This document shows positions 1 through 64,000 of a stretch of 64,000 bases of DNA, in pieces. This DNA comes from Caulobacteraceae bacterium (GTDB lineage Bacteria; Pseudomonadota; Alphaproteobacteria; Caulobacterales; Caulobacteraceae): assembly GCA_947475875.1 (NCBI GenBank), contig CANJME010000006.1, positions 62,001 through 126,000 of the forward strand, in the 5' to 3' direction. Position 1 is the stretch's first letter. Every line of letters starts with the position of its first letter. Position numbers and translations under genes: made by a program. Below the pieces are notes generated by a model. That model saw nothing but the letters and a program-made list of their open reading frames with translations. It had not been told where the DNA came from and did not search any database.

Positions 1-1
1 C

Positions 2-304
2 TATGAAGGCGGCATCGCCAATATGAACTACTCGATCTCGAACACGGCCGAATACGGGGAATACGCCACCGGCCCGCGCATCGTCACCGCCGAGACCAAG
101 GCCGAGATGAAGCGCGTGCTGGAAGACATCCAGTCGGGCCGCTTCGTGCGCGAGTTCATGACCGAGAACGCCGCCGGCCAGCCGGTGCTGAAGGCTACCC
201 GCCGCCGACTGGGCGAGCACCAGATCGAGGAAGTCGGCGCCCAGCTGCGCGGCATGATGCCCTGGATCGGCAAGAACAAGCTGGTCGACAAGGCGCGGAA
301 CTAG
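2..304 (+). CDS. ilvC: Ketol-acid reductoisomerase, C-terminal 100 residues (gene starts before the window)
   Basis: The frame is open from the first bases and ends at TAG 302-304. The residues match the end of class I ketol-acid reductoisomerase (acetohydroxyacid isomeroreductase), the NADPH and Mg-dependent second step of valine, leucine and isoleucine synthesis in the cytosol. Visible landmarks are the segment [20 protein letters not shown] and the closing [20 protein letters not shown], both typical of the C-terminal knotted helical domain. The usual protein is about 340 residues, so roughly two thirds lies outside the window. It is followed after 4 bp by a lipoprotein gene on the same strand. 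Recognition is by eye but the family end is distinctive. Confidence 0.93.
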
Positions 305-308
305 GCTG

Positions 309-749
309 ATGCGCCGGCCCGCAGCCGCTGTTCTGCTTTGTCTGGCGCTCAGCGGCTGTAGCCAGGGTTTTGTCGGCGCGCGCGATTATGCCCGCGTGGC
401 CGACTGCTACGCGGCGTTCTTCTCGGCGCACATGGACGCGCTGGATCCGAGCCTGAGCTTGTCCAATGAGCAAATAAGCCAGGCCGAGCTCATCACCATG
501 CAGGGCGTCAACCGCATGACGCCGTACATCGTTGAGGCCAAGAAGAGCGCCGGCGGCGACCGGAAATTCCTGCAACTGGTGGCGGCCTGGCGAAAGCGGC
601 CCGAGTTCAGCGTCGCCCTGGCTTCAACGCCAAAGGCCAAGGCGATGGTCTATGAGAGCGTGCTGGATGAAGCCGAGGGGTGTCACAAGACCATGGATCG
701 GTGGGGGGTTACCGATGGGGCGAAGAAGGCCGCATCAGCGCCGAAGTAG
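309..749 (+). CDS. Small predicted lipoprotein of unknown function
   Basis: A 146-residue protein beginning MRRPAAAVLLCLALSGC, a type II signal peptide with lipobox LSGC, so the mature form should start at Cys17 and be lipid-anchored facing the periplasm. The mature part is mostly helical-looking with three further cysteines (in RVADCYAAF, and near the end in EGCHKTMDRWG) and no motif I recognise. It starts 4 bp after the ilvC stop on the same strand, so it is probably co-transcribed, although no link to branched-chain amino acids can be inferred. ATG at 309 is the only start that leaves an intact signal peptide. The frame closes with a Lys/Ala-rich tail. Confidence 0.7.
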   Translation: MRRPAAAVLLCLALSGCSQGFVGARDYARVADCYAAFFSAHMDALDPSLSLSNEQISQAELITMQGVNRMTPYIVEAKKSAGGDRKFLQLVAAWRKRPEFSVALASTPKAKAMVYESVLDEAEGCHKTMDRWGVTDGAKKAASAPK

Positions 750-768
750 CCGCAACGACAACAAACGT

Positions 769-898
769 CGTCATCCTCGGGTTCAGCGAAGCTGAAGCCC
801 GAGCACCCAGCAGCGCTGGTGATGAAGCTGCACATTCACGTTGAGGGCAGGGATGCTGGGTCCTCGGCCTTGCCCACGCGGGCAAACCGAGGGTGACG
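769..898. repeat. Palindromic intergenic element with CGTCAYCC ends, copy 1
   Basis: A 130-bp element whose ends are inverted copies: CGTCATCCTCGG at 769-780 and CCGAGGGTGACG at 887-898 (11 of 12 pair). Inside are two hairpins, one at about 777-803 (CTCGGG TTCAGC against GCTGAA GCCCGAG) and one at about 862-892 (CCTCGG..TTGCCC against GGGCAA.CCGAGG). It lies between convergent lipoprotein and purN genes. Elements with the same ends occur at 14162-14280 and 29590-29702. Confidence 0.7.
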
Positions 899-918
899 GA
901 CTATTATTGAACTGGATT

Positions 919-1497
919 CTAGCCCTTCGCGGCCGCCAGCGCCTTGAGCGTGCGCACGAACAGGGCCGGCTCGATGGCCATGACGCGGGTTTCCACGGCC
1001 TCGGCGGTATCGCCCGGGTAAACGGGCACCCGCTCCTGGGCGACGATTTCTCCGTGGTCGTATTCGCCGTCGACAACGTGGACGGTGGCGCCGCTCTCGA
1101 TCACTTCGGCGGCGACGACCGCTTCATGCACCTTGCGTCCATACATCCCTTCGCCGCCGAAGTCGGGCAGCAGGGCCGGGTGGATATTGAGGATGCGGCC
1201 CGAAAAAGCTTCCAGCACCTTGGGTCCCAATTTCCGCAGATAGCCTGAAAGGATCACCCATTCGGCGCCGGCCGCGTTCAGCGCCGTCAGCGCCCGCTCG
1301 TCGGCCGCCTCGCCGTCCGCGCCGACGGTCGGGATGATCAGGTGCTCCAGCCCGTTGGCGGCGGCGAACTCCAGCGCCTTGCAGGGCCGGTTGGCGATCA
1401 GCAGCGCTGGCGTAGCCGCGATCTCGCCCGTCCGGCACGCCGCCACAATGGCGCGCATGGAAGAGCCCGAGCCCGAAGCGAAGAAGGCGAGTCGCAT
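919..1497 (-). CDS. purN: Phosphoribosylglycinamide formyltransferase (GAR transformylase)
   Basis: PurN transfers the formyl group of 10-formyltetrahydrofolate to GAR, the third step of de novo purine synthesis. The 192-residue protein starts with the family nucleotide-binding strand MRLAFFASGSGSSMRAI. It carries ILNIHPALLPDFGG, holding the catalytic Asn and His, and the later G-A-T-V-H-V-V-D segment with D-H-G of the folate site. The reading frame extends 7 codons upstream, but the start at 1497 (MRLAFF) places the first beta strand at the N-terminus as in the family, so I chose it. It stands alone here, convergent with the preceding lipoprotein gene; the usual partner purM is not in the window. 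Confidence 0.9.
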   Translation of the reverse strand: MRLAFFASGSGSSMRAIVAACRTGEIAATPALLIANRPCKALEFAAANGLEHLIIPTVGADGEAADERALTALNAAGAEWVILSGYLRKLGPKVLEAFSGRILNIHPALLPDFGGEGMYGRKVHEAVVAAEVIESGATVHVVDGEYDHGEIVAQERVPVYPGDTAEAVETRVMAIEPALFVRTLKALAAAKG

Positions 1498-1695
1498 GGC
1501 GGCTATCCTAGCATGCATCGGGTTCTACACGCCCATGGTTGAGGCGGTGAAAGCAAGGGTAGCGGCTTGAGGCGGAGCTGCCGCGCAATTGCTCACTTAG
1601 GGGAAGATCGAGCAATTTTCTGGATCGGCATGGTTGAAATGCGGCGGATTCGTGTTAGTCTAACTGAACAACGTTCATGAACGAGGGCGCCTCCC

Positions 1696-4600
1696 ATGGC
1701 CAAGACCCGGTTGCTTTGTTCGTCCATTCTCGTCTCTGCCGCGCTGGCCTTGCCGGCCTTCGCCCAGGAGGAACCGGCCGAGCCGGCCACGGGCGTCGCG
1801 CCCCTGGTCATCACCGGCACGCGATTGCAGATCCAGGACTACATCTCGCCCAACCCAACCACCTCGGCGGACGCCCAGCAGATTCAGGCCTCGGGCGACA
1901 CCAATCTTGGCGACTTCCTCACCGACTACCCGGCCCTGGTGTCATCGATCACCGACCAGCTGGGGGCGGAAACGGCGACGCCCTATTATGTCGGACTGAA
2001 CCTGCTCGACCTGCGCGGTCTGGGCCTCGACCGAACCCTGGTGCTCGTCAACGGCCGGCGGCACGTGGCGGCTTTTCCGGGAACCTCAGCCGTTGACGTC
2101 AACTCCATACCGACCGACCTGGTTGAGCGGGTGGAAATCCTGACCGGCGGCGCCTCGGCGGTCTATGGCGCCGATGGGGTGTCCGGCGTGGTCAATTTCA
2201 TCCTCAAGGACAACTTCAACGGCGTCTCTGCGCGCGCCCAGCACGGCTGGAGCCAGGACGGCGGCGGCGAGTCCAACTTCATCAGCCTGCTGGCCGGCCG
2301 CAATTTCCGCAATGACCAGGTCAACGCGACGTTCGCGGCCGAGTATTCCTCGCGGGCGGATGTGAAGTTCAACGACCGCTACTACACCCGCACCGGGGTG
2401 CGCCGGACCCTGTTCGACAACCCCGACGAGGCCGACCTGCCACTCTCCGATCCGGACGCCGATGATCCGACCGTGCCCGATCAGGTCCTGAGCAACAACC
2501 TGCGCTACTACGACTCCTCACCGGGCGGCTCGATTTACACGCGCTATACGGACGGCGCGCCGCGGTTTCTGGGCAATGGCGATCCTTTCATCGACGGCAT
2601 CAATTTCGGCGGCTTCATTTCGATCGGTGGCTCGGGCACCTTGCTCGATGAATACAACGACGACCTGATCCCCGGCGTCGACCGCTGGGCAGCGAACTTC
2701 ATCGGCCACTACGATGTCAGCCCGACCCTGCGGTTGTTCACCGAGCTCAAATACACGCACTCGACCGGCGATTTCACGGCCCAGCCGTCCTACGACTATG
2801 GCCTGCTCATCCCTATCGACAATCCGTTCATTCCGACCACCGCCCGCAACGATGCGCTGAACAATCCGAACGGCTTTGGCGATTTCGTGCTGGTGGCGCG
2901 CGACAACATCGACCTGGGGCGCACGGTCTACACCAACACCAACACCAGCCAGCGCCTCGTGCTTGGTCTCGACGCCAGACTTTCCGACACCATCGATTTC
3001 GAGGCCTCGTTCGTCCACGGCCGCGCGACCCAGCGGCTGCACTACGACAATGTGCGCATCAACGAGCGGTTCTTCGCGGCCACCGACGTGGTGATGGATC
3101 ACGGCGTTCCGGTCTGCCGCTCGAACCTCGATCCCGACGACATTCCGTCGGGCGATGTCTTCGCCCAGTTCGGGTTCGACCCGGACACCTTCGGGACGAC
3201 CTTCACCCCCGGTCCGAACAGCGGCTGTGTGCCCGCCAACGTCTTCGGCGAGGGAAATATCAGCCAGGCGGCGCGCGACTGGATCAATACCGATCTGAAC
3301 GATGTCGCCACCATCGAACAGAGCGTCCTGACCGCCTATATCACCGGCAATTCCCGCAAATGGTTCACCCTGCCCAATTCCGAGCCGCTCTCATTCGTGC
3401 TGGGCGGCGAATATCGCAATGAGAGCAGCGACTATGAGCCCGACGCGCTGCGGATCCTGGCCGATCAGCTGCAGTATCCGCTCACCTTCGCGGGCGAGGC
3501 CTCGGTGACCAAGGGCAGTTTCCATGTCGCCGAAGCCTTCGCCGAGTTCTCCGCACCGATCGTCAAGGACAGCAAATTCGCCAAGCTGATCACGGTGCAG
3601 GGCGCCTATCGCTATTCGGAATATTCAACCTCGGGCTACACCCAGACCTGGAACGCCGGCGGCCGTTGGCAATTCAACGACAGCGTCACGCTGCGCGCGA
3701 CCCGAGCCCGCGCCGTGCGGGCCCCGAATATCAGCGATCTCTTCCAGGGACGCTCCCAGACCTTCGAGACCCTGGTCGACCCTTGCAGCCACGAGAACCT
3801 GTCAAATACCGACACGCCGGGAACGCGCCTGGCCAACTGCCAGACCGATCTGGTTCCCCTGGGCTACACCGTCGGCCCGACCACCTCCGACTACACCGAC
3901 AACAGCTCCGAGGCGACGGGCGGCTTTTTGACGGGCAACCCCGCCCTGAAACCGGAAAAGGCCGACACCCAGACCATCGGCCTGGTCATTACACCCACCG
4001 GCGTTCCGGGCCTGGCCTTCTCGGTCGACTGGTACAAGGTGAAAATCAGGGATGCGATCACCGCCTTTTCGGCCCAGACCATTGTCGACAACTGCTATGA
4101 CCTGCCGCGGCCGAACAATTTCTGCGACCTGATCGACCGTCAGGGGGCCTCCGGCCCCTTCCCCGGCCGGCTCTCCGATTTCACCCAGATCCCCGGAAAC
4201 ATCGCCTCGTTCGAGACCAGCGGCGTCGACTTCACCCTGCGCTACGATCTCGATCCGATGCGCTTTGGCGTGCACCGCGACATTGGCAAGTTCCAGATCT
4301 CGGTGGTCGGCAATATTCTCGACCGCCTGGCGTTCGAGGAGACCTCGGGCGCTGCGGCCGATCTCGACGATGGGGATTTCAACGCCCCGAACTTCCAGGC
4401 GACCCTCGACATCGACTGGACCTGGCACAAGTGGGACGTTAACTACGGCTATGGCTACTTCTCGCGCACCCGCCGGGTCGGCCGCGTCACCCGGGTCAGC
4501 AACCCGGATATCCTGGAACACAAGTACTACGACTACAGCGCCCGCCGCGAGCAGGACATCGCCGTCAGCTACAATGTGAACAAAGGCGTCGAGGTCTATG

Positions 4601-4707
4601 GCGGCATCAACAACTTCACCAACCAGAAGCCTGAGTTCCAGGACTACTACTACCCGGTCAGCCCGCTGGGCCGGTTCTACTATTTTGGCCTCAGGGTGAA
4701 GAAGTAG
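1696..4707 (+). CDS. TonB-dependent outer-membrane receptor
   Basis: A 1003-residue receptor of the large Caulobacter/Xanthomonas-like class. An N-terminal signal peptide (to about AFAQ, residue 24) is followed by a probable TonB box, PLVITGTR. Next is a plug domain (about 45-190) with LDLRGLGLDRTLVLVNGRR and the VERVEILTGGASAVYGADG motif, then a long beta-barrel with FQA-type strands ending in an aromatic C-terminus, GRFYYFGLRVKK, as expected for BAM recognition. Such receptors import siderophores, oligosaccharides or other large nutrients using energy from TonB/ExbBD; the ligand cannot be read from sequence. ATG 1696 gives a clean signal peptide. The 3' end overlaps the convergent M16 protease gene by 17 bp. 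Confidence 0.93.
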   Translation: MAKTRLLCSSILVSAALALPAFAQEEPAEPATGVAPLVITGTRLQIQDYISPNPTTSADAQQIQASGDTNLGDFLTDYPALVSSITDQLGAETATPYYVGLNLLDLRGLGLDRTLVLVNGRRHVAAFPGTSAVDVNSIPTDLVERVEILTGGASAVYGADGVSGVVNFILKDNFNGVSARAQHGWSQDGGGESNFISLLAGRNFRNDQVNATFAAEYSSRADVKFNDRYYTRTGVRRTLFDNPDEADLPLSDPDADDPTVPDQVLSNNLRYYDSSPGGSIYTRYTDGAPRFLGNGDPFIDGINFGGFISIGGSGTLLDEYNDDLIPGVDRWAANFIGHYDVSPTLRLFTELKYTHSTGDFTAQPSYDYGLLIPIDNPFIPTTARNDALNNPNGFGDFVLVARDNIDLGRTVYTNTNTSQRLVLGLDARLSDTIDFEASFVHGRATQRLHYDNVRINERFFAATDVVMDHGVPVCRSNLDPDDIPSGDVFAQFGFDPDTFGTTFTPGPNSGCVPANVFGEGNISQAARDWINTDLNDVATIEQSVLTAYITGNSRKWFTLPNSEPLSFVLGGEYRNESSDYEPDALRILADQLQYPLTFAGEASVTKGSFHVAEAFAEFSAPIVKDSKFAKLITVQGAYRYSEYSTSGYTQTWNAGGRWQFNDSVTLRATRARAVRAPNISDLFQGRSQTFETLVDPCSHENLSNTDTPGTRLANCQTDLVPLGYTVGPTTSDYTDNSSEATGGFLTGNPALKPEKADTQTIGLVITPTGVPGLAFSVDWYKVKIRDAITAFSAQTIVDNCYDLPRPNNFCDLIDRQGASGPFPGRLSDFTQIPGNIASFETSGVDFTLRYDLDPMRFGVHRDIGKFQISVVGNILDRLAFEETSGAAADLDDGDFNAPNFQATLDIDWTWHKWDVNYGYGYFSRTRRVGRVTRVSNPDILEHKYYDYSARREQDIAVSYNVNKGVEVYGGINNFTNQKPEFQDYYYPVSPLGRFYYFGLRVKK

Positions 4708-7561
4708 CGGCCTCTGGAAGGATCACGGCCCGCCAGGCCCGATCCTTGACCAGCCAGGCCTGGGCGGCGCTTCGGATATCGGCGCGGGTCAGGTTGGCGG
4801 TTTCGGGCAGCGCGCGGGCCATCAGACCGGCCAGGCGCGGGTCGGTCTGTAGGTTCGACAGATGCGCCATCCAGGTTGAGTCGCTGTATTGCGCCCGGGT
4901 GAGGAATTCGAGCCGGGGGTTGCGGGCCCGGTTGAATTCGTCGGCCGAGATATCCCGGGCCGCGAGATCCGCCGCCACCTGCTCGATGGCCGCCATGACG
5001 GACGCCGCATCCTCGGGCCGAACGGTGATGCGCACCGAGATCAGGCCATAGCCCGGGAAGGTGCGTGAAAACTGCTCGGCCACAGCCGGCGAATAGGTCC
5101 GCGCCTGGCGGGTGCGCAGCTCGTCCAGAAGCCGGTTGCCGAGGATGAGGCTGAGGAGGTTGGCGGCTTGCGTCTGGCGGGTGTTGGCCAGGGCGTCCGT
5201 CCCTGGCCAGGCGATCACCACCATGGCCTGATCGGCCGGGCCCTTGTGAAAGAGCTGGACAGGTGTGGGCGTCGGAGCCGGAAAGCGCACGGCGCGCAGG
5301 CCGGGCGGCTCAGGCGCATCGGGCCGGGCGGGCAGGGCGCCGAAGGTGCGGCTCACCATCTCGATAGCGCGGGCCACATTCACCTCACCGACGATAATCA
5401 CCTCGATGGGCGAGGTCTCGGCGATCGGACGCATCCAGTCGGCCGCCTCCTCGGGCTTCCACGTCGCCTGCAGGGCGGCGCTCGAATAGACCCAGCGCAG
5501 GTCGCCGGAGTGCAGCAGCGCGGGCACGTAACGGGCGTAGATTCCCTCCGGCGTGAACGGGTCGGACCGTTCCTGCTCGACGTTTTCCTTCAGCTGACCG
5601 GCCCAGTGATCGGGCCGCCAGGCGTCGGCGACAAAGGGCGCGGCCATGCGCTGCAGTTGCAGCTCCAGCTGATCGGGGGGCGTGGCCAGGGTGGCGCTGT
5701 TGGTCAGCTCGAACGCATCATCCGCCTGGCCGGGCATGGCGGCGACCCGTTTGCCGCTCAGGGTTCGGGCAAGCTCGGTTTCGGAGTAACCCTTCAGGCC
5801 GCCATCGTAGAACATCAGGAAACCGAAATCGGAGGGTCCGAGGGCGTCGGTGGGCATGGCGAGCCGCCCCCTGCCGAAGCGCACCTTCACCTGCACCTCG
5901 TTGCGCGTGTAGCCGGTCGGCTTGATGGTCAGACGCACGTTGTTTTCGAAGCGGATCAGGGTGGCGCCAAGGGCATTATCGGTGCGCCGCTCGGCCACCC
6001 GCCCGGCCGGGCCGAAGCTGGTGTAGGTCCAGGGCTTTACCGGCGGCGGAACATAAGCGACGGCGGGCGCTCCTTGCGCCGCCGCCAGCCGGGCAGCCAG
6101 CCCTGCCTGGCCGCCCGGCGGCTCGGCCGGTCCATAGTAGAGCATGGCCGACGGCCCGCTCATCCGGGCGCGCAGGGTGGCGTTGACCTCGGACAGCGTC
6201 ATCGAGCTTGCTGCCCGCTCAAACACCGCCCGGCGGTCGGGCCCGGCGAGATAGACCTGGTCAGCGCCGTCGGTGAGGGCGTCGGCGATCTGGCTGGTGC
6301 GCAAGGTCACCTGGCCGATTTCCGTGTCGAGGCTGGCGCGCAGGAAGCCGATGGCGTCCTCCATCTCTTCGCGGGTGATCCCCTGATCGCTGATCTGGCG
6401 GCGGGTGCGGACCTGGAAGTCCAGCGCCTCGGGGAGATTGCGGATATGCGAGAGACTGACGAGGTCGCCGCTCGCCACCTGGCCGATGTCGGCGGTCCCG
6501 AGGCCGTCGACGATCTCGAAGGGCTGCACGTCGGGCTCGAGCATGCGGCGCAGGCGAAGCCGCATGGCCAGCTGGCCGACCCGCTGCACCCAGCGCTGGC
6601 GCTCGCCCGCCGCGCTCACATCGGGGGCCGCGTAGGGATGGAACCACAGCTCTTCCAGCCCGTCGTTCTCGACCCCCGGCAGGGTGACGACGGTGACGGA
6701 CGGATTGGTCGGCGGCCGGGCGAGGGGGGCGGGGTCGGCGCCGGGCGCACCCCGTCCGCGCCAGCTCATGAAGGCGCGGCGCAGTTTCTGTTCGGCCTGG
6801 TCGACATTGATGTCGCCGACGATCACCACCGTCGCCCGCTCTGGCCGGTAGTAGGCGTCGTAGAATTCCCGCACTTTGGCGGCCGTGGCGGCCTGCACGA
6901 CAGCGGGGCTGCCGCCGGGGCCGCGCGCGAACGGATGGTCGCCCAGCTGCCAGCGCGCCAGGGCTTCGAGCAGATCAAGTTGCGGCGTGCGCTTGGCGCG
7001 CAGCTCGGCCAGAACGACATCCCGCTCCGCATCGAGCGTGGCCGGATCGAGGGTCAGTTCCGAGGCGATCTCGCGCAGCATCGATAAGCCGGTGTCGAGG
7101 GTGGCCTCATCGTTTTTGGCGAGGTTGAATTTGTAGAAGGTCTGGGCGCCCTCGGTGGCGGCGTTGATGTCGCGGCCGTAGCGCAGGCCCAGCCGCTCCA
7201 GGGTCGAGCGCACATCGCCGTCGGGAATACGGTTCGAGCCCCGGAACGCCATGTGTTCGATGAAATGGGCGATGCCGGCCTGGTCGTTGCGCTCGTGCAT
7301 GGCGCCGCCGTCGATGACCAGCCGGATGGCCACCTGGCCGGCAGGTATGGTGTTCCTGCGGACGGCGTATTTCAGCCCGTTCGGCATCACCCCGAACACC
7401 ACGATCGGGTCGGGCTTGAGGTCGCTCTTGTCCTGCGCCCAGGGCCGGTGCGGCGCGATCGGCGGCGTGCGGCCGCCTTGCGGAGCGGCAGAGCCCGCCA
7501 CAAGCAAAAGCCCCACCGCGAGGGCCGCGGCGGCGAGACGATGAAGCCCGGACATGAGCAT
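4691..7561 (-). CDS. Exported two-domain M16 zinc metallopeptidase (insulinase/pitrilysin family)
   Basis: About 956 residues from ATG 7561 (ATG 7555 is equally possible; the longer TTG start at 7582 is less likely because it would extend ahead of the signal peptide). A signal sequence rich in Ala/Leu ends near GSAAPQ, placing the protein in the periplasm. The inverted zinc motif HFIEH is at about residues 99-103, with the downstream glutamate in the VVLAELRAKR helix. A second, inactive-looking M16 half follows, which is the normal plan for this family of paired clamshell peptidases that degrade peptides. It converges on the TonB receptor, overlapping it by 17 bp; a role in clearing peptides taken up or released at the envelope would be speculation. 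Confidence 0.9.
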   Translation of the reverse strand: MLMSGLHRLAAAALAVGLLLVAGSAAPQGGRTPPIAPHRPWAQDKSDLKPDPIVVFGVMPNGLKYAVRRNTIPAGQVAIRLVIDGGAMHERNDQAGIAHFIEHMAFRGSNRIPDGDVRSTLERLGLRYGRDINAATEGAQTFYKFNLAKNDEATLDTGLSMLREIASELTLDPATLDAERDVVLAELRAKRTPQLDLLEALARWQLGDHPFARGPGGSPAVVQAATAAKVREFYDAYYRPERATVVIVGDINVDQAEQKLRRAFMSWRGRGAPGADPAPLARPPTNPSVTVVTLPGVENDGLEELWFHPYAAPDVSAAGERQRWVQRVGQLAMRLRLRRMLEPDVQPFEIVDGLGTADIGQVASGDLVSLSHIRNLPEALDFQVRTRRQISDQGITREEMEDAIGFLRASLDTEIGQVTLRTSQIADALTDGADQVYLAGPDRRAVFERAASSMTLSEVNATLRARMSGPSAMLYYGPAEPPGGQAGLAARLAAAQGAPAVAYVPPPVKPWTYTSFGPAGRVAERRTDNALGATLIRFENNVRLTIKPTGYTRNEVQVKVRFGRGRLAMPTDALGPSDFGFLMFYDGGLKGYSETELARTLSGKRVAAMPGQADDAFELTNSATLATPPDQLELQLQRMAAPFVADAWRPDHWAGQLKENVEQERSDPFTPEGIYARYVPALLHSGDLRWVYSSAALQATWKPEEAADWMRPIAETSPIEVIIVGEVNVARAIEMVSRTFGALPARPDAPEPPGLRAVRFPAPTPTPVQLFHKGPADQAMVVIAWPGTDALANTRQTQAANLLSLILGNRLLDELRTRQARTYSPAVAEQFSRTFPGYGLISVRITVRPEDAASVMAAIEQVAADLAARDISADEFNRARNPRLEFLTRAQYSDSTWMAHLSNLQTDPRLAGLMARALPETANLTRADIRSAAQAWLVKDRAWRAVILPEAATSSP

Positions 7562-7623
7562 GGCTATTCGTAACCCGTACAAACGCCACGAAGAAAGGCT
7601 ACGCCGAAACGGCGGGGTGTCAA

Positions 7624-8790
7624 TCAGCCCTTGGCCTTGTCCATCAGCCCGGCGAACCGTTCGAACAGGTAGAGACTGTCGGTCGGTCCGGGCGAGGCCT
7701 CGGGGTGGTGCTGGACCGAAAACACCGGCCGGTCCTTCAGCGCGATGCCGGCGTTGGTGCCGTCGAAGAGAGAGACGTGGGTTTCGGTCACGGGCGCGGG
7801 CAAGCTGTCGCGATCGACGGTGAAGCCGTGGTTCATCGAGACGATCTCGACTTTGCCGGTGGTCAGGTCCTGCACCGGGTGGTTGGCGCCATGGTGGCCC
7901 TGGTCCATCTTGCGGGTCTTGGCGCCGAGCGCCAGCGCCAGCATCTGGTGGCCGAGGCAGATGCCGAACACCGGTTTGCCGCTCTCGACCAGCTTTTTGA
8001 TCACCGGCACGGAATAGACCCCCGTCGCGGCCGGGTCGCCCGGGCCGTTGGAGAGCAGGACGCCGTCGGGATTACGCGCCAGGATGTCCTCGGCGGAAGT
8101 CGAGGCCGGCACGACGGTGACCTTGGCGCCGATGGAATTGAGTGAGCGCAGGATGTTGCGCTTGATACCGTAATCGATGACCACGACGTCGTATTTTGGC
8201 TTGTCGTTTTCACTGTAGCCCCCTGGCCATTCCCACAGGCCTTCGGTGAAGCCGAAGCTCTGGGTGCAGGTGGCGTCTTTGGCGAGGTCCAGGCCCTCCA
8301 GCCCGGCCCATTCCGCCGCTTTCGCCTTCAGCGCGGCGAGATCGAACTTGCCGTCCGGGGAATGGGCGATGACGCCGTGCGGCATGCCGTGCTCACGGAT
8401 CGAGCGGGTGAGCGCCCGGGTATCGACGCCGGAAAGGCCGATGACGCCGCGCCTAGCCATCCAGGTGTCGAGATCAGCTTTGGAGCGCCAGTTGGCGGGG
8501 CCGGTGGGAACGTCGCGGAAGATCGCGCCCCGGGCCGCCGTACCGGCCCCGGCCCCGAACTCTTCCAGGTCTTCCAGATTGGTCCCGACATTGCCGACAT
8601 GGGGGAAGGTGAAGGCGACGATCTGCGCCATGTAGGACGGGTCGGTCAGGATCTCCTGATAACCGGTCATCGCGGTGTTGAAGCAGACCTCACCCACCGC
8701 CTCGCCCTCGGCCCCGCAGCCGTTACCCTGCAACACAACGCCATTGGCCAGCACGAGCACCCCAGTGCAGCCGGGCAGCAGGTCGGTCAT
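7624..8790 (-). CDS. carA: Carbamoyl-phosphate synthase small (glutaminase) subunit
   Basis: CarA hydrolyses glutamine and passes ammonia to CarB for carbamoyl phosphate, the precursor of arginine and pyrimidines. The 388-residue protein has the N-terminal CarA domain (with [16 protein letters not shown]-type residues) and a class I glutamine amidotransferase domain: nucleophile Cys in [14 protein letters not shown] and the His/Glu pair in [11 protein letters not shown]. The open frame continues 40 codons upstream, but ATG 8790 is preceded by AGGAG at a proper distance and starts at the family position ([14 protein letters not shown]). carB is not in the window. A terminator of the upstream regulator lies just ahead, so carA probably has its own promoter in 8791-8833. 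Confidence 0.95.
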
Positions 8791-8833
8791 GGGCGGGGAA
8801 TCTCCTGGCAGGTCGGGGTGTGGCGATAGTCGC

Positions 8834-8865
8834 AAAAAAGCGGGCGTGGGGTAACCCCCGCCCGC
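8834..8865 (-). terminator. Rho-independent terminator of the BlaI-type gene
   Basis: Read on the minus strand, arms GCGGGCG and CGCCCGC (8859-8865 and 8840-8846) plus a GGGG/CCCC inner stem form a strong GC hairpin with a 3-nt loop, followed directly by six Ts (8839-8834). It lies about 50 bp after the stop of the regulator gene and just before carA, so it should insulate carA from read-through. Confidence 0.8.
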
Positions 8866-8913
8866 TTCATCGAAGCGCCTGTAAGTAGGGGCGCTCCAAC
8901 GACCGGTCAAGCA

Positions 8914-9279
8914 TCACCCATCATCCAGTTCTGCGATGAGGGCCTTCAGTTCGGCAATGTCCCGCGGAGTGAGTTTTCTTTGTTCGGAGAAATGGCTGAC
9001 CAGCGGTGCGAGCCGTCCATCAAAGAGGCGGCCGAGCAGCCCTTCGCTTTCGGTGGTGACATAGTCGTCGCGAGCCAGAACCGGCGAATAGAGATAGCGC
9101 CGTCCGTCCTTCTCGGCCTTGATCGCGCCCTTGTTCAACAGACGGTTGATCAAGGTCTTCACCGTCGCCTCGGTCCAATCGTTCGGCCCGGCGATCTTGG
9201 CGGAAATATCTTCGGCGGGCAGGGGTGACTTGACCCACAGGGCCTCCATCACCGCGCTCTCAGCTGGGCTTACTCGCAT
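8914..9279 (-). CDS. BlaI/MecI/CopY-family transcriptional repressor, without a BlaR1 partner
   Basis: A 121-residue protein with the winged-helix fold of BlaI/MecI. MRVSPAESAVMEALW opens the first helix, and TEATVKTLINRLLNKGAIK is the recognition helix and turn, followed by the wing DGRRYLYSPV. The C-terminal dimerisation helix ends near ELKALIAELDDG. Family members repress beta-lactamase or copper genes and are usually cleaved by a membrane BlaR1/MecR1 protease. No such protease or beta-lactamase gene is adjacent: dnaG is divergent and carA is downstream. An upstream in-frame ATG at 9297 is possible, but ATG 9279 (MRVSPAES) fits the family. The target is unknown. No obvious TACA/TGTA operator was seen in the divergent region. 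Confidence 0.85.
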   Translation of the reverse strand: MRVSPAESAVMEALWVKSPLPAEDISAKIAGPNDWTEATVKTLINRLLNKGAIKAEKDGRRYLYSPVLARDDYVTTESEGLLGRLFDGRLAPLVSHFSEQRKLTPRDIAELKALIAELDDG

Positions 9280-9480
9280 CGCATACGATCTCCTCAAGAT
9301 GCCGGGTTACGCTGGTAATCATTTTTGTCAAGCGAGCCAAGAATCGCCGGACGTCACTCGACCCTAAAGCCTCCACAGCTGATTGAGAATTTCCCACAGG
9401 TAGAGCGAGGGAAAATCTACGGCCGCAGGTATGAAAAATACGCGCGTGCACTGCCCGCCCGCCTGGAACATAATCAGAAC

Positions 9481-11373
9481 GTGCGCTTCGACGACCGCTT
9501 CCTCGACGAGATCAAGAGCCGCCTGCGTCTTTCCGACGTCATCGGGCGGACGGTGAAGCTGCGACGTCAGGGGCGGGAGTTTGCGGGCCTCTCGCCCTTC
9601 ACCAAGGAAAAGAGCCCCTCGTTCTTCGTCAATGACGACAAGGGTTTCTACCACTGTTTTTCCAGCGGCAAACACGGCGATCTGATCTCGTTTCTGATGG
9701 AAACCGAACGCCTCTCATTCCCCGAGGCGGTGGAGCGTCTGGCCAATGAGGCCGGCGTGCCGATGCCGGCGGTCGATCCCAAGGCCATTGAGGAAGACAA
9801 AAAACGCCAGGGCCTGTCCGACTGGCTGGATCTTGCCGCCAAATGGTTTGAAGCGGAACTTCGCCGGCCCTCGGGCCGCGAGGCGCGCGACTATCTGACG
9901 CGACGGGGCCTGCCGGAAGCCGAATGGGCGAGGTTCGGCGTCGGTCTCGCGCCGGAAGGCCGCACCGCGCTGAAGGACTATCTGATCGCCAAGGGGGCCC
10001 GGCCCGCGGAACTCATCGAGGCGGGATTGCTGATCTCGCCGGAAGACGGCGGCGCGCCCTACGACCGGTTCCGCGGCCGGATCATCTTTCCGATCAGCGA
10101 CGGGCGCGGCCGGATTATCTCGTTCGGCGGCCGGGCGCTCGATCCGCAGGCGCGGGCTAAATATCTGAACGGTCCGGACACGCCGCTCTTCGACAAGGGC
10201 CGGGTGCTCTATGGTCTTTCAGAAGCCCGCAAGATCGCCGCCACCGCGCCCGCCGATGCTCATCCGCCGCTGGTGGTGGTCGAAGGCTATATGGACGTCA
10301 TCGCCTGCCAGCGGGCGAACATCCCCGCCGTCGCGCCCATGGGCACGGCGCTGACCGAAGGCCAGCTGGAGCTGCTCTGGCGCTATCATCCTGAGCCGAC
10401 GCTCTGTTTCGACGGCGACGGGGCCGGCCAGCGCGCCGCCGGCCGGGCGATCGAGCGCGCCCTGCCGCTGCTCCGGCCCGGCCGCACCCTGAAGTTCGCC
10501 ATGGTCGAGGGCGGCAAGGACCCGGACGACGTTTTGCGCGACCAGGGCCCGGCGGCGCTGAAGGCGCAGCTGTCGAAAACCGAGCCCTTCGTGGAGCGCC
10601 TGTTCAAGACGGCGCTGGAAGAGACCGGCGCGCTGGATACGCCCGAACAGAAGACCGCCTTCAAGGTCCGCCTGCGCAAGCTCGCCTCGACCATCGCCGA
10701 TACGGAACTCGCGGGCGCCTATCGCGAGGATCTGCTGGCCCGCTACGAAGGGCTCTGGCCCACCGCCCAGCCGGTGTACACGGTGGGCGCCGCGGCCCGC
10801 GAGCTTTCCCGCCGCCGTTGGGACGGCAAGAAGAAGGCCCCGATCACCGGCGCCACGGCGCTCGGCAAGGCCGCCGCCCACGCGCTGCATTCATCGCCCA
10901 GACCGCTGTCGGCCGCCCTGGCGCTGGCCGCCATCGGCCGTCCCGACATGCTAAATGACAGCCTGGAGCGGGTGGCCCTGTCCGGCTTCGGCGACCAGCA
11001 TCTGAACCAGATCGCCGGTGAACTGGTTTCCCTCAGCCTCGAAGGCGAGGTGCTCGATGAGGCGTCCGTCCGCCGCCGCCTCGCCGCGCGGGGGATCGAC
11101 GAGAGTGTGTTCGATCAGCTGGCCCGCGCCGCCGCCCGGGCCCAGGCCGCCTTTATGGCCCCCGACATCTCTCCCGCCGAGGCGCGAGCCCTGTGGACGC
11201 GCGCGTTCGACGCCCTGATGGAGCTGGAATCGCTGGAGCGCGCCGTCGAAGCGGCCAAACAGGACGTCGACCGCGACGGGGACTTCGCCACGCTGAAGCG
11301 GCTGAAGGCCGATCGGGACCTGCTCTCTAGGGCGATCGGGTCAGGGGAGATCTGGTCCGAAACCGCGCACTGA
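9481..11373 (+). CDS. dnaG: DNA primase
   Basis: DnaG makes RNA primers at the replication fork. The 630-residue protein has an N-terminal domain in the CHC2 zinc-finger position, then the RNA polymerase domain with TOPRIM motifs (VVEGYMDVIACQ with the catalytic Glu, and CFDGDGAGQRAA with the metal-binding Asp residues), and a C-terminal DnaB-binding helical region. I chose GTG 9481 (VRFDDRFLDEIKSRL) because it matches the family N-terminus. The frame is open upstream to a TTG at 9325, but that stretch looks non-coding. Three of the four zinc ligands are absent: the E. coli CPFH...HCFGC reads SPFT...HCFSS here. Its position before rpoD is the conserved macromolecular-synthesis order. Confidence 0.95.
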   Translation: MRFDDRFLDEIKSRLRLSDVIGRTVKLRRQGREFAGLSPFTKEKSPSFFVNDDKGFYHCFSSGKHGDLISFLMETERLSFPEAVERLANEAGVPMPAVDPKAIEEDKKRQGLSDWLDLAAKWFEAELRRPSGREARDYLTRRGLPEAEWARFGVGLAPEGRTALKDYLIAKGARPAELIEAGLLISPEDGGAPYDRFRGRIIFPISDGRGRIISFGGRALDPQARAKYLNGPDTPLFDKGRVLYGLSEARKIAATAPADAHPPLVVVEGYMDVIACQRANIPAVAPMGTALTEGQLELLWRYHPEPTLCFDGDGAGQRAAGRAIERALPLLRPGRTLKFAMVEGGKDPDDVLRDQGPAALKAQLSKTEPFVERLFKTALEETGALDTPEQKTAFKVRLRKLASTIADTELAGAYREDLLARYEGLWPTAQPVYTVGAAARELSRRRWDGKKKAPITGATALGKAAAHALHSSPRPLSAALALAAIGRPDMLNDSLERVALSGFGDQHLNQIAGELVSLSLEGEVLDEASVRRRLAARGIDESVFDQLARAAARAQAAFMAPDISPAEARALWTRAFDALMELESLERAVEAAKQDVDRDGDFATLKRLKADRDLLSRAIGSGEIWSETAH

Positions 11374-11472
11374 GCGCCTTTTCGCCCCTCACGCCAAAAA
11401 GACGCCCCAGTCCGGCGGGATGCTGCTAAACTCGGTGTCACCCGCACCTTCCCAAATCCGCGGAGCAGCCTT

Positions 11473-11841
11473 CTGAAGCGAACGCCGATCATCGCGCTTC
11501 TCTCGCCTCTCGCCCTGGCGGCCGCGCCCGCGTGGGCTGAACAGGCGGTCGCCCAGCACGTTGAAGCACAACCCCCGCTCTGGAGCCGCGCAGCCACGGA
11601 GGCAGAGGTCAAGGCCGCCTTCAAGGACATCGATCCAACCACCCTGCCGCCGGGGCCGGTGACGCTGCGGTGCCGGGTCAAGGACGACGGCACGTTTACC
11701 CGCTGCGAGATTGTCTCCCAAACCCCGCTGGGCCGCACGCGGATAACGGTCGCCTCGCTGGAGGGGAAGCCGGTGGCGAGCGACCCGTCGGCAACGTCTT
11801 CCGGCCAGGACGATCGGCCAAAGGATACCCAGGGGCGATAG
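11473..11841 (+). CDS. Small secreted protein with TonB-C-terminal-like segment; apparent CTG start
   Basis: The frame from 11473 encodes a signal peptide (KRTPIIALLSPLALAAAPAWA) and a mature domain with RCRVKDDGTFTRCEIVSQTP. That segment resembles the strand pattern of TonB C-terminal-like domains in Caulobacterales secreted proteins, with a pair of cysteines. Total about 122 residues. No ATG, GTG or TTG exists in frame between the dnaG stop (11371-11373, same frame) and the coding region. The best start is CTG 11473, preceded by GGAG at 11462-11465 with 7-nt spacing. The alternatives are a start codon lost by mutation (pseudogene) or a sequence error. The first standard start is GTG 11659, which would drop the signal peptide. 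The function assignment is weak; the coding nature is fairly clear. Confidence 0.6.
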   Translation: MKRTPIIALLSPLALAAAPAWAEQAVAQHVEAQPPLWSRAATEAEVKAAFKDIDPTTLPPGPVTLRCRVKDDGTFTRCEIVSQTPLGRTRITVASLEGKPVASDPSATSSGQDDRPKDTQGR

Positions 11842-12132
11842 TTTTCCAGTCGGCGTGCCTCATCGAGGCGGCCCCCGCCCCCTTGACTCCAGCCTCCTCC
11901 CCCTCCATCTCCCCCCTGTTAACCCCACGTCGTAGCGAGCGAAAACGACGGGCCGCATCGCAATCAGTCGAGCGCGCCCACCAGGTCTCACTTTTCGCCG
12001 GCGTACGTGGATAGGAAACAAGGTCGAGGCGGCGGGGGTTGATTATCCGCGGCCCGTCTTTTGCATGACAAAACACCCCATTCGCGGAGCGCGTCCCATC
12101 GCCGCACCGCCGACCTGACCGGAGACGACACA

Positions 12133-14157
<2,025 letters not shown>

Positions 14158-14161
14158 AAAC

Positions 14162-14280
14162 CCGTCACCCTCGCGCTCGTCGCGAGGGCCTGATGCGCCC
14201 AACGCTCATTGCCGGTTCTACGCGCTCGAACACCGTGCGCGTTCCACGTTCGGCCCTCGCGACGAGCGCGAGGGTGACGG
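14162..14280. repeat. Palindromic intergenic element with CGTCAYCC ends, copy 2 (perfect 29-bp arms)
   Basis: Arms 14162-14190 and 14252-14280 are perfect inverted copies of 29 bp, separated by 61 bp. Each arm is itself a hairpin (CCTCGCG, loop CTCGT, CGCGAGG). The outer ends read CGTCACCCTC, as in the elements at 769-898 and 29590-29702. The element begins 4 bp after the rpoD stop and ends 47 bp before the next gene. Confidence 0.85.
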
Positions 14281-14326
14281 CGGGGGGAGGTCATGATTAG
14301 GTTGGTCACAAGGGAGGAACCACCGC

Positions 14327-15220
14327 ATGCGACCGCTGCCGCGCTCTGAAACCGCACCTGGACCGCCGCTGACCTGGCAGGTTGGCGACGTGAAGATCAC
14401 CCGCATCGTCGAGATGGAAACCGTCGGCGGCACCCGCTTCCTGCTGGCGGAAGCCACCTATGAGGCCATCCAGCAGATCCCCTGGCTGATCCCGCATTTC
14501 GCCGAGCCCGGCGGCAAGCTGAAGATGAGCATCCACGCCCTGGTGGTCGAGGCCTCGGGCAAGCGAATCATCGTCGACACCTGCATCGGCAACGACAAGC
14601 CGCGCACCATGGAGCCGTGGAGCCGTCTGCAGACACCGTTCCTCGACGATCTGAAAGCCGCCGGCTTTGATCCTCTGACCATCGACACCGTGCTCTGCAC
14701 CCACCTGCACGTCGATCACGTAGGCTGGAACACCATGCTGGTGGACGGACAGTGGGTCCCGACTTTCCCCAACGCCCGCTACCTGATCGGCCGGGCGGAA
14801 TATGAGTACTGGCGGGGCGAAGCGGCTGGCGAGGACCCTGCAACCTCACCCTTCCACGACAGCGTCAAACCCGTGTGGGACGCCGGGCTCGTCGACCTGG
14901 TCGAAACCGACCACCGGGTCTGCGACGAAATCAGCCTCGTGCCGACCCTCGGCCACACGCCCGGCCACGTCTCGATCCGCATTTCATCGAAAGGCGAGGA
15001 AGCGCTGATCACCGGCGACTTCACCCACCACCCCTGCCAGCTCGCCCATCCCGAATGGGCGCCGCCGGTCGACTATGACCAGGAAGCCTCCACCGCCACC
15101 CGCCGGCGCATGTACGGCCAGCTCGCCGGCTCAGACGTGCTGGTCATCGGCACCCACTTCGCCGCCCCTTGCGCCGGACACGTGGTGGCGGATGGGGACG
15201 TCTGGCGTCTGAAGGTTTAG
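14327..15220 (+). CDS. Metallo-beta-lactamase-fold hydrolase
   Basis: A 297-residue cytosolic protein (no signal peptide) with the dinuclear-zinc signature THLHVDHVGWN, HxHxDH at about residues 126-131. Later come a metal-binding His in TLGHTPGHVSI, an Asp in ALITGDFTHH and a final His near IGTHFAAPCAGH. This matches the MBL-fold class of lactonases and phosphotriesterase-like hydrolases (quorum-quenching lactonase relatives); the substrate cannot be assigned. It is a single gene between the rpoD palindrome and the cytochrome oxidase operon. ATG 14327 is preceded by GGGAGGAACC, a good ribosome-binding site. Confidence 0.85.
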   Translation: MRPLPRSETAPGPPLTWQVGDVKITRIVEMETVGGTRFLLAEATYEAIQQIPWLIPHFAEPGGKLKMSIHALVVEASGKRIIVDTCIGNDKPRTMEPWSRLQTPFLDDLKAAGFDPLTIDTVLCTHLHVDHVGWNTMLVDGQWVPTFPNARYLIGRAEYEYWRGEAAGEDPATSPFHDSVKPVWDAGLVDLVETDHRVCDEISLVPTLGHTPGHVSIRISSKGEEALITGDFTHHPCQLAHPEWAPPVDYDQEASTATRRRMYGQLAGSDVLVIGTHFAAPCAGHVVADGDVWRLKV

Positions 15221-15373
15221 GGGGATTTCACCCCCTCTCCTGCGTCATTCCGCCCCGAAAAAATCCTCCGTGCCCGACCCTGCTTGGCAAGTTTGGGGAT
15301 AGCGCGTATGCACCCGCCGATGTTAAGCCCCGGACAAGCGAATCCGGGCCAAGATTCTATGAGGGCGTCGATT

Positions 15374-16423
15374 ATGGGGATGCGAAGGCTGGCGGGCGGA
15401 ATTGCCCAATGGGCCTCGACGGGAGCCTTGGGGGCGGCCGTCGCCCTGAGTGCCGCAGGTGGCGCGTTGGCCGAGGATCTACTGGGGCAGCCGACCCCGG
15501 ACGCGATTCACCTGCAGCGCAGCGGCTCGGTGATGCGCGACAAGGTCGAGCATTTTCACAACTGGCTGCTCATGCCGATCATCACCGGCATTTGCGTGTT
15601 TGTGCTGGCCCTTCTGCTGATCTGCATTGTCCGCTTCAACCGCAAGGCCAATCCAACCCCGGCCAAGTGGAGCCACAACACCCTTATCGAGGTGATCTGG
15701 ACCATCGTTCCGGTTGGTATCCTGATGGTCATCGCCATCTTCTCGTTCGGCCTGCTGGCAGATTTCCACCACATGCCCAAGCCGGACATCACCGTGAAGG
15801 CGACCGGCCACCAGTGGCGCTGGTCCTACGAGTATCCCGACCAGGAAATTGCTGAATACGACTCCAACCTGCTGCCGGAAGCCGAGGCCAGGAAGGCGGG
15901 AAAACCCTTCAAGCTGGCGGCGACCGAACCGCTGGTCGTTCCGGTGAACGCCACAGTGCGGGTGCTGACCACTGGCGAAGACGTCATCCACGCCTTTGCC
16001 GTGCCGGCCTTCGGCATCATCATCGACGCCATTCCGGGCCGCATGAACGAAACCTGGTTCAAGCCGCGCGAGATCGGCACCTACTACGGCTCGTGCCGCG
16101 AACTGTGCGGCATCGACCACGCCTTCATGCCGATTGAGATTCACGTGGTCAGCCAGGCCGACTTTGACGCCTGGACCCTGACCAAGGGCGGCAAGACCGC
16201 CGCCATGCGCGCCGAGGCCGCAGCCGCTGAGGCCGCCGCCAAGGCCGTCGCTGACGCGGCAGCCAAGGAAAAGGCGGACGCTGACAAGGTCGCCGCCTCC
16301 GCCGCCGCTGCTCCGGCCGAAGGGGCCGCGCCCAAGGCGGGCGCTGCTACGGTGGCCGCGGCCACACCCGCACCTGCACCCAAGGGGGCCACCGCCGCGC
16401 CGGCGCCGGCCGCCAAGAAGTAG
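15374..16423 (+). CDS. coxB: Cytochrome c oxidase subunit II
   Basis: Subunit II of the aa3-type oxidase, which accepts electrons from cytochrome c at the CuA centre. From ATG 15374 (GAGGG at 15361-15365, 8-nt spacing) there are 349 residues. They comprise a signal peptide, two transmembrane helices (about 62-86 and 106-128), the aromatic [11 protein letters not shown] strand, and all CuA ligands: His206 in DVIHAF, and the [16 protein letters not shown] loop with Cys241, Glu243, Cys245, His249 and Met252. An Ala/Lys/Pro-rich tail of about 73 residues (from 277) follows the CuA domain and is not part of the core fold. ATG 15359 and other upstream starts are possible. It is the first gene of the oxidase operon, 14 bp before coxA. 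Confidence 0.95.
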
Positions 16424-16437
16424 ACGAGAGTAAGACC

Positions 16438-18111
16438 ATGGCCACCGCCGCTAACGCACACGCTGATCACCACGACGATCACGATCACAAGCCGGGGTTC
16501 TTCGTCCGCTGGTTCTTCTCGACGAACCACAAGGACATCGGCACGCTCTACATCCTGTTCGCCATCATGGCGGGCCTCGTCGGCGGCGCCCTTTCGGGCC
16601 TGATCCGCTGGGAGCTCTATGAGCCCGGGATCCAGGTCTTCACGCCCGACTCGTGGATCGCTCACACCTTCCTCGGGCAAATCGTCGAGTTCTCCAAGCA
16701 CGGGTACAATGTGGTGGTCACGGGCCACGCTCTGATCATGATCTTCTTCATGGTCATGCCCGCCATGATCGGCGGGTTCGGCAACTGGTTTGTGCCGCTG
16801 ATGATCGGCGCGCCGGACATGGCCTTCCCGCGGATGAACAATATTTCGTTCTGGCTGCTGGTCGCGGCCTGGATCCTGCTGATCGCCTCGCTGTTCACCG
16901 ATGGCGGGCCCGGCAGGGGTTTCGGCGGTGGCTGGACGCTTTATCCGCCGCTCTCGACCACGGGCCACACCGGCCCGGCCATGAACCTTGCCATCTTCTC
17001 GGTCCACCTTGCGGGCGCAAGCTCGATCCTGGGCGCCATCAACTTCATCACCACCATCTTCAACATGCGCGCGCCCGGCATGACCATGCACCGCATGCCG
17101 CTGTTCGTGTGGTCGATCCTGATCACCGTGTGGCTGCTGCTGCTCTCGCTGCCGGTGCTGGCCGCGGCGATCACCATGTTGCTCACCGACCGCAACTTCC
17201 ACACCCACTTCTTCGATCCCGCCGGCGGCGGCGATCCGGTGATGTTCCAGCACCTGTTCTGGTTCTTCGGTCACCCGGAAGTGTACATCCTGATCCTGCC
17301 GGGCTTCGGCATGATCAGCCACATCGTCTCGACCTTTAGCAGGAAGCCCGTGTTCGGCTATCTCGCCATGGCCTACGCCATGGTCGCCATCGGCTTCGTC
17401 GGCTTTGTCGTGTGGGCCCACCACATGTACGCGGTGGGCATGCCGCTCAATCTGCAGGGCTACTTCGTGGCGGCCACCATGGTCATCGCGGTGCCCACAG
17501 GGGTGAAGGTCTTTTCCTGGATCGCCACCATGTGGGGCGGCTCCATCGACTTCAAGACACCCATGCTTTGGGCCGTCGGCTTCATCTTTTTGTTCACGGT
17601 TGGCGGCGTCACCGGCGTGGTTCTGGCCAATGCGCCCTTCGACTATTCGGTGCACGATACCTACTACGTCGTCGCCCACTTCCATTATGTGCTGAGCCTC
17701 GGCGCAGTGTTCTCCATCTTCGCGGGCTTCTACTACTGGTTCGAAAAGATGTGGGGCGTGAAGTACAACGAGTTCCTCGGCGCGGCCCACTTCTGGGTCA
17801 TGTTCATCGGCGTGAACCTGGTGTTCTTCCCGCAGCACTTCCTGGGGCTGCAGGGCATGGCCCGGCGCTATGTCGACTACGAGGACGCCTTCGCGCTGTG
17901 GAACAAGGTCTCGTCGTTCGGCTACGCCATCACGCTCGCGGGCGTGGGCATCTTCCTGCTGGTGCTGATTGAGGCCGCCGTGCGCCGCCGCAAGGCCGAG
18001 GCCAATCCGTGGGGCGAAGGCGCCACCACTCTGGAATGGACCCTGCCTTCGCCGCCGCCGTTCCACCAGTTCAACGACCTGCCGGTCATCAAGGCCGACG
18101 ACCACCACTAG
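16438..18111 (+). CDS. coxA: Cytochrome c oxidase subunit I
   Basis: The 557-residue catalytic subunit of the aa3-type haem-copper oxidase, with twelve transmembrane helices. Haem a and a3/CuB ligands are visible: the helix II His in [31 protein letters not shown] with the His-Tyr crosslink pair, the two histidines in [10 protein letters not shown], and [15 protein letters not shown] with both haem ligands of helix X. The K-channel and proton-exit residues follow the A-type pattern (HPEVY, so A1-type). The N-terminus is His-rich ([10 protein letters not shown]), which may be only local composition. ATG 16438 directly follows coxB, with GAGAGTAAG upstream. Confidence 0.97.
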
Positions 18112-18136
18112 GACTCGTCAAAGGGTTGAAATCAGG

Positions 18137-18168
18137 AATGCTCCTCCGCAAGGGGGAGCATTTTTGTT
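18137..18168 (+). terminator. Hairpin plus T-run between coxA and ctaB
   Basis: AATGCTCC (18137-18144) and GGAGCATT (18155-18162) form an 8-bp stem followed by TTTTTG. It lies 26 bp after coxA and about 70 bp before ctaB, so it may partly terminate the coxBA message and lower expression of the downstream assembly genes. Confidence 0.7.
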
Positions 18169-18231
18169 TGGGGCCGCCCCGCGCCCATTTGCCCCTTCGA
18201 CTCGGGCCCCCTTTCCGCTAGACACCCCGCC

Positions 18232-19191
18232 ATGATCGAGGCCTCCGCCCCCGTGCGACCCGCCGCCCGCTGGCAGGACTATGTTCAGCTCCTGAAGCCG
18301 CGGGTCATGTCGCTGGTGGTGTTCACCGGCCTGACGGGTCTCGTCTGCGCCGGAAAGCCGATCAGCCCGCTGCTGGGCGTCGTGGCCGTCTTCTGTATCG
18401 CTGTCGGCGCCGGCGCCTCGGCCGCCTTCAACATGTGGTTCGACGCCGACATCGACGCCAAGATGAAGCGCACCCGGGCGCGGCCCATTCCGGCCGGCCG
18501 GGTGCAGGGCGCCGACGCCCTGGGCCTTGGCATCACCCTCACCCTGCTGTCGTGCCTGACCATGTACCTGGCGGTCGGATGGCTGGCGGCGTCCTTGCTC
18601 GCCTTCACCATCTTCTTCTACGCCGTGGTCTATACGATGTGGCTGAAGCGCTCGACGCCGCAGAACATCGTCATCGGGGGGCTGGCCGGCGCACTGCCGC
18701 CGGTGATCGGATGGGCGGCGGCCAGCCACACCGCGCCGCTGAATGCCTGGCTGCTCTGCCTGATCATCTTCATGTGGACCCCGCCGCACTTCTGGGCCCT
18801 GTCGCTCTACACCAGCGCGGACTACGGCAAGGCGGGCGTGCCCATGGGCCCGGTGGTCTGGGGGGCGGGCAAGACCCGCGCCCACATTCTCGTCTACAGC
18901 CTGCTGCTCATTCCCGTCTGTCAGCTGCCGCTGTTCACTGGCCTTGGCGGCATGATCTATGCGGCGGTCTCGGCCCCGGGCGGCCTGGTCTTCCTGCTGC
19001 TCGCCTGGCGGCTCTGGCGCTCGAAGGCGGGCGACGGCGGGGCTGTCGGCGAGGACGGCCTTTATGAGGTCAAGGCCGGCTCCAAGGACGCGCGCAATCT
19101 CTTCGCTTATTCGATTCTCTATCTGACCGGCCTCTTTGCCGCCCTTCTTGCCGAGCATCTGATCGGCCTTGCCCCGGGGATCCCCTTTTGA
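18232..19191 (+). CDS. ctaB: Protoheme IX farnesyltransferase (heme O synthase)
   Basis: CtaB attaches the farnesyl group to haem b to give haem O, the precursor of haem a for the adjacent oxidase. The 319-residue protein is a UbiA-family integral membrane prenyltransferase with about nine helices. The first Asp-rich motif is NMWFDADIDAKMKRT, followed by the family box RARPIPAGRV; the second loop is present near FMWTPPHFWALSLYT. ATG 18232 is the clear start (family N-terminus DYVQLLKPRVMSLVVFTG). The stop overlaps the TTG start of the next small gene. Confidence 0.95.
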   Translation: MIEASAPVRPAARWQDYVQLLKPRVMSLVVFTGLTGLVCAGKPISPLLGVVAVFCIAVGAGASAAFNMWFDADIDAKMKRTRARPIPAGRVQGADALGLGITLTLLSCLTMYLAVGWLAASLLAFTIFFYAVVYTMWLKRSTPQNIVIGGLAGALPPVIGWAAASHTAPLNAWLLCLIIFMWTPPHFWALSLYTSADYGKAGVPMGPVVWGAGKTRAHILVYSLLLIPVCQLPLFTGLGGMIYAAVSAPGGLVFLLLAWRLWRSKAGDGGAVGEDGLYEVKAGSKDARNLFAYSILYLTGLFAALLAEHLIGLAPGIPF

Positions 19192-19331
19192 AACCGCCGC
19201 TCGACGAAGAAACCCGCGCCCGCAACCGCCGAAGCCTGGTGATCGCCCTGGGCCTCGCAGCCTTCGTGGTGCTGGTGTTTGTGATCACCCTGACCCGACT
19301 GGGCGGCGAAGTTGCCAACCGACCGCTCTAA
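19188..19331 (+). CDS. CoxF-like 47-residue single-span membrane protein
   Basis: A short gene between ctaB and ctaG. TTG 19188 overlaps the ctaB stop, and the frame runs to TAA 19329-19331. The product has a charged N-terminus (KPPLDEETRARNRRS) and one transmembrane helix (LVIALGLAAFVVLVFVITL), ending GGEVANRPL. Size, topology and position match the small CoxF-type protein found between ctaB and ctaG in alphaproteobacterial oxidase operons, presumably an assembly factor; there is no catalytic motif. Its end overlaps the ctaG start by about 20 bp, so translation is probably coupled. Confidence 0.75.
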   Translation: MKPPLDEETRARNRRSLVIALGLAAFVVLVFVITLTRLGGEVANRPL

Positions 19332-19929
19332 ACCGCGCATCAGCAACGGCAGGCTCGCTACGCTGTGCCTGGGGGTGTTCGTCGCCATGATCGGGGCGGG
19401 ATTCGCCGCCGTGCCGCTTTATCGCGCCTTCTGTCAGGCGACAGGGTTCGACGGCACCATCAGCCGCACGGCAGCGGCCGGAGCGCCCAACCGCATTCTC
19501 AACAAGACCGTCACGGTCCGCTTTGACACCAACACCCGCGACGTACCCTGGGTTTTCACGCCGGAGGACGTCAGCCAGACGGTGCGCATTGGCGAGACGC
19601 GCCTCACCCATTTCAAGGTGACCAACACCAGCAATCAGGCGGTCAGCGGCCAGGCGAACTTTAACATCCTGCCCGAGACGGCCGGGGCCTATTTCAAAAA
19701 GCTGCAGTGTTTCTGTTTTCAGGAGCAGACTCTCGCCGCCGGCGAAACCCGCGAATTCGCCGTAGTCTATTTCGTCGATCCAAAGTTCGATTCCGACCCG
19801 GAGACGCGCGGCATGCCAGAATTGACGCTCTCCTACACCTTCTATCCGTCCGCGGGCGGCGAGATACAGCTTCCGACTGTCGCTGCGGCGTCCAGACCCC
19901 TTGGCGAAGGGGCAAAAGCAGGGTTATAG
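19312..19929 (+). CDS. ctaG: Cytochrome c oxidase copper-delivery protein Cox11/CtaG
   Basis: CtaG inserts copper into the CuB site of subunit I. The 205-residue protein has a short cytosolic N-terminus, one transmembrane helix (LATLCLGVFVAMIGAGFAA) and a periplasmic Cox11 immunoglobulin-like domain. That domain carries the copper-binding pair in QCFCFQEQ and the conserved VYFVDPKFDSDP and LSYTFYPS segments. The predicted start is TTG 19312, overlapping the upstream small gene; a later start would shorten only the cytosolic end. It is part of the oxidase assembly operon. Confidence 0.94.
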   Translation: MPTDRSKPRISNGRLATLCLGVFVAMIGAGFAAVPLYRAFCQATGFDGTISRTAAAGAPNRILNKTVTVRFDTNTRDVPWVFTPEDVSQTVRIGETRLTHFKVTNTSNQAVSGQANFNILPETAGAYFKKLQCFCFQEQTLAAGETREFAVVYFVDPKFDSDPETRGMPELTLSYTFYPSAGGEIQLPTVAAASRPLGEGAKAGL

Positions 19930-19993
19930 GCTCTCACAAACGAGTCTTGAGACGCGGCCGGGAAACCAGCCGCCCTTTGGGGGTTACCGACGT

Positions 19994-20872
19994 ATGGCCG
20001 CTGGCGTTCATCACGATTATCACCTGGTCAATCCGAGCCCCTGGCCGCTGATTGGCTCGCTCGCCGCCGTGGTGCTGACCGTCGGCATGGTCATCGGCAT
20101 GAGCGGCCTCTGGGGCTTTGAGAAGGGCAACTATGCGGTCGCCATCGCCGGCGGCGTCGGCGTGCTCGTGACCATGGCCGGCTGGTGGTTCCAGGTCGTC
20201 AAGGAAGCCAATCAGGGCGATCACACGCCGGTGGTTTCCATCGGCCTGCGCTACGGCATGATCCTGTTCATCGTCTCCGAAGTGATGTTCTTCGTCGGCT
20301 GGTTCTGGATGTTCTTCGAGATGGCGCTGTTCCACGGCCATCGCACCCTGACGCCTGAAAGCGTCGAGGGCGTCGCCGCCGCCTGGCAGAACTGGCCGCC
20401 GCAGGGCGTCGAGGCCGTGCCGGCGTTCGAGCTGCCGCTGGTCAACACCCTCACCTTGCTGCTCTCCGGCACCACCGTGACCTGGGCCCACCACGCCCTG
20501 CAGGTCGGCGATCGCAAGTCGGCCAAGTTCGGCCTCGTGCTGACCATCATCCTCGGGGTCCTGTTCACCTCGATCCAGGCCTACGAGTACAACCACATCC
20601 TCGAACACAAGCTGTTCTTCAGCGAAGAGTCGGCGGGCGCCGGCCTCTATGGCTCGGCCTTCTTCATGGCCACCGGCTTCCACGGCTTCCACGTGCTGAT
20701 CGGAACCATCTTCCTGATCATCTGCCTCGCCCGCCTCCTGGCTGGCGGCTTCACGCCCAAGCAGCACTTCGGCTTCGAAGCGGCGGCCTGGTACTGGCAC
20801 TTCGTCGACGTGGTTTGGCTGTTCCTGTTCGCCTTCATCTACGTGATCTTCGGGGCCGGCTGGGGCAAGTGA
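19994..20872 (+). CDS. coxC: Cytochrome c oxidase subunit III
   Basis: A 292-residue seven-helix subunit III of the aa3 oxidase. It starts at ATG 19994 with the family N-terminus HHDYHLVNPSPWPLIGS. The conserved block RYGMILFIVSEVMFFVGWFW contains the membrane glutamate near the proton entry, and the last helices carry FHGFHVLIGTIFL and WYWHFVDVVWLFLF. The open frame extends 31 codons upstream, but that part is not family-like. It follows ctaG after 64 bp and precedes a DUF983 gene after 7 bp. Confidence 0.96.
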   Translation: MAAGVHHDYHLVNPSPWPLIGSLAAVVLTVGMVIGMSGLWGFEKGNYAVAIAGGVGVLVTMAGWWFQVVKEANQGDHTPVVSIGLRYGMILFIVSEVMFFVGWFWMFFEMALFHGHRTLTPESVEGVAAAWQNWPPQGVEAVPAFELPLVNTLTLLLSGTTVTWAHHALQVGDRKSAKFGLVLTIILGVLFTSIQAYEYNHILEHKLFFSEESAGAGLYGSAFFMATGFHGFHVLIGTIFLIICLARLLAGGFTPKQHFGFEAAAWYWHFVDVVWLFLFAFIYVIFGAGWGK

Positions 20873-20879
20873 CCGGGCC

Positions 20880-21248
20880 ATGAAGGCCGGGCCCATTATC
20901 GCCGGGCTCGCCTGCCGGTGCCCGGCTTGCGGCAAGGGCTCTTTGTTCAAGAGTTATCTGAAGCTCGCAGAGGCCTGCGGGACCTGTGGCTTTGACCTGA
21001 AAAAAGCCGATCCCGGCGATGGCGCGGCGGTGTTCGTGCTGCTGATCGTGGGTGGGATCGTCGCTTTTCTGGCCCTCTACAGCGTGCTGGCGTTCTCCTG
21101 GCCGATCTGGGTTCATCTGGTGCTCTGGCTGCCGCTGACGGTCATCCTCGGCCTGGGGCTCGCGCCGGTGTTCAAGAGCTTGCTGATCACCGCCCAGTTC
21201 CACTTCAAGGCCAGCGAGGCCCGCAACAGCGATGTCGGCGATGGCTAA
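20880..21248 (+). CDS. DUF983 membrane protein of the oxidase operon
   Basis: A 122-residue protein of the DUF983 family. It has an N-terminal zinc-ribbon-like knuckle with two CxxC pairs (CRCPACGKG and CGTCGFDL), then two transmembrane helices (about 49-71 and 76-96). Members are regularly placed between coxC and SURF1 in alphaproteobacteria and are suspected oxidase assembly factors; the mechanism is unknown. ATG 20880 lies 7 bp after coxC, and the end overlaps the SURF1 start by 8 bp, so translation of the two is probably coupled. Confidence 0.85.
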   Translation: MKAGPIIAGLACRCPACGKGSLFKSYLKLAEACGTCGFDLKKADPGDGAAVFVLLIVGGIVAFLALYSVLAFSWPIWVHLVLWLPLTVILGLGLAPVFKSLLITAQFHFKASEARNSDVGDG

Positions 21249-21984
21249 GCGTTTTCCCTGGGGCCTGACGATCACCACGGTGGTCGCCTTCGCGATCCTG
21301 GTCTCGCTGGGGGTCTGGCAGCTCTATCGCCTGCAATGGAAGGAAGGCGTGCTGGCCCAGCGCGCGGCGCTGGAGCATGCGCCCGCCCGGCCGCTGGCCG
21401 AGGTGCTGGCCTCGTCCAGCGATGTTGCCGCGCTGGATATGGTGCGCGTGACTCTGCAGTGTCCGGGCCTTGCCAGCGCGCCCACCGAGCGGCTCTACAG
21501 CCTGGCCGACGGCAAGGTTGTCAACCGGCTGATCTCGCTCTGCCGGCTGGATCACCAGCCCTATGCCGCCATCCTGGTCGACCGCGGCCGCGTTCCCCAG
21601 GAGATCACCGCCCCGCCCGTCATCGATCCGGCGGACCAGGCGCCGGTCACCATCACGGGCGTTGTGCGCAAGGAGCCCCGGCCCAATTTCATTACCCGGC
21701 TGATCACCCCGAAAACGCCGCCGCCCGCCCCCGGCAAGACCAGGCTGTGGATGACCTATGACCTTCCCGCTATCGGCGCCGCGCTGGGCTCGCTCAACGC
21801 CGCCCCGATCTTCGTCGCCGCCGAGACCTCGTCTAACCCCGATTGGGCGCAGCTGACCCCCGGCCTGTCCACCGAACCCATCCCCAACAACCACCTGCAG
21901 TACGCCTTCACCTGGTTCGGCCTTGCGATGGTCCTGCTCTTTATCTATGCCGCCATGCTCCGGAAGCGGCTGAACCAACCATGA
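21241..21984 (+). CDS. SURF1-family cytochrome oxidase assembly protein
   Basis: SURF1 proteins help insert haem a into subunit I. The 247-residue protein has the expected plan: an N-terminal transmembrane helix (LTITTVVAFAILVSLGVWQL) with the conserved W-Q-L-x-R-L continuation, a periplasmic domain including ILVDRGRVP (family G/R-V/W-V-P) and ITGVVRKEPRPN, and a C-terminal helix after NNHLQYAFTWFGLAMVLLF. ATG 21241 is preferred over ATG 21232 because it begins with the basic stretch AKRFPW. The stop overlaps the thrC start as ATGA. Confidence 0.93.
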   Translation: MAKRFPWGLTITTVVAFAILVSLGVWQLYRLQWKEGVLAQRAALEHAPARPLAEVLASSSDVAALDMVRVTLQCPGLASAPTERLYSLADGKVVNRLISLCRLDHQPYAAILVDRGRVPQEITAPPVIDPADQAPVTITGVVRKEPRPNFITRLITPKTPPPAPGKTRLWMTYDLPAIGAALGSLNAAPIFVAAETSSNPDWAQLTPGLSTEPIPNNHLQYAFTWFGLAMVLLFIYAAMLRKRLNQP

Positions 21985-23375
21985 AGTACATCTCCACGCG
22001 CGGCGAAGCCCAGGCGATCGGATTCCTGGATGCGGTGCTGGTCGGCCTGGCGCCGGACGGCGGGCTATTCGTGCCGCGCGAGTGGCCGTCCTTCTCGCCC
22101 GCTGAAATCGCGGGGTTCGCCAACCGCCCCTACGCCGAGGTCGCCGCCAGCGTCATCGGCCGGTTCGCGGGCGATGCGGTGGGCGCGGACGCCATGGCCG
22201 AGATGTGCGCCGACGCCTATTCGACCTTTAGTCACGCTTCGGTCACTCCGCTGAAACAGCTCTATCCGGACCTTTGGCTGCTTGAATTGTTCCACGGACC
22301 GACGCTGGCCTTCAAGGACGTGGCGATGCAGCTGCTCGCCCGGCTCTACGACCATGTGCTGCAGCGCCAGCGGCGCACCATCACCATCGTCTGCGCCACC
22401 TCGGGCGATACCGGCGGCGCGGCCGTCGGCGCCTTCAAGGGCTCGCAGAACGTGCGCCTCGTCGTGCTCTTCCCGCATGGCCGCATCAGCGAGGTCCAGC
22501 GGCGGTTCATGACCACGGCGAGCGAGGCCAATGTCCGCACGGTCGCCGTCGACGGCACCTTCGACGATTGTCAGACCATCCTGAAGAACCTCTTCCAGGA
22601 TTCCGTCTTCAGCCGCGCCGTCGACCTTTCCGGCGTCAACTCGATCAACTGGGCCCGCATCGCCGCCCAGTGCGTCTATTACTTCACCTCGGCCGCGGCC
22701 CTGGGCGCGCCACAGCGCTCCATGCGTTATTGCGTGCCGACGGGGAATTTCGGCGACGCCTACGCGGCCTATGTCGCCAAGCGGTTGGGCCTGCCGATCG
22801 ACGAGATCATCGTCGCCACCAATTCCAACGACATCATGGCCCGGGCCCTGAACGACGGCCGCTACGCGCGCGGAAGCGTCTCGGCCAATATGAGCCCGGC
22901 CATGGACATCCAGATCGCTTCGAACTTCGAGCGTCTCTATTTCGAGGCCGTGGAGCGCGAATCCACGGAAACCAGCCGCGCCTTCAAGGCCTTCGCCGAG
23001 GCCGGCCGCCTCGATATTCCGCCTGCGGCGCAGAACGCCATGAAGGGCCTGTTTTCCGCCCACGCGGTCAGCGAGGACGAAACCGCGCGGACCATCCTCG
23101 CCACCCTCAATGACACCGGCGAGGTGATCGACCCGCACACCGCCGTCGCCGTCGCTGCCGCCCGCCGGTCCGGCAAGGCTGGCGGTGTCCCGCTCATCGC
23201 CCTTTCGACCGCCCATCCGGCCAAGTTCCCCGAAGCCGTCCGCGCCATGGCCCGCATCGAGCCGCCCGTTCCGGCGGTGGTTCAGGCCCAGGCGAAACTG
23301 CCCGAGCGCATCGATCGCCTGCCGGCCGACGCCGAGGCCGTGAAGGCCTATGTCCGCCAGTTCGCGGGCGTCTGA
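21981..23375 (+). CDS. thrC: Threonine synthase
   Basis: A PLP enzyme converting O-phosphohomoserine to threonine. 464 residues from ATG 21981 (MKYISTRGEAQAIGFLDAVL), overlapping the SURF1 stop. The PLP lysine is in FHGPTLAFKDVAMQ, the phosphate loop in CATSGDTGGAAVGAF, and PTGNFGDAYAAYVAKRLGLP is also visible. The length fits the long threonine synthase group shared by Gram-negative bacteria and fungi. It is an unrelated function joined to the oxidase operon; this neighbourhood recurs in Caulobacteraceae as far as I recall. Confidence 0.95.
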   Translation: MKYISTRGEAQAIGFLDAVLVGLAPDGGLFVPREWPSFSPAEIAGFANRPYAEVAASVIGRFAGDAVGADAMAEMCADAYSTFSHASVTPLKQLYPDLWLLELFHGPTLAFKDVAMQLLARLYDHVLQRQRRTITIVCATSGDTGGAAVGAFKGSQNVRLVVLFPHGRISEVQRRFMTTASEANVRTVAVDGTFDDCQTILKNLFQDSVFSRAVDLSGVNSINWARIAAQCVYYFTSAAALGAPQRSMRYCVPTGNFGDAYAAYVAKRLGLPIDEIIVATNSNDIMARALNDGRYARGSVSANMSPAMDIQIASNFERLYFEAVERESTETSRAFKAFAEAGRLDIPPAAQNAMKGLFSAHAVSEDETARTILATLNDTGEVIDPHTAVAVAAARRSGKAGGVPLIALSTAHPAKFPEAVRAMARIEPPVPAVVQAQAKLPERIDRLPADAEAVKAYVRQFAGV

Positions 23376-24641
23376 TTGGCCCGCCTGCATCGACTTTCAA
23401 ACGGTGTGCGGGTCATCTGCGATCCGCTTCCCGGCTTCGAGACCCTGGCTCTCTCCGTCGTCATCGGCCGCGGCTCGCGCTGGGAGACGAAAGCCCACTC
23501 CGGCTGGGCGCACCTCTTGGAACACATGGTGTTCAAGGGCGCGGGCGACCGCTCGGCCCGCGACATCGTTGAGGTCATCGAGGCGGCCGGGGGCAATATC
23601 AACGCCGCGACCGGGTATGAACGCACCAGCTATCAGGTGCGGGCGCTGAAAGGCGGCCTTGGCCTCGGCATGGCGGTTATCGCCGACCTGGTTCGTCGCC
23701 CGACGCTCGACGCTGCCGAGCTTGAACGGGAAAAGGGCGTCATCGCCCAGGAAATCGCCGAGGCCGCCGACGCGCCTGACGACCTCGTCTTCGACCTCGC
23801 CCAGACCGCCGCCTTCGGCGACACCGCGCTCGGCCGGCCGATCCTCGGCACGCCGGAGACCCTGGCCCCCGCTACGCCCGCCAGCGTCGCAGCCTTTCGC
23901 AGCCTGCTCTACGCGCCCGACCGCATCGTCATCAGCGCCGCCGGAGCGGTCGACGAGGACGAGCTGTTGGCGGAGGCTGAACGGCATTTCGGTGATGATC
24001 GCGCGAGCGGCGTGGAGCAGACCGCGCCCGATGCCGGCGCCTTTAGCGGCGGGGTTCAGAAAAAGACCGCGCGGCTGGAACAGGCCAACCTCGTTTTCAT
24101 GCTGCCGGCCTGCGATTCGAAGGATCCGGCTTATTTCGCGACCCGCCTCTTTGCCGAGGCCCTGGGCGGCGGCATGACCTCGCGACTCTTTCAGGAAGTG
24201 CGTGAGAAACAGGGGCTGGTCTACGCCATAGACGCCTTCGTCGAATCCTACGCCGATGTCGGCGTGATGGGCATTTTCGCAGGGTGTGCGGCGGGCGATG
24301 CGGCCAAGGCCGCGCGGGTCAGCGCCCAGCAGGTCGCGGCGCTCAGCTCTGCGCCCCAGGCCGATGAGCTGGCCAGAGCCAAGGCCCAGTTGAAGGGCGG
24401 CCTGTTCATGGCCCGGGAATCGGCGCTGGCGAGGGCTGAACAGTCAGCAGGCCAGGTCTTGCTCTTTGACCGTCTGATCCCGCCCGCCGAACTGGCTGAG
24501 CGGGTTGACGCCGTCAGCCTGTACGATCTGCGCAAGGTCGGCGAGCGGGCGCTGTCGTCCGGCTTTTCGGCTCGCACCGTGCTCGGTCCCGCCGCCGCCG
24601 GCCCTGCCGCCGAGGCGTTTGTCGCGGGGCTATCCCAGTGA
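23376..24641 (+). CDS. M16 peptidase, mitochondrial-processing-peptidase-like
   Basis: A 421-residue single-chain M16 protein without a signal peptide. The start is TTG 23376 directly after the thrC stop (ARLHRLSNGVRVICD, the usual family opening). The zinc motif HLLEHMVFKG is at about residues 49-58 and the third-ligand glutamate in LEREKGVIAQEIAEAAD. The C-terminal half has the glycine-rich and substrate region GGGMTSRLFQEVREKQGLVY. It resembles the alphaproteobacterial relatives of the mitochondrial processing peptidase beta subunit. Its cellular substrate is unknown. Confidence 0.93.
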   Translation: MARLHRLSNGVRVICDPLPGFETLALSVVIGRGSRWETKAHSGWAHLLEHMVFKGAGDRSARDIVEVIEAAGGNINAATGYERTSYQVRALKGGLGLGMAVIADLVRRPTLDAAELEREKGVIAQEIAEAADAPDDLVFDLAQTAAFGDTALGRPILGTPETLAPATPASVAAFRSLLYAPDRIVISAAGAVDEDELLAEAERHFGDDRASGVEQTAPDAGAFSGGVQKKTARLEQANLVFMLPACDSKDPAYFATRLFAEALGGGMTSRLFQEVREKQGLVYAIDAFVESYADVGVMGIFAGCAAGDAAKAARVSAQQVAALSSAPQADELARAKAQLKGGLFMARESALARAEQSAGQVLLFDRLIPPAELAERVDAVSLYDLRKVGERALSSGFSARTVLGPAAAGPAAEAFVAGLSQ

Positions 24642-25744
24642 GCTTCGATACCGACGCGGTGGTGGTGGGGGCAGGGGCCGTGGGCCTGGCCTGCGCCCGG
24701 GTACTGGCCGGGCGCGGGCTTTCGGTGATCGTGCTGGAAAAGGAAACCCACATCGGCCAGGGCGTTTCCTCGCGCAATTCCGAGGTGGTGCACGGCGGGC
24801 TCTACTATCCGACCGGCACGCTCCGGGCCAGGCTGTGCGTGCAGGGCCGGCGGATTCTCTATCCGTTCCTCGAGGCCCACCACGTGCCGTTCAACAAGTG
24901 CGGCAAGCTGGTGGTGGCGACCGACGCCAGCGAAATCCCCGGCATCGAGGCCATTCTCAAACAGGCCCGCGTCAACGACGTCGAGGGGATGGCGGAACTA
25001 ACCGGCGCGCAGGCCAGGGCGATGGAGCCGGGCCTTAGGTGTGAGATCGCACTGCTTTCGCCCGAGAGCGGCGTCTTCGACAGCCACGGCTATATGCTGG
25101 CGTTGCAGGGCGAGATCGAGGATGCGGGCGGCGCCGTGGTGCTCGCAACGCCATTCGAAGGCGCCGAGCCCCTTGCGGGCGGCGGCTTTTCGGTGCGGGC
25201 GGGCGGCGCAGAGCCCACGAGCCTTACCGCCGCACGCCTGGTCATCGCCGCCTCGCTGGACGCGCAGACCTGTGTGGCCCTGATCGAGGGCTATCCGGCG
25301 GGTGAAATCCCCAAACTGCACTACGGCAAGGGTGTCTATTTCACCCTCAACATGAAGGCGCCGTTCAGCCACTTGATCTATCCGCCGCCGATCCCCGGCG
25401 CGCTCGGCACCCACTATCGGCGCGATCTCGGCGGCCAGGCGCACTTCGGGCCTGATCTGCAGTTCGTGGACACGCTCGATTATTCGGTGGATCCGGCCAG
25501 GGCCGCCTCGTTCTACGAAAAGGTCCGCAAGTTCTGGCCCGGCCTGCCCGACGGGGCCCTCGTCCCTGACTACGCCGGCATCCGCCCCAAGATTCACGGC
25601 CCCGGCGAGCCGCACCCGGACTTCCGCATCGACGGGGTGGAGATGCACGGCCTTGAAGGCCTGGTCGCCATGTTCGGCATCGAAAGCCCGGGGCTGACGT
25701 CATCGCTGGCCATCGGCGAGATGGTGGCGGGGATGTTGCCGTGA
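24638..25744 (+). CDS. FAD-dependent oxidoreductase, L-2-hydroxyglutarate oxidase (LhgO) type
   Basis: A 368-residue DAO-family flavoprotein. The N-terminal Rossmann motif is VVVGAGAVGLACARVLAGRG, followed by SRNSEVVHGGLYYPTGTLRA, a typical LhgO/YgaF motif with the FAD-contacting His. The C-terminal GLTSSLAIGEMV segment closes the FAD site. Likely reaction: oxidation of L-2-hydroxyglutarate to 2-oxoglutarate, feeding electrons to the quinone pool. GTG 24638 overlaps the stop of the M16 gene (GTGA), so it is the last gene of the oxidase-thrC operon. Substrate specificity is inferred from motif resemblance only. Confidence 0.85.
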   Translation: MSFDTDAVVVGAGAVGLACARVLAGRGLSVIVLEKETHIGQGVSSRNSEVVHGGLYYPTGTLRARLCVQGRRILYPFLEAHHVPFNKCGKLVVATDASEIPGIEAILKQARVNDVEGMAELTGAQARAMEPGLRCEIALLSPESGVFDSHGYMLALQGEIEDAGGAVVLATPFEGAEPLAGGGFSVRAGGAEPTSLTAARLVIAASLDAQTCVALIEGYPAGEIPKLHYGKGVYFTLNMKAPFSHLIYPPPIPGALGTHYRRDLGGQAHFGPDLQFVDTLDYSVDPARAASFYEKVRKFWPGLPDGALVPDYAGIRPKIHGPGEPHPDFRIDGVEMHGLEGLVAMFGIESPGLTSSLAIGEMVAGMLP

Positions 25745-25827
25745 GCGTCGCGTGAAATTCTTCCTTGCGGCGCGCCGCGCTTGAAGCCGCAAGACCCTTT
25801 CCCTATAACCCCGCGACCCCAAGGTTA

Positions 25828-25904
25828 GGCTGGGTAGCTCAGATGGTTAGAGCGGTGGATTCATAACCCACAGGTCGGCAGTTCGATCCTGCCCCCAGCC
25901 ACCA
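25828..25904 (+). tRNA. tRNA-Met (anticodon CAT), elongator type, with encoded CCA
   Basis: A complete cloverleaf. Acceptor stem GGCTGGG pairs with CCCAGCC, the D arm includes AGCTCAGATGGTTAGAGC, the anticodon loop is TTCATAA, the T arm contains GTTCGATC, then discriminator A and CCA. The first pair G-C and the overall sequence fit elongator tRNA-Met, not initiator (no C-A mismatch at position 1). A tRNA-Ile2 with lysidine-modified CAT is the alternative, but the acceptor and anticodon stem fit Met better. Confidence 0.92.
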
Positions 25905-25919
25905 ATTTCCTAGAGCGTT

Positions 25920-27083
25920 CTAAGCTGCCGCGGCCTGGCCCGAGGCTTCGCCGCCTGACAGGCACGCGTTCATGGCCGCCAGCAGGGCTTCGGGCTTGAT
26001 CGGCTTTTCGACGACGCTCGACATGCCGCTGGCGATGTATTTCTTGGCGTCGTCAGGATCGGCGTTGGCGGTAAGCGCGATGATCGGCACGCAGCCTCTG
26101 GCGCCGGTCATGGCGCGGATGGCCCTGGTGGCCTCGACGCCATCCATGCGCGGCATCTTGATGTCCATCAGGATCAGATCGAAACGGCCCGAGCCGGCCG
26201 CTTCCACGGCCTCGACGCCGTCTTCGGCGCTTTCCGAGGTGCAGTCGAACATTTCGCAGAGAGCCTCGGCGACCATGCGGTTGGTGGCGTTGTCGTCGAC
26301 GACCAGCACGTGGGCGGTGCGGGAGGCGCGGCCGACTTCGTCGTCTTCGCTCTCGCTCATCGCTTCCTGGGTCATGAAGGCGAAACTGATGGTCACGCCG
26401 GCGCCGGCGTTGCCCTTGGCGGTGATTCCCCCGCCCATGGCCATGATCAACTGGCGGCAGAGCGCCAGATTGGCCCCATCGGCGCTGTCGCAGCCGTTTT
26501 CAAACAGGGCTTCGAGGCGATCGTCGGCCAGGCGGGCGCCGGAATCGCGGACGTGGCCCTCGATGATGATATTGGCGCCTTCGCGCCGTGCGTGCAGCTG
26601 GGCTTCGACGCCGCCCCGTCGGGTCGCGGCCAGGGCCCGGGTGATCAGGTGATTGAACACCTGCCGCAACCTCGGCGCATCGGCCTCGGCGGTGATGTCC
26701 GGTCCGTCATAGGAGATCGACAGGGCGACGTTGCTTTGCTCGACCTGCGCGGCCCAGGCTTCCTGGACCTCGTCCATCAGCGAGCGCAGCTCGACCGGCT
26801 TGTGCTCCAGTTCCAGTTCGCCGCCCTTGGCGCGGACAAGATCGCTGGCGTCGGCCAGGGTGCGCATCAGCGCCTGACAGTGTTCGTCCAGGGTGCGGAC
26901 ATAGGCCTGCGCGTCCGGTGTCAACGGCTGGCGGCGCAAGAGTTCGGTGACCGCCATCATGCCCTCGAGCGGGCGGCGAATCTGCTGGCTGACGGTGTCG
27001 AAAAAGCGCACCCGCTCATCGCCTTGGCTGGCGGGCGAGGACTTCTTGTCGGCGTTCCGCGAAGTACGGGCATGATCTGTCAT
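25920..27083 (-). CDS. Degenerate histidine-kinase core fused to an intact receiver domain
   Basis: A 387-residue protein, ATG 27083 preferred (36 further upstream codons look non-coding). Residues about 24-80 align with a DHp domain, but the H-box SHEIRTPL reads SQQIRRPLE: the phosphoacceptor His is Gln33. The ATPase-like part (about 120-235) has lost both Asn of the N-box (NHLITRALAAT), DxGxG reads DSGAR and no G2 box is present. The receiver (258-375) keeps every catalytic residue: DD 263-264, phosphoacceptor Asp307 in LILMDIKMP, Thr338 in ALTA and Lys360 in EKPI. No transmembrane helix or sensor domain is visible. It therefore looks like a pseudokinase scaffold carrying a phosphorylatable receiver. 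It stands alone, convergent with the tRNA gene and divergent from queC. Confidence 0.85.
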   Translation of the reverse strand: MTDHARTSRNADKKSSPASQGDERVRFFDTVSQQIRRPLEGMMAVTELLRRQPLTPDAQAYVRTLDEHCQALMRTLADASDLVRAKGGELELEHKPVELRSLMDEVQEAWAAQVEQSNVALSISYDGPDITAEADAPRLRQVFNHLITRALAATRRGGVEAQLHARREGANIIIEGHVRDSGARLADDRLEALFENGCDSADGANLALCRQLIMAMGGGITAKGNAGAGVTISFAFMTQEAMSESEDDEVGRASRTAHVLVVDDNATNRMVAEALCEMFDCTSESAEDGVEAVEAAGSGRFDLILMDIKMPRMDGVEATRAIRAMTGARGCVPIIALTANADPDDAKKYIASGMSSVVEKPIKPEALLAAMNACLSGGEASGQAAAA

Positions 27084-27219
27084 AAGGGGCTTTGCTTTAC
27101 GCCTGTCACGCTCACTAGCACTGAAAGTCGCACGCTTAGCTTGCGGATACGTTAAGCGTGTATAGCCCCCATTTTGGGTTGGGTTGCCCAAGACCCGCTA
27201 AGTTGCGAGACGGACGCGC

Positions 27220-27930
27220 ATGAATAGAGCCCATACGCCGGCCACAGCGGCCCTGGTGCTGTTTTCCGGGGGTCAGGATTCGGCGACGTGCCTGGCCTGG
27301 GCCCTGTCGCGTTATCCATGTGTCGAGACGGTGGGCTTCGATTATGGCCAGCGTCATGCGGTCGAACTTGAGGCGCGGCAGACGGTGCGGCAGGCGATCG
27401 CTCTGGCGTTTCCCGACTGGCGCGGCAGGCTTGGATCAGACCATGTCATTGATATCGCTTCATTTGGCGCCATCGCCGACAGCGCGCTGACGGCCGACCG
27501 GGCCATCGAAATGACCGCGCGGGGTTTGCCTTCGACCTTCGTTCCCGGCCGCAACCTCGTCTTCCTGACCTATGCAGCGGCGCTGGCGGACCGGCGGGGC
27601 TTGGATGTGCTGGTCGGCGGCATGTGCGAGACCGACTATTCCGGCTATCCCGACTGCCGTCGCGAAACCATAGACGCCATGGAGATCGCCCTGAATCTGG
27701 GCATGGACCAGGCGTTCCGCGTCGAAACGCCGCTGATGCGGCTGACCAAGGCGCAAACCTGGGCGCTGGCGGATGATCTGGGCGGCAAGGCGCTGGTCGA
27801 GATTATCCGCGAGGACAGCCACACCTGCTATCTCGGGTCGCGCGATCCCCATGAATGGGGTCACGGCTGCGGAACGTGTCCGGCCTGTGAGCTGCGGGCC
27901 CGTGGCTATGCCGAGTGGGTGGCGGTGTGA
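27220..27930 (+). CDS. queC: 7-cyano-7-deazaguanine (preQ0) synthase
   Basis: QueC uses ATP and ammonia to turn 7-carboxy-7-deazaguanine into preQ0 for queuosine. The 236-residue protein opens with the PP-loop [19 protein letters not shown]. It contains [15 protein letters not shown] and the C-terminal zinc site, one Cys in HTCYLG and three in [18 protein letters not shown] 27220 matches the family start. It is the first gene of queC-queE-queD; queE overlaps its stop. No preQ1 riboswitch could be made out in the 136-bp divergent region. Confidence 0.96.
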
Positions 27931-28556
27931 CTTACTCGGTAAAGGAAATCTTCCTAACCCTGCAAGGGGAGGGCGGTCAGGCGGGAAAAGCCGCCGTGTT
28001 CTGCCGGTTTTCCGGCTGCAACCTGTGGACCGGGCGCGAGGAGGATCGCGCTTCAGCCGTCTGCACTTTCTGCGACACCGATTTCGTGGGCGTGGACGGG
28101 ATGGGCGGCGGCAAGTTCGAAACGGCAGAGGCGCTGGCCCGAGCGGTCGAGATCCAATGGCGGGGTGACTCCGACCGGCTTGTCGTCTGCACCGGCGGCG
28201 AGCCCCTGCTGCAGCTCGACGCCGCGCTGATCGATGCCTTGCATGCCCGGGGCTTTTCGATCGCCGTGGAGACTAACGGGACCATCGCCGCGCCTTCAGG
28301 GATCGACTGGATCTGCGTCAGTCCCAAGGCCGACGCGAAGCTGGTCCAGACCTCGGGCCAGGAGCTGAAGCTCGTCTATCCGCAGGCGAGCCACGATCCG
28401 GCCCGGTTCGAAGCCCAAAATTTCGAGCGTTTTTTCCTGCAGCCGATGGATGGGCCGGATCGAGAGGCCAGTCTTTCGGCGTGCGTCGCCTATTGCCTTT
28501 CCCACCCCAGGTGGCGTTTAAGCGTCCAGACGCACAAATATCTCGGCCTGCCCTGA
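27927..28556 (+). CDS. queE: 7-carboxy-7-deazaguanine synthase (radical SAM)
   Basis: QueE rearranges 6-carboxytetrahydropterin to 7-carboxy-7-deazaguanine. 209 residues from GTG 27927, overlapping the queC stop. The first family block is [19 protein letters not shown]. The [4Fe-4S] ligands are in the extended spacing typical of Burkholderia-type QueE: CNLWTGRE begins a C-x14-C-x2-C cluster ending [18 protein letters not shown] is the SAM GGE motif, and [10 protein letters not shown] follows. The C-terminus [10 protein letters not shown] is the usual family end. Confidence 0.95.
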
Positions 28557-28595
28557 GCCTTCGAGGCTCCCAGACCGACAGAAACTCCCGGAACG

Positions 28596-28967
28596 ATGAC
28601 CAAACCTGAGTTCGAGATCACCAAGGCGGCCGCCTTCGACGCCGCCCATTTCCTTCCCGCCGGACCCGAGGGCGGACCCTATCGGCGCATGCATGGCCAC
28701 TCCTTCCGCGTGGAAGCCACCTTGCGGGGGCCCCAGGTGGCGCCCGTCGGCTGGGTGGAGGATCTGGGCGAACTGGACACGGCCCTGAAGGCGGCGGCCG
28801 CCGAGCTTGATCACGGCCTGCTCAACGAAAAAGCTGGCCTGGAGAGTCCGACGCTCGAGCAGCTGTGCCTGCACTTCGCCAGCAAGCTGAAAGACCGGTT
28901 TCCGGGCCTTGCCCGCATTACGGTTTCTCGGCCGACCGTGGGCGAGAGCTGCACGCTGGCGCTCTGA
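28596..28967 (+). CDS. queD: 6-carboxytetrahydropterin synthase homologue lacking the usual catalytic Cys
   Basis: The expected role is conversion of dihydroneopterin triphosphate to 6-carboxytetrahydropterin, the first dedicated queuosine step. The 123-residue protein keeps the zinc histidines (His18 in FDAAHFL, and HGH at 33-35), the LDHGLLNE segment with the Asp-His pair, and the C-terminal Glu in VGESCTLAL. The position of the catalytic Cys, four residues before HGH (C-G-R-L-H in E. coli), reads Y-R-R-M-H, so Cys is replaced by Tyr29. The genomic context (queC-queE-queD) still points to QueD function. ATG 28596 is clear. Confidence 0.85.
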   Translation: MTKPEFEITKAAAFDAAHFLPAGPEGGPYRRMHGHSFRVEATLRGPQVAPVGWVEDLGELDTALKAAAAELDHGLLNEKAGLESPTLEQLCLHFASKLKDRFPGLARITVSRPTVGESCTLAL

Positions 28968-28992
28968 CGCGCCTTGAGCCTAAACTGACGAC

Positions 28993-29157
28993 ATGAAGCC
29001 CCCGATCAAGAGCCTTTCAGAACTGCGACCCGCCCGTGAGCCCGACACCTATGCGCCGCCGACGCCCCGGGTTTCGCGCCAAAAGAAGGGCAAGGTGCTG
29101 ACCGCCGCCGAGAAGGCCGCGTTCCTGGCCTCGCGCCCGGACCTGAAGCCCAAGTGA
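28993..29157 (+). CDS. 54-residue basic protein of unknown function
   Basis: ATG 28993 to TGA 29155-29157 encodes a proline- and lysine-rich small protein (starts MKPPIKSLSELRPAREPDTY, ends SRPDLKPK) with VSRQKKGKVLTAAEKAAFLA in the middle. Its stop overlaps the GTG start of the next gene (GTGA), which supports real translation. It follows queD by 25 bp, so it is probably part of the queuosine operon transcript. I recognise no domain; the charge pattern suggests a mostly disordered protein. Confidence 0.6.
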   Translation: MKPPIKSLSELRPAREPDTYAPPTPRVSRQKKGKVLTAAEKAAFLASRPDLKPK

Positions 29158-29567
29158 CCCGCCGCCTGGTCGATCTGCCCGGTATCGACGACCTGGAACT
29201 CAAGGCGATCATGAAGCGCGATTTCGCCGAGCCTGAGGCGCGTTACGAATGCCCCGAACTGGACGAGACCTCGCGCAAGCTGTTCGGGATCACCGCCGAC
29301 GAGGCGGCGGATGTGCCCCGCCCCGCCGGTTGGGACAATGTCGAAAACCTGCCCCCGGCCGATCAGGCCGCCGCCTTCGAAGCCGAGGGCTGGGACGTTA
29401 CCGACAACAAGCGGCGGGTCTTGCGCACCCTCGGCCACTTCAACCAGCAGCTCTGGCTGGCCATCCGCGGTGTCGCGGGCGAGGTCCCCTTCGCGCCGGA
29501 GGCCGAAAAGCCCCTGGCCTGGGGCGATAACCTGGCGGCCGAGGCGAACAGGTTCAGGAAGCGGTAG
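29154..29567 (+). CDS. Conserved-looking hypothetical protein, 137 residues
   Basis: GTG 29154 overlaps the stop of the preceding 54-residue gene. The soluble acidic protein opens TRRLVDLPGIDDLELKAIMK and contains PRPAGWDNVENLPPADQAAA and VLRTLGHFNQQLWLAIRGVA. There are no signal peptide, membrane helices or cofactor motifs. Codon use is like its neighbours, so it appears native. It forms the tail of the queC-queE-queD-orf-orf cluster. No family name can be given. Confidence 0.7.
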   Translation: MTRRLVDLPGIDDLELKAIMKRDFAEPEARYECPELDETSRKLFGITADEAADVPRPAGWDNVENLPPADQAAAFEAEGWDVTDNKRRVLRTLGHFNQQLWLAIRGVAGEVPFAPEAEKPLAWGDNLAAEANRFRKR

Positions 29568-29589
29568 GGCGGAACTTCAAAAAAACAAT

Positions 29590-29702
29590 CGTCACCCCCC
29601 GGACTTGTTCCGGGGGCCTATTTCTGGGCGCCGCGCCGCGGCGATCAAACACCCTATCGCGAGGCTGAACGATGGATTCCCGGGACAAGCCCGAGGATGA
29701 CG
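29590..29702. repeat. Palindromic intergenic element with CGTCAYCC ends, copy 3
   Basis: A 113-bp element after the queuosine cluster. The left end CGTCACCCCC carries a hairpin CCCCCGG (29596-29602), loop ACTTGTT, CCGGGGG (29610-29616). The right end carries CCCGGGACAAGCCCGAGG and closes with GGATGACG (to 29702), the inverted form of the left end. It is flanked by convergent genes and related to the elements at 769-898 and 14162-14280. Confidence 0.75.
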
Positions 29703-29715
29703 ATCATTTGCGGTG

Positions 29716-30135
29716 TCACGACAGGGAGCCGACCTGCAGCTCACGCATCTTGTCGATGGCTTCGCTCTCGCCGAAGTCTTCCATCTCGAAGATCTGGCGC
29801 AGTTCGATGTTGGTTTCGCTGCTGTCGTCGAAGTGCGGGTGCGGGACCTTCAACGCCCAGGCCACCGCCTCTTCCTTCGAGGCGACCTCGATGATCCAGA
29901 AGCCGGCGATCAGCTCCTTGGTCTCGGCGAAGGGGCCATCCTCGACCCAGCGTTTGCCGTCCTTGATGTGGATGCGGGCGCCCTTTTGCGACGATTGCAG
30001 GCCCATGCCGTCACGCATGACGCCGGCCTTGATCAGTTCTTCGTTGTAGGCGCCCATCTCAGCGAACTGGGCTTCGGTAGGCAGGACATTGGCTTCGGTC
30101 TCGGGGCTGGCCTTCACCATCATCATGAAACGCAT
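29716..30135 (-). CDS. YciI/DGPF-domain protein
   Basis: A 139-residue soluble protein of the YCII-related (DGPF) family. It opens MRFMMMVKASPETEANVLP, has the family strand with the name-giving motif in KRWVEDGPFAETKELIAGFW, and the helix SKEEAVAWALKVPH. Members have a ferredoxin-like dimeric alpha-beta barrel and are often found with ECF sigma factors; no sigma factor is adjacent here. Enzymatic activity is unproven for most members. ATG 30135 has GGGAGAG upstream (minus strand). Confidence 0.9.
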   Translation of the reverse strand: MRFMMMVKASPETEANVLPTEAQFAEMGAYNEELIKAGVMRDGMGLQSSQKGARIHIKDGKRWVEDGPFAETKELIAGFWIIEVASKEEAVAWALKVPHPHFDDSSETNIELRQIFEMEDFGESEAIDKMRELQVGSLS

Positions 30136-30258
30136 GGCTCTCTCCCTTCAGGTTGGGGCGGACATAACCCGCCGTCGACCCAAGGACGAGTCCAGGACGG
30201 GTGATCCGACATTGGGGAGGAAAATAATTTGACGCCGTTGTTGAGATGGCTGTGAGGC

Positions 30259-30386
30259 GGCGCCAGCCGCAAGAGAAATAGAAACACCAAGGCACGAAGG
30301 AAGACAAAGACACCAAGGCTTACGTGCGCCTCCGATCTCTTCGCGCCTTGATCTTCCTTTGTGCCTTGGTGTTTTTCTTACTTTCT
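30259..30386 (-). repeat. 128-bp dispersed palindromic repeat, copy A
   Basis: Begins GGCGCCAGCCGCAAGAG and ends TTTTTCTTACTTTCT (plus strand). It is highly similar, over exactly the same length, to 32346-32473. The inner halves are near-inverted copies (AAACACCAAGGCAC at about 30282 against GTGCCTTGGTGTTT at about 30361-30374), so the RNA should fold into a long hairpin. It lies 26 bp downstream of the pirin gene stop. Confidence 0.85.
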
Positions 30387-30412
30387 AGCGCCCTTGCGGG
30401 CGCGCAAAGACG

Positions 30413-31111
30413 CTAGGGCGCGTCCACCATCACCACTTCGGCGTCGGTGAGGGCTTTGACCACGATCTCGCGCTCGCCGGTGATGGCCGCGCCGTCGCGG
30501 GATTTCAGGGCCACCCCGCCGACGTCCAGTTCGCCGTGGCTAGAGACCAGATAGGCGTGGCGCGAGGGATCGAGGCTGTAGGTCGCGCTCTCGCCGGCCT
30601 TCAGGGAAGCGCCCAGCACCCGGGCGTTGGCCCGGATCGGCAGGGCGCCGACATCGCCGGGCACGCCGCTGGCCAGGGCCACGAACTTGCCGGTGCGGTC
30701 GTGTTTGGGAAATTCCATCGCCCCCCAGGACGGCGCGCCGCCGTGGCCCTCGGGTTCGATCCAGATCTGGAACAGGGTGGTGGTCTCGTCTTCCAGATTG
30801 TATTCGGCGTGGCGCACGCCCGACCCGGCGCTCATCACCTGCACATCGCCGGCGGCCGTGCGGCCCTTGTTGCCCATGGAATCCTGGTGGGTGATCGCGC
30901 CGGTGCGGACATAGGTGATGATCTCCATGTCCGAGTGCGGATGCGGCGGGAAACCGGACTTCGGCCCGATCTCGTCGTCGTTCCAGACGCGTAAGGTCCC
31001 CCAGCCCATGCGGCGGGGGTCGTACCAGCTGGCGAAGGAGAAATGGTGGCGAGCGTTCAGCCAGCCATGATCCGCGTGGCCGAGCTGCTCAAAGGGTCTG
31101 CGTTCGATCAT
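30413..31111 (-). CDS. Pirin-family protein (quercetin dioxygenase-like bicupin)
   Basis: A 232-residue two-cupin protein of the YhhW/pirin class. The opening block is GHADHGWLNARHHFSFASWY, and metal ligands are in GFPPHPHSDMEIITYV and SGSGVRHAEYNLED. The C-terminal cupin is less conserved, as is usual. Bacterial members can cleave quercetin or modulate metabolic enzymes; the substrate here is unknown. ATG 31111 (MIERRPFEQL) is chosen over an upstream frame extension of 54 codons that has no family similarity. It is followed after 26 bp by a 128-bp repeat. Confidence 0.9.
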   Translation of the reverse strand: MIERRPFEQLGHADHGWLNARHHFSFASWYDPRRMGWGTLRVWNDDEIGPKSGFPPHPHSDMEIITYVRTGAITHQDSMGNKGRTAAGDVQVMSAGSGVRHAEYNLEDETTTLFQIWIEPEGHGGAPSWGAMEFPKHDRTGKFVALASGVPGDVGALPIRANARVLGASLKAGESATYSLDPSRHAYLVSSHGELDVGGVALKSRDGAAITGEREIVVKALTDAEVVMVDAP

Positions 31112-31179
31112 GGCGCGATAGATGGGACGGCGCGGCGGCTTCGGCAATGCCAATTTTGGCAACGGTGCGTTGCGCGAAG

Positions 31180-32268
31180 CTACCCCACCTGCGCCCGGTG
31201 CCTGAGCTTCGCATCGGCCAGCACGCAGGCGACCATGGCTTCGACCACCGGCGTGCCGCGGATGCCGACGCAAGGGTCGTGCCGGCCCTTGGTGCGCATT
31301 TCGATCTCTTCGCCGTCCTGGTTGATCGATCGCACGGGGGTCAGGATCGAGGAGGTCGGCTTGAACGCCACTCGCGCCACCACCGGCTGGCCGGACGATA
31401 TGCCGCCCAGGATGCCGCCGGCGTTGTTCGACAGGAACAGCGGCCCGTCATTGCCCATGCGGATCTCGTCGCCGTTTTCCTCGCCCGACAGTTCCGCCGC
31501 GCCAAAGCCCGCGCCGATCTCCACGCCCTTGGCGGCGTTGATTGACATCAGGGCGCCGGCGAGTTCGGCGTCCAGCTTTCCATAGACCGGCGCGCCCCAG
31601 CCGGCGGGCACGCCCGTGGCCTCCACCTCGACGACGGCGCCGGTGGATGAGCCTGCCTTGCGCACGCCTTCCAGAAACTCTTCCCAGACCGCCACGGTCT
31701 TCGCATCCGGACACCAGAACGGGTTCTTGCCCGTCTCATCCCAGTCGAAGCGCGAGCGGTCGATCATGTGCGGCCCGATCTGCACCACGGCGCCGCGGAT
31801 GACGATGCCTGAGCCCAGCACCAGCCGCGCCACACCGCCGGCTGCGACCCGGGCCGCCGTCTCGCGGGCCGAAGACCGCCCGCCGCCGCGATAGTCGCGC
31901 AGGCCATATTTGGCGATGTAGGTGAAATCGGCGTGGCCCGGCCGGTAGGTGCGGGCGATTTCGGAATAATCTTTTGACCGCTGGTCGGTGTTTTCGATGA
32001 GCAAGCTGATCGGCGCGCCGGTTGTGCGCGGCCCGTCCGTCCGCTCGTCCTCGAACACGCCCGAGAGGATGCGCACCGCGTCGGCTTCCTGCCGCTGGGT
32101 GACGAATTTAGAGCCGCCCGGCTTCCTTTGGTCCAGCCAAACCTGGAGCATCTCCGGCGTCAGCTTCAGCCCCGGTGGGCAGCCGTCCACCACACAGCCC
32201 AACGCCGGCCCGTGGCTCTCGCCCCAGGTCGTCACGCGAAACAGATGCCCAAAGGTGTTGTGCGACAT
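31180..32268 (-). CDS. aroC: Chorismate synthase
   Basis: Last step of the shikimate pathway: EPSP to chorismate, requiring reduced FMN. The 362-residue protein starts [20 protein letters not shown], the first signature. It contains [20 protein letters not shown] and [16 protein letters not shown] (second signature), and [20 protein letters not shown] at the end (third signature). It is complete, with normal length. A single-gene unit; the 128-bp repeat copy B lies between it and the J-domain gene upstream. Confidence 0.97.
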
Positions 32269-32345
32269 GGCCGGTCTTTAGCTGAACCGCGTCGCAGCGC
32301 CAAATCCGGCCGACGTTTTTGCGACTGTCCGGAGGTCAGCGTCGT

Positions 32346-32473
32346 GGCGCCAGCCGCAAGAGAAATAGAAACACCAAGCCACAAAGGAAGACAAAGACAC
32401 AAAGGCATTCAGGTGCGTCCGGTCTCTTCGTGCCTTGAACTTCCTTTGTGCCTTGGGGTTTTTCTTACTTTCT
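32346..32473 (-). repeat. 128-bp dispersed palindromic repeat, copy B
   Basis: Same length and orientation as copy A (30259-30386). The first 33 bases and last 16 bases are identical and differences are scattered in the middle. It lies 41 bp downstream of the J-domain gene stop, again at the 3' side of a minus-strand gene, and upstream of aroC. A long imperfect hairpin is predicted. Confidence 0.85.
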
Positions 32474-32514
32474 TGCCGCTCGAAGGACACGGACGAGCCG
32501 CGCCGAAGCGCGCC

Positions 32515-33186
32515 CTAAGCCGGCGCCCAGTCGTTGGCGAACTTTTTGGCCTTGGCGCGGGTGCGGGTGTCCTTGGGGCCGCGCTCGGGCACCAGCTTGA
32601 GGATCAGGTTGCCCTGCTTGTGGCGTTTGGTGGCCGGCAGGCCCTGGCCCATGACGCGGACGATGTGGTTGGAATCGGTGGGTTTGCTGACCCATAAAGC
32701 CTTGGGGCCCGTGGGCATCTTCACCGTCACCCGGCCGCCGTCCAGCAGCACCTGGGCGGTGGTGCGCACCATCATGCAAAGATCATCGCCCGCCACAAAC
32801 ATCTCGCGCCGGCCCTTGATGGTGACGCTCAACACCACGTCCTTGATCTTCAGCTTGTCACCCTGGCGCAGGCCCTTGGGAACATTGACACTGACCCGGC
32901 GCCCGTCCGGCAGGCGCGTGGTCACCCGCCCGCCGACCACGGCGATCACCGGGGTGATCTCAATACGGTCACCGAGCGGTTCGACGGCCTCGAAGTCGGA
33001 ACCCGTCGGCTCACGCACCGTGGTGTCGAGCATGCGGTAGGCCTCCAGAACCACGCGCAGCTTGTCCTCGGTGCCGCCCTGGTCGGGGTGTGCGATCATC
33101 AAGGCGGCGCGATAGGCTGCACGCACCTCGTCCGGGCTGGGCGTCGCGCCCAGTTTCAGCAGTCTGCGCGCCTGATCGCGGGTCAT
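32515..33186 (-). CDS. DnaJ/CbpA-like J-domain protein
   Basis: A 223-residue protein. The N-terminal J domain (about 1-55) has the HPD motif in ALMIAHPDQGGTEDKL and EVRAAYRAALM before it. A C-terminal substrate-binding beta domain follows, with VSVNVPKGLRQGDKLKIK and GNLILKLVPE, as in the C-terminal domain of CbpA/DnaJ. There is no zinc-finger domain and no Gly/Phe linker, so it is a compact co-chaperone rather than DnaJ itself. The open frame continues far upstream across the pdxH region, but ATG 33186 (MTRDQARRLLKLG) is the sensible start, divergent from pdxH by 36 bp. Confidence 0.85.
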   Translation of the reverse strand: MTRDQARRLLKLGATPSPDEVRAAYRAALMIAHPDQGGTEDKLRVVLEAYRMLDTTVREPTGSDFEAVEPLGDRIEITPVIAVVGGRVTTRLPDGRRVSVNVPKGLRQGDKLKIKDVVLSVTIKGRREMFVAGDDLCMMVRTTAQVLLDGGRVTVKMPTGPKALWVSKPTDSNHIVRVMGQGLPATKRHKQGNLILKLVPERGPKDTRTRAKAKKFANDWAPA

Positions 33187-33222
33187 GCCTTGCGATAGTC
33201 CCCTTCCGCTGGCGAACAGTCT

Positions 33223-33888
33223 ATGATGCTTCGCATGAGCCGCAAATCTCTCATCCCGCCCAGCCCGGCCGAGGGCGATTTCGCCGCAGGTGGCGATGGC
33301 CCGCCGCTGAGCGCCGATGATCCCATCGCGCTCTTCAGCGAATGGTTCGAAGCGGCCAAGAGCAAGGAGCCGAACGACCCCAACGGCATGGCGCTGGCCA
33401 CGGTCGATGCCGACGGTCTGCCCGACGTTCGGATGGTGTTGCTGAAGGATTTCGGCGCGGATGGGTTCACGTTTTTCACCAATCTGGAAAGCGCCAAGGG
33501 CCGGGAAATTGCCGCCAATCCGAAGGCGGCTTTGCTGTTCCATTGGAAATCCCTGCGCCGCCAGGTGCGCATTCGTGGCGCGGTGGAGCGGGTGTCCGAC
33601 GCCGAGGCAGACGAGTATTTCGCCACCCGCGCGAGGGGGAGCCAGATCGGCGCCTGGGCGTCCGACCAGTCGCGCCCGATGGCGGGGGCTCACGACCTCG
33701 AAAAACGCGTCGCCAAGTTCACCCTGAAGTTCGGCGTGAAAGCCCCGCCGCGCCCGCCGCACTGGTCGGGCTTCCGGCTGGTCCCCCAGGAGATCGAATT
33801 CTGGCGCGACCGTCCGTTCCGCCTTCATGAGCGGTTGCTGTTCGTCCGTGCGGGTAAGGATTGGACCACATCTCGTCTCTTTCCCTGA
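33223..33888 (+). CDS. pdxH: Pyridoxamine/pyridoxine 5'-phosphate oxidase
   Basis: An FMN enzyme making pyridoxal phosphate. The protein has up to 221 residues. ATG 33223, 33226 or 33235 could each start it; none has a strong ribosome-binding site. Landmarks are [20 protein letters not shown] (FMN-binding strand), [50 protein letters not shown] and the invariant C-terminal Arg-Leu-x-Pro (RLFP). Complete and normal in length. It is divergent from the J-domain gene. Confidence 0.95.
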
Positions 33889-34019
33889 CGTCCAGTGCGG
33901 TTGCGCGCGCCGCGTAAGCAATCTTTCTTTGGCCCCGCGTCACCGGCTCTCGTTGCCTTACGGCTCCAAGAATTCTAAGCGTGATGGCTCATTCATCCGA
34001 CGAACGACGAGGAACTGAC

Positions 34020-35648
<1,629 letters not shown>

Positions 35649-35666
35649 GGTCGCCTCTGGGTGCGC

Positions 35667-37319
35667 CTATCTGGTCGGCGTTGAGTCGCCCCCGGCCGCC
35701 TTGCAGCTCGCGTCCTTGAAACTCATGAACCGCGAGGGATGGGTGTCGGAGATGTTGTCCTTGTAGCCTGTCAGGCGTGGGCTCACGAGGTTGCCGTAGA
35801 TCTGGAAGTACAGGTTGATGGCCGGGTTGTCGTTCATCATCACCGTTTCGGCTTGCGCCAGGATTTCGCCCCGTTTTTTCGGGTGCGGTTCGTTGTCGGC
35901 CAGGTCCAGCAGCCTGTCGTACTCCGGGTTGGCGTACTTGCCGTAGTTCATCGCCCCGGTCTTGGAATGCATCAGGTAGAGGAAACTCATCGGGTCATTG
36001 TAGTCGGCAATCCAGCCCGCATCCCCCACCTCGAAGTCGCCGGTCCGGTAATATTGATAGGCGATCTGGGTTTCCGCCGTGATGATGGTGGTCTTGACTC
36101 CGATCTTGGACCAGTCGTTCTGTACCGAAGCCTGGGTGGCGGTGACATCCATCGATCGCTGCTTGATCTCAATCTCCAGCGGGTTCTTCGGCCCGTAGCC
36201 CGCCTCGGCCAGCAGCCGGCGAGCTTCCTGTTGGCGCCTTTCCATGGGCCAGGCTGCCCATTCGGGCTCTGGCGGATTGGGATAGCCGGCGATGCCGGGT
36301 GGCACGAAATTATAGGCGGACTCCATGCCGATACCGAGCATCACGTCGTGTGACAGGAAATCCCGGTCGACGACCATGGAAAGGGCCTTGCGTAACCTGG
36401 GATCACGCAGTTTTGCCGAGCCGGTGTTCAGCGGCAAATAGGCGTTGCCCAGATAGATGTGGGTGTGGACGTATTCCGGCGCCTCCCTTTTCTGGTAGGC
36501 AATCCGGTTCAGGCGCAGACCTTGATAGTCCAGTTCTCCGCTGCGCACCTGTCGCTCGGCCGAGCCCGGATCCTCTGTCGGGTAAAAATTGACCCGGTCG
36601 ATGCAGACCGTGGAGGCCTCCCAGTAGAGGGGGTTCTTTTCGATTGTTACCTTGTCGCCCAGCTTCCAGGCGACGAGCTTGTAGGGTCCATTCGAAACGT
36701 AGTGTTCCGGGTCAGTCCATTTGTCCCCGTACTTCTCAACCATGTGCCGCGGCACCGGGTACATGGTCTGGTGCTTGGCGAGCTGCAGGATGTACGGCGC
36801 CGGATGCTTAAGGGTGATGCGCACCGTTCTCGGATCCGGCGACTCGACGCCGAGGGCGGTAGGGGGCGCATCGCCCGCATTCACTTCCTCGCCGTTCTTG
36901 ATGAAATAGAGCAGGGACGCGTATTCGGCCGCTGTCTTTGGATCCATGATCCTCCGCAGGGCGTAGACAAAATCCTCACCGGTGACCGGCACACCGTCGG
37001 ACCACTTGGCTTCGCGCAGGTGGAAGGTCCAGACCAGGCCGTCCGGGCTGGTCTCCCAGCTGGTCGCCATGCCGGGGATGACATTACCTTCGGCGTCGTT
37101 GTCGGTGAGGCCGATCAGCATGTCGTTGACGATGCGGCTCTCCCAGGTCCCTTGGGTCTTGTGCGGGTCCAGGGACACCGGATCGGAGGTATTGCCCCAC
37201 TCCAGGCAGAGCTTGCCCGCCGGGCAAGGCATGCGCGCGCCTGAGGCCTTGTTGGCGGCGCAACCCGCAACGCTTCCCATCAATCCGACTGCGAGAAGAA
37301 TGGCCAGCCGCTTCATCAC
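35667..37319 (-). CDS. Peptide ABC transporter substrate-binding lipoprotein (OppA type)
   Basis: A 550-residue family 5 solute-binding protein. The signal peptide MMKRLAILLAVGLMGSVAGC ends in a lipobox, with Cys20 as anchor. The family core is recognisable: WGNTSDPVSLDPHKTQGTWE, the signature near GNVIPGMATSWETSPDGLVW, and SDGVPVTGEDFVYALRRIMD. The C-terminal part ends SRFMSFKDASCKAAGG, with cysteines that may form a disulphide. It binds oligopeptides in the periplasm. Its start overlaps the stop of the permease gene (4 bp), forming oppB-oppC-oppA order. The paired ATPases (OppD/OppF) are not next to it. Confidence 0.92.
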   Translation of the reverse strand: MMKRLAILLAVGLMGSVAGCAANKASGARMPCPAGKLCLEWGNTSDPVSLDPHKTQGTWESRIVNDMLIGLTDNDAEGNVIPGMATSWETSPDGLVWTFHLREAKWSDGVPVTGEDFVYALRRIMDPKTAAEYASLLYFIKNGEEVNAGDAPPTALGVESPDPRTVRITLKHPAPYILQLAKHQTMYPVPRHMVEKYGDKWTDPEHYVSNGPYKLVAWKLGDKVTIEKNPLYWEASTVCIDRVNFYPTEDPGSAERQVRSGELDYQGLRLNRIAYQKREAPEYVHTHIYLGNAYLPLNTGSAKLRDPRLRKALSMVVDRDFLSHDVMLGIGMESAYNFVPPGIAGYPNPPEPEWAAWPMERRQQEARRLLAEAGYGPKNPLEIEIKQRSMDVTATQASVQNDWSKIGVKTTIITAETQIAYQYYRTGDFEVGDAGWIADYNDPMSFLYLMHSKTGAMNYGKYANPEYDRLLDLADNEPHPKKRGEILAQAETVMMNDNPAINLYFQIYGNLVSPRLTGYKDNISDTHPSRFMSFKDASCKAAGGDSTPTR

Positions 37320-38233
37320 CGGTCCTTCGGATCGATGGCGTCACGCAGACCGTCGCCGATGAAATTGAGGGCCAGGAGAAGGACGGCCATGACGATGCAG
37401 GGGAAGATCAGCAGCCAGGGCGCCTGCTCCATATTGGTGACGCCAGAGTTGATCAGACGGCCAAGCGAGGTGCGCGGCTCCTGCACGCCCATGCCGATGT
37501 ACGACAGGAAGGCTTCAGTCAGGATCACGCCCGGTACGGTCAGTGTAATATAGACTACCACAGGGCCGAGCAGATTGGGCACGACGTGGCGGCCGATGAT
37601 CTGGCCAGCCGTGAGGCCGGTGGCGCGCGCCGACTCGATGAATTCCATGTTTTTGAGCGACATGGTCTGAGCGCGCACGATCCGCGACATGGTCAGCCAT
37701 TCGACTGCCCCGATGGCCACGAAGATCAGGATGATGTTTCGGCCGAACGTCACCATCAAAATGATGACGAAGAAGATGAACGGCAGAGAGTAGAGCACGT
37801 CCACAATGCGCATCATCACCTCGTCAATTCGGCCGCCGAAATAGCCGGCGGTGGCGCCCCAGGCGACCCCGATCACCAGCGCAACGGCGGTCGCCACTAT
37901 CCCGATGGTTATCGACATGCGCAGGCCTGTCAGAATTCGGGCAAAGAGGTCGCGGCCCAGAGTGTCCGTGCCCAGCAGATGTCCGCTCTGCAGCGGAGCC
38001 TTGAGCACGTCGGTGTGCGTGATCTCGTTGTACTTGAACGGCAGTAAGAAGGGCAGGACCAGCGCCAAGGCCACCATCACCGCTATCACGATCATCGAAG
38101 TGACTGCGGCCTTGTTGCGGAATAGCCGGCGGCGCGCATCGTCCCACAGGCTGCGCCCCTGCACGGCCGCGGACTCCATGGCCGCGGCGCCGGCGCGCGA
38201 ACCTGGGATGAAGGCGGAAGGCTGGCGGCTCAT
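37316..38233 (-). CDS. Peptide ABC transporter permease (OppC type)
   Basis: A 305-residue inner-membrane permease with a long cytosolic N-terminus, a first helix (SMIVIAVMVALALVLPFLL), the family periplasmic block HLLGTDTLGRDLFARILTGL, five further helices and the ATPase-coupling EAA loop near FIESARATGLTAGQIIGRHV. It pairs with the OppB-type permease. Overlaps of 4 bp on both sides show a tight operon. Several ATG starts are possible; the first (38233) overlaps the preceding stop. Confidence 0.93.
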   Translation of the reverse strand: MSRQPSAFIPGSRAGAAAMESAAVQGRSLWDDARRRLFRNKAAVTSMIVIAVMVALALVLPFLLPFKYNEITHTDVLKAPLQSGHLLGTDTLGRDLFARILTGLRMSITIGIVATAVALVIGVAWGATAGYFGGRIDEVMMRIVDVLYSLPFIFFVIILMVTFGRNIILIFVAIGAVEWLTMSRIVRAQTMSLKNMEFIESARATGLTAGQIIGRHVVPNLLGPVVVYITLTVPGVILTEAFLSYIGMGVQEPRTSLGRLINSGVTNMEQAPWLLIFPCIVMAVLLLALNFIGDGLRDAIDPKDR

Positions 38234-39150
38234 GTCAGACGCACCCTGGGATCCATCAGCGCCTGGGCGATGTCGGCCAGAAGGTTGAAGACCAAAATCA
38301 GCACCGCGGACAGAATAACGATCGCCATCACCAGGGTGTAGTCGCGCTGGATTCCGGCCGTGAAAAAGATCTTGCCCAGTCCGGGCAGCCGGAAGAGCTT
38401 GTCCACGATCAGTGAGCCCGTGATGACCCCTGCTGTCGCCGGGCCCAGATACCCCATCAGCGGCACCAGCGCGGGCTTGAGCGCATGTCGGAACACCACC
38501 GTTGATCCCGAAAGGCCCTTGGCGCGGGCGGTGCGGATAAAGTTCGAATTCAAAACTTCAATCATGCTGGCGCGCGTCAGGCGGGCGATCCCGGCGATGG
38601 CGGGCAGGGTCAGTACAATGACCGGCAGGACAAAGCTCTTCAGTCCGGCTCCGATCCCCGCCGTAGGCAGCCAACCCAGGTTGGTCGCAAAGATCAGCAC
38701 AAGCAGGGGCCCTGTTACGAAGGTCGGTACGCATACCCCGATCACTGCGATCGTCGAGGCAAAATAGTCGGCAAAGCGGTTCTGCCGCAGCGCGGCGATG
38801 ATCCCCAGGCCGATGCCGATGATGAGGGACAGGAAAAGGGCGGTGAGGCCGATCTTGGCGCTGGTCGGGACGGCCTGCTTAATGATGTCCACCACCTCGC
38901 GGCCCTCGTACTTCATCGAAGGTCCGAAATCCCCGACCGCCACCTGGCTGAGATAGCGGCCATACTGAACGATCAGAGGCTCATCGAAATGGTACTTCTT
39001 CTTGAGGTTTTCCTCGATCTCGGGCGGCAGTTTGCGCTGGATCGAGTACGGGCTGCCGGGGGCGGCTCGCATCATGAAGAATGCGACGGTGATGACGACG
39101 AAGATCGTCGGGATGGCGACGAGCAGGCGGCGGAGAATAAAGCGCAGCAT
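38230..39150 (-). CDS. Peptide ABC transporter permease (OppB type)
   Basis: A 306-residue permease, first gene of the operon. It opens MLRFILRRLLVAIPTIFVVI (typical OppB/DppB start) and has RAAPGSPYSIQRKLPPEIEE in the periplasmic region. The EAA loop NSNFIRTARAKGLSGSTVVF and the C-terminal helix VMAIVILSAVLILVFNLLAD are also visible. With OppC and OppA it forms a complete membrane and binding module, but no ATP-binding subunits are encoded in the surrounding 8 kb. The promoter should lie in 39151-39260, shared with the divergent hydrolase gene. Confidence 0.93.
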   Translation of the reverse strand: MLRFILRRLLVAIPTIFVVITVAFFMMRAAPGSPYSIQRKLPPEIEENLKKKYHFDEPLIVQYGRYLSQVAVGDFGPSMKYEGREVVDIIKQAVPTSAKIGLTALFLSLIIGIGLGIIAALRQNRFADYFASTIAVIGVCVPTFVTGPLLVLIFATNLGWLPTAGIGAGLKSFVLPVIVLTLPAIAGIARLTRASMIEVLNSNFIRTARAKGLSGSTVVFRHALKPALVPLMGYLGPATAGVITGSLIVDKLFRLPGLGKIFFTAGIQRDYTLVMAIVILSAVLILVFNLLADIAQALMDPRVRLT

Positions 39151-39260
39151 ACTTTTGGCCCGGGCTCCCTCCCGCCCCGGTTACGGCGGGGCAGGGTTGC
39201 GAACCTTCCATTCGTGCTTGATGTTGTCAACGCGCCTGCGCGTGTGAGAGAGACATCTCC

Positions 39261-39671
39261 ATGAGCGAATTTCGCCAGGTGACCGACAGCTTTTTCGTGG
39301 CGCCCCAGATCGAGGTGGCCGACGTGGCCCGGGCGGGCGCCGAAGGCGTCGTGCTGATGATCAACAACCGCCCGGACGACGAGGTCCCGGGGCAGGCGGC
39401 TAGCGCCGATATCGCCGCGGCCTGCGAGGCCGAGGGCATCGCTTACATCTGGATTCCGGTGGTCGGCGGGCCAACGCGAGCCCAGGCCGAAGTCATGCAG
39501 GAAGCCGTCAGCGAGGCCTCGGGCCGTGTGCTGGCCTTCTGCCGCTCAGGCACCCGTTCGATCAACACCTGGGCGCTGGGTCAGGCTCTCGCCCGGTTGC
39601 GCGAACCGGCCGAACTGGTTCGGCTCGGCGCGGGCGCCGGCTATGATCTTCGCCCGTTGCTCGGTGGCTAG
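39261..39671 (+). CDS. Small phosphatase-like DUF442/TIGR01244 protein
   Basis: A 136-residue protein of the beta-lactamase-hydrolase-like (Blh N-terminal) phosphatase family. It opens with VTDSFFVAPQIEVADVARAG, followed by VVLMINNRPDDEVPGQAAS, and the P-loop is FCRSGTRSINTWALGQAL, a Cys-x5-Arg protein-tyrosine-phosphatase-like loop. In several bacteria this domain is fused to or paired with a sulphide-related MBL dioxygenase; here an MBL-fold gene does lie 180 bp downstream on the same strand. The substrate is not known. ATG 39261 is clear. Confidence 0.88.
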   Translation: MSEFRQVTDSFFVAPQIEVADVARAGAEGVVLMINNRPDDEVPGQAASADIAAACEAEGIAYIWIPVVGGPTRAQAEVMQEAVSEASGRVLAFCRSGTRSINTWALGQALARLREPAELVRLGAGAGYDLRPLLGG

Positions 39672-39817
39672 CGGCTGATGGAAACCGTCACGCTGGGGGA
39701 TGCGGCTGGATCGGGCGCACTGGCCCAGGCCGCCAGCGCCTGCGCCAGGACGAGACAGATCAGCGCGGCTGTGACGCGCTGGAGCCGTTTTGAGACAAAA
39801 AACAGGGCCTGGACCAT
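39668..39817 (-). CDS. Putative 49-residue secreted or membrane peptide
   Basis: The minus-strand frame from ATG 39817 reads MVQALFFVSKRLQRVTAALI, a basic N-terminus followed by a hydrophobic stretch LICLVLAQALAAWA that looks like a signal peptide or single helix, then a short polar tail ending SVTVSISR. The start codon sits in a perfect 8-bp hairpin (GGACCATC, TTG, GATGGTCC at 39811-39829), which could limit translation. There is no strong ribosome-binding site and no recognised family. It fills an otherwise empty gap between two plus-strand genes and may be spurious. Confidence 0.4.
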   Translation of the reverse strand: MVQALFFVSKRLQRVTAALICLVLAQALAAWASAPDPAASPSVTVSISR

Positions 39818-39850
39818 CTTGGATGGTCCCCGGCGCAAGAGCCGCGCCCA

Positions 39851-40750
39851 ATGATCCCCTTCGTTCGCGATTTTGAATTCGAGTACGGCCGGGCCGATCA
39901 GGTCAGTCCACTGATCCGACGCGTGATCGCCAACAACCCCGGACCGTTCACTTTCACCGGCACCGGAACCTATATCGTCGGCCACGGCGAGGTGGCCGTC
40001 ATCGACCCCGGTCCCGACCTTCCCGAGCACCTGGAAGCCATCCTCGCGGCCGTGAACGGCGAGACCGTTCGCACCATCCTGGTCACCCATAACCACGCCG
40101 ACCATTCGCCGCTGGCCGGGCCTCTGCAGCAGGCGACGGGAGCGCCGACTTACGGTTGTCCGATGAGGCATCCGCCCGGCGCCATGGCGGTGAAGGTCGA
40201 GGACGACCACGACCTCGGCTTCGTCGCCGACCACGATCTTTGCGGCGGGGGCGTGGTGTCTGGCCCGGGCTGGACCTTCGAAGCCATCCCCACGCCCGGC
40301 CATACCTCAAACCATGTCTGTTATGCTCTGGGTGAGGAAAACGCCCTTTTCTCCGGCGATCACATTATGGGCTGGTCGACGACGGTCATCGTGCCGCCCG
40401 ATGGCGACATGGACGCCTATTTCCACAGCCTCGATCGCATCGCCGCCCGGCAATTCAAGACCCTTTGGCCGACCCACGGCCCGCCCGTTCGTGAACCGGC
40501 GCCGTTTATCGAGGCCCACAAGGCCCATCGCCTGGAGCGCGAACGCCAGATTCTCGAAATGCTCAGCCGCGGCCTCAGTACAATCGGCGATATGGTTCCG
40601 GTGATGTACGCCGCTGTCGACAAGCGCCTGTATCCCGCCGCTGCCCAGTCAGTCCTCGCCCACATGATCCGCCTGGCCGGCGAAGGCGTCATCGCCTCAA
40701 GTGATCCGCGGCCCGGACTGACGAGCCTCTACCGTCTGTCTGCGCGATAG
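39851..40750 (+). CDS. Metallo-beta-lactamase-fold hydrolase (LACTB2-like)
   Basis: A 299-residue soluble protein. The dinuclear-zinc motif is TILVTHNHADHSPLAG (HxHxDH). Further metal ligands are His in IPTPGHTSNHVCYAL, Asp in LFSGDHIMGW and the late His in WPTHGPP. A C-terminal winged-helix-like region (LSRGLSTIGDMVPVMYAAVD) is typical of the LACTB2/RNase-like MBL group. The function could be an RNA or thioester hydrolase; it is not a beta-lactamase by these motifs. It lies 180 bp after the DUF442 gene on the same strand. Confidence 0.88.
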   Translation: MIPFVRDFEFEYGRADQVSPLIRRVIANNPGPFTFTGTGTYIVGHGEVAVIDPGPDLPEHLEAILAAVNGETVRTILVTHNHADHSPLAGPLQQATGAPTYGCPMRHPPGAMAVKVEDDHDLGFVADHDLCGGGVVSGPGWTFEAIPTPGHTSNHVCYALGEENALFSGDHIMGWSTTVIVPPDGDMDAYFHSLDRIAARQFKTLWPTHGPPVREPAPFIEAHKAHRLERERQILEMLSRGLSTIGDMVPVMYAAVDKRLYPAAAQSVLAHMIRLAGEGVIASSDPRPGLTSLYRLSAR

Positions 40751-40762
40751 ACCGCGCAAACG

Positions 40763-40792
40763 AAAAGGGACCGCTCAGGGGAGCGGTCCCTT
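40763..40792 (-). terminator. Terminator of the Flp pilin gene
   Basis: AAGGGACCGCTC (40765-40776) and GAGCGGTCCCTT (40781-40792) form a perfect 12-bp stem with an AGGG loop. On the minus strand the hairpin ends in TTTTCG. It lies 24 bp after the pilin stop and 13 bp after the convergent MBL gene, so it may serve both directions, with the better T-run for the pilin. Confidence 0.85.
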
Positions 40793-40815
40793 CAGGTTCG
40801 TGTGGAGGTTCGACG

Positions 40816-40977
40816 CTAGAGGACGGCGTCGACCTTGCCGTACGAGGTGTTGAGCTTGGTGCCGATGGTGCCGACGACGCCGACGATAACCACCGCGATG
40901 AGCGCGACGATCAGGCCGTATTCGATGGCCGTGGCGCCGGACTCGTCCTTGGCGAAGCGCGAGAGGAATTTGGACAT
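40816..40977 (-). CDS. pilA: Flp/Fap-type pilin subunit
   Basis: A 53-residue type IVb prepilin. It has a short basic leader MSKFLSRFAKDESG, then the prepilin peptidase site (cleavage after Gly) and hydrophobic N-terminal helix ATAIEYGLIVALIAVVIVG with the conserved Glu5-Tyr6, and a short C-terminus NTSYGKVDAVL. It is the structural protein of tad-type pili used for attachment, closely similar in plan to Caulobacter PilA. ATG 40977 is preceded by GGAG, GGAGACCC being visible on the minus strand; an upstream ATG at 41022 is less likely. No cpa/tad assembly genes follow here, so they must lie elsewhere. A sigma-54-like promoter lies upstream. Confidence 0.93.
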   Translation of the reverse strand: MSKFLSRFAKDESGATAIEYGLIVALIAVVIVGVVGTIGTKLNTSYGKVDAVL

Positions 40978-41050
40978 ATGGGTCTCCTGGGTACTGCGTG
41001 ACGATAGGAACGGAGGTATCAAGCCACGCCTTACGGCTCGCCCCCCATGA

Positions 41051-41104
41051 CGCAGGCAGAGTGCCAGATCAGGCTTAACCGGGGGCTGAAAAAGACTCTT
41101 AACG
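41051..41104 (-). promoter_or_regulatory. Predicted sigma-54 promoter and CtrA-type half-sites upstream of the pilin gene
   Basis: On the minus strand, TGGCAC (41066-41061) followed after 5 nt by CTGCG (41055-41051) fits the -24/-12 consensus TGGCAC-N5-TTGCW with one mismatch, about 75 bp before the pilin ATG. Upstream are two TTAA-containing half-sites (TTAACC at 41075-41080 and TTAACG at 41099-41104, plus-strand reading) like CtrA targets. In Caulobacter crescentus pilA depends on CtrA and, as I recall, on sigma-54 with TacA. The rest of 40978-41270 is AT-richer non-coding DNA. Confidence 0.55.
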
Positions 41105-41270
41105 GCCTAAATATCTATGCTTTACATATATTTACCATGAAGAAATCGTCTTTTGGGCTGCGGCGGATCCCCGTGTCAAAAGCGCGCAGGCGGCCTTTCC
41201 TCCTTGGCCTGCCGGGCTTAGCCTCGCCGCCGCCGGCAATCGCTCGCCCCGCCCGATCAGGATCACCTCC

Positions 41271-41771
41271 ATGACCAACCCGCCGCTTTCCGTCCACGGC
41301 CTGCGCGATACCGAGCGAAAGTTGCTTAACGAACTGCGCGATCTGCGGCGTTCGATCCGCGAACATGAGGGAAAAGGTGAACCGACGTTGACCGTCGGAC
41401 AGAAAATCGCCGACGCCGTGGCCGCAACCATGGGGTCCTGGAAGTTCATCATCATCCAGACCACGATCCTGCTGATCTGGATTTTGCTGAATATCACCGC
41501 CTGGGTGCAGCGGTGGGATCCCTATCCCTTCATCCTGCTGAACCTCGCCCTTTCGTTCCAGGCCGCCTACGCCGCGCCCTTCATCATGATGAGCCAGAAC
41601 CGCCAGCAGGACATCGACCGCCAGCAGGCGGAGAGCGACTACAAGGTCAATATCAAGGCCGAGCTTGAGATCGAACTTCTGCACCAGAAAATCGACGAGC
41701 TGCGGGAAAAAGAAGTCCTGGCCCTGACCCACGCGGTTCAGCAGCTCTGCACGGATATCAAGAAGGCCTAG
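41271..41771 (+). CDS. DUF1003 membrane protein
   Basis: A 166-residue protein with the DUF1003 pattern. An N-terminal charged helix (RDTERKLLNELRDLRRSIRE) is followed by TVGQKIADAVAATMGSWKFI and two transmembrane helices separated by a short loop (IIIQTTILLIWILLNITAW and PFILLNLALSFQAAYAAPF). MMSQNRQQDIDRQQAESDYK and a coiled-coil-like cytosolic tail complete it. Function unknown. It converges with the quinohemoprotein gene with only 5 bp between the stops. ATG 41271 is the natural start. Confidence 0.9.
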   Translation: MTNPPLSVHGLRDTERKLLNELRDLRRSIREHEGKGEPTLTVGQKIADAVAATMGSWKFIIIQTTILLIWILLNITAWVQRWDPYPFILLNLALSFQAAYAAPFIMMSQNRQQDIDRQQAESDYKVNIKAELEIELLHQKIDELREKEVLALTHAVQQLCTDIKKA

Positions 41772-41776
41772 AGGCC

Positions 41777-43789
41777 TTACTTGCCGTCGACCGAATAGGC
41801 GATCAGCACATTGGTTCCGTTGCCGCCTTGCCCGACGGCGCCGTTGTAGCCCGAGGTGACGAACACCATGCCGCCCGCGATGGTCGGCCCGTTGCCGTCG
41901 ATCGAGCCGCCAGGCTGGTTGGTGCGGCCGTTGACGGTCGAATAGGTGCGCTGGCTGGTCGAGTCTTCCCACAGCACCTTGCCGTTGGCGCTGTTATAGG
42001 CCCGGAACCAGCCGTCGATCGTGCCCTCGAAGACCACGCCCGGCATGGCCGCGGGCGCGGCGGACATGGCGTTGAAGCAGGGGATCGAGCCATCCCCGGT
42101 CGGCCGCTGGGCGGCGGTGGGGTTGCAGGGCGCTCTGGGCGGGACGATGTGCCAGGCGACACGGCCTGTGGCCGGATTGATGGCGGTAAGGCCCGGCCTT
42201 GCCGGCGCCTGGGCCTGCTCCAAGGGCGCGGCCTCCTTGCCGCCAAGACGCGCCGCCTCGTCGATCATGGAGGCGACGTCGGAGACGCCCGCAAAGACGT
42301 AGCGCCTGTCCGAGGCCATGCCCCATTCGACGCCGCCCAGCACGCCGCCGGCGCCGGCCTGATGGCGCCACAGCAACCGGCCGGTGTCGGGGTCCATGCC
42401 ATAGAGCATGCCCGCCTTCTGGCCCGAAACCACCACCTCCTTGCCGCCAGCCTTGAAGAGGATCGGCGAGGCGCCGAAATCGTGGTCCGGCCCGATCGGT
42501 GTCGGGCAGTTACCCTTCGGCCGGGTCGCGGACGATGTCGCCAGGGGGCCGCAGCCCATGACGAAGTTGTCGTTTTCGAGCACCTGGGTGTTCCAGCGGA
42601 TGGCTCCGGACCGCATGTCGAAAGCGATGATGGCGTCAGGGCCCTTCGACGGGGCGTCGGTATAGGAATCGCCCGTCGCCACATAAACAAGGCCGCGCTT
42701 GGGATCGGGCGTCGGCGCCGACCAGATCGCTGCGCCGGCCGGTCCCGTCACCGAAATGCCGCCCGCCGTCTTGCGGATTTCCTTCATCGGCTCGGTGATG
42801 GTGTAGGACTTCCACTGGGTCCGCCCCGTGGCCAGATCGAGAGCAACCAGCGCCCCGCGGAAGGTGCAGCAAACCGACTCGCGCCCGCCGGTCGCTTCCT
42901 GGCTTGAGGTGGTCGGCACGAACACCTGATTGCCCGAGACCATCGGCGAGCCGGTAATGCCCGAGCCCGAAGCGTTTTCCAGCAGCTCGCTGGTCCACAG
43001 AGTCTTGCCATCGCGGGCGTCGAGCGCCTTTACCACGCGGCTGCGCGGCGCGACGATCATCATCCAGCCGCTGGGCGAGAGGCTGTTTTTGAAGACTGGA
43101 GGCGTGTTGCGCGCGCCAAGGCCGGCCGCCGCTGCGTCGAGCTTCCAGCGCACGCAGCCGGTCTTGGGGTCGAGGGCATAGGCCGCGCTCGCGCTCAGCA
43201 TCCACATCCAGTCGCCGATCACCGTCGGCTGGGCGTTGCCGTGGCCGGTGATGGCCATCGACCACTTGACCTTCAGCTTCTTGACGTCGCCGGCCCGGAT
43301 GCCGGGATTGGGGTTGAAGCGGGTGTTGCGCAGGTCGTGGCCGACCATCGGCCAGTCGCTGGGTGTCTCAACGATTGCCGGAGCCGAACCCTCGCACATC
43401 TTGTCGACCAGCGCCGGGCCGGCCGGCGCGCCGCCACGACCGCCAGCGGCCTGTCCCGCGCCGCCGCCTCGTCCGCCTCCCGGGGCTGCGCCAGCCGCCG
43501 CGGGCGGGCTCACCGGGCCGTTGATGTAGGCCGCGATCGCCTGGATCTGTGCAGGCGTTAGGTTCGCCCCGGCGGCGATAGGTTGCATGATGCCGCTGGT
43601 CAGGGCCTCAGCAACGTTCGCTCCGCGCTTGGCTTCGCGGGTGTGGCAGCTGCTGCACACCTGGGTGAACAGGGCCGCCCCGTCGGGTGTGGCGCTGGCC
43701 GCTGGCGGCTGCGAGCGGCCCGCGGTCGCTGAAAGGACGAGTAGCCCGGCGCCAATCAGGCCAGCGGTGATGAGGCTCTGCTTGTGCAT
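41777..43789 (-). CDS. Secreted quinohemoprotein: N-terminal cytochrome c plus PQQ-type beta-propeller, paralogue 1
   Basis: 670 residues. The order is a signal peptide (to about TAGRSQ), a cytochrome c domain with haem motif CSSCH (about residues 46-50) and axial Met region GIMQPIAAG, a Gly/Arg/Ala/Pro-rich linker (about 95-130), then an eight-bladed PQQ-binding propeller with repeated Trp-docking segments. The propeller has a vicinal Cys pair in ESVCCTFRGALVALDL, as in PQQ alcohol dehydrogenases. N-terminal haem is unlike type II ADH (haem C-terminal) and recalls polyvinyl-alcohol-dehydrogenase-type enzymes; substrate unknown. It is the second of a tandem pair and both end GGNGTNVLIAYSVDGK. 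ATG 43789 is clear. Confidence 0.85.
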   Translation of the reverse strand: MHKQSLITAGLIGAGLLVLSATAGRSQPPAASATPDGAALFTQVCSSCHTREAKRGANVAEALTSGIMQPIAAGANLTPAQIQAIAAYINGPVSPPAAAGAAPGGGRGGGAGQAAGGRGGAPAGPALVDKMCEGSAPAIVETPSDWPMVGHDLRNTRFNPNPGIRAGDVKKLKVKWSMAITGHGNAQPTVIGDWMWMLSASAAYALDPKTGCVRWKLDAAAAGLGARNTPPVFKNSLSPSGWMMIVAPRSRVVKALDARDGKTLWTSELLENASGSGITGSPMVSGNQVFVPTTSSQEATGGRESVCCTFRGALVALDLATGRTQWKSYTITEPMKEIRKTAGGISVTGPAGAAIWSAPTPDPKRGLVYVATGDSYTDAPSKGPDAIIAFDMRSGAIRWNTQVLENDNFVMGCGPLATSSATRPKGNCPTPIGPDHDFGASPILFKAGGKEVVVSGQKAGMLYGMDPDTGRLLWRHQAGAGGVLGGVEWGMASDRRYVFAGVSDVASMIDEAARLGGKEAAPLEQAQAPARPGLTAINPATGRVAWHIVPPRAPCNPTAAQRPTGDGSIPCFNAMSAAPAAMPGVVFEGTIDGWFRAYNSANGKVLWEDSTSQRTYSTVNGRTNQPGGSIDGNGPTIAGGMVFVTSGYNGAVGQGGNGTNVLIAYSVDGK

Positions 43790-43852
43790 GGCGATCTCGC
43801 TGATGAGCGTGGCCGCCCGCCGTGGTTTGACCCGCGGCGGGCGAAGGGCCGG

Positions 43853-45934
43853 CTATTTGCCGTCGACAGAGTAGGCGATCAGCACATTTGTGCCGTTGCC
43901 GCCGTAACCGATCGCGCCATCGTGGCCCGAAGTGACGAACACCATGCCGCCGGCGATGACCGGACCGTCGCCGTCGATCGCGCCGCCCGGCTGGGCCGGC
44001 GCGCCGTTGATCGTCGCATAGGTCTGGGCGGTCGTGGAGTGTTCCCAGAGCAGCTTGCCGTCCCTGGTGTCATAGGCGCGGAACCAGCCATCGGTGGTGC
44101 CTTCGAACACCGCGCCCGGAATGACCGCAGGGGCCGCCGACATGGCGTTGTAGCAGGGCGTTGTCCCATCGCCCGCGACGCGCGAGGTGCGCGGCGGGTT
44201 GCAGGGGGCGACCGGCGGCACGATGTGCCAGAGCACCCGGCCGTTGTTGATGTTGATCGCGGTCAGGCCGGGTTGGGCCGGGGGCAGAGGCGTGTCGAAG
44301 TTGGCCGAGTTGTCCTTGCCGCCGAGGCGGGCCGCGGCGTCGAACATGTTCACGACGTCGGAGTTGCCGGCGAACAACACGCCGGGCGCAGAGGCGATGC
44401 CCCATTCGATGCCGCCCAGCGAGGAGCCGGCGCCGACAGTGGTCTTCCAAAGCAAGCGGCCGGTGTCGGCGTCCATCCCATAAGCAATCCCGGACTTCTG
44501 GCCCGAGACCACGATGTCCTTGCCGTTTGAGCCCTTCATCAGGATCGGCGAGGAGCCGAAGTCATAGTCCGGGCCAGCTGGCATGGGGCAGTTGTTGGCG
44601 TTCTGCTTGGCCTTGGCCAGGGCCTGGGTGCCTGTGCAGTTCATCACGAAGTTGTCTTTTTCGGTGACCTGGTGGAGCCACTTCACCGACCCGTCTTTCA
44701 TATTGTAGGCGATGATCGCGTCCGCGCCCGTGGTGTCGGCTTCGGTGTAGGAATCGCCGGTGGCGACATAGATAAGACCGCGCTTCAGATCAGCGGTGGG
44801 CGCCGACCAGATGGCGCCGCCAGCCGGGCCCTGCAGCTTGTTGCCGCCGGCCGTCATGCGGATGTCGCGCAGCGGTTCGGTGATGGTGTGAACCGTCCAC
44901 TGGATGCGGCCGTTGGTCAGATCGAGCGCCACCAGGCCGCCGCGGAACGTGCAGCAGGCCACGTCGCGCCCGCCCGTGCCTTCAATGCCTGAGGTGGTCG
45001 GCACGAAGATCTGGTTGCCGGCGACCAGCGGCGAGCCGGTGATGCCTGCCCCGCGCTGTTCGGGCGTGTTGTCGATCGCTTCGCTGGTCCAGATGACGTG
45101 ACCGTTCTGGGCGTCCAGCGCCTTGATCTGGCGGTTGCGGGGCGCGACGATCAAAAGCCAGCCGCTGGGCGAGATCGACGATCTCATCACCACGGGGGTG
45201 TTGCGCGCGCCGGTGCCCGCCGTGGTCGCGTCGAGTTTCCAGCGCAAGCAACCCGTTCTCGGGTCCATCGCGTAGGTCGCGGTCGAGCCCAGCATCCACA
45301 TCCAGTTGCCGATCACCACCGGCTGGGTGTTGCCGTTGCCGGGGACGGACATCGTCCACTTGACCTTCAGCTTCTTGACGTCCGCGGCCTTCAGGCCCGG
45401 GGTCGGGTTGTAGCGGGAGTTGCTGACGTTGTAGCCGGCCATCGGCCAGTCGCTGGGCATGGCGGTAATCGCCGGCGCTGGGCCTTCGCACATCTTGTCG
45501 GTCAGGGTGGGCTGCGGTGCGCCGCCGCGTCCGCCGCCCCGGCCGCCCGCCGCCGCGGGACCGCCCCGTCCGCCGGGCGCCGCCGCAGCACCGCCGTCGG
45601 GCGCTGCGCCCGCTCCGCCGCGCCCGCCCGGAGGGGGCGCGGGCGGGGCCGCCGCCGGCGGGGCGCCGGTGATATAGTTCGCCACGGCCTGGATCTGGGC
45701 CGCATTCAAATTGTTGGCCTGGGCCACCGGGGCCATGATCCCCTTGGTGAGGGCTTCTACGATGGCGGCCTGGCCGAGGCCGGCCTTGGCTTCCTTGGTG
45801 TGGCAGCCGGAGCAGGCGCCATTGAAGACGGCCGCGCCGTCGGGGGCCGCCGGTTGCGTGCGGCCGGCTGTCGCCGCGATCATCGCCGTCATGGCCGCCA
45901 TAATGGCGGCGCCCGTTAGAACCTGTTTGCGCAC
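43853..45934 (-). CDS. Secreted quinohemoprotein: N-terminal cytochrome c plus PQQ-type beta-propeller, paralogue 2
   Basis: 693 residues from GTG 45934, with GAGGAT upstream; the in-frame extension to 46000 lacks signal-peptide character. The plan is that of its neighbour: signal peptide ending near TAGRTQ, haem motif CSGCH, the Met-containing GIMAPVAQANN, and a longer Pro/Ala/Gly linker with repeated GGRGG units (about 105-160). The propeller follows, with the vicinal pair in RDVACCTFRGGLVALDL. It should oxidise a substrate in the periplasm and pass electrons through haem c to the respiratory chain, possibly to the aa3 oxidase. A gap of 63 bp separates it from paralogue 1; tandem duplication is the likely origin. 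Confidence 0.85.
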   Translation of the reverse strand: MRKQVLTGAAIMAAMTAMIAATAGRTQPAAPDGAAVFNGACSGCHTKEAKAGLGQAAIVEALTKGIMAPVAQANNLNAAQIQAVANYITGAPPAAAPPAPPPGGRGGAGAAPDGGAAAAPGGRGGPAAAGGRGGGRGGAPQPTLTDKMCEGPAPAITAMPSDWPMAGYNVSNSRYNPTPGLKAADVKKLKVKWTMSVPGNGNTQPVVIGNWMWMLGSTATYAMDPRTGCLRWKLDATTAGTGARNTPVVMRSSISPSGWLLIVAPRNRQIKALDAQNGHVIWTSEAIDNTPEQRGAGITGSPLVAGNQIFVPTTSGIEGTGGRDVACCTFRGGLVALDLTNGRIQWTVHTITEPLRDIRMTAGGNKLQGPAGGAIWSAPTADLKRGLIYVATGDSYTEADTTGADAIIAYNMKDGSVKWLHQVTEKDNFVMNCTGTQALAKAKQNANNCPMPAGPDYDFGSSPILMKGSNGKDIVVSGQKSGIAYGMDADTGRLLWKTTVGAGSSLGGIEWGIASAPGVLFAGNSDVVNMFDAAARLGGKDNSANFDTPLPPAQPGLTAININNGRVLWHIVPPVAPCNPPRTSRVAGDGTTPCYNAMSAAPAVIPGAVFEGTTDGWFRAYDTRDGKLLWEHSTTAQTYATINGAPAQPGGAIDGDGPVIAGGMVFVTSGHDGAIGYGGNGTNVLIAYSVDGK

Positions 45935-46088
45935 GGTATCCTCACCCTTTGAAGTGTTCTTGTCGTGACCCTGGAATGTCTCCGGGCCAATTATTCTCAT
46001 TCATAGCGGGATCAGGCTAGGCCGCAAGGGATGTAGGGTTGCGGGAGGGCGGCGCCTAACGCTTGGGCGCCTTGGATTCCTTCCAGTT

Positions 46089-46727
46089 TTGGCGCCGATT
46101 TTCGTGGCCTTGTCGCCGAAGTTACCTATGACCACCGGCGCGGTGATCGTCGATGGCACGGCGGTGGAGGCGCCGGGACCGGACCGGGCCGTGGTGTTCC
46201 AGAACCACTCCCTGCTGCCGTGGCTGACCGTTTACGGAAACGTCGTCCTGGCGGTGGACAAGGTTTTCGCCGGCCAGCGCTCGGCCAAGGAACGGCGCGA
46301 GTGGGTGATGGCCAACCTCGCCCTCGTCCACATGACCCACGCCGAAGACAAACGCCCGGCCGCGATTTCCGGCGGCATGAAACAGCGGGTGGGTATCGCC
46401 CGGGCGCCGGCCATGGAGCCCAAGGTGCTGCTGCTGGACGAGCCGTTCGGGGCGCTCGATGCGCTGACCCGGGCGCACCTGCAGGACCGCGTCATGGAAA
46501 TTCACGCCAAGCTCGGCAACACGGTGATGATGATCACCCACGACGTCGACGAGGCGGTGCAACTCTCCGACCGCGCCGTGATGATGACCAACGGCCCGGC
46601 CGCCGCCATCGACGAGGTGCTGAGCGTGGGCCTGGATCGCCCCCGCGACCGCCTGGCCGTCGCCGAGAACCCGGCCTACATCAAGGCCCGGGCCGGGGTG
46701 ATCGAGTTCCTCGACGCGAGGCCGCCT
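46089..46727 (+). pseudogene. Remnant of nitrate/sulfonate-type ABC ATPase (NrtD-like), P-loop deleted
   Basis: The frame retains most of an ABC ATPase: Q-loop VVFQNHSLLPWLTVYGNV, signature ISGGMKQRVGIARA, Walker B and D-loop VLLLDEPFGALDALTRAHLQ and the switch His in MMITHDVDEAVQLSDRAVMM. The Walker A motif is missing: FVAL runs straight into PKLPMTTGAVIVDG where about 14 residues (G-H-S-G-C-G-K-S-T and the following helix) should stand, and nothing upstream looks like the normal N-terminus. It cannot bind ATP normally, so it is a pseudogene. The LTVYGNV and ERREWVMANLALVHM segments are most like NrtD/TauB-type nitrate transporters. It abuts the convergent 376-residue gene. Confidence 0.8.
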
Positions 46728-47856
46728 AGCGCGACGCGCCGGCCCGGGCCCGCTCTTCGGCTCTCGCGCCCGCCAACATGTTTTCCATGGCGTAATTGCC
46801 TTCGTGGCAGGCGTATTCGTAGATCTCGCCCGTCAGCTTCTGGAACTCGTATTCGCCGCCCCAGTCGGCGTCCCAGAAGGTGGGGTCGCGGATAATGTAC
46901 TGATAGTAGAGCCGGTCGGGGGCCACCCGGCGGAATTTCTCGATCACCGTCAAGTTCTGCCACGAGCCCTGATAGGCCTGGGCCTGCGGGAAGTTGGTGG
47001 TCTCGACCACCAGGGTGTCGCCCTCCCACTTGCCGATGGAATCCCCGAACCAGGGACGGATGCCGTCGGTGCGATGCTTGCTGTTCAGGCGCACCACGCG
47101 GGTGTCGTGGATCATCTCGCTTGTTATGGCGATGGAAGTGGGGCCCTGAACGAACCTGTAGTTGTTGTTGTAAAAACCGTTCGACTGCATCGGCGGGCCG
47201 ACATTGCGCCCGAAGATGACGCAGCGGTCCGACAGCGTCCGGCGCTCCGGATCGTCAGAATTGCCCGCCCCACCGCCGCCTCTACCTGCTGTTGCCGCTC
47301 CACGACCTGGCGCTTCTCCGCCCTCGCCGCCCAACCCGCCACTTCTGGCCGGGGCGGTGACGGGGGCAGACGCCTTGCGAGCCGGCGGACGCCCATTCGG
47401 GGTGGTGAGCAAGGACGTGCGCGGCTGGCCGTTGACCCGCATGACCCGATCGCCCGGGTCGAGCCAGCCGCGGTCGTAGGCGCCGGTGGCTCCGGCGGCG
47501 GCGACGGAATTATACTCGGGCCGCAGGATCGCCTGGGGACCGTCGCCGCCCACCTTGGGGGCCGGGCGGTCGGGGGCGATGACCGCATTGCCGCGCTGCA
47601 CTTCCTCGACCATCGCCTTTTCGAGCTCGGCGACCTCCTGGGGCGTGTGGATGGCGCGATCGCCATAGGCGGCGGGGCGGCTTTCCGGCGTCAGCGAGGC
47701 GTTGGACCACGTCCCGCCCAGGTCAGGCTGGCCGAAACTGGTGCGCGGCGACTTGTAGGCCGCAGCCTTGGTCTGCGCCGAAAGGCCGGGCGGCAGGGCA
47801 AGCACACCCAGGACCGCGGTCAGCCCCAATACGACGATGAGCGCACGTTTCATCAC
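46726..47856 (-). CDS. Secreted protein of unknown function with Gly/Arg-rich linker
   Basis: 376 residues. The signal peptide is MMKRALIVVLGLTAVLGVLA, then PRTSFGQPDLGGTWSNASLT, a motif common at the start of a large uncharacterised family in Acidobacteria and sphingomonads. A low-complexity linker (about 165-200, GRGGGGAG type) follows, then a conserved-looking domain with GRNVGPPMQSNGFYNNNYR, SKHRTDGIRPWFGDSIGKWE and the C-terminal YEYACHEGNYAMENMLAGAR. No catalytic motif is certain. The linker resembles those of the two quinohemoproteins next door. The gene sits between fragments of an nrtD-like and a cobA-like gene on the opposite strand. Confidence 0.75.
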   Translation of the reverse strand: MMKRALIVVLGLTAVLGVLALPPGLSAQTKAAAYKSPRTSFGQPDLGGTWSNASLTPESRPAAYGDRAIHTPQEVAELEKAMVEEVQRGNAVIAPDRPAPKVGGDGPQAILRPEYNSVAAAGATGAYDRGWLDPGDRVMRVNGQPRTSLLTTPNGRPPARKASAPVTAPARSGGLGGEGGEAPGRGAATAGRGGGGAGNSDDPERRTLSDRCVIFGRNVGPPMQSNGFYNNNYRFVQGPTSIAITSEMIHDTRVVRLNSKHRTDGIRPWFGDSIGKWEGDTLVVETTNFPQAQAYQGSWQNLTVIEKFRRVAPDRLYYQYIIRDPTFWDADWGGEYEFQKLTGEIYEYACHEGNYAMENMLAGARAEERARAGASR

Positions 47857-47971
47857 GTCCTCCAGCCCGTTTTCCGGCGAGCCTAGTCCCGGCTGGAAGT
47901 CCAGGCGAGCGCTAATTGCCGCCCGTTTTCGGGGCGTTTCCCGTTTGTGGCGTCTCTCGCTTGGGCAGCAG

Positions 47972-48189
47972 AAACGCGGACGCGCCGACGGGCTTGCCCG
48001 CGCTGGGCCCGACTCGCCGGAAACCCTTATGGATGAAAGCCTAATCGGCGATTGTGGCCGGACGTGCGGGTGCGCGGGTTTGTGGCGCGACGCTGTCGAC
48101 CCCGGCGGACGTGGTCGCGCGAACCCCGAGCGAAGGGCCCGTCCTGCTGGTTATCGGCGAAGCGGCCGGGCGGGCGGCGCTGACGTCAG
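47972..48189 (+). pseudogene. Probable C-terminal remnant of uroporphyrinogen-III C-methyltransferase (CobA/SUMT), frameshifted
   Basis: One plus-strand frame reads LARAGPDSPETLMDESLIGD and then CGR to about 48061. The next frame continues ARVCGATLSTPADVVARTPS and EGPVLLVIGEAAGRAAL to about 48189. Together these follow the SUMT C-terminus (AGR-x-P-x-T-P-V..., R-V-x-x-x-T-L..., G-P-x-L-L-x-I-G-E-A). There is a frame change near 48060 and no methyltransferase core upstream (that space is taken by the minus-strand gene). The end overlaps the 3' end of vsr. I infer a decayed cobA; the similarity is short and needs a search. Otherwise 47857-48150 holds nothing I can support. Confidence 0.5.
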
Positions 48190-48585
48190 CAGCGCCGCAA
48201 GACGCGTTTGCAGACCAGGATTCTTCAGCTCGCATTCCCACAGCACCTCGGCGCGCCAACCTTTCGCGGCAAGCGCCGCCCGGTGGGCCTCGTCATGCTC
48301 GCGGTTGCGGGCTACCTTGGAGAGCCAGTAATCGCGGTTCTGTTTCGGCACCCGCGCGCCTCTGGCACAGTCATGGCCGTGCCAGAAACAGCCGTGGACG
48401 AAGACCACCAGTTTGCGGCCCGGCATGACGATGTCGGGTTTGCCCGGAAGGTCCGCCCGATGCAGGCGATAGCGCGCGCCGAGGCGGGTTAGGGCCTTTC
48501 GGACCTTCAGCTCGGGCTGGGTGTCGCGCCCCTTGACGCGCCGCATGACGGCGGAGCGTTTTTCGGGAGAGTAGACGTCAGTCAC
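48151..48585 (-). CDS. vsr: Very-short-patch repair endonuclease
   Basis: Vsr nicks next to T:G mismatches formed by deamination of 5-methylcytosine. The 144-residue protein starts MTDVYSPEKRSAVMRRVKGR. It carries LPGKPDIVMPGRKLVVFVHG with the catalytic Asp, then CFWHGHDCARG with the zinc His/Cys ligands, and the C-terminal WECELKNP region. It is normal in length. A DNA cytosine methyltransferase gene lies 1.2 kb upstream on the same strand, the usual partner, but cysK stands between them. Confidence 0.95.
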   Translation of the reverse strand: MTDVYSPEKRSAVMRRVKGRDTQPELKVRKALTRLGARYRLHRADLPGKPDIVMPGRKLVVFVHGCFWHGHDCARGARVPKQNRDYWLSKVARNREHDEAHRAALAAKGWRAEVLWECELKNPGLQTRLAALLTSAPPARPLRR

Positions 48586-48597
48586 CGGCCCACCCGT

Positions 48598-48640
48598 CTC
48601 GCGGCGGCGCCGCGAGCCACCCTCCCGACAAGCGGGAGGG
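48598..48640 (-). other. Double hairpin between cysK and vsr
   Basis: Two adjacent perfect stems: CTCGCGG/CCGCGAG (48598-48604 with 48610-48616) and CCCTCCCG/CGGGAGGG (48620-48627 with 48633-48640). They begin 9 bp after the cysK stop. There is no T-run on the minus strand, so a simple intrinsic terminator is unlikely; they may stabilise the cysK 3' end or slow read-through into vsr. Confidence 0.5.
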
Positions 48641-48648
48641 AAAGTCTG

Positions 48649-49623
48649 TCACAGACCTTCGAACAGCGCCGTTGACAGATAGCGTTCGGCGAAGCTGGGG
48701 ATGATGGCGACGATCTGCTTGCCGGCGTACTCATCGCGCGCCGCGACATGGAAGGCCGCGGTCAGGGCGGCGCCGGACGAGATGCCGACCGGCACACCGT
48801 CGAGGCGGGCGACTTTCCGGGCCATTTCGAAACTGGCTTCGTTGGAGACCTGCACCACCTCATCGATGACGCCGCGGTCGAGGATGCCGGGCACGAACCC
48901 TGCGCCGATACCCTGGATCTTGTGCGGGCCGGGCGGGCCGCCGGAGAGCACGGCCGAGGCTTCCGGCTCGACCGCGATCATTTTCAGGCCGGGCTTGCGG
49001 GCCTTCAGCACCTGGCCGACGCCGGTGATGGTGCCGCCGGTGCCGACGCCGGAGATCACCGCATCGACGCCGCCCTTGGTGTCGTTCCAGATTTCCTCGG
49101 CGGTCGAGACCCGGTGGACCAGCGGATTGGCCTGGTTTTCGAATTGCTGGGGCATGACCGAGCCGGGGATGTCGGCGAGGATTTCCTGGGCCCGGGCGAC
49201 GGCGCCGCGCATGCCTTTTTCGGCGGGGGTCAGCTCCAGTTTCGCGCCGAGGATCAGCAGCATCTTGCGCCGCTCGATCGACATGCTTTCGGGCATGACC
49301 AGGATCAGCTTGTAGCCCTTGGACGCCGCCACGAAGGCGAGCGCAATGCCGGTATTGCCGCTGGTGGGTTCCACGATGGTGGAGCCGGGCTTGAGCAGGC
49401 CCTTGGCCTCCAGATACTCGATCATCGAGGCGCCGATGCGGTCCTTCACCGAGGCCATGGGGTTGAAGAATTCCAGCTTGGCCAGCACCTCGCCCTTGGG
49501 CTTGAGTTCACGGGTCAGGTTGGGCAGCCGGATCAGCGGGGTATCGCCCAGGGTGTCGATGATCGAATCGTAGATCCTGCCGCGTCCGGCGCGCTTGAAG
49601 CGCGAGGCGTCATATTCGGCCAT
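48649..49623 (-). CDS. cysK: Cysteine synthase (O-acetylserine sulfhydrylase A)
   Basis: A PLP enzyme joining O-acetylserine and sulfide. 324 residues. The PLP lysine is in FFNPMASVKDRIGASMI, the substrate loop in VEPTSGNTGIALAFVAA, the phosphate-binding loop in SGVGTGGTITGVGQVLK, and SSGAALTAAFHVA is near the C-terminus. Complete and typical in length. It has no sulfur-metabolism neighbours; it lies between dcm (148 bp upstream) and vsr (63 bp downstream) on the same strand. Confidence 0.96.
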   Translation of the reverse strand: MAEYDASRFKRAGRGRIYDSIIDTLGDTPLIRLPNLTRELKPKGEVLAKLEFFNPMASVKDRIGASMIEYLEAKGLLKPGSTIVEPTSGNTGIALAFVAASKGYKLILVMPESMSIERRKMLLILGAKLELTPAEKGMRGAVARAQEILADIPGSVMPQQFENQANPLVHRVSTAEEIWNDTKGGVDAVISGVGTGGTITGVGQVLKARKPGLKMIAVEPEASAVLSGGPPGPHKIQGIGAGFVPGILDRGVIDEVVQVSNEASFEMARKVARLDGVPVGISSGAALTAAFHVAARDEYAGKQIVAIIPSFAERYLSTALFEGL

Positions 49624-49771
49624 GGAAAGTTCACTCCATTGATCAGGTTTTGCTCAACTTAGACCCTTGGGCGCGGGGGTGTCTGTAGAGGAAATCTAAA
49701 CGGGCGCCCGGTTTTGAGCGGGAGCGGTCGGAGAGCGCGCCGAAGGCGCGGATTGGCAATGGGTCCGGACC

Positions 49772-50893
49772 TCAGGCCGCCGCCGGTTTGCCGTCTTTAG
49801 CGGCGAGCAGGGACTCCAGCAGTCCCGCCGCCAGATGGCGGACAACCGGAACCACAACACCATCGCCGATGACCTTGAGGCCCGGGCTCTGGGCGCGGGG
49901 CAGGCGGTAGTGGTCGGCAAGGCCCATGAGGCGGGCGCCTTCGCGGGCGGTCAGCCAGCGGCTTTTTGCCTCGCCGTTCTCAATCAGCAGCAGGAGCTGG
50001 CGGGACGAGCCGCCGCCGGGGGTGCGCAGGCAACCCGCCATGCCATCGAACCGGACCTCGGCGCGCTGGCGCCCGGCCCGGATCCGGCGAAACACGGCCC
50101 CGACGTGGCGGCCGCCGCCGCCGCGGAAGAGCAGGTCGACCTTGGCGCGGTTGCGGTCGTCCATGAGGTCCAGCAGGGCCGCAGTCTGGGCGGGCGCGCG
50201 CCACAGGCAGGCGGCGTCGGGTTCCAGCACAGCCGCCAGATCCGTGTTGCGCCTGGGCTGGGCGGCCAGCGGCCACCAGACCCAGACCTTCTTGAGGGCG
50301 GGTGGCAGGCGATCATGGGCGGCGCGGACTCCCCGGGTGTGGAAGGGCGAGGGGCCCTCGGCGGGCGATGGATCGCGCACCGCCACCACGAAGATCCGGG
50401 CGCGCGACTGGGGGGTGAAGAGGCCGGCGTCGATCTCGAGCGCGCCGAACCGGTAGCCCTGGGCGGCGAGGGCCGAGCACAGGGCCTCGAAATCGGCGCC
50501 GCCGTGCGAGGTCAAAAGGCCAGTGACGTTTTCGATGACGATGACCTTTGGTGCGCGATTTTCATTCGCCAGGCCTTCGATCAGTTTCCAGAAGCCGAAA
50601 AAGGCCGATGAGCGCCCGCCGGCAAGGCCCGCTCTCGCGCCTGCCAGACTGAAATCCTGACAGGGGCTGGAGGCCCACGCCAGATCGGCCACGCCCGGCA
50701 GATCGTCGGGCGTCAGGCGCCAGATATCGCCTTCACGGAAATGGCCGGCCGCGTCCTCAAAATTAGCTCGGTAGGTCGCGGCCTTGAGGGGATCGAAATC
50801 GTTGGCGAACAGGCACTGCCAGCCCCCGCCCAGCCCCAGGCGCGCCATGCCGCCGCCGGCGAAGAATTCGTAGAAGGTGAAGCGGCGACTCAT
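49772..50893 (-). CDS. DNA (cytosine-5)-methyltransferase
   Basis: 373 residues with the C5-MTase motifs in order: I FYEFFAGGGMARLGLGGG, IV WASSPCQDFSLAG with the catalytic Cys, VI VIVIENVTGLL, VIII TPQSRARIFVVAV, then a target-recognition region, and IX/X ending KVIGDGVVVPVVRHLAAGL. The target sequence cannot be read off. No restriction endonuclease gene is adjacent; the nearby vsr suggests an orphan Dcm-like methylase whose deamination products are repaired by Vsr. ATG 50893 starts with the family sequence. Confidence 0.93.
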   Translation of the reverse strand: MSRRFTFYEFFAGGGMARLGLGGGWQCLFANDFDPLKAATYRANFEDAAGHFREGDIWRLTPDDLPGVADLAWASSPCQDFSLAGARAGLAGGRSSAFFGFWKLIEGLANENRAPKVIVIENVTGLLTSHGGADFEALCSALAAQGYRFGALEIDAGLFTPQSRARIFVVAVRDPSPAEGPSPFHTRGVRAAHDRLPPALKKVWVWWPLAAQPRRNTDLAAVLEPDAACLWRAPAQTAALLDLMDDRNRAKVDLLFRGGGGRHVGAVFRRIRAGRQRAEVRFDGMAGCLRTPGGGSSRQLLLLIENGEAKSRWLTAREGARLMGLADHYRLPRAQSPGLKVIGDGVVVPVVRHLAAGLLESLLAAKDGKPAAA

Positions 50894-50979
50894 CGTCAGG
50901 GCAGATTACCCTGCCTCGCCCACCGCGCCATAGGACGTGATCGACCAGGCCCAGGAAGCGCTCTAGTGTCGGGGCGGTC

Positions 50980-51810
50980 ATGTCTCTCCTGGTCGTCAGC
51001 CTGCATACGCCCGACTACCGCACCAAGGCCGGGCGGCTGGCCGCCAGCTGCGCGGCGTTTGGTCTGCCAACAGCTTTCACCGAGGCGCCAGCGGTTCATC
51101 CCTCGATCTCGGCGCGCGGCGGGGCGATTGGGGGGCCGACCAAACCCGCCCTTATCCGCCAGGCGCTGGCGGCGTCTGGAGAGCCGGTGCTGTGGCTCGA
51201 TGCCGACATGATGGTGCGCGAGCAGCCCGAACATCTTGAGGCTCTGGCCGGAACCTGTGACCTGGCGATCTACAACTGGCTGGCGGACGACCACACCGAC
51301 GCCTGGCGGCCGCTGGAAGGCCAGTCCCGCTACTGGGAATTCCGGCACGCCATCGACTATTTCGATGAGACCCAGCTGTTTTGCAGCGGCGGGACCCAGC
51401 TGTGGTCAGCCACCGAAGCGGCGCTGGCCCTGCTGGATGACTGGCAGGCGGCGATCGAGGCGCATCCCGGCGTGGCGGACGATGAGTGCCTCGATTTTGC
51501 GTTTAACAACCGTGACAATACTGCTCTGCGTCGCGAATGGCTGCGCAAGGACTATGTCCGCCTTCGCTGGTGGCCGCATGTGAAGCCGGTCATCGACCAT
51601 CCCGATCCGACGGGCGAGGGAACGCCCGCCCACCTCCCGGGAACGGGCCAGCGCAAGCGATTCTATCCCGAGCGAGCGAAGATCGTCATGCCGCCGCCAG
51701 GCTCGATCCCCCGCGCGGCGATCATCGATGTGGAAGAGGGCTGGCTCTTGCGCCGGGTTGACGACGAGCTGGTCCGGGTGGAGCCGGCGAAGACCACGTT
51801 CTGGCTCTGA
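50980..51810 (+). CDS. Glycosyltransferase-like (nucleotide-diphospho-sugar transferase fold) protein
   Basis: 276 residues, soluble. The N-terminal strand is MSLLVVSLHTPDYRTKAGRL. A DxD-type motif follows in GEPVLWLDADMMVREQPEHL, preceded by a GPTKPALIRQAL helix, as in GT-A fold glycosyltransferases. SGGTQLWSATEAALALLDDW and DDECLDFAFNN also fit small GT-A enzymes. The donor and acceptor are unknown. It is divergent from the methyltransferase gene (86 bp). The downstream gene is a GT4 glycosyltransferase, so the two may act on the same surface or lipid glycan, which is inference. Confidence 0.75.
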   Translation: MSLLVVSLHTPDYRTKAGRLAASCAAFGLPTAFTEAPAVHPSISARGGAIGGPTKPALIRQALAASGEPVLWLDADMMVREQPEHLEALAGTCDLAIYNWLADDHTDAWRPLEGQSRYWEFRHAIDYFDETQLFCSGGTQLWSATEAALALLDDWQAAIEAHPGVADDECLDFAFNNRDNTALRREWLRKDYVRLRWWPHVKPVIDHPDPTGEGTPAHLPGTGQRKRFYPERAKIVMPPPGSIPRAAIIDVEEGWLLRRVDDELVRVEPAKTTFWL

Positions 51811-51847
51811 ACCCGGGTTCAACCTTCACACGGCTGTCATTGACTTG

Positions 51848-51864
51848 GTTACTGAAATTGTGAC
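51848..51864. promoter_or_regulatory. Imperfect palindrome ahead of the TetR-GT4 gene, possible operator
   Basis: GTTAC (51848-51852) and GTGAC (51860-51864) are inverted half-sites separated by 7 bp, 12 bp before the ATG. TetR-type proteins bind palindromes of this general size, and the following gene starts with a TetR-type HTH. This is only a candidate; the arms pair at four of five positions. Confidence 0.3.
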
Positions 51865-51876
51865 AACGCCACTGAC

Positions 51877-53277
51877 ATGAATGGGGCAATCAAGCCGCAG
51901 ACCGCCGGCGCCACGAGAAGCAGCCAGACGGCCGCCCGGCGCGAAATGATCATGCAGGCGGTCCGCCGCCGGCTGGCCCGGGGCAGTCTGGAAGACTTCA
52001 GCTTCGCCGACATCGCCGCCGATGCGAAGATTGCCGAACGCACTGTCTACCGGCATTTCCCGACCCGCGAGGCGCTGCTGGGCGCCTTCTGGACCTGGAT
52101 GCAGACGCAAGGTCCTGCCGACGAGGCGAGCGATGCGGGCGATGCGCAAGGCGGGACCAAGGCGCCGGCGGATTTTCGCCCCATGCGCATCCTGCTGGCC
52201 ACCGACGCCTGGGAGCCACAGGTCAACGGTGTGGTCCGCACCCTGACGCGCGTGGTCAGTGAAATGCGCGAGATGGGCCATATCGTCGAGGTGATTTCGC
52301 CCGACCAGTTCAAGACTTTTCCCCTGCCGACCTATCCCGAAATCAAGGTCGCCATCGGGGCCTATGAAAAGGTGCAGGAGCGCTTCAAGCAGTTTGAACC
52401 CGAGGCGATCCACGTGGCCACCGAGGGGCCGATCGGCCTCGCCGCCCGGCGCATCTGCGTGGAGTGGAAGCTGCCGTTCACCACCAGCTATCATACGAAA
52501 TTCCCGGAATATATTTCGGCCCGCCTGCCGGTGCCGGTGAGCGCGGGCTATGCCTATATGCGCTGGTTCCACGGGCCATCGGGCCGGCTAATGGTGGCCA
52601 CGCCAACCATGCGCGACGAGCTCACCCGCCACGGGTTTCGCAACATCTCGCCCTGGGCGCGGGGGGTCGACACCGTGATGTTCCGGCCGCGTCGCAAGGG
52701 CGAGCCGGACGTCTTCGAAGGTATGGCGCGGCCGATCTGGGTGAATGTCGGCCGCATCGCCGTGGAAAAGAACATCGAGGCCTTCGCGCGCCTGGACTTG
52801 CCCGGCACCAAGGTGATCGTCGGCGACGGACCGCAACGCGGGGACCTGGCGGCGCGCTATCCCGATCTGGTTTTCGTCGGCACCAAGCACGGCGAGGACC
52901 TGGCCGCCTGCTACGCCTGCGCCGATTGTTTCGTCTTTCCCTCGCTGACCGAGACTTTCGGCCTGGTGATCCTGGAGGCGATGGCGGCGGGAACGCCGGT
53001 GGCCGCCTATCCCGCGCCGGGTCCGATCGACATCATTCCAGGGTCCGACGCCGGAACTCTGGCCGCCACCCCGACCGAGGGCCTGCGCGAGGCCTGCCTT
53101 GAAGCGCTCAAACTCGATCGCAAAACCGTTCGCGCCTATGCCGAGCGCTATTCCTGGCGGGTCTGCGCCGAGGAATTCGTCCGCAACCTGCAACCCTATC
53201 CCGAACCGGAGAAGACCCGGCTGTGGCGGCGCCTGCGACGCCTGGCGCGTTTGCGGCGCAAACCCCTGATCGCCTAA
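51877..53277 (+). CDS. TetR-type DNA-binding domain fused in frame to a GT4 glycosyltransferase
   Basis: 466 residues in one uninterrupted frame. Residues about 20-75 are a TetR N-terminal domain: helix FSFADIAADAKIAERTVYRH and FPTREALLGAFW, including the T-V-Y-R-H-F recognition motif. A 30-residue linker follows, and from Met103 a full GT4 enzyme begins: MRILLATDAWEPQVNGVVRT, then TSYHTKFPEYISARLPVPV, the C-terminal GRIAVEKNIEAF and the E-x7-E motif in SLTETFGLVILEA. The TetR ligand-binding domain is absent. The GT4 family is the MgtA-like lipid mannosyl/glucosyltransferase group. ATG 52183 could start a plain GT, but it lacks a ribosome-binding site, as does 51877. Conserved HTH residues argue that the fusion is translated. 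Confidence 0.8.
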   Translation: MNGAIKPQTAGATRSSQTAARREMIMQAVRRRLARGSLEDFSFADIAADAKIAERTVYRHFPTREALLGAFWTWMQTQGPADEASDAGDAQGGTKAPADFRPMRILLATDAWEPQVNGVVRTLTRVVSEMREMGHIVEVISPDQFKTFPLPTYPEIKVAIGAYEKVQERFKQFEPEAIHVATEGPIGLAARRICVEWKLPFTTSYHTKFPEYISARLPVPVSAGYAYMRWFHGPSGRLMVATPTMRDELTRHGFRNISPWARGVDTVMFRPRRKGEPDVFEGMARPIWVNVGRIAVEKNIEAFARLDLPGTKVIVGDGPQRGDLAARYPDLVFVGTKHGEDLAACYACADCFVFPSLTETFGLVILEAMAAGTPVAAYPAPGPIDIIPGSDAGTLAATPTEGLREACLEALKLDRKTVRAYAERYSWRVCAEEFVRNLQPYPEPEKTRLWRRLRRLARLRRKPLIA

Positions 53278-53327
53278 GGGGCCGCGAGGGTCCGAAAAGT
53301 CTTTACATTCCGGGCGGCGCACCCTAC

Positions 53328-54653
53328 ATGCACGCGTTCCGGCGGACCCAAAGACAACTGCTGCTGCTAACGCCGGATTGGGTTAACGAATACAGGGGTT
53401 TACGTGAATTGCACACGTACCATACTCCCCTGGACCTGGTCCGTGAGCGGTCTGTCGAACGTCCTGTCGCCCTTGTGCGACCGGCCGCGGCGGCTCTAGC
53501 GGCAAACTGGTTCAGGGATAGATTTCAAGGCTCGGTCTTTTACGCGGTAAAGGCGAACCCTTCGCCGTGGGCGGTCGAAACGCTGTACGCCAATGGCATC
53601 GGCGCATTTGACGTCGCCTCCATTCCGGAGATTGAGCTCGTCGCCCAGCACGCGCCCGGCGCGCGCATGGCCTTCATGCACCCGGTCAAGAACCGCCGGG
53701 CGATCTCGGCCGCCTATTTCGATCACGGCGTGCGGATCTTCTCGCTCGACACCCATGAAGAGCTGGCCAAGATCCTGGAGGCGACCGGCAACGCCAAGGA
53801 TCTGATCCTGATGGTGCGCATGGCGGTCTCGACCGATGGCGCGAGCTATCCCCTGGCCGGCAAGTTCGGCATCGAGGCCCACAACGCTCCTGAACTGCTG
53901 CTGGCCGCGCGTCGGGCGACCGACGATCTGATGGGCGTGGCCTTCCACGTCGGCAGCCAGTGCATGCGCCCCACTGCCTATCAGGCGGCGATGAGCCAGG
54001 TTTCCCGCAGCCTCGTGCGCGCCGGCGTCTTCGCTGATGTGGTCGATGTCGGCGGCGGCTTCCCCTCAGTTTATCCGGGCATGATCCCGCCGGCCATGGA
54101 CGACTATGCGGCCTCGATCCACCGCGGTTTCGAGGAGATGAAGGTCCACGAAACCACCGAGCTGTGGTGCGAGCCCGGCCGGGCGTTGGTGGCCGAAGCC
54201 TCCTCGCTGCTGACCCAGGTCGAACTGCGCAAGGGTGACGCGCTCTATCTGAACGATGGGGCTTACGGCGCGCTGTTCGACGCGGCCCACACCAAGTGGC
54301 CTTTCCCCTCGCGCCTGGTGCGTGATGGCGAGGCTTCGGCTGAGCTGAAACCCTACCGGTTCTATGGTCCGACCTGCGATTCTCTCGACCAGATGGCCGG
54401 CCCGTTCTGGCTGCCCGCTGATGTGCGCGAAGGCGACTTCATCGAGATCGGCATGCTGGGCGCCTATGGCGTGGCGCTGGCGACACGGTTCAACGGCTAC
54501 GGCGACATCGATGCCGCCATCGTCGAGGACGCGCCCATGGCCTCGATGTACGGCCTTGCGCCTCGGGCCATCCCGACGCCGAAGTCGGACGCCGCGCCCG
54601 CCAATGTCGTGAAGTTTTCACGCGCCCGTGGAAAGAAGCGCCGGCGCAGGTAG
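53328..54653 (+). CDS. Ornithine/lysine/diamino acid decarboxylase, alanine-racemase fold (type III)
   Basis: 441 residues from ATG 53328; the 35 upstream in-frame codons overlap the preceding gene end and are not family-like. The PLP lysine is in VFYAVKANPSPWAVE, FGIEAHNAPELL and HVGSQCMRPTAYQAAM are the PLP-phosphate region, and GGGFPSVYPG and the catalytic Cys in FYGPTCDSLDQM are present. It makes putrescine or cadaverine from ornithine or lysine. The C-terminus carries a very basic tail (SRARGKKRRRR). The next gene is a deoxyhypusine-synthase homologue, so a polyamine pathway is likely. Confidence 0.92.
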   Translation: MHAFRRTQRQLLLLTPDWVNEYRGLRELHTYHTPLDLVRERSVERPVALVRPAAAALAANWFRDRFQGSVFYAVKANPSPWAVETLYANGIGAFDVASIPEIELVAQHAPGARMAFMHPVKNRRAISAAYFDHGVRIFSLDTHEELAKILEATGNAKDLILMVRMAVSTDGASYPLAGKFGIEAHNAPELLLAARRATDDLMGVAFHVGSQCMRPTAYQAAMSQVSRSLVRAGVFADVVDVGGGFPSVYPGMIPPAMDDYAASIHRGFEEMKVHETTELWCEPGRALVAEASSLLTQVELRKGDALYLNDGAYGALFDAAHTKWPFPSRLVRDGEASAELKPYRFYGPTCDSLDQMAGPFWLPADVREGDFIEIGMLGAYGVALATRFNGYGDIDAAIVEDAPMASMYGLAPRAIPTPKSDAAPANVVKFSRARGKKRRRR

Positions 54654-54724
54654 TTCTCGTTCTCAGCCGTCATCACCGTCCGGCCTAACGACGGAGCAGC
54701 CCTTTCTTTTGGGAGCCCCTCGCC

Positions 54725-55771
54725 ATGAACACCCCTCCGCCGAACCGCAAAGCCGAACTGCTGGCCACCGTGGTCGAGCACGTCGACATCACCTCCTACG
54801 ATGCCCGGCCGGTCATCAACGCCATGCGCAAGATGAGCTTTTCATCGCGCGATACGGCCAGAGCCGCCGACATCCTCAACATGGCCATCGAGGACAAGGA
54901 CTGTTCGACCTGGCTGATCCTGGCCGGATCGACGTCGGCCGGCGGCTGCATGCACGTCTATCGTGACATGGTCCGCGCCGGGATGATGGATGTGGTGGTG
55001 GCCACCGGCGCCTCCATCGTCGACATGGATTTCTTCGAGGCCCTGGGCTTCAAGCACTATCAGGCGGCCGGTCCCGTGGATGACAACATCCTGCGCGAAA
55101 ACTACGTCGACCGCATCTACGACACCTATATCGACGAGGAGGAACTGCAGGCCTGCGATGCGACGATCTTCGAGATCGCCGAGAGCCTGGAGCCGCGCCC
55201 CTATTCGTCCCGCGAGTTCATCCAGGAGATGGGCAAGTGGCTGGCGGCGGGCAACGCGAAGAAGCCCGGCAGCCTGATCCAGACGGCCTATGAGGAAGGC
55301 GTGCCGATCTTCTGTCCGGCTTTTGTCGACTCATCGGCCGGCTTCGGCCTGGTCAAGCACCAGAAGGAGCGGATGAAGGCGAAGAAGCCCTACATGTCCA
55401 TCGACGCGGTGGCCGATTTCCGTGAGCTGACCGATGTGAAGATCGCGGCCGGGACCACGGGCCTGTTCATGGTTGGTGGCGGCGTGCCCAAGAACTTCGC
55501 CCAGGACACCGTCGTCTGCGCCGAGATCCTCGGCATCGAGGCCGACATGCACAAATATGCGGTGCAGATCACCGTCGCTGACGTGCGCGACGGCGCCTGC
55601 TCGTCCTCGACCCTTCAGGAGGCCGCCTCCTGGGGCAAGGTGCAGACGGTGTGGGAGCAGATGGTGTTCGCCGAAGCCACCACCGTGGTGCCGCTGATCG
55701 CGTCGGACGCCTGGCACAGGGGCGGCTGGAAGACGCGCGAAAAGCGCCGTTGGGCGAAGCTGTTCAGCTAG
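54725..55771 (+). CDS. Deoxyhypusine-synthase-family protein, probable homospermidine-type polyamine enzyme
   Basis: 348 residues with the DHS fold. Landmarks are the NAD-binding segments STWLILAGSTSAGGCMHVYR and MMDVVVATGASIVDMDFFEA, GLFMVGGGVPKNFAQDTVV, and the active-site lysine region TLQEAASWGKVQTV. Bacteria do not make hypusine on an eIF5A homologue (EF-P differs), so such enzymes are thought to make homospermidine or related polyamines by aminobutyl transfer. It follows the decarboxylase by 71 bp with GGGAG before ATG 54725. Product identity is inferred from context. Confidence 0.88.
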   Translation: MNTPPPNRKAELLATVVEHVDITSYDARPVINAMRKMSFSSRDTARAADILNMAIEDKDCSTWLILAGSTSAGGCMHVYRDMVRAGMMDVVVATGASIVDMDFFEALGFKHYQAAGPVDDNILRENYVDRIYDTYIDEEELQACDATIFEIAESLEPRPYSSREFIQEMGKWLAAGNAKKPGSLIQTAYEEGVPIFCPAFVDSSAGFGLVKHQKERMKAKKPYMSIDAVADFRELTDVKIAAGTTGLFMVGGGVPKNFAQDTVVCAEILGIEADMHKYAVQITVADVRDGACSSSTLQEAASWGKVQTVWEQMVFAEATTVVPLIASDAWHRGGWKTREKRRWAKLFS

Positions 55772-55813
55772 GCTCTCATCTCCTAGTGTGAGAGTTGGCG
55801 GCGGAGGCCCACT

Positions 55814-56176
55814 ATGTTGGAACTCACCAAGCTTGAACGAGCGGTACTCTCGGATTGGCTTGCAGGTCATCCCGAGGATGCTGCTCTGTTACTTCAGCTC
55901 GAAGGCGCTGCGCTTCGTGAGCGTGAAAACAGTGGCGCAGGTTATTTCTGCAGAATCGATCCCAATCGATCCGCACCCACGCTTCCTACGCCGGAACAAT
56001 TGCCTAGAAGCGCAGCCTGGTTTGACATTGCCGGCTTCAAACGCCCCGTAGGCCACGTGCTCTGGACGACAGATGGGTTTCTTACATCCATTGAAGGGTT
56101 CACCATTGACGACAGCAGCACCGACATTGATTGGGCGACTGTCGAGTTCACCAAGCGCAATCCAGATTCTATTTGA
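55814..56176 (+). CDS. Hypothetical protein, 120 residues, lower GC than neighbours
   Basis: ATG 55814, with GGCGGAGG upstream, to a TGA at 56174-56176. A soluble acidic protein opening MLELTKLERAVLSDWLAGHP. It has a helical start (DAALLLQLEGAALRERENSG) and a beta-rich end with GHVLWTTDGFLTSIEGFTID. The pattern of short helix then sheet with aromatic Asp/Glu-rich loops recalls small immunity-like proteins, but no family is recognised and no toxin is adjacent. Its base composition is visibly less GC-rich than the genes around it, hinting at acquisition. It lies 42 bp after the DHS-like gene. Confidence 0.65.
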   Translation: MLELTKLERAVLSDWLAGHPEDAALLLQLEGAALRERENSGAGYFCRIDPNRSAPTLPTPEQLPRSAAWFDIAGFKRPVGHVLWTTDGFLTSIEGFTIDDSSTDIDWATVEFTKRNPDSI

Positions 56177-56192
56177 ACCGAGGCTGTAGGAC

Positions 56193-56994
56193 ATGCGGAT
56201 TTCACGACTCGGAATTGTTGTCCTCGCTCTAGGACTCAGCGCCGGAGCGGGTCTCGCGCAACAACCGGCGGCGCCGGCCCGCGCGGCCGGCTATCTGGCG
56301 GGCGTCGAGGTTGCCCAGGCTGCCGTGGTCCTGCCGCCCGCGCCGGTGGCGGGTTCCGAGCGCTATGAGAACGACCGGCACATCTTCGCCCTCACCCGCC
56401 GGCTGGAAGGCACGCCGCGCTGGGCGCTGGCCCAGGCCGACAATGTCTATACCGCCCCGCACCTGCTGGAAGTGTTCAGCTGCGGGATCGGCGCGAAGAT
56501 GACGCCGCAGAACGCGCCGGTCACCTTGCGCATCCTCTCGAACATGCTGGTCGATCAGAACAAGTTCTCCGCCACCGCCAAGGACGTCTTCAAGCGCCAG
56601 CGGCCCTACCTGATCGATGAAGCCAATATCTGCATTCCCAAGACCGACGGCCTGGCCGCCAGTCCCGACTACCCCTCCGGTCACACGACGCTCGGCTGGA
56701 CTGATCCTGGCGGAGATCGCGCCGGACCGGGCCGAGGGCATCCTGATGCGCGCCCGCGCCTACGGCGAAAGCCGCGTGGTCTGCGGCGTCCACAACGCCA
56801 GCGCCATCGAGGGCGGGCGCACCACCGGCGGCATGGCGGTGGCGGTCATGCACAGCGCACCGGTCTTCCTGGCGGACCTGGCGAGCGCCAAGACCGAGGT
56901 TGCCACCTTGCGCGCCGATCCGGCGAATGCGGTCGATGCGACAGCCTGCAAGGTTGAGCATGATCTCATCGAAAAGACGCCTTACCCGCAGTAA
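56193..56994 (+). pseudogene. PAP2-type class A acid phosphatase with a frameshift
   Basis: A signal peptide (RLGIVVLALGLSAGAGLAQQ) and a class A acid phosphatase domain are split over two frames. The first frame holds the KRQRPYL motif (K-x6-R-P) and DYPSGHTTLGW (P-S-G-H). It then breaks at about 56695-56705 and the homology resumes in the +2 frame at LILAEIAPDRAEGILMRARA and YGESRVVCGVHNASAIEGGR, ending at TAA 56992-56994. A loss of about 8 nt would explain the missing T-W-A-type residues. In addition, the S-R-x5-H-x3-D motif reads SRVVCGVHNASA, with Ala instead of Asp. Either a pseudogene or a local sequence error. It would be a periplasmic phosphatase if intact. Confidence 0.8.
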
Positions 56995-57095
56995 GGCATT
57001 TTCGGTGCGCTATCGCTCGGCTGCGCCTCGCTGCTTGAGCGCGGGCATTTTCGTTGCGCTATCCCCCGGCCTTCGCCGGGGTACTTGAGCGCGGG
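56995..57095. repeat. Two imperfect 49-bp tandem repeats
   Basis: Units begin GGCATTTTCG at 56995 and 57044, share TGCGCTATC and end CTTGAGCGCGG. The middle differs but keeps a hairpin, clearest in unit 2 (CCCCGGC CTTC GCCGGGG). They fill the gap between the convergent phosphatase remnant and the molybdopterin oxidoreductase gene and could act as a 3' hairpin for either. Confidence 0.75.
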
Positions 57096-57845
57096 TTAAA
57101 TCCCGGCGTACCACTCGTAGCCGAAATCCTCCCAGAATCCGCCCGAGCCGCCGCCGATGCCTTTCAGCGAGGCGACCGCTTCGATGCGGCCGATGTACTT
57201 GGCCTGTTTGTAGCCCAGCTGGCGCTCGACCCGCAGGCGCAGGGGCGCGCCGTGTTCCACGGACACCGGCGCGCCGTTCATGTCGTAGGCCAGGATGGTC
57301 TGTTCGTGCCGCGCGTCGGTAAGGTCGATGCTCTCGTAATATTTGCTGGCGCCCAGCGTATCCATGCAGTGGAAGACGATGAACTTCGCCTCGGGCTTCA
57401 GCTTGGCTTGATCGAGCAGGGCTGACAGGCGCGCGCCTTTCCATTTGCCGATGCAGCTCCAGCCTTCGACGCAGTCGTGGCGGGTGATCTGGGTGCGCGA
57501 AGGCAGGGCGCGAAGCTCGGCCAGGGTCAGCGCCAGCGGTGTCTCGACCAGACCGTCGACGACCAGCTTCCATCCGGAAAAGCCGGTGTTCAGATGCGAA
57601 TTGTACTCTTCATCGACCGGCCGCCGGGTGCCGTTGGCCTTGAAGGTGCGCGAGATGTCCGCCTCGGTGAACTCGGGCGCCAGAGCGTGACGGCCGATGA
57701 TGGCGCGCTGAGCGCCCTGGCTCCATTTCTCGGCGACCTTGAGCATCTTGAGGGCGGGGGGCGCGGTGGCCACCTTTTCGCAGCCGGCGGCGATCGTGGC
57801 GCCGACGCCGGCCAGAAGGCCGCGAAGCCAGGTGCGGCGGTTCAT
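57096..57845 (-). CDS. Tat-exported molybdopterin-dependent oxidoreductase (YedY/MsrP-like)
   Basis: 249 residues. The N-terminus MNRRTWLRGLLAGVG has the twin-arginine pattern, and TIAAGC gives a lipobox, so it is probably a folded, lipid-anchored periplasmic protein. The sulfite-oxidase-fold core has the molybdenum ligand Cys125 in TRHDCVEGWSCIGKWKG and the cofactor region MNGAPVSVEHGAPLRLRVER. It is shorter than E. coli MsrP (about 330). The partner gene upstream encodes a cytochrome b561-type membrane protein rather than MsrQ, overlapping by 4 bp. The substrate could be oxidised sulfur compounds; it is not determined here. Confidence 0.88.
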   Translation of the reverse strand: MNRRTWLRGLLAGVGATIAAGCEKVATAPPALKMLKVAEKWSQGAQRAIIGRHALAPEFTEADISRTFKANGTRRPVDEEYNSHLNTGFSGWKLVVDGLVETPLALTLAELRALPSRTQITRHDCVEGWSCIGKWKGARLSALLDQAKLKPEAKFIVFHCMDTLGASKYYESIDLTDARHEQTILAYDMNGAPVSVEHGAPLRLRVERQLGYKQAKYIGRIEAVASLKGIGGGSGGFWEDFGYEWYAGI

Positions 57846-58693
57846 GAGTGGGCCTCCTCGTCCGAGGGAATAATGGCCAGTTTGCCGGTGAGCATGGCGC
57901 GCACCTGATTGAGCGGGCCGGAGAGGATCACGGCCAGCAGATGGACGATGACGAAGGCGACAATGAGGTTGGCGCAGATGAAGTGGATCGACCGGGCGCT
58001 CTGCCGTCCGCCAAAGAGGTCTAGCAGGAAGGGGAAGGCCGCATTCAGCCCCGGCGACATGGTCATGCCGGTCAGGGCTATGGTGGGAAGCAGCAGGAAC
58101 ACGACGCCGGAATAGGCGAGCTTCTGAACCTGGTGATAGCGGGCCGACTCCGGGCCTTTGGAGAATTTCAGACGCAGGTGCGGGTCCTTGAAGATGGTCT
58201 TCAGGTCTCGGCCGCTGGGCAGGACGTCGCGGATCAGGTGGCGGCCGATCAGGCCCGTGACCAGATAGATCAGGCCGTTCACCGCAAACACCCAGGCAAA
58301 GAACAGGTGCCAGTGGCGGCCATTGGTGAGGTCGAACTCGCCGCCCGGAACGGTCATCCAGCCGGGGAAACCCTGGTCCTGCCACTTGCCGTCGAGCTTC
58401 GAGGCGCCGAAGACGCCGGTCGTCTCCACCTTGGCCGAGCCCAGGGTGGTAAAGCCCTTCATTTGGGCGCCGTCCTTGCTGCGTTCGGCGTACATGGAAA
58501 ACCAGGGATGATCGAAGTTTGACGCCTTGCCCCAATAGAGCGCGGCATGGGCGTTGAAGATCTGCAGGCCCGACCCCAGCAGGAGGACCAGGGCGATGAC
58601 ATTGACCCAGTGGTTCAGCCGCACCAGCAGGCCGTGGCGTTTGACCATCACCTTCATCGGGGTCAGGGCGGCTCGGGCCGTCTCGGCGGTCAT
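57842..58693 (-). CDS. Cytochrome b561-type membrane electron carrier
   Basis: 283 residues with four or five transmembrane helices. Haem-ligand histidines are likely in LVRLNHWVNVIALVLLLGSG, in NGRHWHLFFAWVFAVNGLIY, and in RSIHFICANLIVAFVIVHLL. The pattern matches the cytochrome b/b6-domain (Ni-Fe hydrogenase b-type/thiosulfate-reductase-like) family that carries electrons between quinol and a periplasmic partner. It is co-transcribed with the molybdopterin oxidoreductase that follows (4-bp overlap), so it should be that enzyme's electron partner. A periplasmic loop of about 80 residues is unusually long. Confidence 0.9.
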   Translation of the reverse strand: MTAETARAALTPMKVMVKRHGLLVRLNHWVNVIALVLLLGSGLQIFNAHAALYWGKASNFDHPWFSMYAERSKDGAQMKGFTTLGSAKVETTGVFGASKLDGKWQDQGFPGWMTVPGGEFDLTNGRHWHLFFAWVFAVNGLIYLVTGLIGRHLIRDVLPSGRDLKTIFKDPHLRLKFSKGPESARYHQVQKLAYSGVVFLLLPTIALTGMTMSPGLNAAFPFLLDLFGGRQSARSIHFICANLIVAFVIVHLLAVILSGPLNQVRAMLTGKLAIIPSDEEAHS

Positions 58694-58788
58694 GTCCAGA
58701 ATCTCCGTGGGCGCAGAATTGCACAGCGCGCGCGCGTGAGCGAGAGCCCCGGCTTGCGTGGCCCGGCCATCGGTTCTACCTCGATCCC

Positions 58789-59280
58789 ATGACGCAGCCT
58801 TGCGAACATTCGCACGACCGGCAGGCCGGACTTTCTGGGCCGGGCCTCGTCCGCGAGCTTGAGGCGGCGCGGCGGCTTTGCGCCACCCGCGGCGAGCGGC
58901 TGACCCGTCCGCGTGAGCGAGTGCTGGAATTGTTGCTGCAGGCCTCCGGCCCGCTCAAGGCCTATGACCTTCTGGCCGGCATCGCCGGCGGGGCGGGAAA
59001 AGCGGGGCCGCCGACCGTCTACCGCGCGCTGGACTTCCTGGCGGCCCAAGGACTGGTTCATCGGATCGAGAGCCTGAACGCCTTCGTAGCCTGCCGCCAT
59101 CCCGGCGGACACAATGCGGCATTCCTGATCTGCGACTGCTGCGGCGCGACGCGCGAGTTCGATCCGGGCGAGGCGCGGACCCTCGCCGAGGAAGCCCGCC
59201 GGGACGGGTTCGCCCTCTCGGCCGTCACCCTCGAAGCCCACGGCCTTTGCGCCGATTGCCAGAGCGCGCCTCAGGCATGA
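58789..59280 (+). CDS. Fur-family regulator, Zur-like
   Basis: 163 residues. The N-terminus MTQPCEHSHDRQAG is His/Cys-rich. The winged helix includes RLTRPRERVLELLLQASGPL and the recognition segment GPPTVYRALDFLAAQGLVHR. The dimerisation half has FLICDCCGATREF and LCADCQSAPQA, the two CxxC pairs of the structural zinc site. Zur-type proteins repress zinc uptake genes when zinc is bound. No znuABC genes are adjacent; the divergent gene is the cytochrome b. The stop overlaps the next start (ATGA). Confidence 0.88.
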   Translation: MTQPCEHSHDRQAGLSGPGLVRELEAARRLCATRGERLTRPRERVLELLLQASGPLKAYDLLAGIAGGAGKAGPPTVYRALDFLAAQGLVHRIESLNAFVACRHPGGHNAAFLICDCCGATREFDPGEARTLAEEARRDGFALSAVTLEAHGLCADCQSAPQA

Positions 59281-60215
59281 CCGCACCAATCGGGATCGAG
59301 GTCTGGCGCGGCGGCGTCAATACCTGGGAATGCGACTGGATGGGGCATTTCAACGTCCGCTTCTATGTCGCCGCGCTGGAAGAATCCCTGGCCTCGTTCG
59401 CCGCCCAGCTGGGTCTGGAAGATGCCTTCGCCACAACGGCCGGCGCCACAGTTCTGGTCCGTGACCAGCACATACGTTTCCAAAAGGAATCCCACGCCGG
59501 CGACCTGATCTACATGACGGCCGGCGTGCTGGAGATGGGCGAGAGTGACGCCCGCTTCCTGTTCGTGCTGTGGCGCCAGAAGGACCAGCTGCCGGGCGCG
59601 AGCTTCATGGTCAGGGTCAGTCATGTCACCGCGGGCGACGAACGCCCGTTTCCGTGGCCGGCTCTGGCCCGGAAGAAAGCCGCCGCCCTGATGGTGGAGG
59701 CGCCCGACTATGCCCGCGCCCGCAGCGTCACCGAAGCGCCGATCGGATCGGGGGCCAGCCTGAAGCGCGCCGATGAGCTGGGACTGATGCGTCTGACCTC
59801 CGGCGTGATCATGCCGCACGACGCCGATGTGTTCGGGCGGATGAATTCGCAGGTCTTCATCGGCCGGGTGTCCGACGGCGTCGCGGGCCTCGTGGGCGAT
59901 TTCCGCCGTGCCGTCGCCGAACACGCCGAAACCAAACCCGCCCGCGCGGGCGGGGCCGTGTTGGAAAACCGGCTCAGTTATTTCCGCATGCCGAGGATCG
60001 GCGACCGCTTTGAGATCCGCTCCGGAACCTCGGCGCTCGATGGCCGTACCATGGCGCTCTTCCACTGGCTGCTCGATCCGCGCACCGGCGAGGCCTGGGG
60101 CGCGGCCAGCGCGGTGGCTATCGTGCTCGACCTCGATACGCGCAAGATCATCCCGGTATCGCCCGCGGCCGATGCGGTTCTGCGGCCGAAACTGATCGCC
60201 GCCGAGGGCCTATAG
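59277..60215 (+). CDS. Tandem hot-dog acyl-CoA thioesterase-like protein
   Basis: 312 residues from ATG 59277. Two hot-dog domains are visible. The first has WECDWMGHFNVRFYVAALEE, with the D-x-M-G-H-x-N motif of 4-hydroxybenzoyl-CoA-type thioesterases. The second begins near MPHDADVFGRMNSQVFIGRV, a similar but altered motif. Such proteins hydrolyse acyl-CoA or acyl-ACP; the substrate is unknown. Translational coupling to the Zur-like gene is likely (4-bp overlap), though a functional link is not obvious. Its end overlaps the convergent hydrolase gene by 6 bp. Confidence 0.85.
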   Translation: MTAPIGIEVWRGGVNTWECDWMGHFNVRFYVAALEESLASFAAQLGLEDAFATTAGATVLVRDQHIRFQKESHAGDLIYMTAGVLEMGESDARFLFVLWRQKDQLPGASFMVRVSHVTAGDERPFPWPALARKKAAALMVEAPDYARARSVTEAPIGSGASLKRADELGLMRLTSGVIMPHDADVFGRMNSQVFIGRVSDGVAGLVGDFRRAVAEHAETKPARAGGAVLENRLSYFRMPRIGDRFEIRSGTSALDGRTMALFHWLLDPRTGEAWGAASAVAIVLDLDTRKIIPVSPAADAVLRPKLIAAEGL

Positions 60216-61073
60216 GGCCGCGTCCCGCAGCGACTGGCGCACCAGGTCCGGGCGCTCCATCGGCAGGAAGTGGGTGGTTCCCTCGATCTGGACCAGCTTC
60301 AGGTTCGGGTTGGCGACAATGCGGGGATCATCGGCCTTGACCGTGCAGGTCGACTGGATTTCGGCGCGGAACGCCAGCGTAGGTCTGGGCGTCGTCAGCA
60401 GCAGTTCGACGCCATTCTGCCCCTGAGCCACATAGCTTGAGGTCTCCCAGGCCGGATCGCAGGAAAGGCGCACGCCGTCGGCCGTTTCGACGAGCCCGTC
60501 GGCGGCGTAGTCGACCAACATTTCTTCCGGCCAGTTGGTGAAGGCCCCGCGCCCGCGCCAGTTATCGACGGCGGCCTGGCGGCTGGCAAACACCGAGCGG
60601 CGGCGGCGCGCCGCGTCGAGGAAGGGTGAGCTTTCGATCCTATGGCCCGGAGGGTTCGGGTAGAGCACCGGATCGTACAGGATCAGGGATTTCACCTTTT
60701 CGGGGGCCAGGTGCGTCGCCATCAGGCTTGAGGTGCCGCCGAAGGAATGGCCGGCCAGGACCACGGGCTTTTCGAGGGTGAGCGCGCCCAGCACGGCCAG
60801 CAGATCATCGCGCAGGTCCGTCCAGTCGCTCCGGTGAGGGGCGGTGTCCGTGGGCAGGCGCGTGCGCCCATGGCCGCGCAGGTCGAAGGCGATGATCCGC
60901 ATCTCGCCAGCGAGCGGTTCGAGGATGTGGCGGTAGGTGAGGGCGTTGAAGCCGTTGGCGTGGGAAAACACGACATCGACCGGCCGGGCTGGATCGCCAA
61001 AGTCCAGAAAAGCAACTTGCCCTTTTCCGGTCGGCGTGGAGACATCGAGGCTGCGGCGGGCAAAAGCGGTCAT
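60210..61073 (-). CDS. Alpha/beta hydrolase
   Basis: 287 residues from ATG 61073; 20 upstream codons fall within the repeat-rich leader. The fold motifs are an oxyanion HANGFN near the N-terminus, the nucleophile elbow VVLAGHSFGGTSSLMATHLA (G-H-S-F-G) and the acid/His end TTHFLPMERPDLV with the catalytic His. No signal peptide, so cytosolic. It resembles esterase or haloalkane-dehalogenase-like hydrolases; the substrate cannot be set. It converges on the thioesterase gene. Confidence 0.88.
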   Translation of the reverse strand: MTAFARRSLDVSTPTGKGQVAFLDFGDPARPVDVVFSHANGFNALTYRHILEPLAGEMRIIAFDLRGHGRTRLPTDTAPHRSDWTDLRDDLLAVLGALTLEKPVVLAGHSFGGTSSLMATHLAPEKVKSLILYDPVLYPNPPGHRIESSPFLDAARRRRSVFASRQAAVDNWRGRGAFTNWPEEMLVDYAADGLVETADGVRLSCDPAWETSSYVAQGQNGVELLLTTPRPTLAFRAEIQSTCTVKADDPRIVANPNLKLVQIEGTTHFLPMERPDLVRQSLRDAAL

Positions 61074-61110
61074 CGCCCGGCTCGCTATCGTAAACTTGGG
61101 GCCCGCGCCC

Positions 61111-61203
61111 GCTAAAAATGGGGACAGGCACACATTTTCGGTCCCGAGGGTTCAGGGGCGTCCAGGAAGGAGATAAAAAGGTGAGCCAGTCCCCATTTTT
61201 AGC
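61111..61203. repeat. 93-bp inverted-repeat element (MITE/REP-like)
   Basis: Perfect 15-bp terminal inverted repeats GCTAAAAATGGGGAC (61111-61125) and GTCCCCATTTTTAGC (61189-61203) enclose 63 bp with AGGCACACATTTTC. The AATGGGGACAGGCAC-type core resembles repeats linked to REP-associated tyrosine transposases. It lies between divergent genes, 12 bp before the DUF488 start, and contains the likely ribosome-binding context GGAAGGAG at 61165-61172. Confidence 0.75.
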
Positions 61204-61215
61204 CCATCGCCAAGC

Positions 61216-61647
61216 ATGAAACTCGCCACCATCGGCTACGAAAACGACACCCTGGACGGGTTCCTCGGGAGACTGAAGGCCGCGAAGGTGGAAAAGGTCA
61301 TCGACGTGCGGGCCGTGGCCTCATCGCGCAAGGCCGGGTTTTCCAAGAGCCTGCTCGCCGCCAGCCTGGCCGAACAGGGCATCGGCTATGTCCACCTGCG
61401 CGACCTCGGCACGCCCAAGGCCGGGCGCCAGGCGGCGCGAGCTGGAAAGATCGAGGCTATGCACGCCATCTATGAGCAGCAGCTGGCCTTGCCGCAGGCG
61501 CAGCTGCAGCTGGCCGAAGCGGGCGAGATCGCACGGGCGGAAAAATCAGCCCTGCTCTGTTTCGAGGCCGATGTCTGCGGCTGTCACCGCCAGATCGTCG
61601 CCCAGCGCCTGCGAGAGGCGCTGGGGTTCGAGGTCGAGGATCTTTAG
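61216..61647 (+). CDS. DUF488 protein
   Basis: 143 residues of the DUF488 family. It opens with KLATIGYENDTLDGFLGRL, then VIDVRAVASSRKAGFSKSLL (family D-V-R motif), YVHLRDLGTPKAGRQ and the Cys-rich end LLCFEADVCGCHRQIVAQRL (family C-x-E-x-x-x-x-C-H-R). Small soluble protein; biochemical role unknown. ATG 61216 follows the 93-bp repeat closely. The stop overlaps the convergent surface protein gene by 4 bp. Confidence 0.9.
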   Translation: MKLATIGYENDTLDGFLGRLKAAKVEKVIDVRAVASSRKAGFSKSLLAASLAEQGIGYVHLRDLGTPKAGRQAARAGKIEAMHAIYEQQLALPQAQLQLAEAGEIARAEKSALLCFEADVCGCHRQIVAQRLREALGFEVEDL

Positions 61648-62513
61648 GCGTTACCCTGCACCACCCAGTCGCCGGACGCGGTCTGGCAGGCGACGTAGCG
61701 CTGGGTCTCGGCCTGACCGCCGCCCGGGGTGTAGGTCTGATCGAAGGTGCGGCACATCGGCCCGCCTTTCGGGTCGTAACGCGGCTTGCCGTTTCCGTTG
61801 TTGCTGTTCTTGCCGCCCTTAACCGGCGCCTCCTGCAGGCTGGCCTCGGTCACGTAACCCAGGGCGACGCCATTCTGGCCGACCAGGAGCCAGCCGGCCG
61901 TGGCCGGACGTACATAGCCGTCGACGAGGTCGCCGTTGCGCAAGGTTCCCACCTGCGGACTGCCGTTCGAGGGGCGCCCGCGCAGAACCACATTACCGGT
62001 CGCACGATAGGCCCCGCTGGCCGGACTGTAGTTGCGCGGCTGCTCGACGCCGTTCGCCCAACGCACCTGGCTCAGGTTGAACTGGCCGGGCTTGCCGTTC
62101 TGCTCATAGCCGTAGTTGTAGGTCTCAACGACGTGGATCTTGCCAGACGTGCCGTTGGCGCCCTGCCATGTCTGGTCCTTGCCCTGCTGCAGGGCGGTCT
62201 GGGTGGCGGTCTGAGCCCGGCGGCTGTCGTCGGTTCCCATCTTGCAGCCGATGTAGGATCCTGCCGCGGCGCCGATCGCCGCGCCGAGGATGGTGTTGCG
62301 CGTCGTGTTGTTCCCCTTGTCGTCGGAGAGCTTGTTGCCGGCGATGCCGCCGACAATGGCTCCGATCGCCGCGCCCTGGCCCTGCTTGTTGTTGGCGGTC
62401 TGGCAGGAAAAGATGGATGAAAGTGGATTGCCGGACGGGCTGCGGTTCTGGGCCTGGGCCGCGCCGGCGACCAGCAGGCTGGACGCCGCCAAAAGAGTGA
62501 TCAGAGTTTTCAT
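61644..62513 (-). CDS. Glycine-zipper surface protein with SH3-like domain
   Basis: 289 residues from ATG 62513 (MKTLITLLAASSLLVAGAAQ, a clean signal peptide; nine upstream codons ignored). After it comes a 17-kDa-antigen-type glycine zipper (GAAIGAIVGGIAGNKLSDDK, and later TILGAAIGAAAGSYIGCKMG). A bacterial SH3-like domain follows, with TGNVVLRGRPSNGSPQVGTL. The C-terminal segment RYVACQTASGDWVVQGNA is a repeat-type ending. Probably outer-membrane or periplasmic and envelope-binding. Confidence 0.85.
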   Translation of the reverse strand: MKTLITLLAASSLLVAGAAQAQNRSPSGNPLSSIFSCQTANNKQGQGAAIGAIVGGIAGNKLSDDKGNNTTRNTILGAAIGAAAGSYIGCKMGTDDSRRAQTATQTALQQGKDQTWQGANGTSGKIHVVETYNYGYEQNGKPGQFNLSQVRWANGVEQPRNYSPASGAYRATGNVVLRGRPSNGSPQVGTLRNGDLVDGYVRPATAGWLLVGQNGVALGYVTEASLQEAPVKGGKNSNNGNGKPRYDPKGGPMCRTFDQTYTPGGGQAETQRYVACQTASGDWVVQGNA

Positions 62514-62618
62514 GGTTCGCCTCGTGAGCGTTTGAGTCAATGGTGTCCCCGGCCAAGCTTAGCTCTGTTGGTTCAAGGCGGAAATACCCGTGTTGGGAAC
62601 CCGATAGAACTCGCCCTG

Positions 62619-63233
62619 CTAGCGCTCGCCTCGCCGCAGCTGTTCGATCAGAGCGCCGATCGCATCACCCGCCTGGGTCACGGTCGAAGCGCCGGGCAAC
62701 TGGCGGGCCAGGGCGACTGCCAGCTGAACCCCGTCGATGGAGCCTGCATGCCGGGTCGCTTCTTCGTCCTGATAGATGAAGCCATAGACCGGATAGACCG
62801 TGGTTCCGACGTCGTGGGTCGGGTCGTACCAGACCTTGACCTGGCTCCAGTCGCCGTCCCTGGAAACGTCGATCACCGTAACGTTTTCCTCGATCTTGCC
62901 ACGGCGCCCGTCGATCTCCGACCAATTGGCGTGGTCGACCTGAACCTCGTGATCGGAAATGACCTGCGAGACGACCGCCACATGGCCCCTGCGCATGCGG
63001 CCCGAAGGTTTGAACACCAGCACCGAGCCGACCACCGGGGTTCTTCCGGTCTCATACTTGCCGGCCGCCTGACGCCACCAGGTGTAGGCGTCGCCGAACA
63101 GCTGGATGCCCGACAGGATGCGGGCCGCCGGGACGCACTGCCAGTAGTCGGCCGCATTGGCGGCCTGCGGCGCAGCGCTCAGCAGGAGCGATGCGGCAAG
63201 ACAGCCGGCAACGGTTTTGGTCCACAAGGTCAT
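62619..63233 (-). CDS. CHAP-domain (amidase/peptidase) secreted protein
   Basis: 204 residues with a signal peptide (LAASLLLSAAPQAANA). The CHAP-type catalytic Cys is in ADYWQCVPAARILSG, the His in RGHVAVVSQV and a third residue in VDHANWSEIDG. The plan, with GDAYTWWRQAAGKYETG between, fits the small CHAP proteins of Caulobacter and relatives, predicted peptidoglycan amidases or endopeptidases. The C-terminal 50 residues are a low-complexity helical part. It lies about 105 bp upstream of the glycine-zipper gene on the same strand. Confidence 0.88.
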   Translation of the reverse strand: MTLWTKTVAGCLAASLLLSAAPQAANAADYWQCVPAARILSGIQLFGDAYTWWRQAAGKYETGRTPVVGSVLVFKPSGRMRRGHVAVVSQVISDHEVQVDHANWSEIDGRRGKIEENVTVIDVSRDGDWSQVKVWYDPTHDVGTTVYPVYGFIYQDEEATRHAGSIDGVQLAVALARQLPGASTVTQAGDAIGALIEQLRRGER

Positions 63234-63366
63234 AGGCAGGCGGATTCCCCGGGAAGACGCGGGTTTTGGCTAATGATCGCCGCCGATAATGAAAAGAGTC
63301 TTTCCGCCAGATTAATGGGGATGAATGGTCAACTGCCTGTGAATTGAGCAGTGCTCATTCGCCCGG

Positions 63367-64000
63367 TCAGGCGAAACTGGGCTGAATCGCTGTTTTGCGT
63401 TTGCCGAAACCGCGCAGGACGCCGCGCGCCGGCCGCTCGACCAGATGGTGGGCGAGCGCGGCCACCGGGAGGACACCCGCCGTGAACACAAGCCAGAGCC
63501 AGAGCGGCAGCTGCTCTTCGTAGCCCAGAAGCTTGCCCGCCGCGCCGACGAACAACAGCTGCCAGGGAACGCAGACCATGTAGACCGCGTAACTCACCTC
63601 ACCCAGCCATACGCCGACCGGGCCGGAGCCGAAGCGGCTGCCGCTGGTGGTCAGCGAGGCAAGCGAGACCATCAGGGCGCCGAAGGTTAGAACGATCAGG
63701 GCGTCGTGGGCTCTGAGGGCCGCCATGACGACTGCCGCTGTAACCAGCAGGGCCGAAGCGGCTAGCGCCGTAGCGGGCTTTGAAATCGGCCGCGAACGCC
63801 AGACCAGATATGCCGCGCAGCCCAAGGCGAAACAGGGAACGATGCGTAGCGCGCCCCAGGCGATGGTGGCCTGGGTCAGCCTGAAGCCAGCGACCAGCGG
63901 GAACAGAAGATAGAGCCCCGTGAGTAATGCCGCCGCGCCGGCCGCAGCGACATAGGGTCTGGACTTGAGCGCCAGGGCGGCCACGGCGAAGAGCGGGAAG
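63367..64000 (-). CDS. Membrane acyltransferase (acyltransferase 3 family), C-terminal part
   Basis: The minus-strand frame is open to the window end; about 210 residues of the C-terminus are seen. There are several transmembrane helices (VAAAGAAALLTGLYLLFPLV, LAASALLVTAAVVMAALR, LIVLTFGALMVSLASL). Then comes the OafA/acyltransferase-3-like GVWLGEVSYAVYMVCVPWQL and the C-terminal HHLVERPARGVLRGFGKRK, typical of this family. It probably O-acylates a surface glycan. The N-terminus with the catalytic His lies outside the window. Confidence 0.85.
   Translation of the reverse strand, partial: FPLFAVAALALKSRPYVAAAGAAALLTGLYLLFPLVAGFRLTQATIAWGALRIVPCFALGCAAYLVWRSRPISKPATALAASALLVTAAVVMAALRAHDALIVLTFGALMVSLASLTTSGSRFGSGPVGVWLGEVSYAVYMVCVPWQLLFVGAAGKLLGYEEQLPLWLWLVFTAGVLPVAALAHHLVERPARGVLRGFGKRKTAIQPSFA

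Follow-up and report, generated by a model that had tools for sequence, protein, structure and literature searches.

A TetR-type DNA-binding domain in one reading frame with a GT4 glycosyltransferase, a probable self-repressing enzyme of Phenylobacterium and a second genus

The stretch of DNA analyzed here (the window, 64,000 nucleotides) contains a single open frame in which a TetR-type helix-turn-helix (HTH) precedes a complete GT4 glycosyltransferase (Table 1). The initial annotation had proposed this arrangement, and it was borne out by the frame, by Pfam and by an AlphaFold2 model. Pfam placed TetR_N at residues 25-70 (31.8 bits, against a cut-off of 24), Glyco_transf_4 at residues 116-266 (68.5 bits) and Glyco_trans_1_4 at residues 289-411 (72.4 bits), the last two above their curated cut-offs. 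PF13439, PF13692 and PF00534 all exceeded their cut-offs in the fused protein. The AlphaFold2 model, for which 34 window and locus sequences served as input, had a mean pLDDT of 81.2 over the 466-aa protein. It contained four helices in the HTH part (10-35, 43-50, 54-60 and 64-77), a linker segment with pLDDT below 50 (residues 80-97) and a GT-B fold from residue 104 on. Matching PDB structures covered residues 100-446 of the model; the fold matched MshA (Z 32.1, 331 residues, rmsd 2.7), BshA and PimA. The GT4 enzyme part starts at Met103, which is the start codon of the unfused relatives. The C-terminal helical domain of TetR proteins, which serves ligand binding and dimerization, is absent. 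This loss had likewise been noticed at the outset, and both Pfam and the model place the GT-B glycosyltransferase there instead (residues 103-466). Therefore, we did not file the protein as a TetR family regulator, only as a carrier of an HTH.

The residues H206, R293, K298 and E367 were invariant among 73 fused sequences, and position 359 was D in 71 of the 73 and E in the other two. We take the GT4 signature to be a motif of the E-x7-E type together with basic donor-site residues, and it is intact in the fused enzyme. With its GT-B fold and GT4-type profile, the fused protein qualifies as a GT4 glycosyltransferase. The R, W and L columns at 448-461 were invariant or nearly so in 34 fused and unfused enzymes, and the basic C-terminal helix would suit a membrane-contact element, for which it is a candidate.

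Table 1. Features of the fused gene and of its upstream region (positions in the window)
Feature	Position	Strand	Basis and remarks
Fused TetR-HTH / GT4 glycosyltransferase gene, 466 aa	51877..53277	+	Open frame; Pfam TetR_N and GT4 domains; fusion kept in G001, G002 and Phenylobacterium
TetR_N HTH, residues ~10-77, recognition helix 54-60	51904..52107	+	Pfam; model helices; dN/dS
Variable low-confidence linker, residues 78-102	52108..52182	+	pLDDT; dN/dS; length variation among relatives
GT4 glycosyltransferase domain, residues 103-466	52183..53274	+	Pfam; GT-B fold matches; invariant residues
Conserved basic C-terminal helix, residues 443-459	53203..53253	+	Conserved columns; model helix
Putative operator, inverted repeat TGACAACGCCACTGACA	51861..51877		Consensus TGACAGT-N3-ACTGTCA; 3/14 mismatches here; ends on the start-codon A
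-35-like element TTGACT, -37 to -32 before the ATG	51840..51845	+	Conserved columns -37 to -33 in 78 loci

Immediately upstream of the fused gene, the window encodes a 276-aa protein (50980-51810) for which neither Pfam nor NCBIfam gave a match; its gene is in turn preceded by one for a cytosine methylase. Decarboxylase and homospermidine-synthase-like genes follow the fused gene (53223-55771). The first encodes a lysA-like PLP decarboxylase that fell below the lysA cut-off, and the second passed the NCBIfam cut-off for 1,9-bis(guanidino)-5-aza-nonane synthase. The two are probably a polyamine pair.

Within the same family, 364 of the 390 genomes searched contained the enzyme at E <= 1e-130. 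Among the matches listed, those from the window genus (three genomes) and from Phenylobacterium extended through the HTH; those from other genera began near the start of the enzyme, and the relatives sampled from other genera carried the enzyme alone. One locus of the same family (L023 in genome G012) matched from residue 42, yet its frame had no HTH. In two genomes of another family, the matches started at residue 75 (G042) and residue 69 (G054). A profile built from the N-terminal part was also run against named genomes, and the best 80 of 160 relatives were kept. The 80 loci were titled Phenylobacterium, Caulobacteraceae, Caulobacterales, Alphaproteobacteria, Pseudomonadota, Proteobacteria or 'bacterium'. 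HTH and enzyme shared one open frame in all 80 (best 80 of 160 relatives). Whether related genomes keep the fusion, a point raised by the initial annotation, can thus be answered positively for two genera. Separate genes divided by a stop codon or a frameshift, which would have spoken for the opposite, were not encountered: eight unfused loci had no separate gene for this HTH before the enzyme, and five Phenylobacterium genomes that at first seemed unfused proved to be fused with a longer linker. This linker check covered those five and left out other low-scoring genomes, such as G346, G369, G372, G374 and G406.

An assembly or frameshift artefact was ruled out, as the fusion recurs across many genomes. 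Secondary loss in some Phenylobacterium was ruled out for the five genomes mentioned, which had been missed by reason of linker length. A plasmid origin was ruled out by the plasmid records, none of which covers 80% of the protein. In a tree of the enzyme part, from which 11 near-duplicate fused rows were left out, the fused rows formed two supported groups, one of the window genus (3 rows) and one of Phenylobacterium (18 rows). A single origin of the fusion would be compatible with this tree, though its backbone does not resolve the point.

Alignment of the regions upstream of 32 fused genes uncovered a conserved element that abuts the start codon. In 78 non-redundant loci (one row per distinct N-terminus; L168, L172, L195 and L236-L238 were left out by a strict pattern), it reads TTGACA at -37 and then TGACAGT-N3-ACTGTCA, the final A being the A of the ATG. 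A palindrome had initially been suspected at 51848-51864, but the conserved dyad is another one, at 51861-51877. Anchored at the start codon, the dyad had 0-4 mismatches in 14 positions in all of the best 80 of 160 relatives (0, 1, 2, 3 and 4 mismatches in 15, 29, 26, 8 and 2 loci, respectively). This count takes the in-frame ATG with the fewest mismatches, there being one candidate in 65 loci, two in 14 and three in one. With the first in-frame ATG alone, 0-4 mismatches were still obtained in 79 of the 80 (best 80 of 160). At the same place, 25 unfused enzyme genes had 7-12 mismatches, and none had a word with fewer than 5 within 400 bp; one of the 25 had a 4-mismatch word within 1.5 kb. It seems that the fused gene carries a palindromic operator at its own promoter, as TetR regulators do.

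Whole genomes were surveyed for the palindrome. The exact core TGACAG-N5-CTGTCA occurred in 33 of 60 Phenylobacterium genomes, versus 3 of 60 for the reversed control. For an unfused genus, the figures were 7 of 61 genomes and, for the control, 1 of 61. The 37 exact Phenylobacterium sites comprised 25 at the start of the fused gene, six at a transpeptidase gene and six elsewhere; of the last six, four were read (G397 and G400 were left out). Five of the seven sites in the unfused genus were distant from the enzyme or on a different contig, and the other two were in genomes that had no enzyme position among the matches listed. In the window genus, the site has drifted to TGACAA-N5-CTG[AT]CA. 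This form (TGACAANNNNNCTGWCA), which was derived from the three gene sites of the genus themselves, occurs once in the whole genome to which the window belongs (G000, at 51861-51877), once in G001 and twice in G002, with the own gene hit each time and a control of 0. The second occurrence in G002 (L293, G002:C124:8019-8035) is a TGACAA-N5-CTGTCA that overlaps an ATG followed by MSALADHILAHAEAAPEGTTLRAKELL. A broad regulon was rejected: at one mismatch or fewer, the general form gave only own-gene and transpeptidase sites in six of ten genomes, and it was absent from G000, G001, G002 and G326.

The origin of the HTH was approached by searching 24 chosen genomes with the HTH profile, which returned fused genes and full-length TetRs. 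For the site, 18 of the 30 loci were examined, and four of the remainder were fused genes. The closest full-length TetRs (L243-L246) have two tandem copies of this palindrome at the start of their own genes. A TetR of this type reached E <= 1e-12 in eight of 60 genomes from one family (f3); the eight belong to a single genus, and three had already been counted within L243-L246. The operator-bearing standalone TetRs are thus nine, L243 plus the eight of this family (L244-L246 and L285-L289), and they are proteins of 196-209 aa with the TetR C-terminal half. As eight of the nine are from one genus, they are not independent. The palindrome was on the start codon in all nine, with no mismatch in seven, one in L246 and two in L243, whose start codon is GTG. 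A second copy with 0-2 mismatches was found 20 bp upstream (19 in L243) in 9/9, and in the fused genes the TTGACA at -37 falls where this upstream copy has its left half. No site was present at the start of 14 other TetRs examined, and L260 had a 3-mismatch word about 630 bp from the gene. L259, which lacks the site, scored 71.9 bits with the HTH profile versus 72.9 for the lowest operator-bearing TetR; therefore, the boundary between site-bearing and site-free TetRs is not wide. L259 (G349:C1 near 2822773) has a start-codon palindrome of the other orientation, TGTCA-N6-TGACA, and is perhaps a diverged paralogue with a changed operator. A similar small gene adjoins tetR in L243 and L244, which belong to two different families, and might be a partner or target of the regulator. 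A conventional TetR gene located divergently near the locus was rejected as the source of the HTH, as its HTH sequence differs (judged by eye).

These alignments show that the putative operator and the -35-like element of the fused gene match those of the closest TetR subfamily in both sequence and position. As the closest TetRs have the same palindrome in the same place, the fusion appears to have acquired its autoregulatory promoter, as well as its DNA-binding domain, from a TetR gene. The simplest account would be that an enzyme gene came to be preceded, in frame, by the 5' portion of a TetR gene together with its promoter and operator. The nine standalone TetRs, which we infer to repress themselves, share with the fused gene the closest HTH, the start-codon palindrome and the -35-like element. 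They differ in having the TetR C-terminal half and two operator copies, whereas the fused gene has one operator, half of a second copy and an enzyme replacing the sensor.

Conservation of the palindrome could also mean that another regulator, a different TetR or PhoB, binds it and that the fused HTH acts elsewhere or nowhere. The half-sites of PhoB (CTGTCAT) are similar to the arms of the dyad, and a related TetR (L259) is present in one Phenylobacterium genome. Related glycolipid enzymes are linked to phosphate (PMC8231724, PMC6445935), which would fit such a regulator too. However, the arms are inverted and not direct repeats, and the same dyad stands in the same phase on 9/9 of the closest standalone tetR genes. 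Furthermore, the fused gene was the sole match to the HTH profile at E <= 1e-6 in G000 and G001, and the 25 unfused enzyme genes lack the site. We consider control by another regulator unlikely. A role of the dyad as an mRNA hairpin at the start codon, in place of a DNA operator, is highly improbable. Its arms could pair in the mRNA and cover the AUG, but the pair -14/-2 was neither Watson-Crick nor G-U in 26 of the 78 loci. A further upstream copy in the standalone tetR genes, and a copy about 130 bp before another gene in a subclade, also do not suit a hairpin. The predicted binding of the start-codon dyad by the fused HTH, with self-repression as its effect, is well supported by these sequence comparisons.

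We estimated selection on the two parts of the fused gene from 2407 pairs of 73 fused sequences. The pairs were those with enzyme dS <1.2, and the set of 73 omits L167 (the motif used required Met) and rows under 440 aa. The median dN/dS was 0.28 for HTH residues 20-76 versus 0.19 for the enzyme, and in the same pairs the linker had a mean dN of 0.57 and a mean dS of 0.85. Judged by these ratios, the HTH is under purifying selection and evolves somewhat faster than the enzyme. A dN/dS of about 0.28 means that the HTH is translated and constrained. The HTH might be viewed as a passive relic, or a mere N-terminal extension, of a gene in which the glycosyltransferase alone works, considering that the ligand-binding domain is gone, that the HTH diverges somewhat faster than the enzyme and that the linker is variable. 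Against this stand the purifying selection, the conserved operator and the recognition-helix motif ERT[VI]YR[HY], which was present in 80/80 named loci (best 80 of 160 relatives), and we regard a relic as very unlikely. The suggestion of a recent fusion with a working glycosyltransferase part alone, made in the initial annotation, is contradicted by the spread over two genera, by the selection on the HTH and by the operator in all of the best 80 of 160 relatives. We take these comparisons to show that the fusion is old and maintained by selection.

Neither ATG 51877 nor ATG 52183 has a clear Shine-Dalgarno (SD) sequence, as had been remarked before, and the relatives are alike in this respect: SD-like words preceded the long-ORF ATG in 3 of 78 sequences and the internal ATG in 8 of 73, the latter below a background of 22%. 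Of the best 80 of 160 relatives, 79 have ATG as the internal codon (at the position of 52183); L167, a fused relative, has CTG there. Both this CTG and the selection on the HTH argue against translation solely from 52183. Internal initiation at ATG 52183 could instead yield two products, a full-length regulator-enzyme and a free enzyme, and the near-universal internal ATG would favor this. Nevertheless, SD-like words are rarer than background at that place, L167 dispenses with the ATG, and Met103 could be retained for the fold, because many enzyme columns are invariant. Two products are therefore improbable in our judgment.

The gene neighborhood gave some indication of the role of the enzyme. 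In 53 of the 80 fused loci (best 80 of 160 relatives), tblastn placed a calcineurin-like phosphoesterase gene immediately upstream in the same orientation, 51 by a distance rule plus L221 and L233, in which the open frame overlaps the phosphoesterase. It was directly upstream in 15 of 25 unfused loci as well. In the two cases tested, the phosphoesterase was above the Pfam cut-off and below the LpxH NCBIfam cut-offs. A similar phosphoesterase-enzyme pair is borne by a Roseomonas plasmid. The LpxH/PlcP-like phosphoesterase before the fused or unfused gene recalls the plcP-agt pair of lipid remodelling, PlcP being likened by type. In the plcP-agt arrangement, diacylglycerol derived from phospholipid is glycosylated (PMC8231724). 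Agt and GTcp of such loci are GT4 enzymes of GT-B fold, as is the fused enzyme, a likeness of fold class and gene order; the available part of that paper describes no DNA-binding domain for them (PMC8231724), whereas the fused enzyme has one. The NCBIfam models of glycolipid synthases matched the fused enzyme far below their cut-offs. The phosphoesterase had no match within the stretch searched in 26 of the 80 fused loci (best 80 of 160 relatives), was elsewhere in one, and was upstream in 0/3 window-genus loci; the case for a glycolipid role is weak for this reason. Loci L159-L173 and others among the 26 still keep the fusion and the operator. The fused enzyme may be a membrane glycolipid synthase, a role that we infer from those relatives in which the phosphoesterase pairing is seen.

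Taken together, the fused gene probably encodes an autorepressing glycosyltransferase, in which the DNA-binding end of a TetR has exchanged its ligand-binding domain for a GT4 enzyme. Given that the palindrome overlaps the start codon of the fused gene, self-control of enzyme production is very probable. A pair of protein molecules would hold the palindrome over the start codon and shut off transcription of the gene that encodes them, and the enzyme would thereby set its own level. A point against this is that TetR proteins normally dimerize through the domain that is missing from the fused protein. Less certainly, the glycosyltransferase part might replace the lost TetR sensor: an enzyme engaged with its sugar donor or membrane lipid acceptor would be less free for DNA, and the gene would be derepressed. 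With an enzyme in place of the sensor domain, engagement of substrate or membrane would be the likeliest release signal, by analogy to PutA. Of the readings offered by the initial annotation, DNA tethering of a glycosyltransferase and gating of a regulator by its glycosyl donor are both still compatible with these results, now narrowed to putative autoregulation at one identified site.

To our knowledge, few enzymes are direct repressors of their own genes, and PutA is the usual example. The fused protein is formally like PutA, whose N-terminal DNA-binding domain makes the enzyme a repressor of its own gene, and which switches between a DNA-bound repressor and a membrane-bound enzyme (PMC5293562). 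Other members of the PutA family are the same enzyme without the DNA-binding domain, which parallels the fused and unfused GT4 enzymes (PMC5293562). The DNA-binding domain of PutA is a ribbon-helix-helix that is also its dimerizer, and the response to proline passes through the flavin (PMC5293562), whereas the fused protein has a TetR-type domain and a glycosyltransferase as putative switch. In having an enzyme and a DNA-binding domain in one chain, with a predicted site at its own gene, the fused protein resembles PutA by analogy, and no homology is claimed.

In the literature searched, we found no TetR-glycosyltransferase fusion and nothing on Phenylobacterium glycolipids. Judged by this literature, the regulator-enzyme fusion is undescribed, a probable further form of enzyme that represses its own gene, with its operator probably identified. 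It suggests a route of origin in which a TetR gene contributes promoter, operator and DNA-binding domain, joined in frame to the front of a metabolic enzyme that replaces the sensor. The relatives with and without the fusion, together with the standalone TetRs that have the same operator, form a natural experiment. The fusion also provides a specific, testable mechanism by which the amount of an envelope glycosyltransferase might be metered in bacteria.

The second location of the palindrome hints at a link to peptidoglycan cross-linking. The six Phenylobacterium sites mentioned above lie between a lysine-2,3-aminomutase-like gene and a transpeptidase-type gene. The one transpeptidase-type gene tested has Scaffold, PG_binding_1 and YkuD domains, presumably the make-up of YcbB/LdtD-type L,D-transpeptidases. 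This palindrome was found in a Phenylobacterium subclade only (L088, L089 and L091-L094, in G317, G325, G366, G331, G369 and G346). Of the 15 closest orthologues in 60 genomes, eight had the site at 0-1 mismatch and G008 had it at 3, and it was not found in G353, G344, G362, G409, G314 and G363. The match in G363 begins at residue 138, so the stretch examined is probably not its true upstream region. Homologues of the transpeptidase gene read from other genera had no site either, and together with the six orthologues just named they led us to reject the site as an ancestral part of the regulon. In E. coli, LdtD is activated upon failure of outer-membrane assembly (PMC6428754), so an envelope link of the second site is conceivable. 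A more far-reaching reading is that a membrane-glycolipid synthase acts as its own transcription factor, the TetR head repressing its own gene, and the YcbB-like L,D-transpeptidase gene in one Phenylobacterium subclade, until the lipid acceptor pulls the catalytic domain to the membrane or the sugar donor occupies it. We put this forward tentatively and consider it rather doubtful. If it were true, an enzyme that makes an envelope lipid would sense lipid composition and relay it to cell-wall cross-linking. In the upstream alignment of the transpeptidase genes, the dyad stands out from its surroundings, and other short blocks are conserved too.
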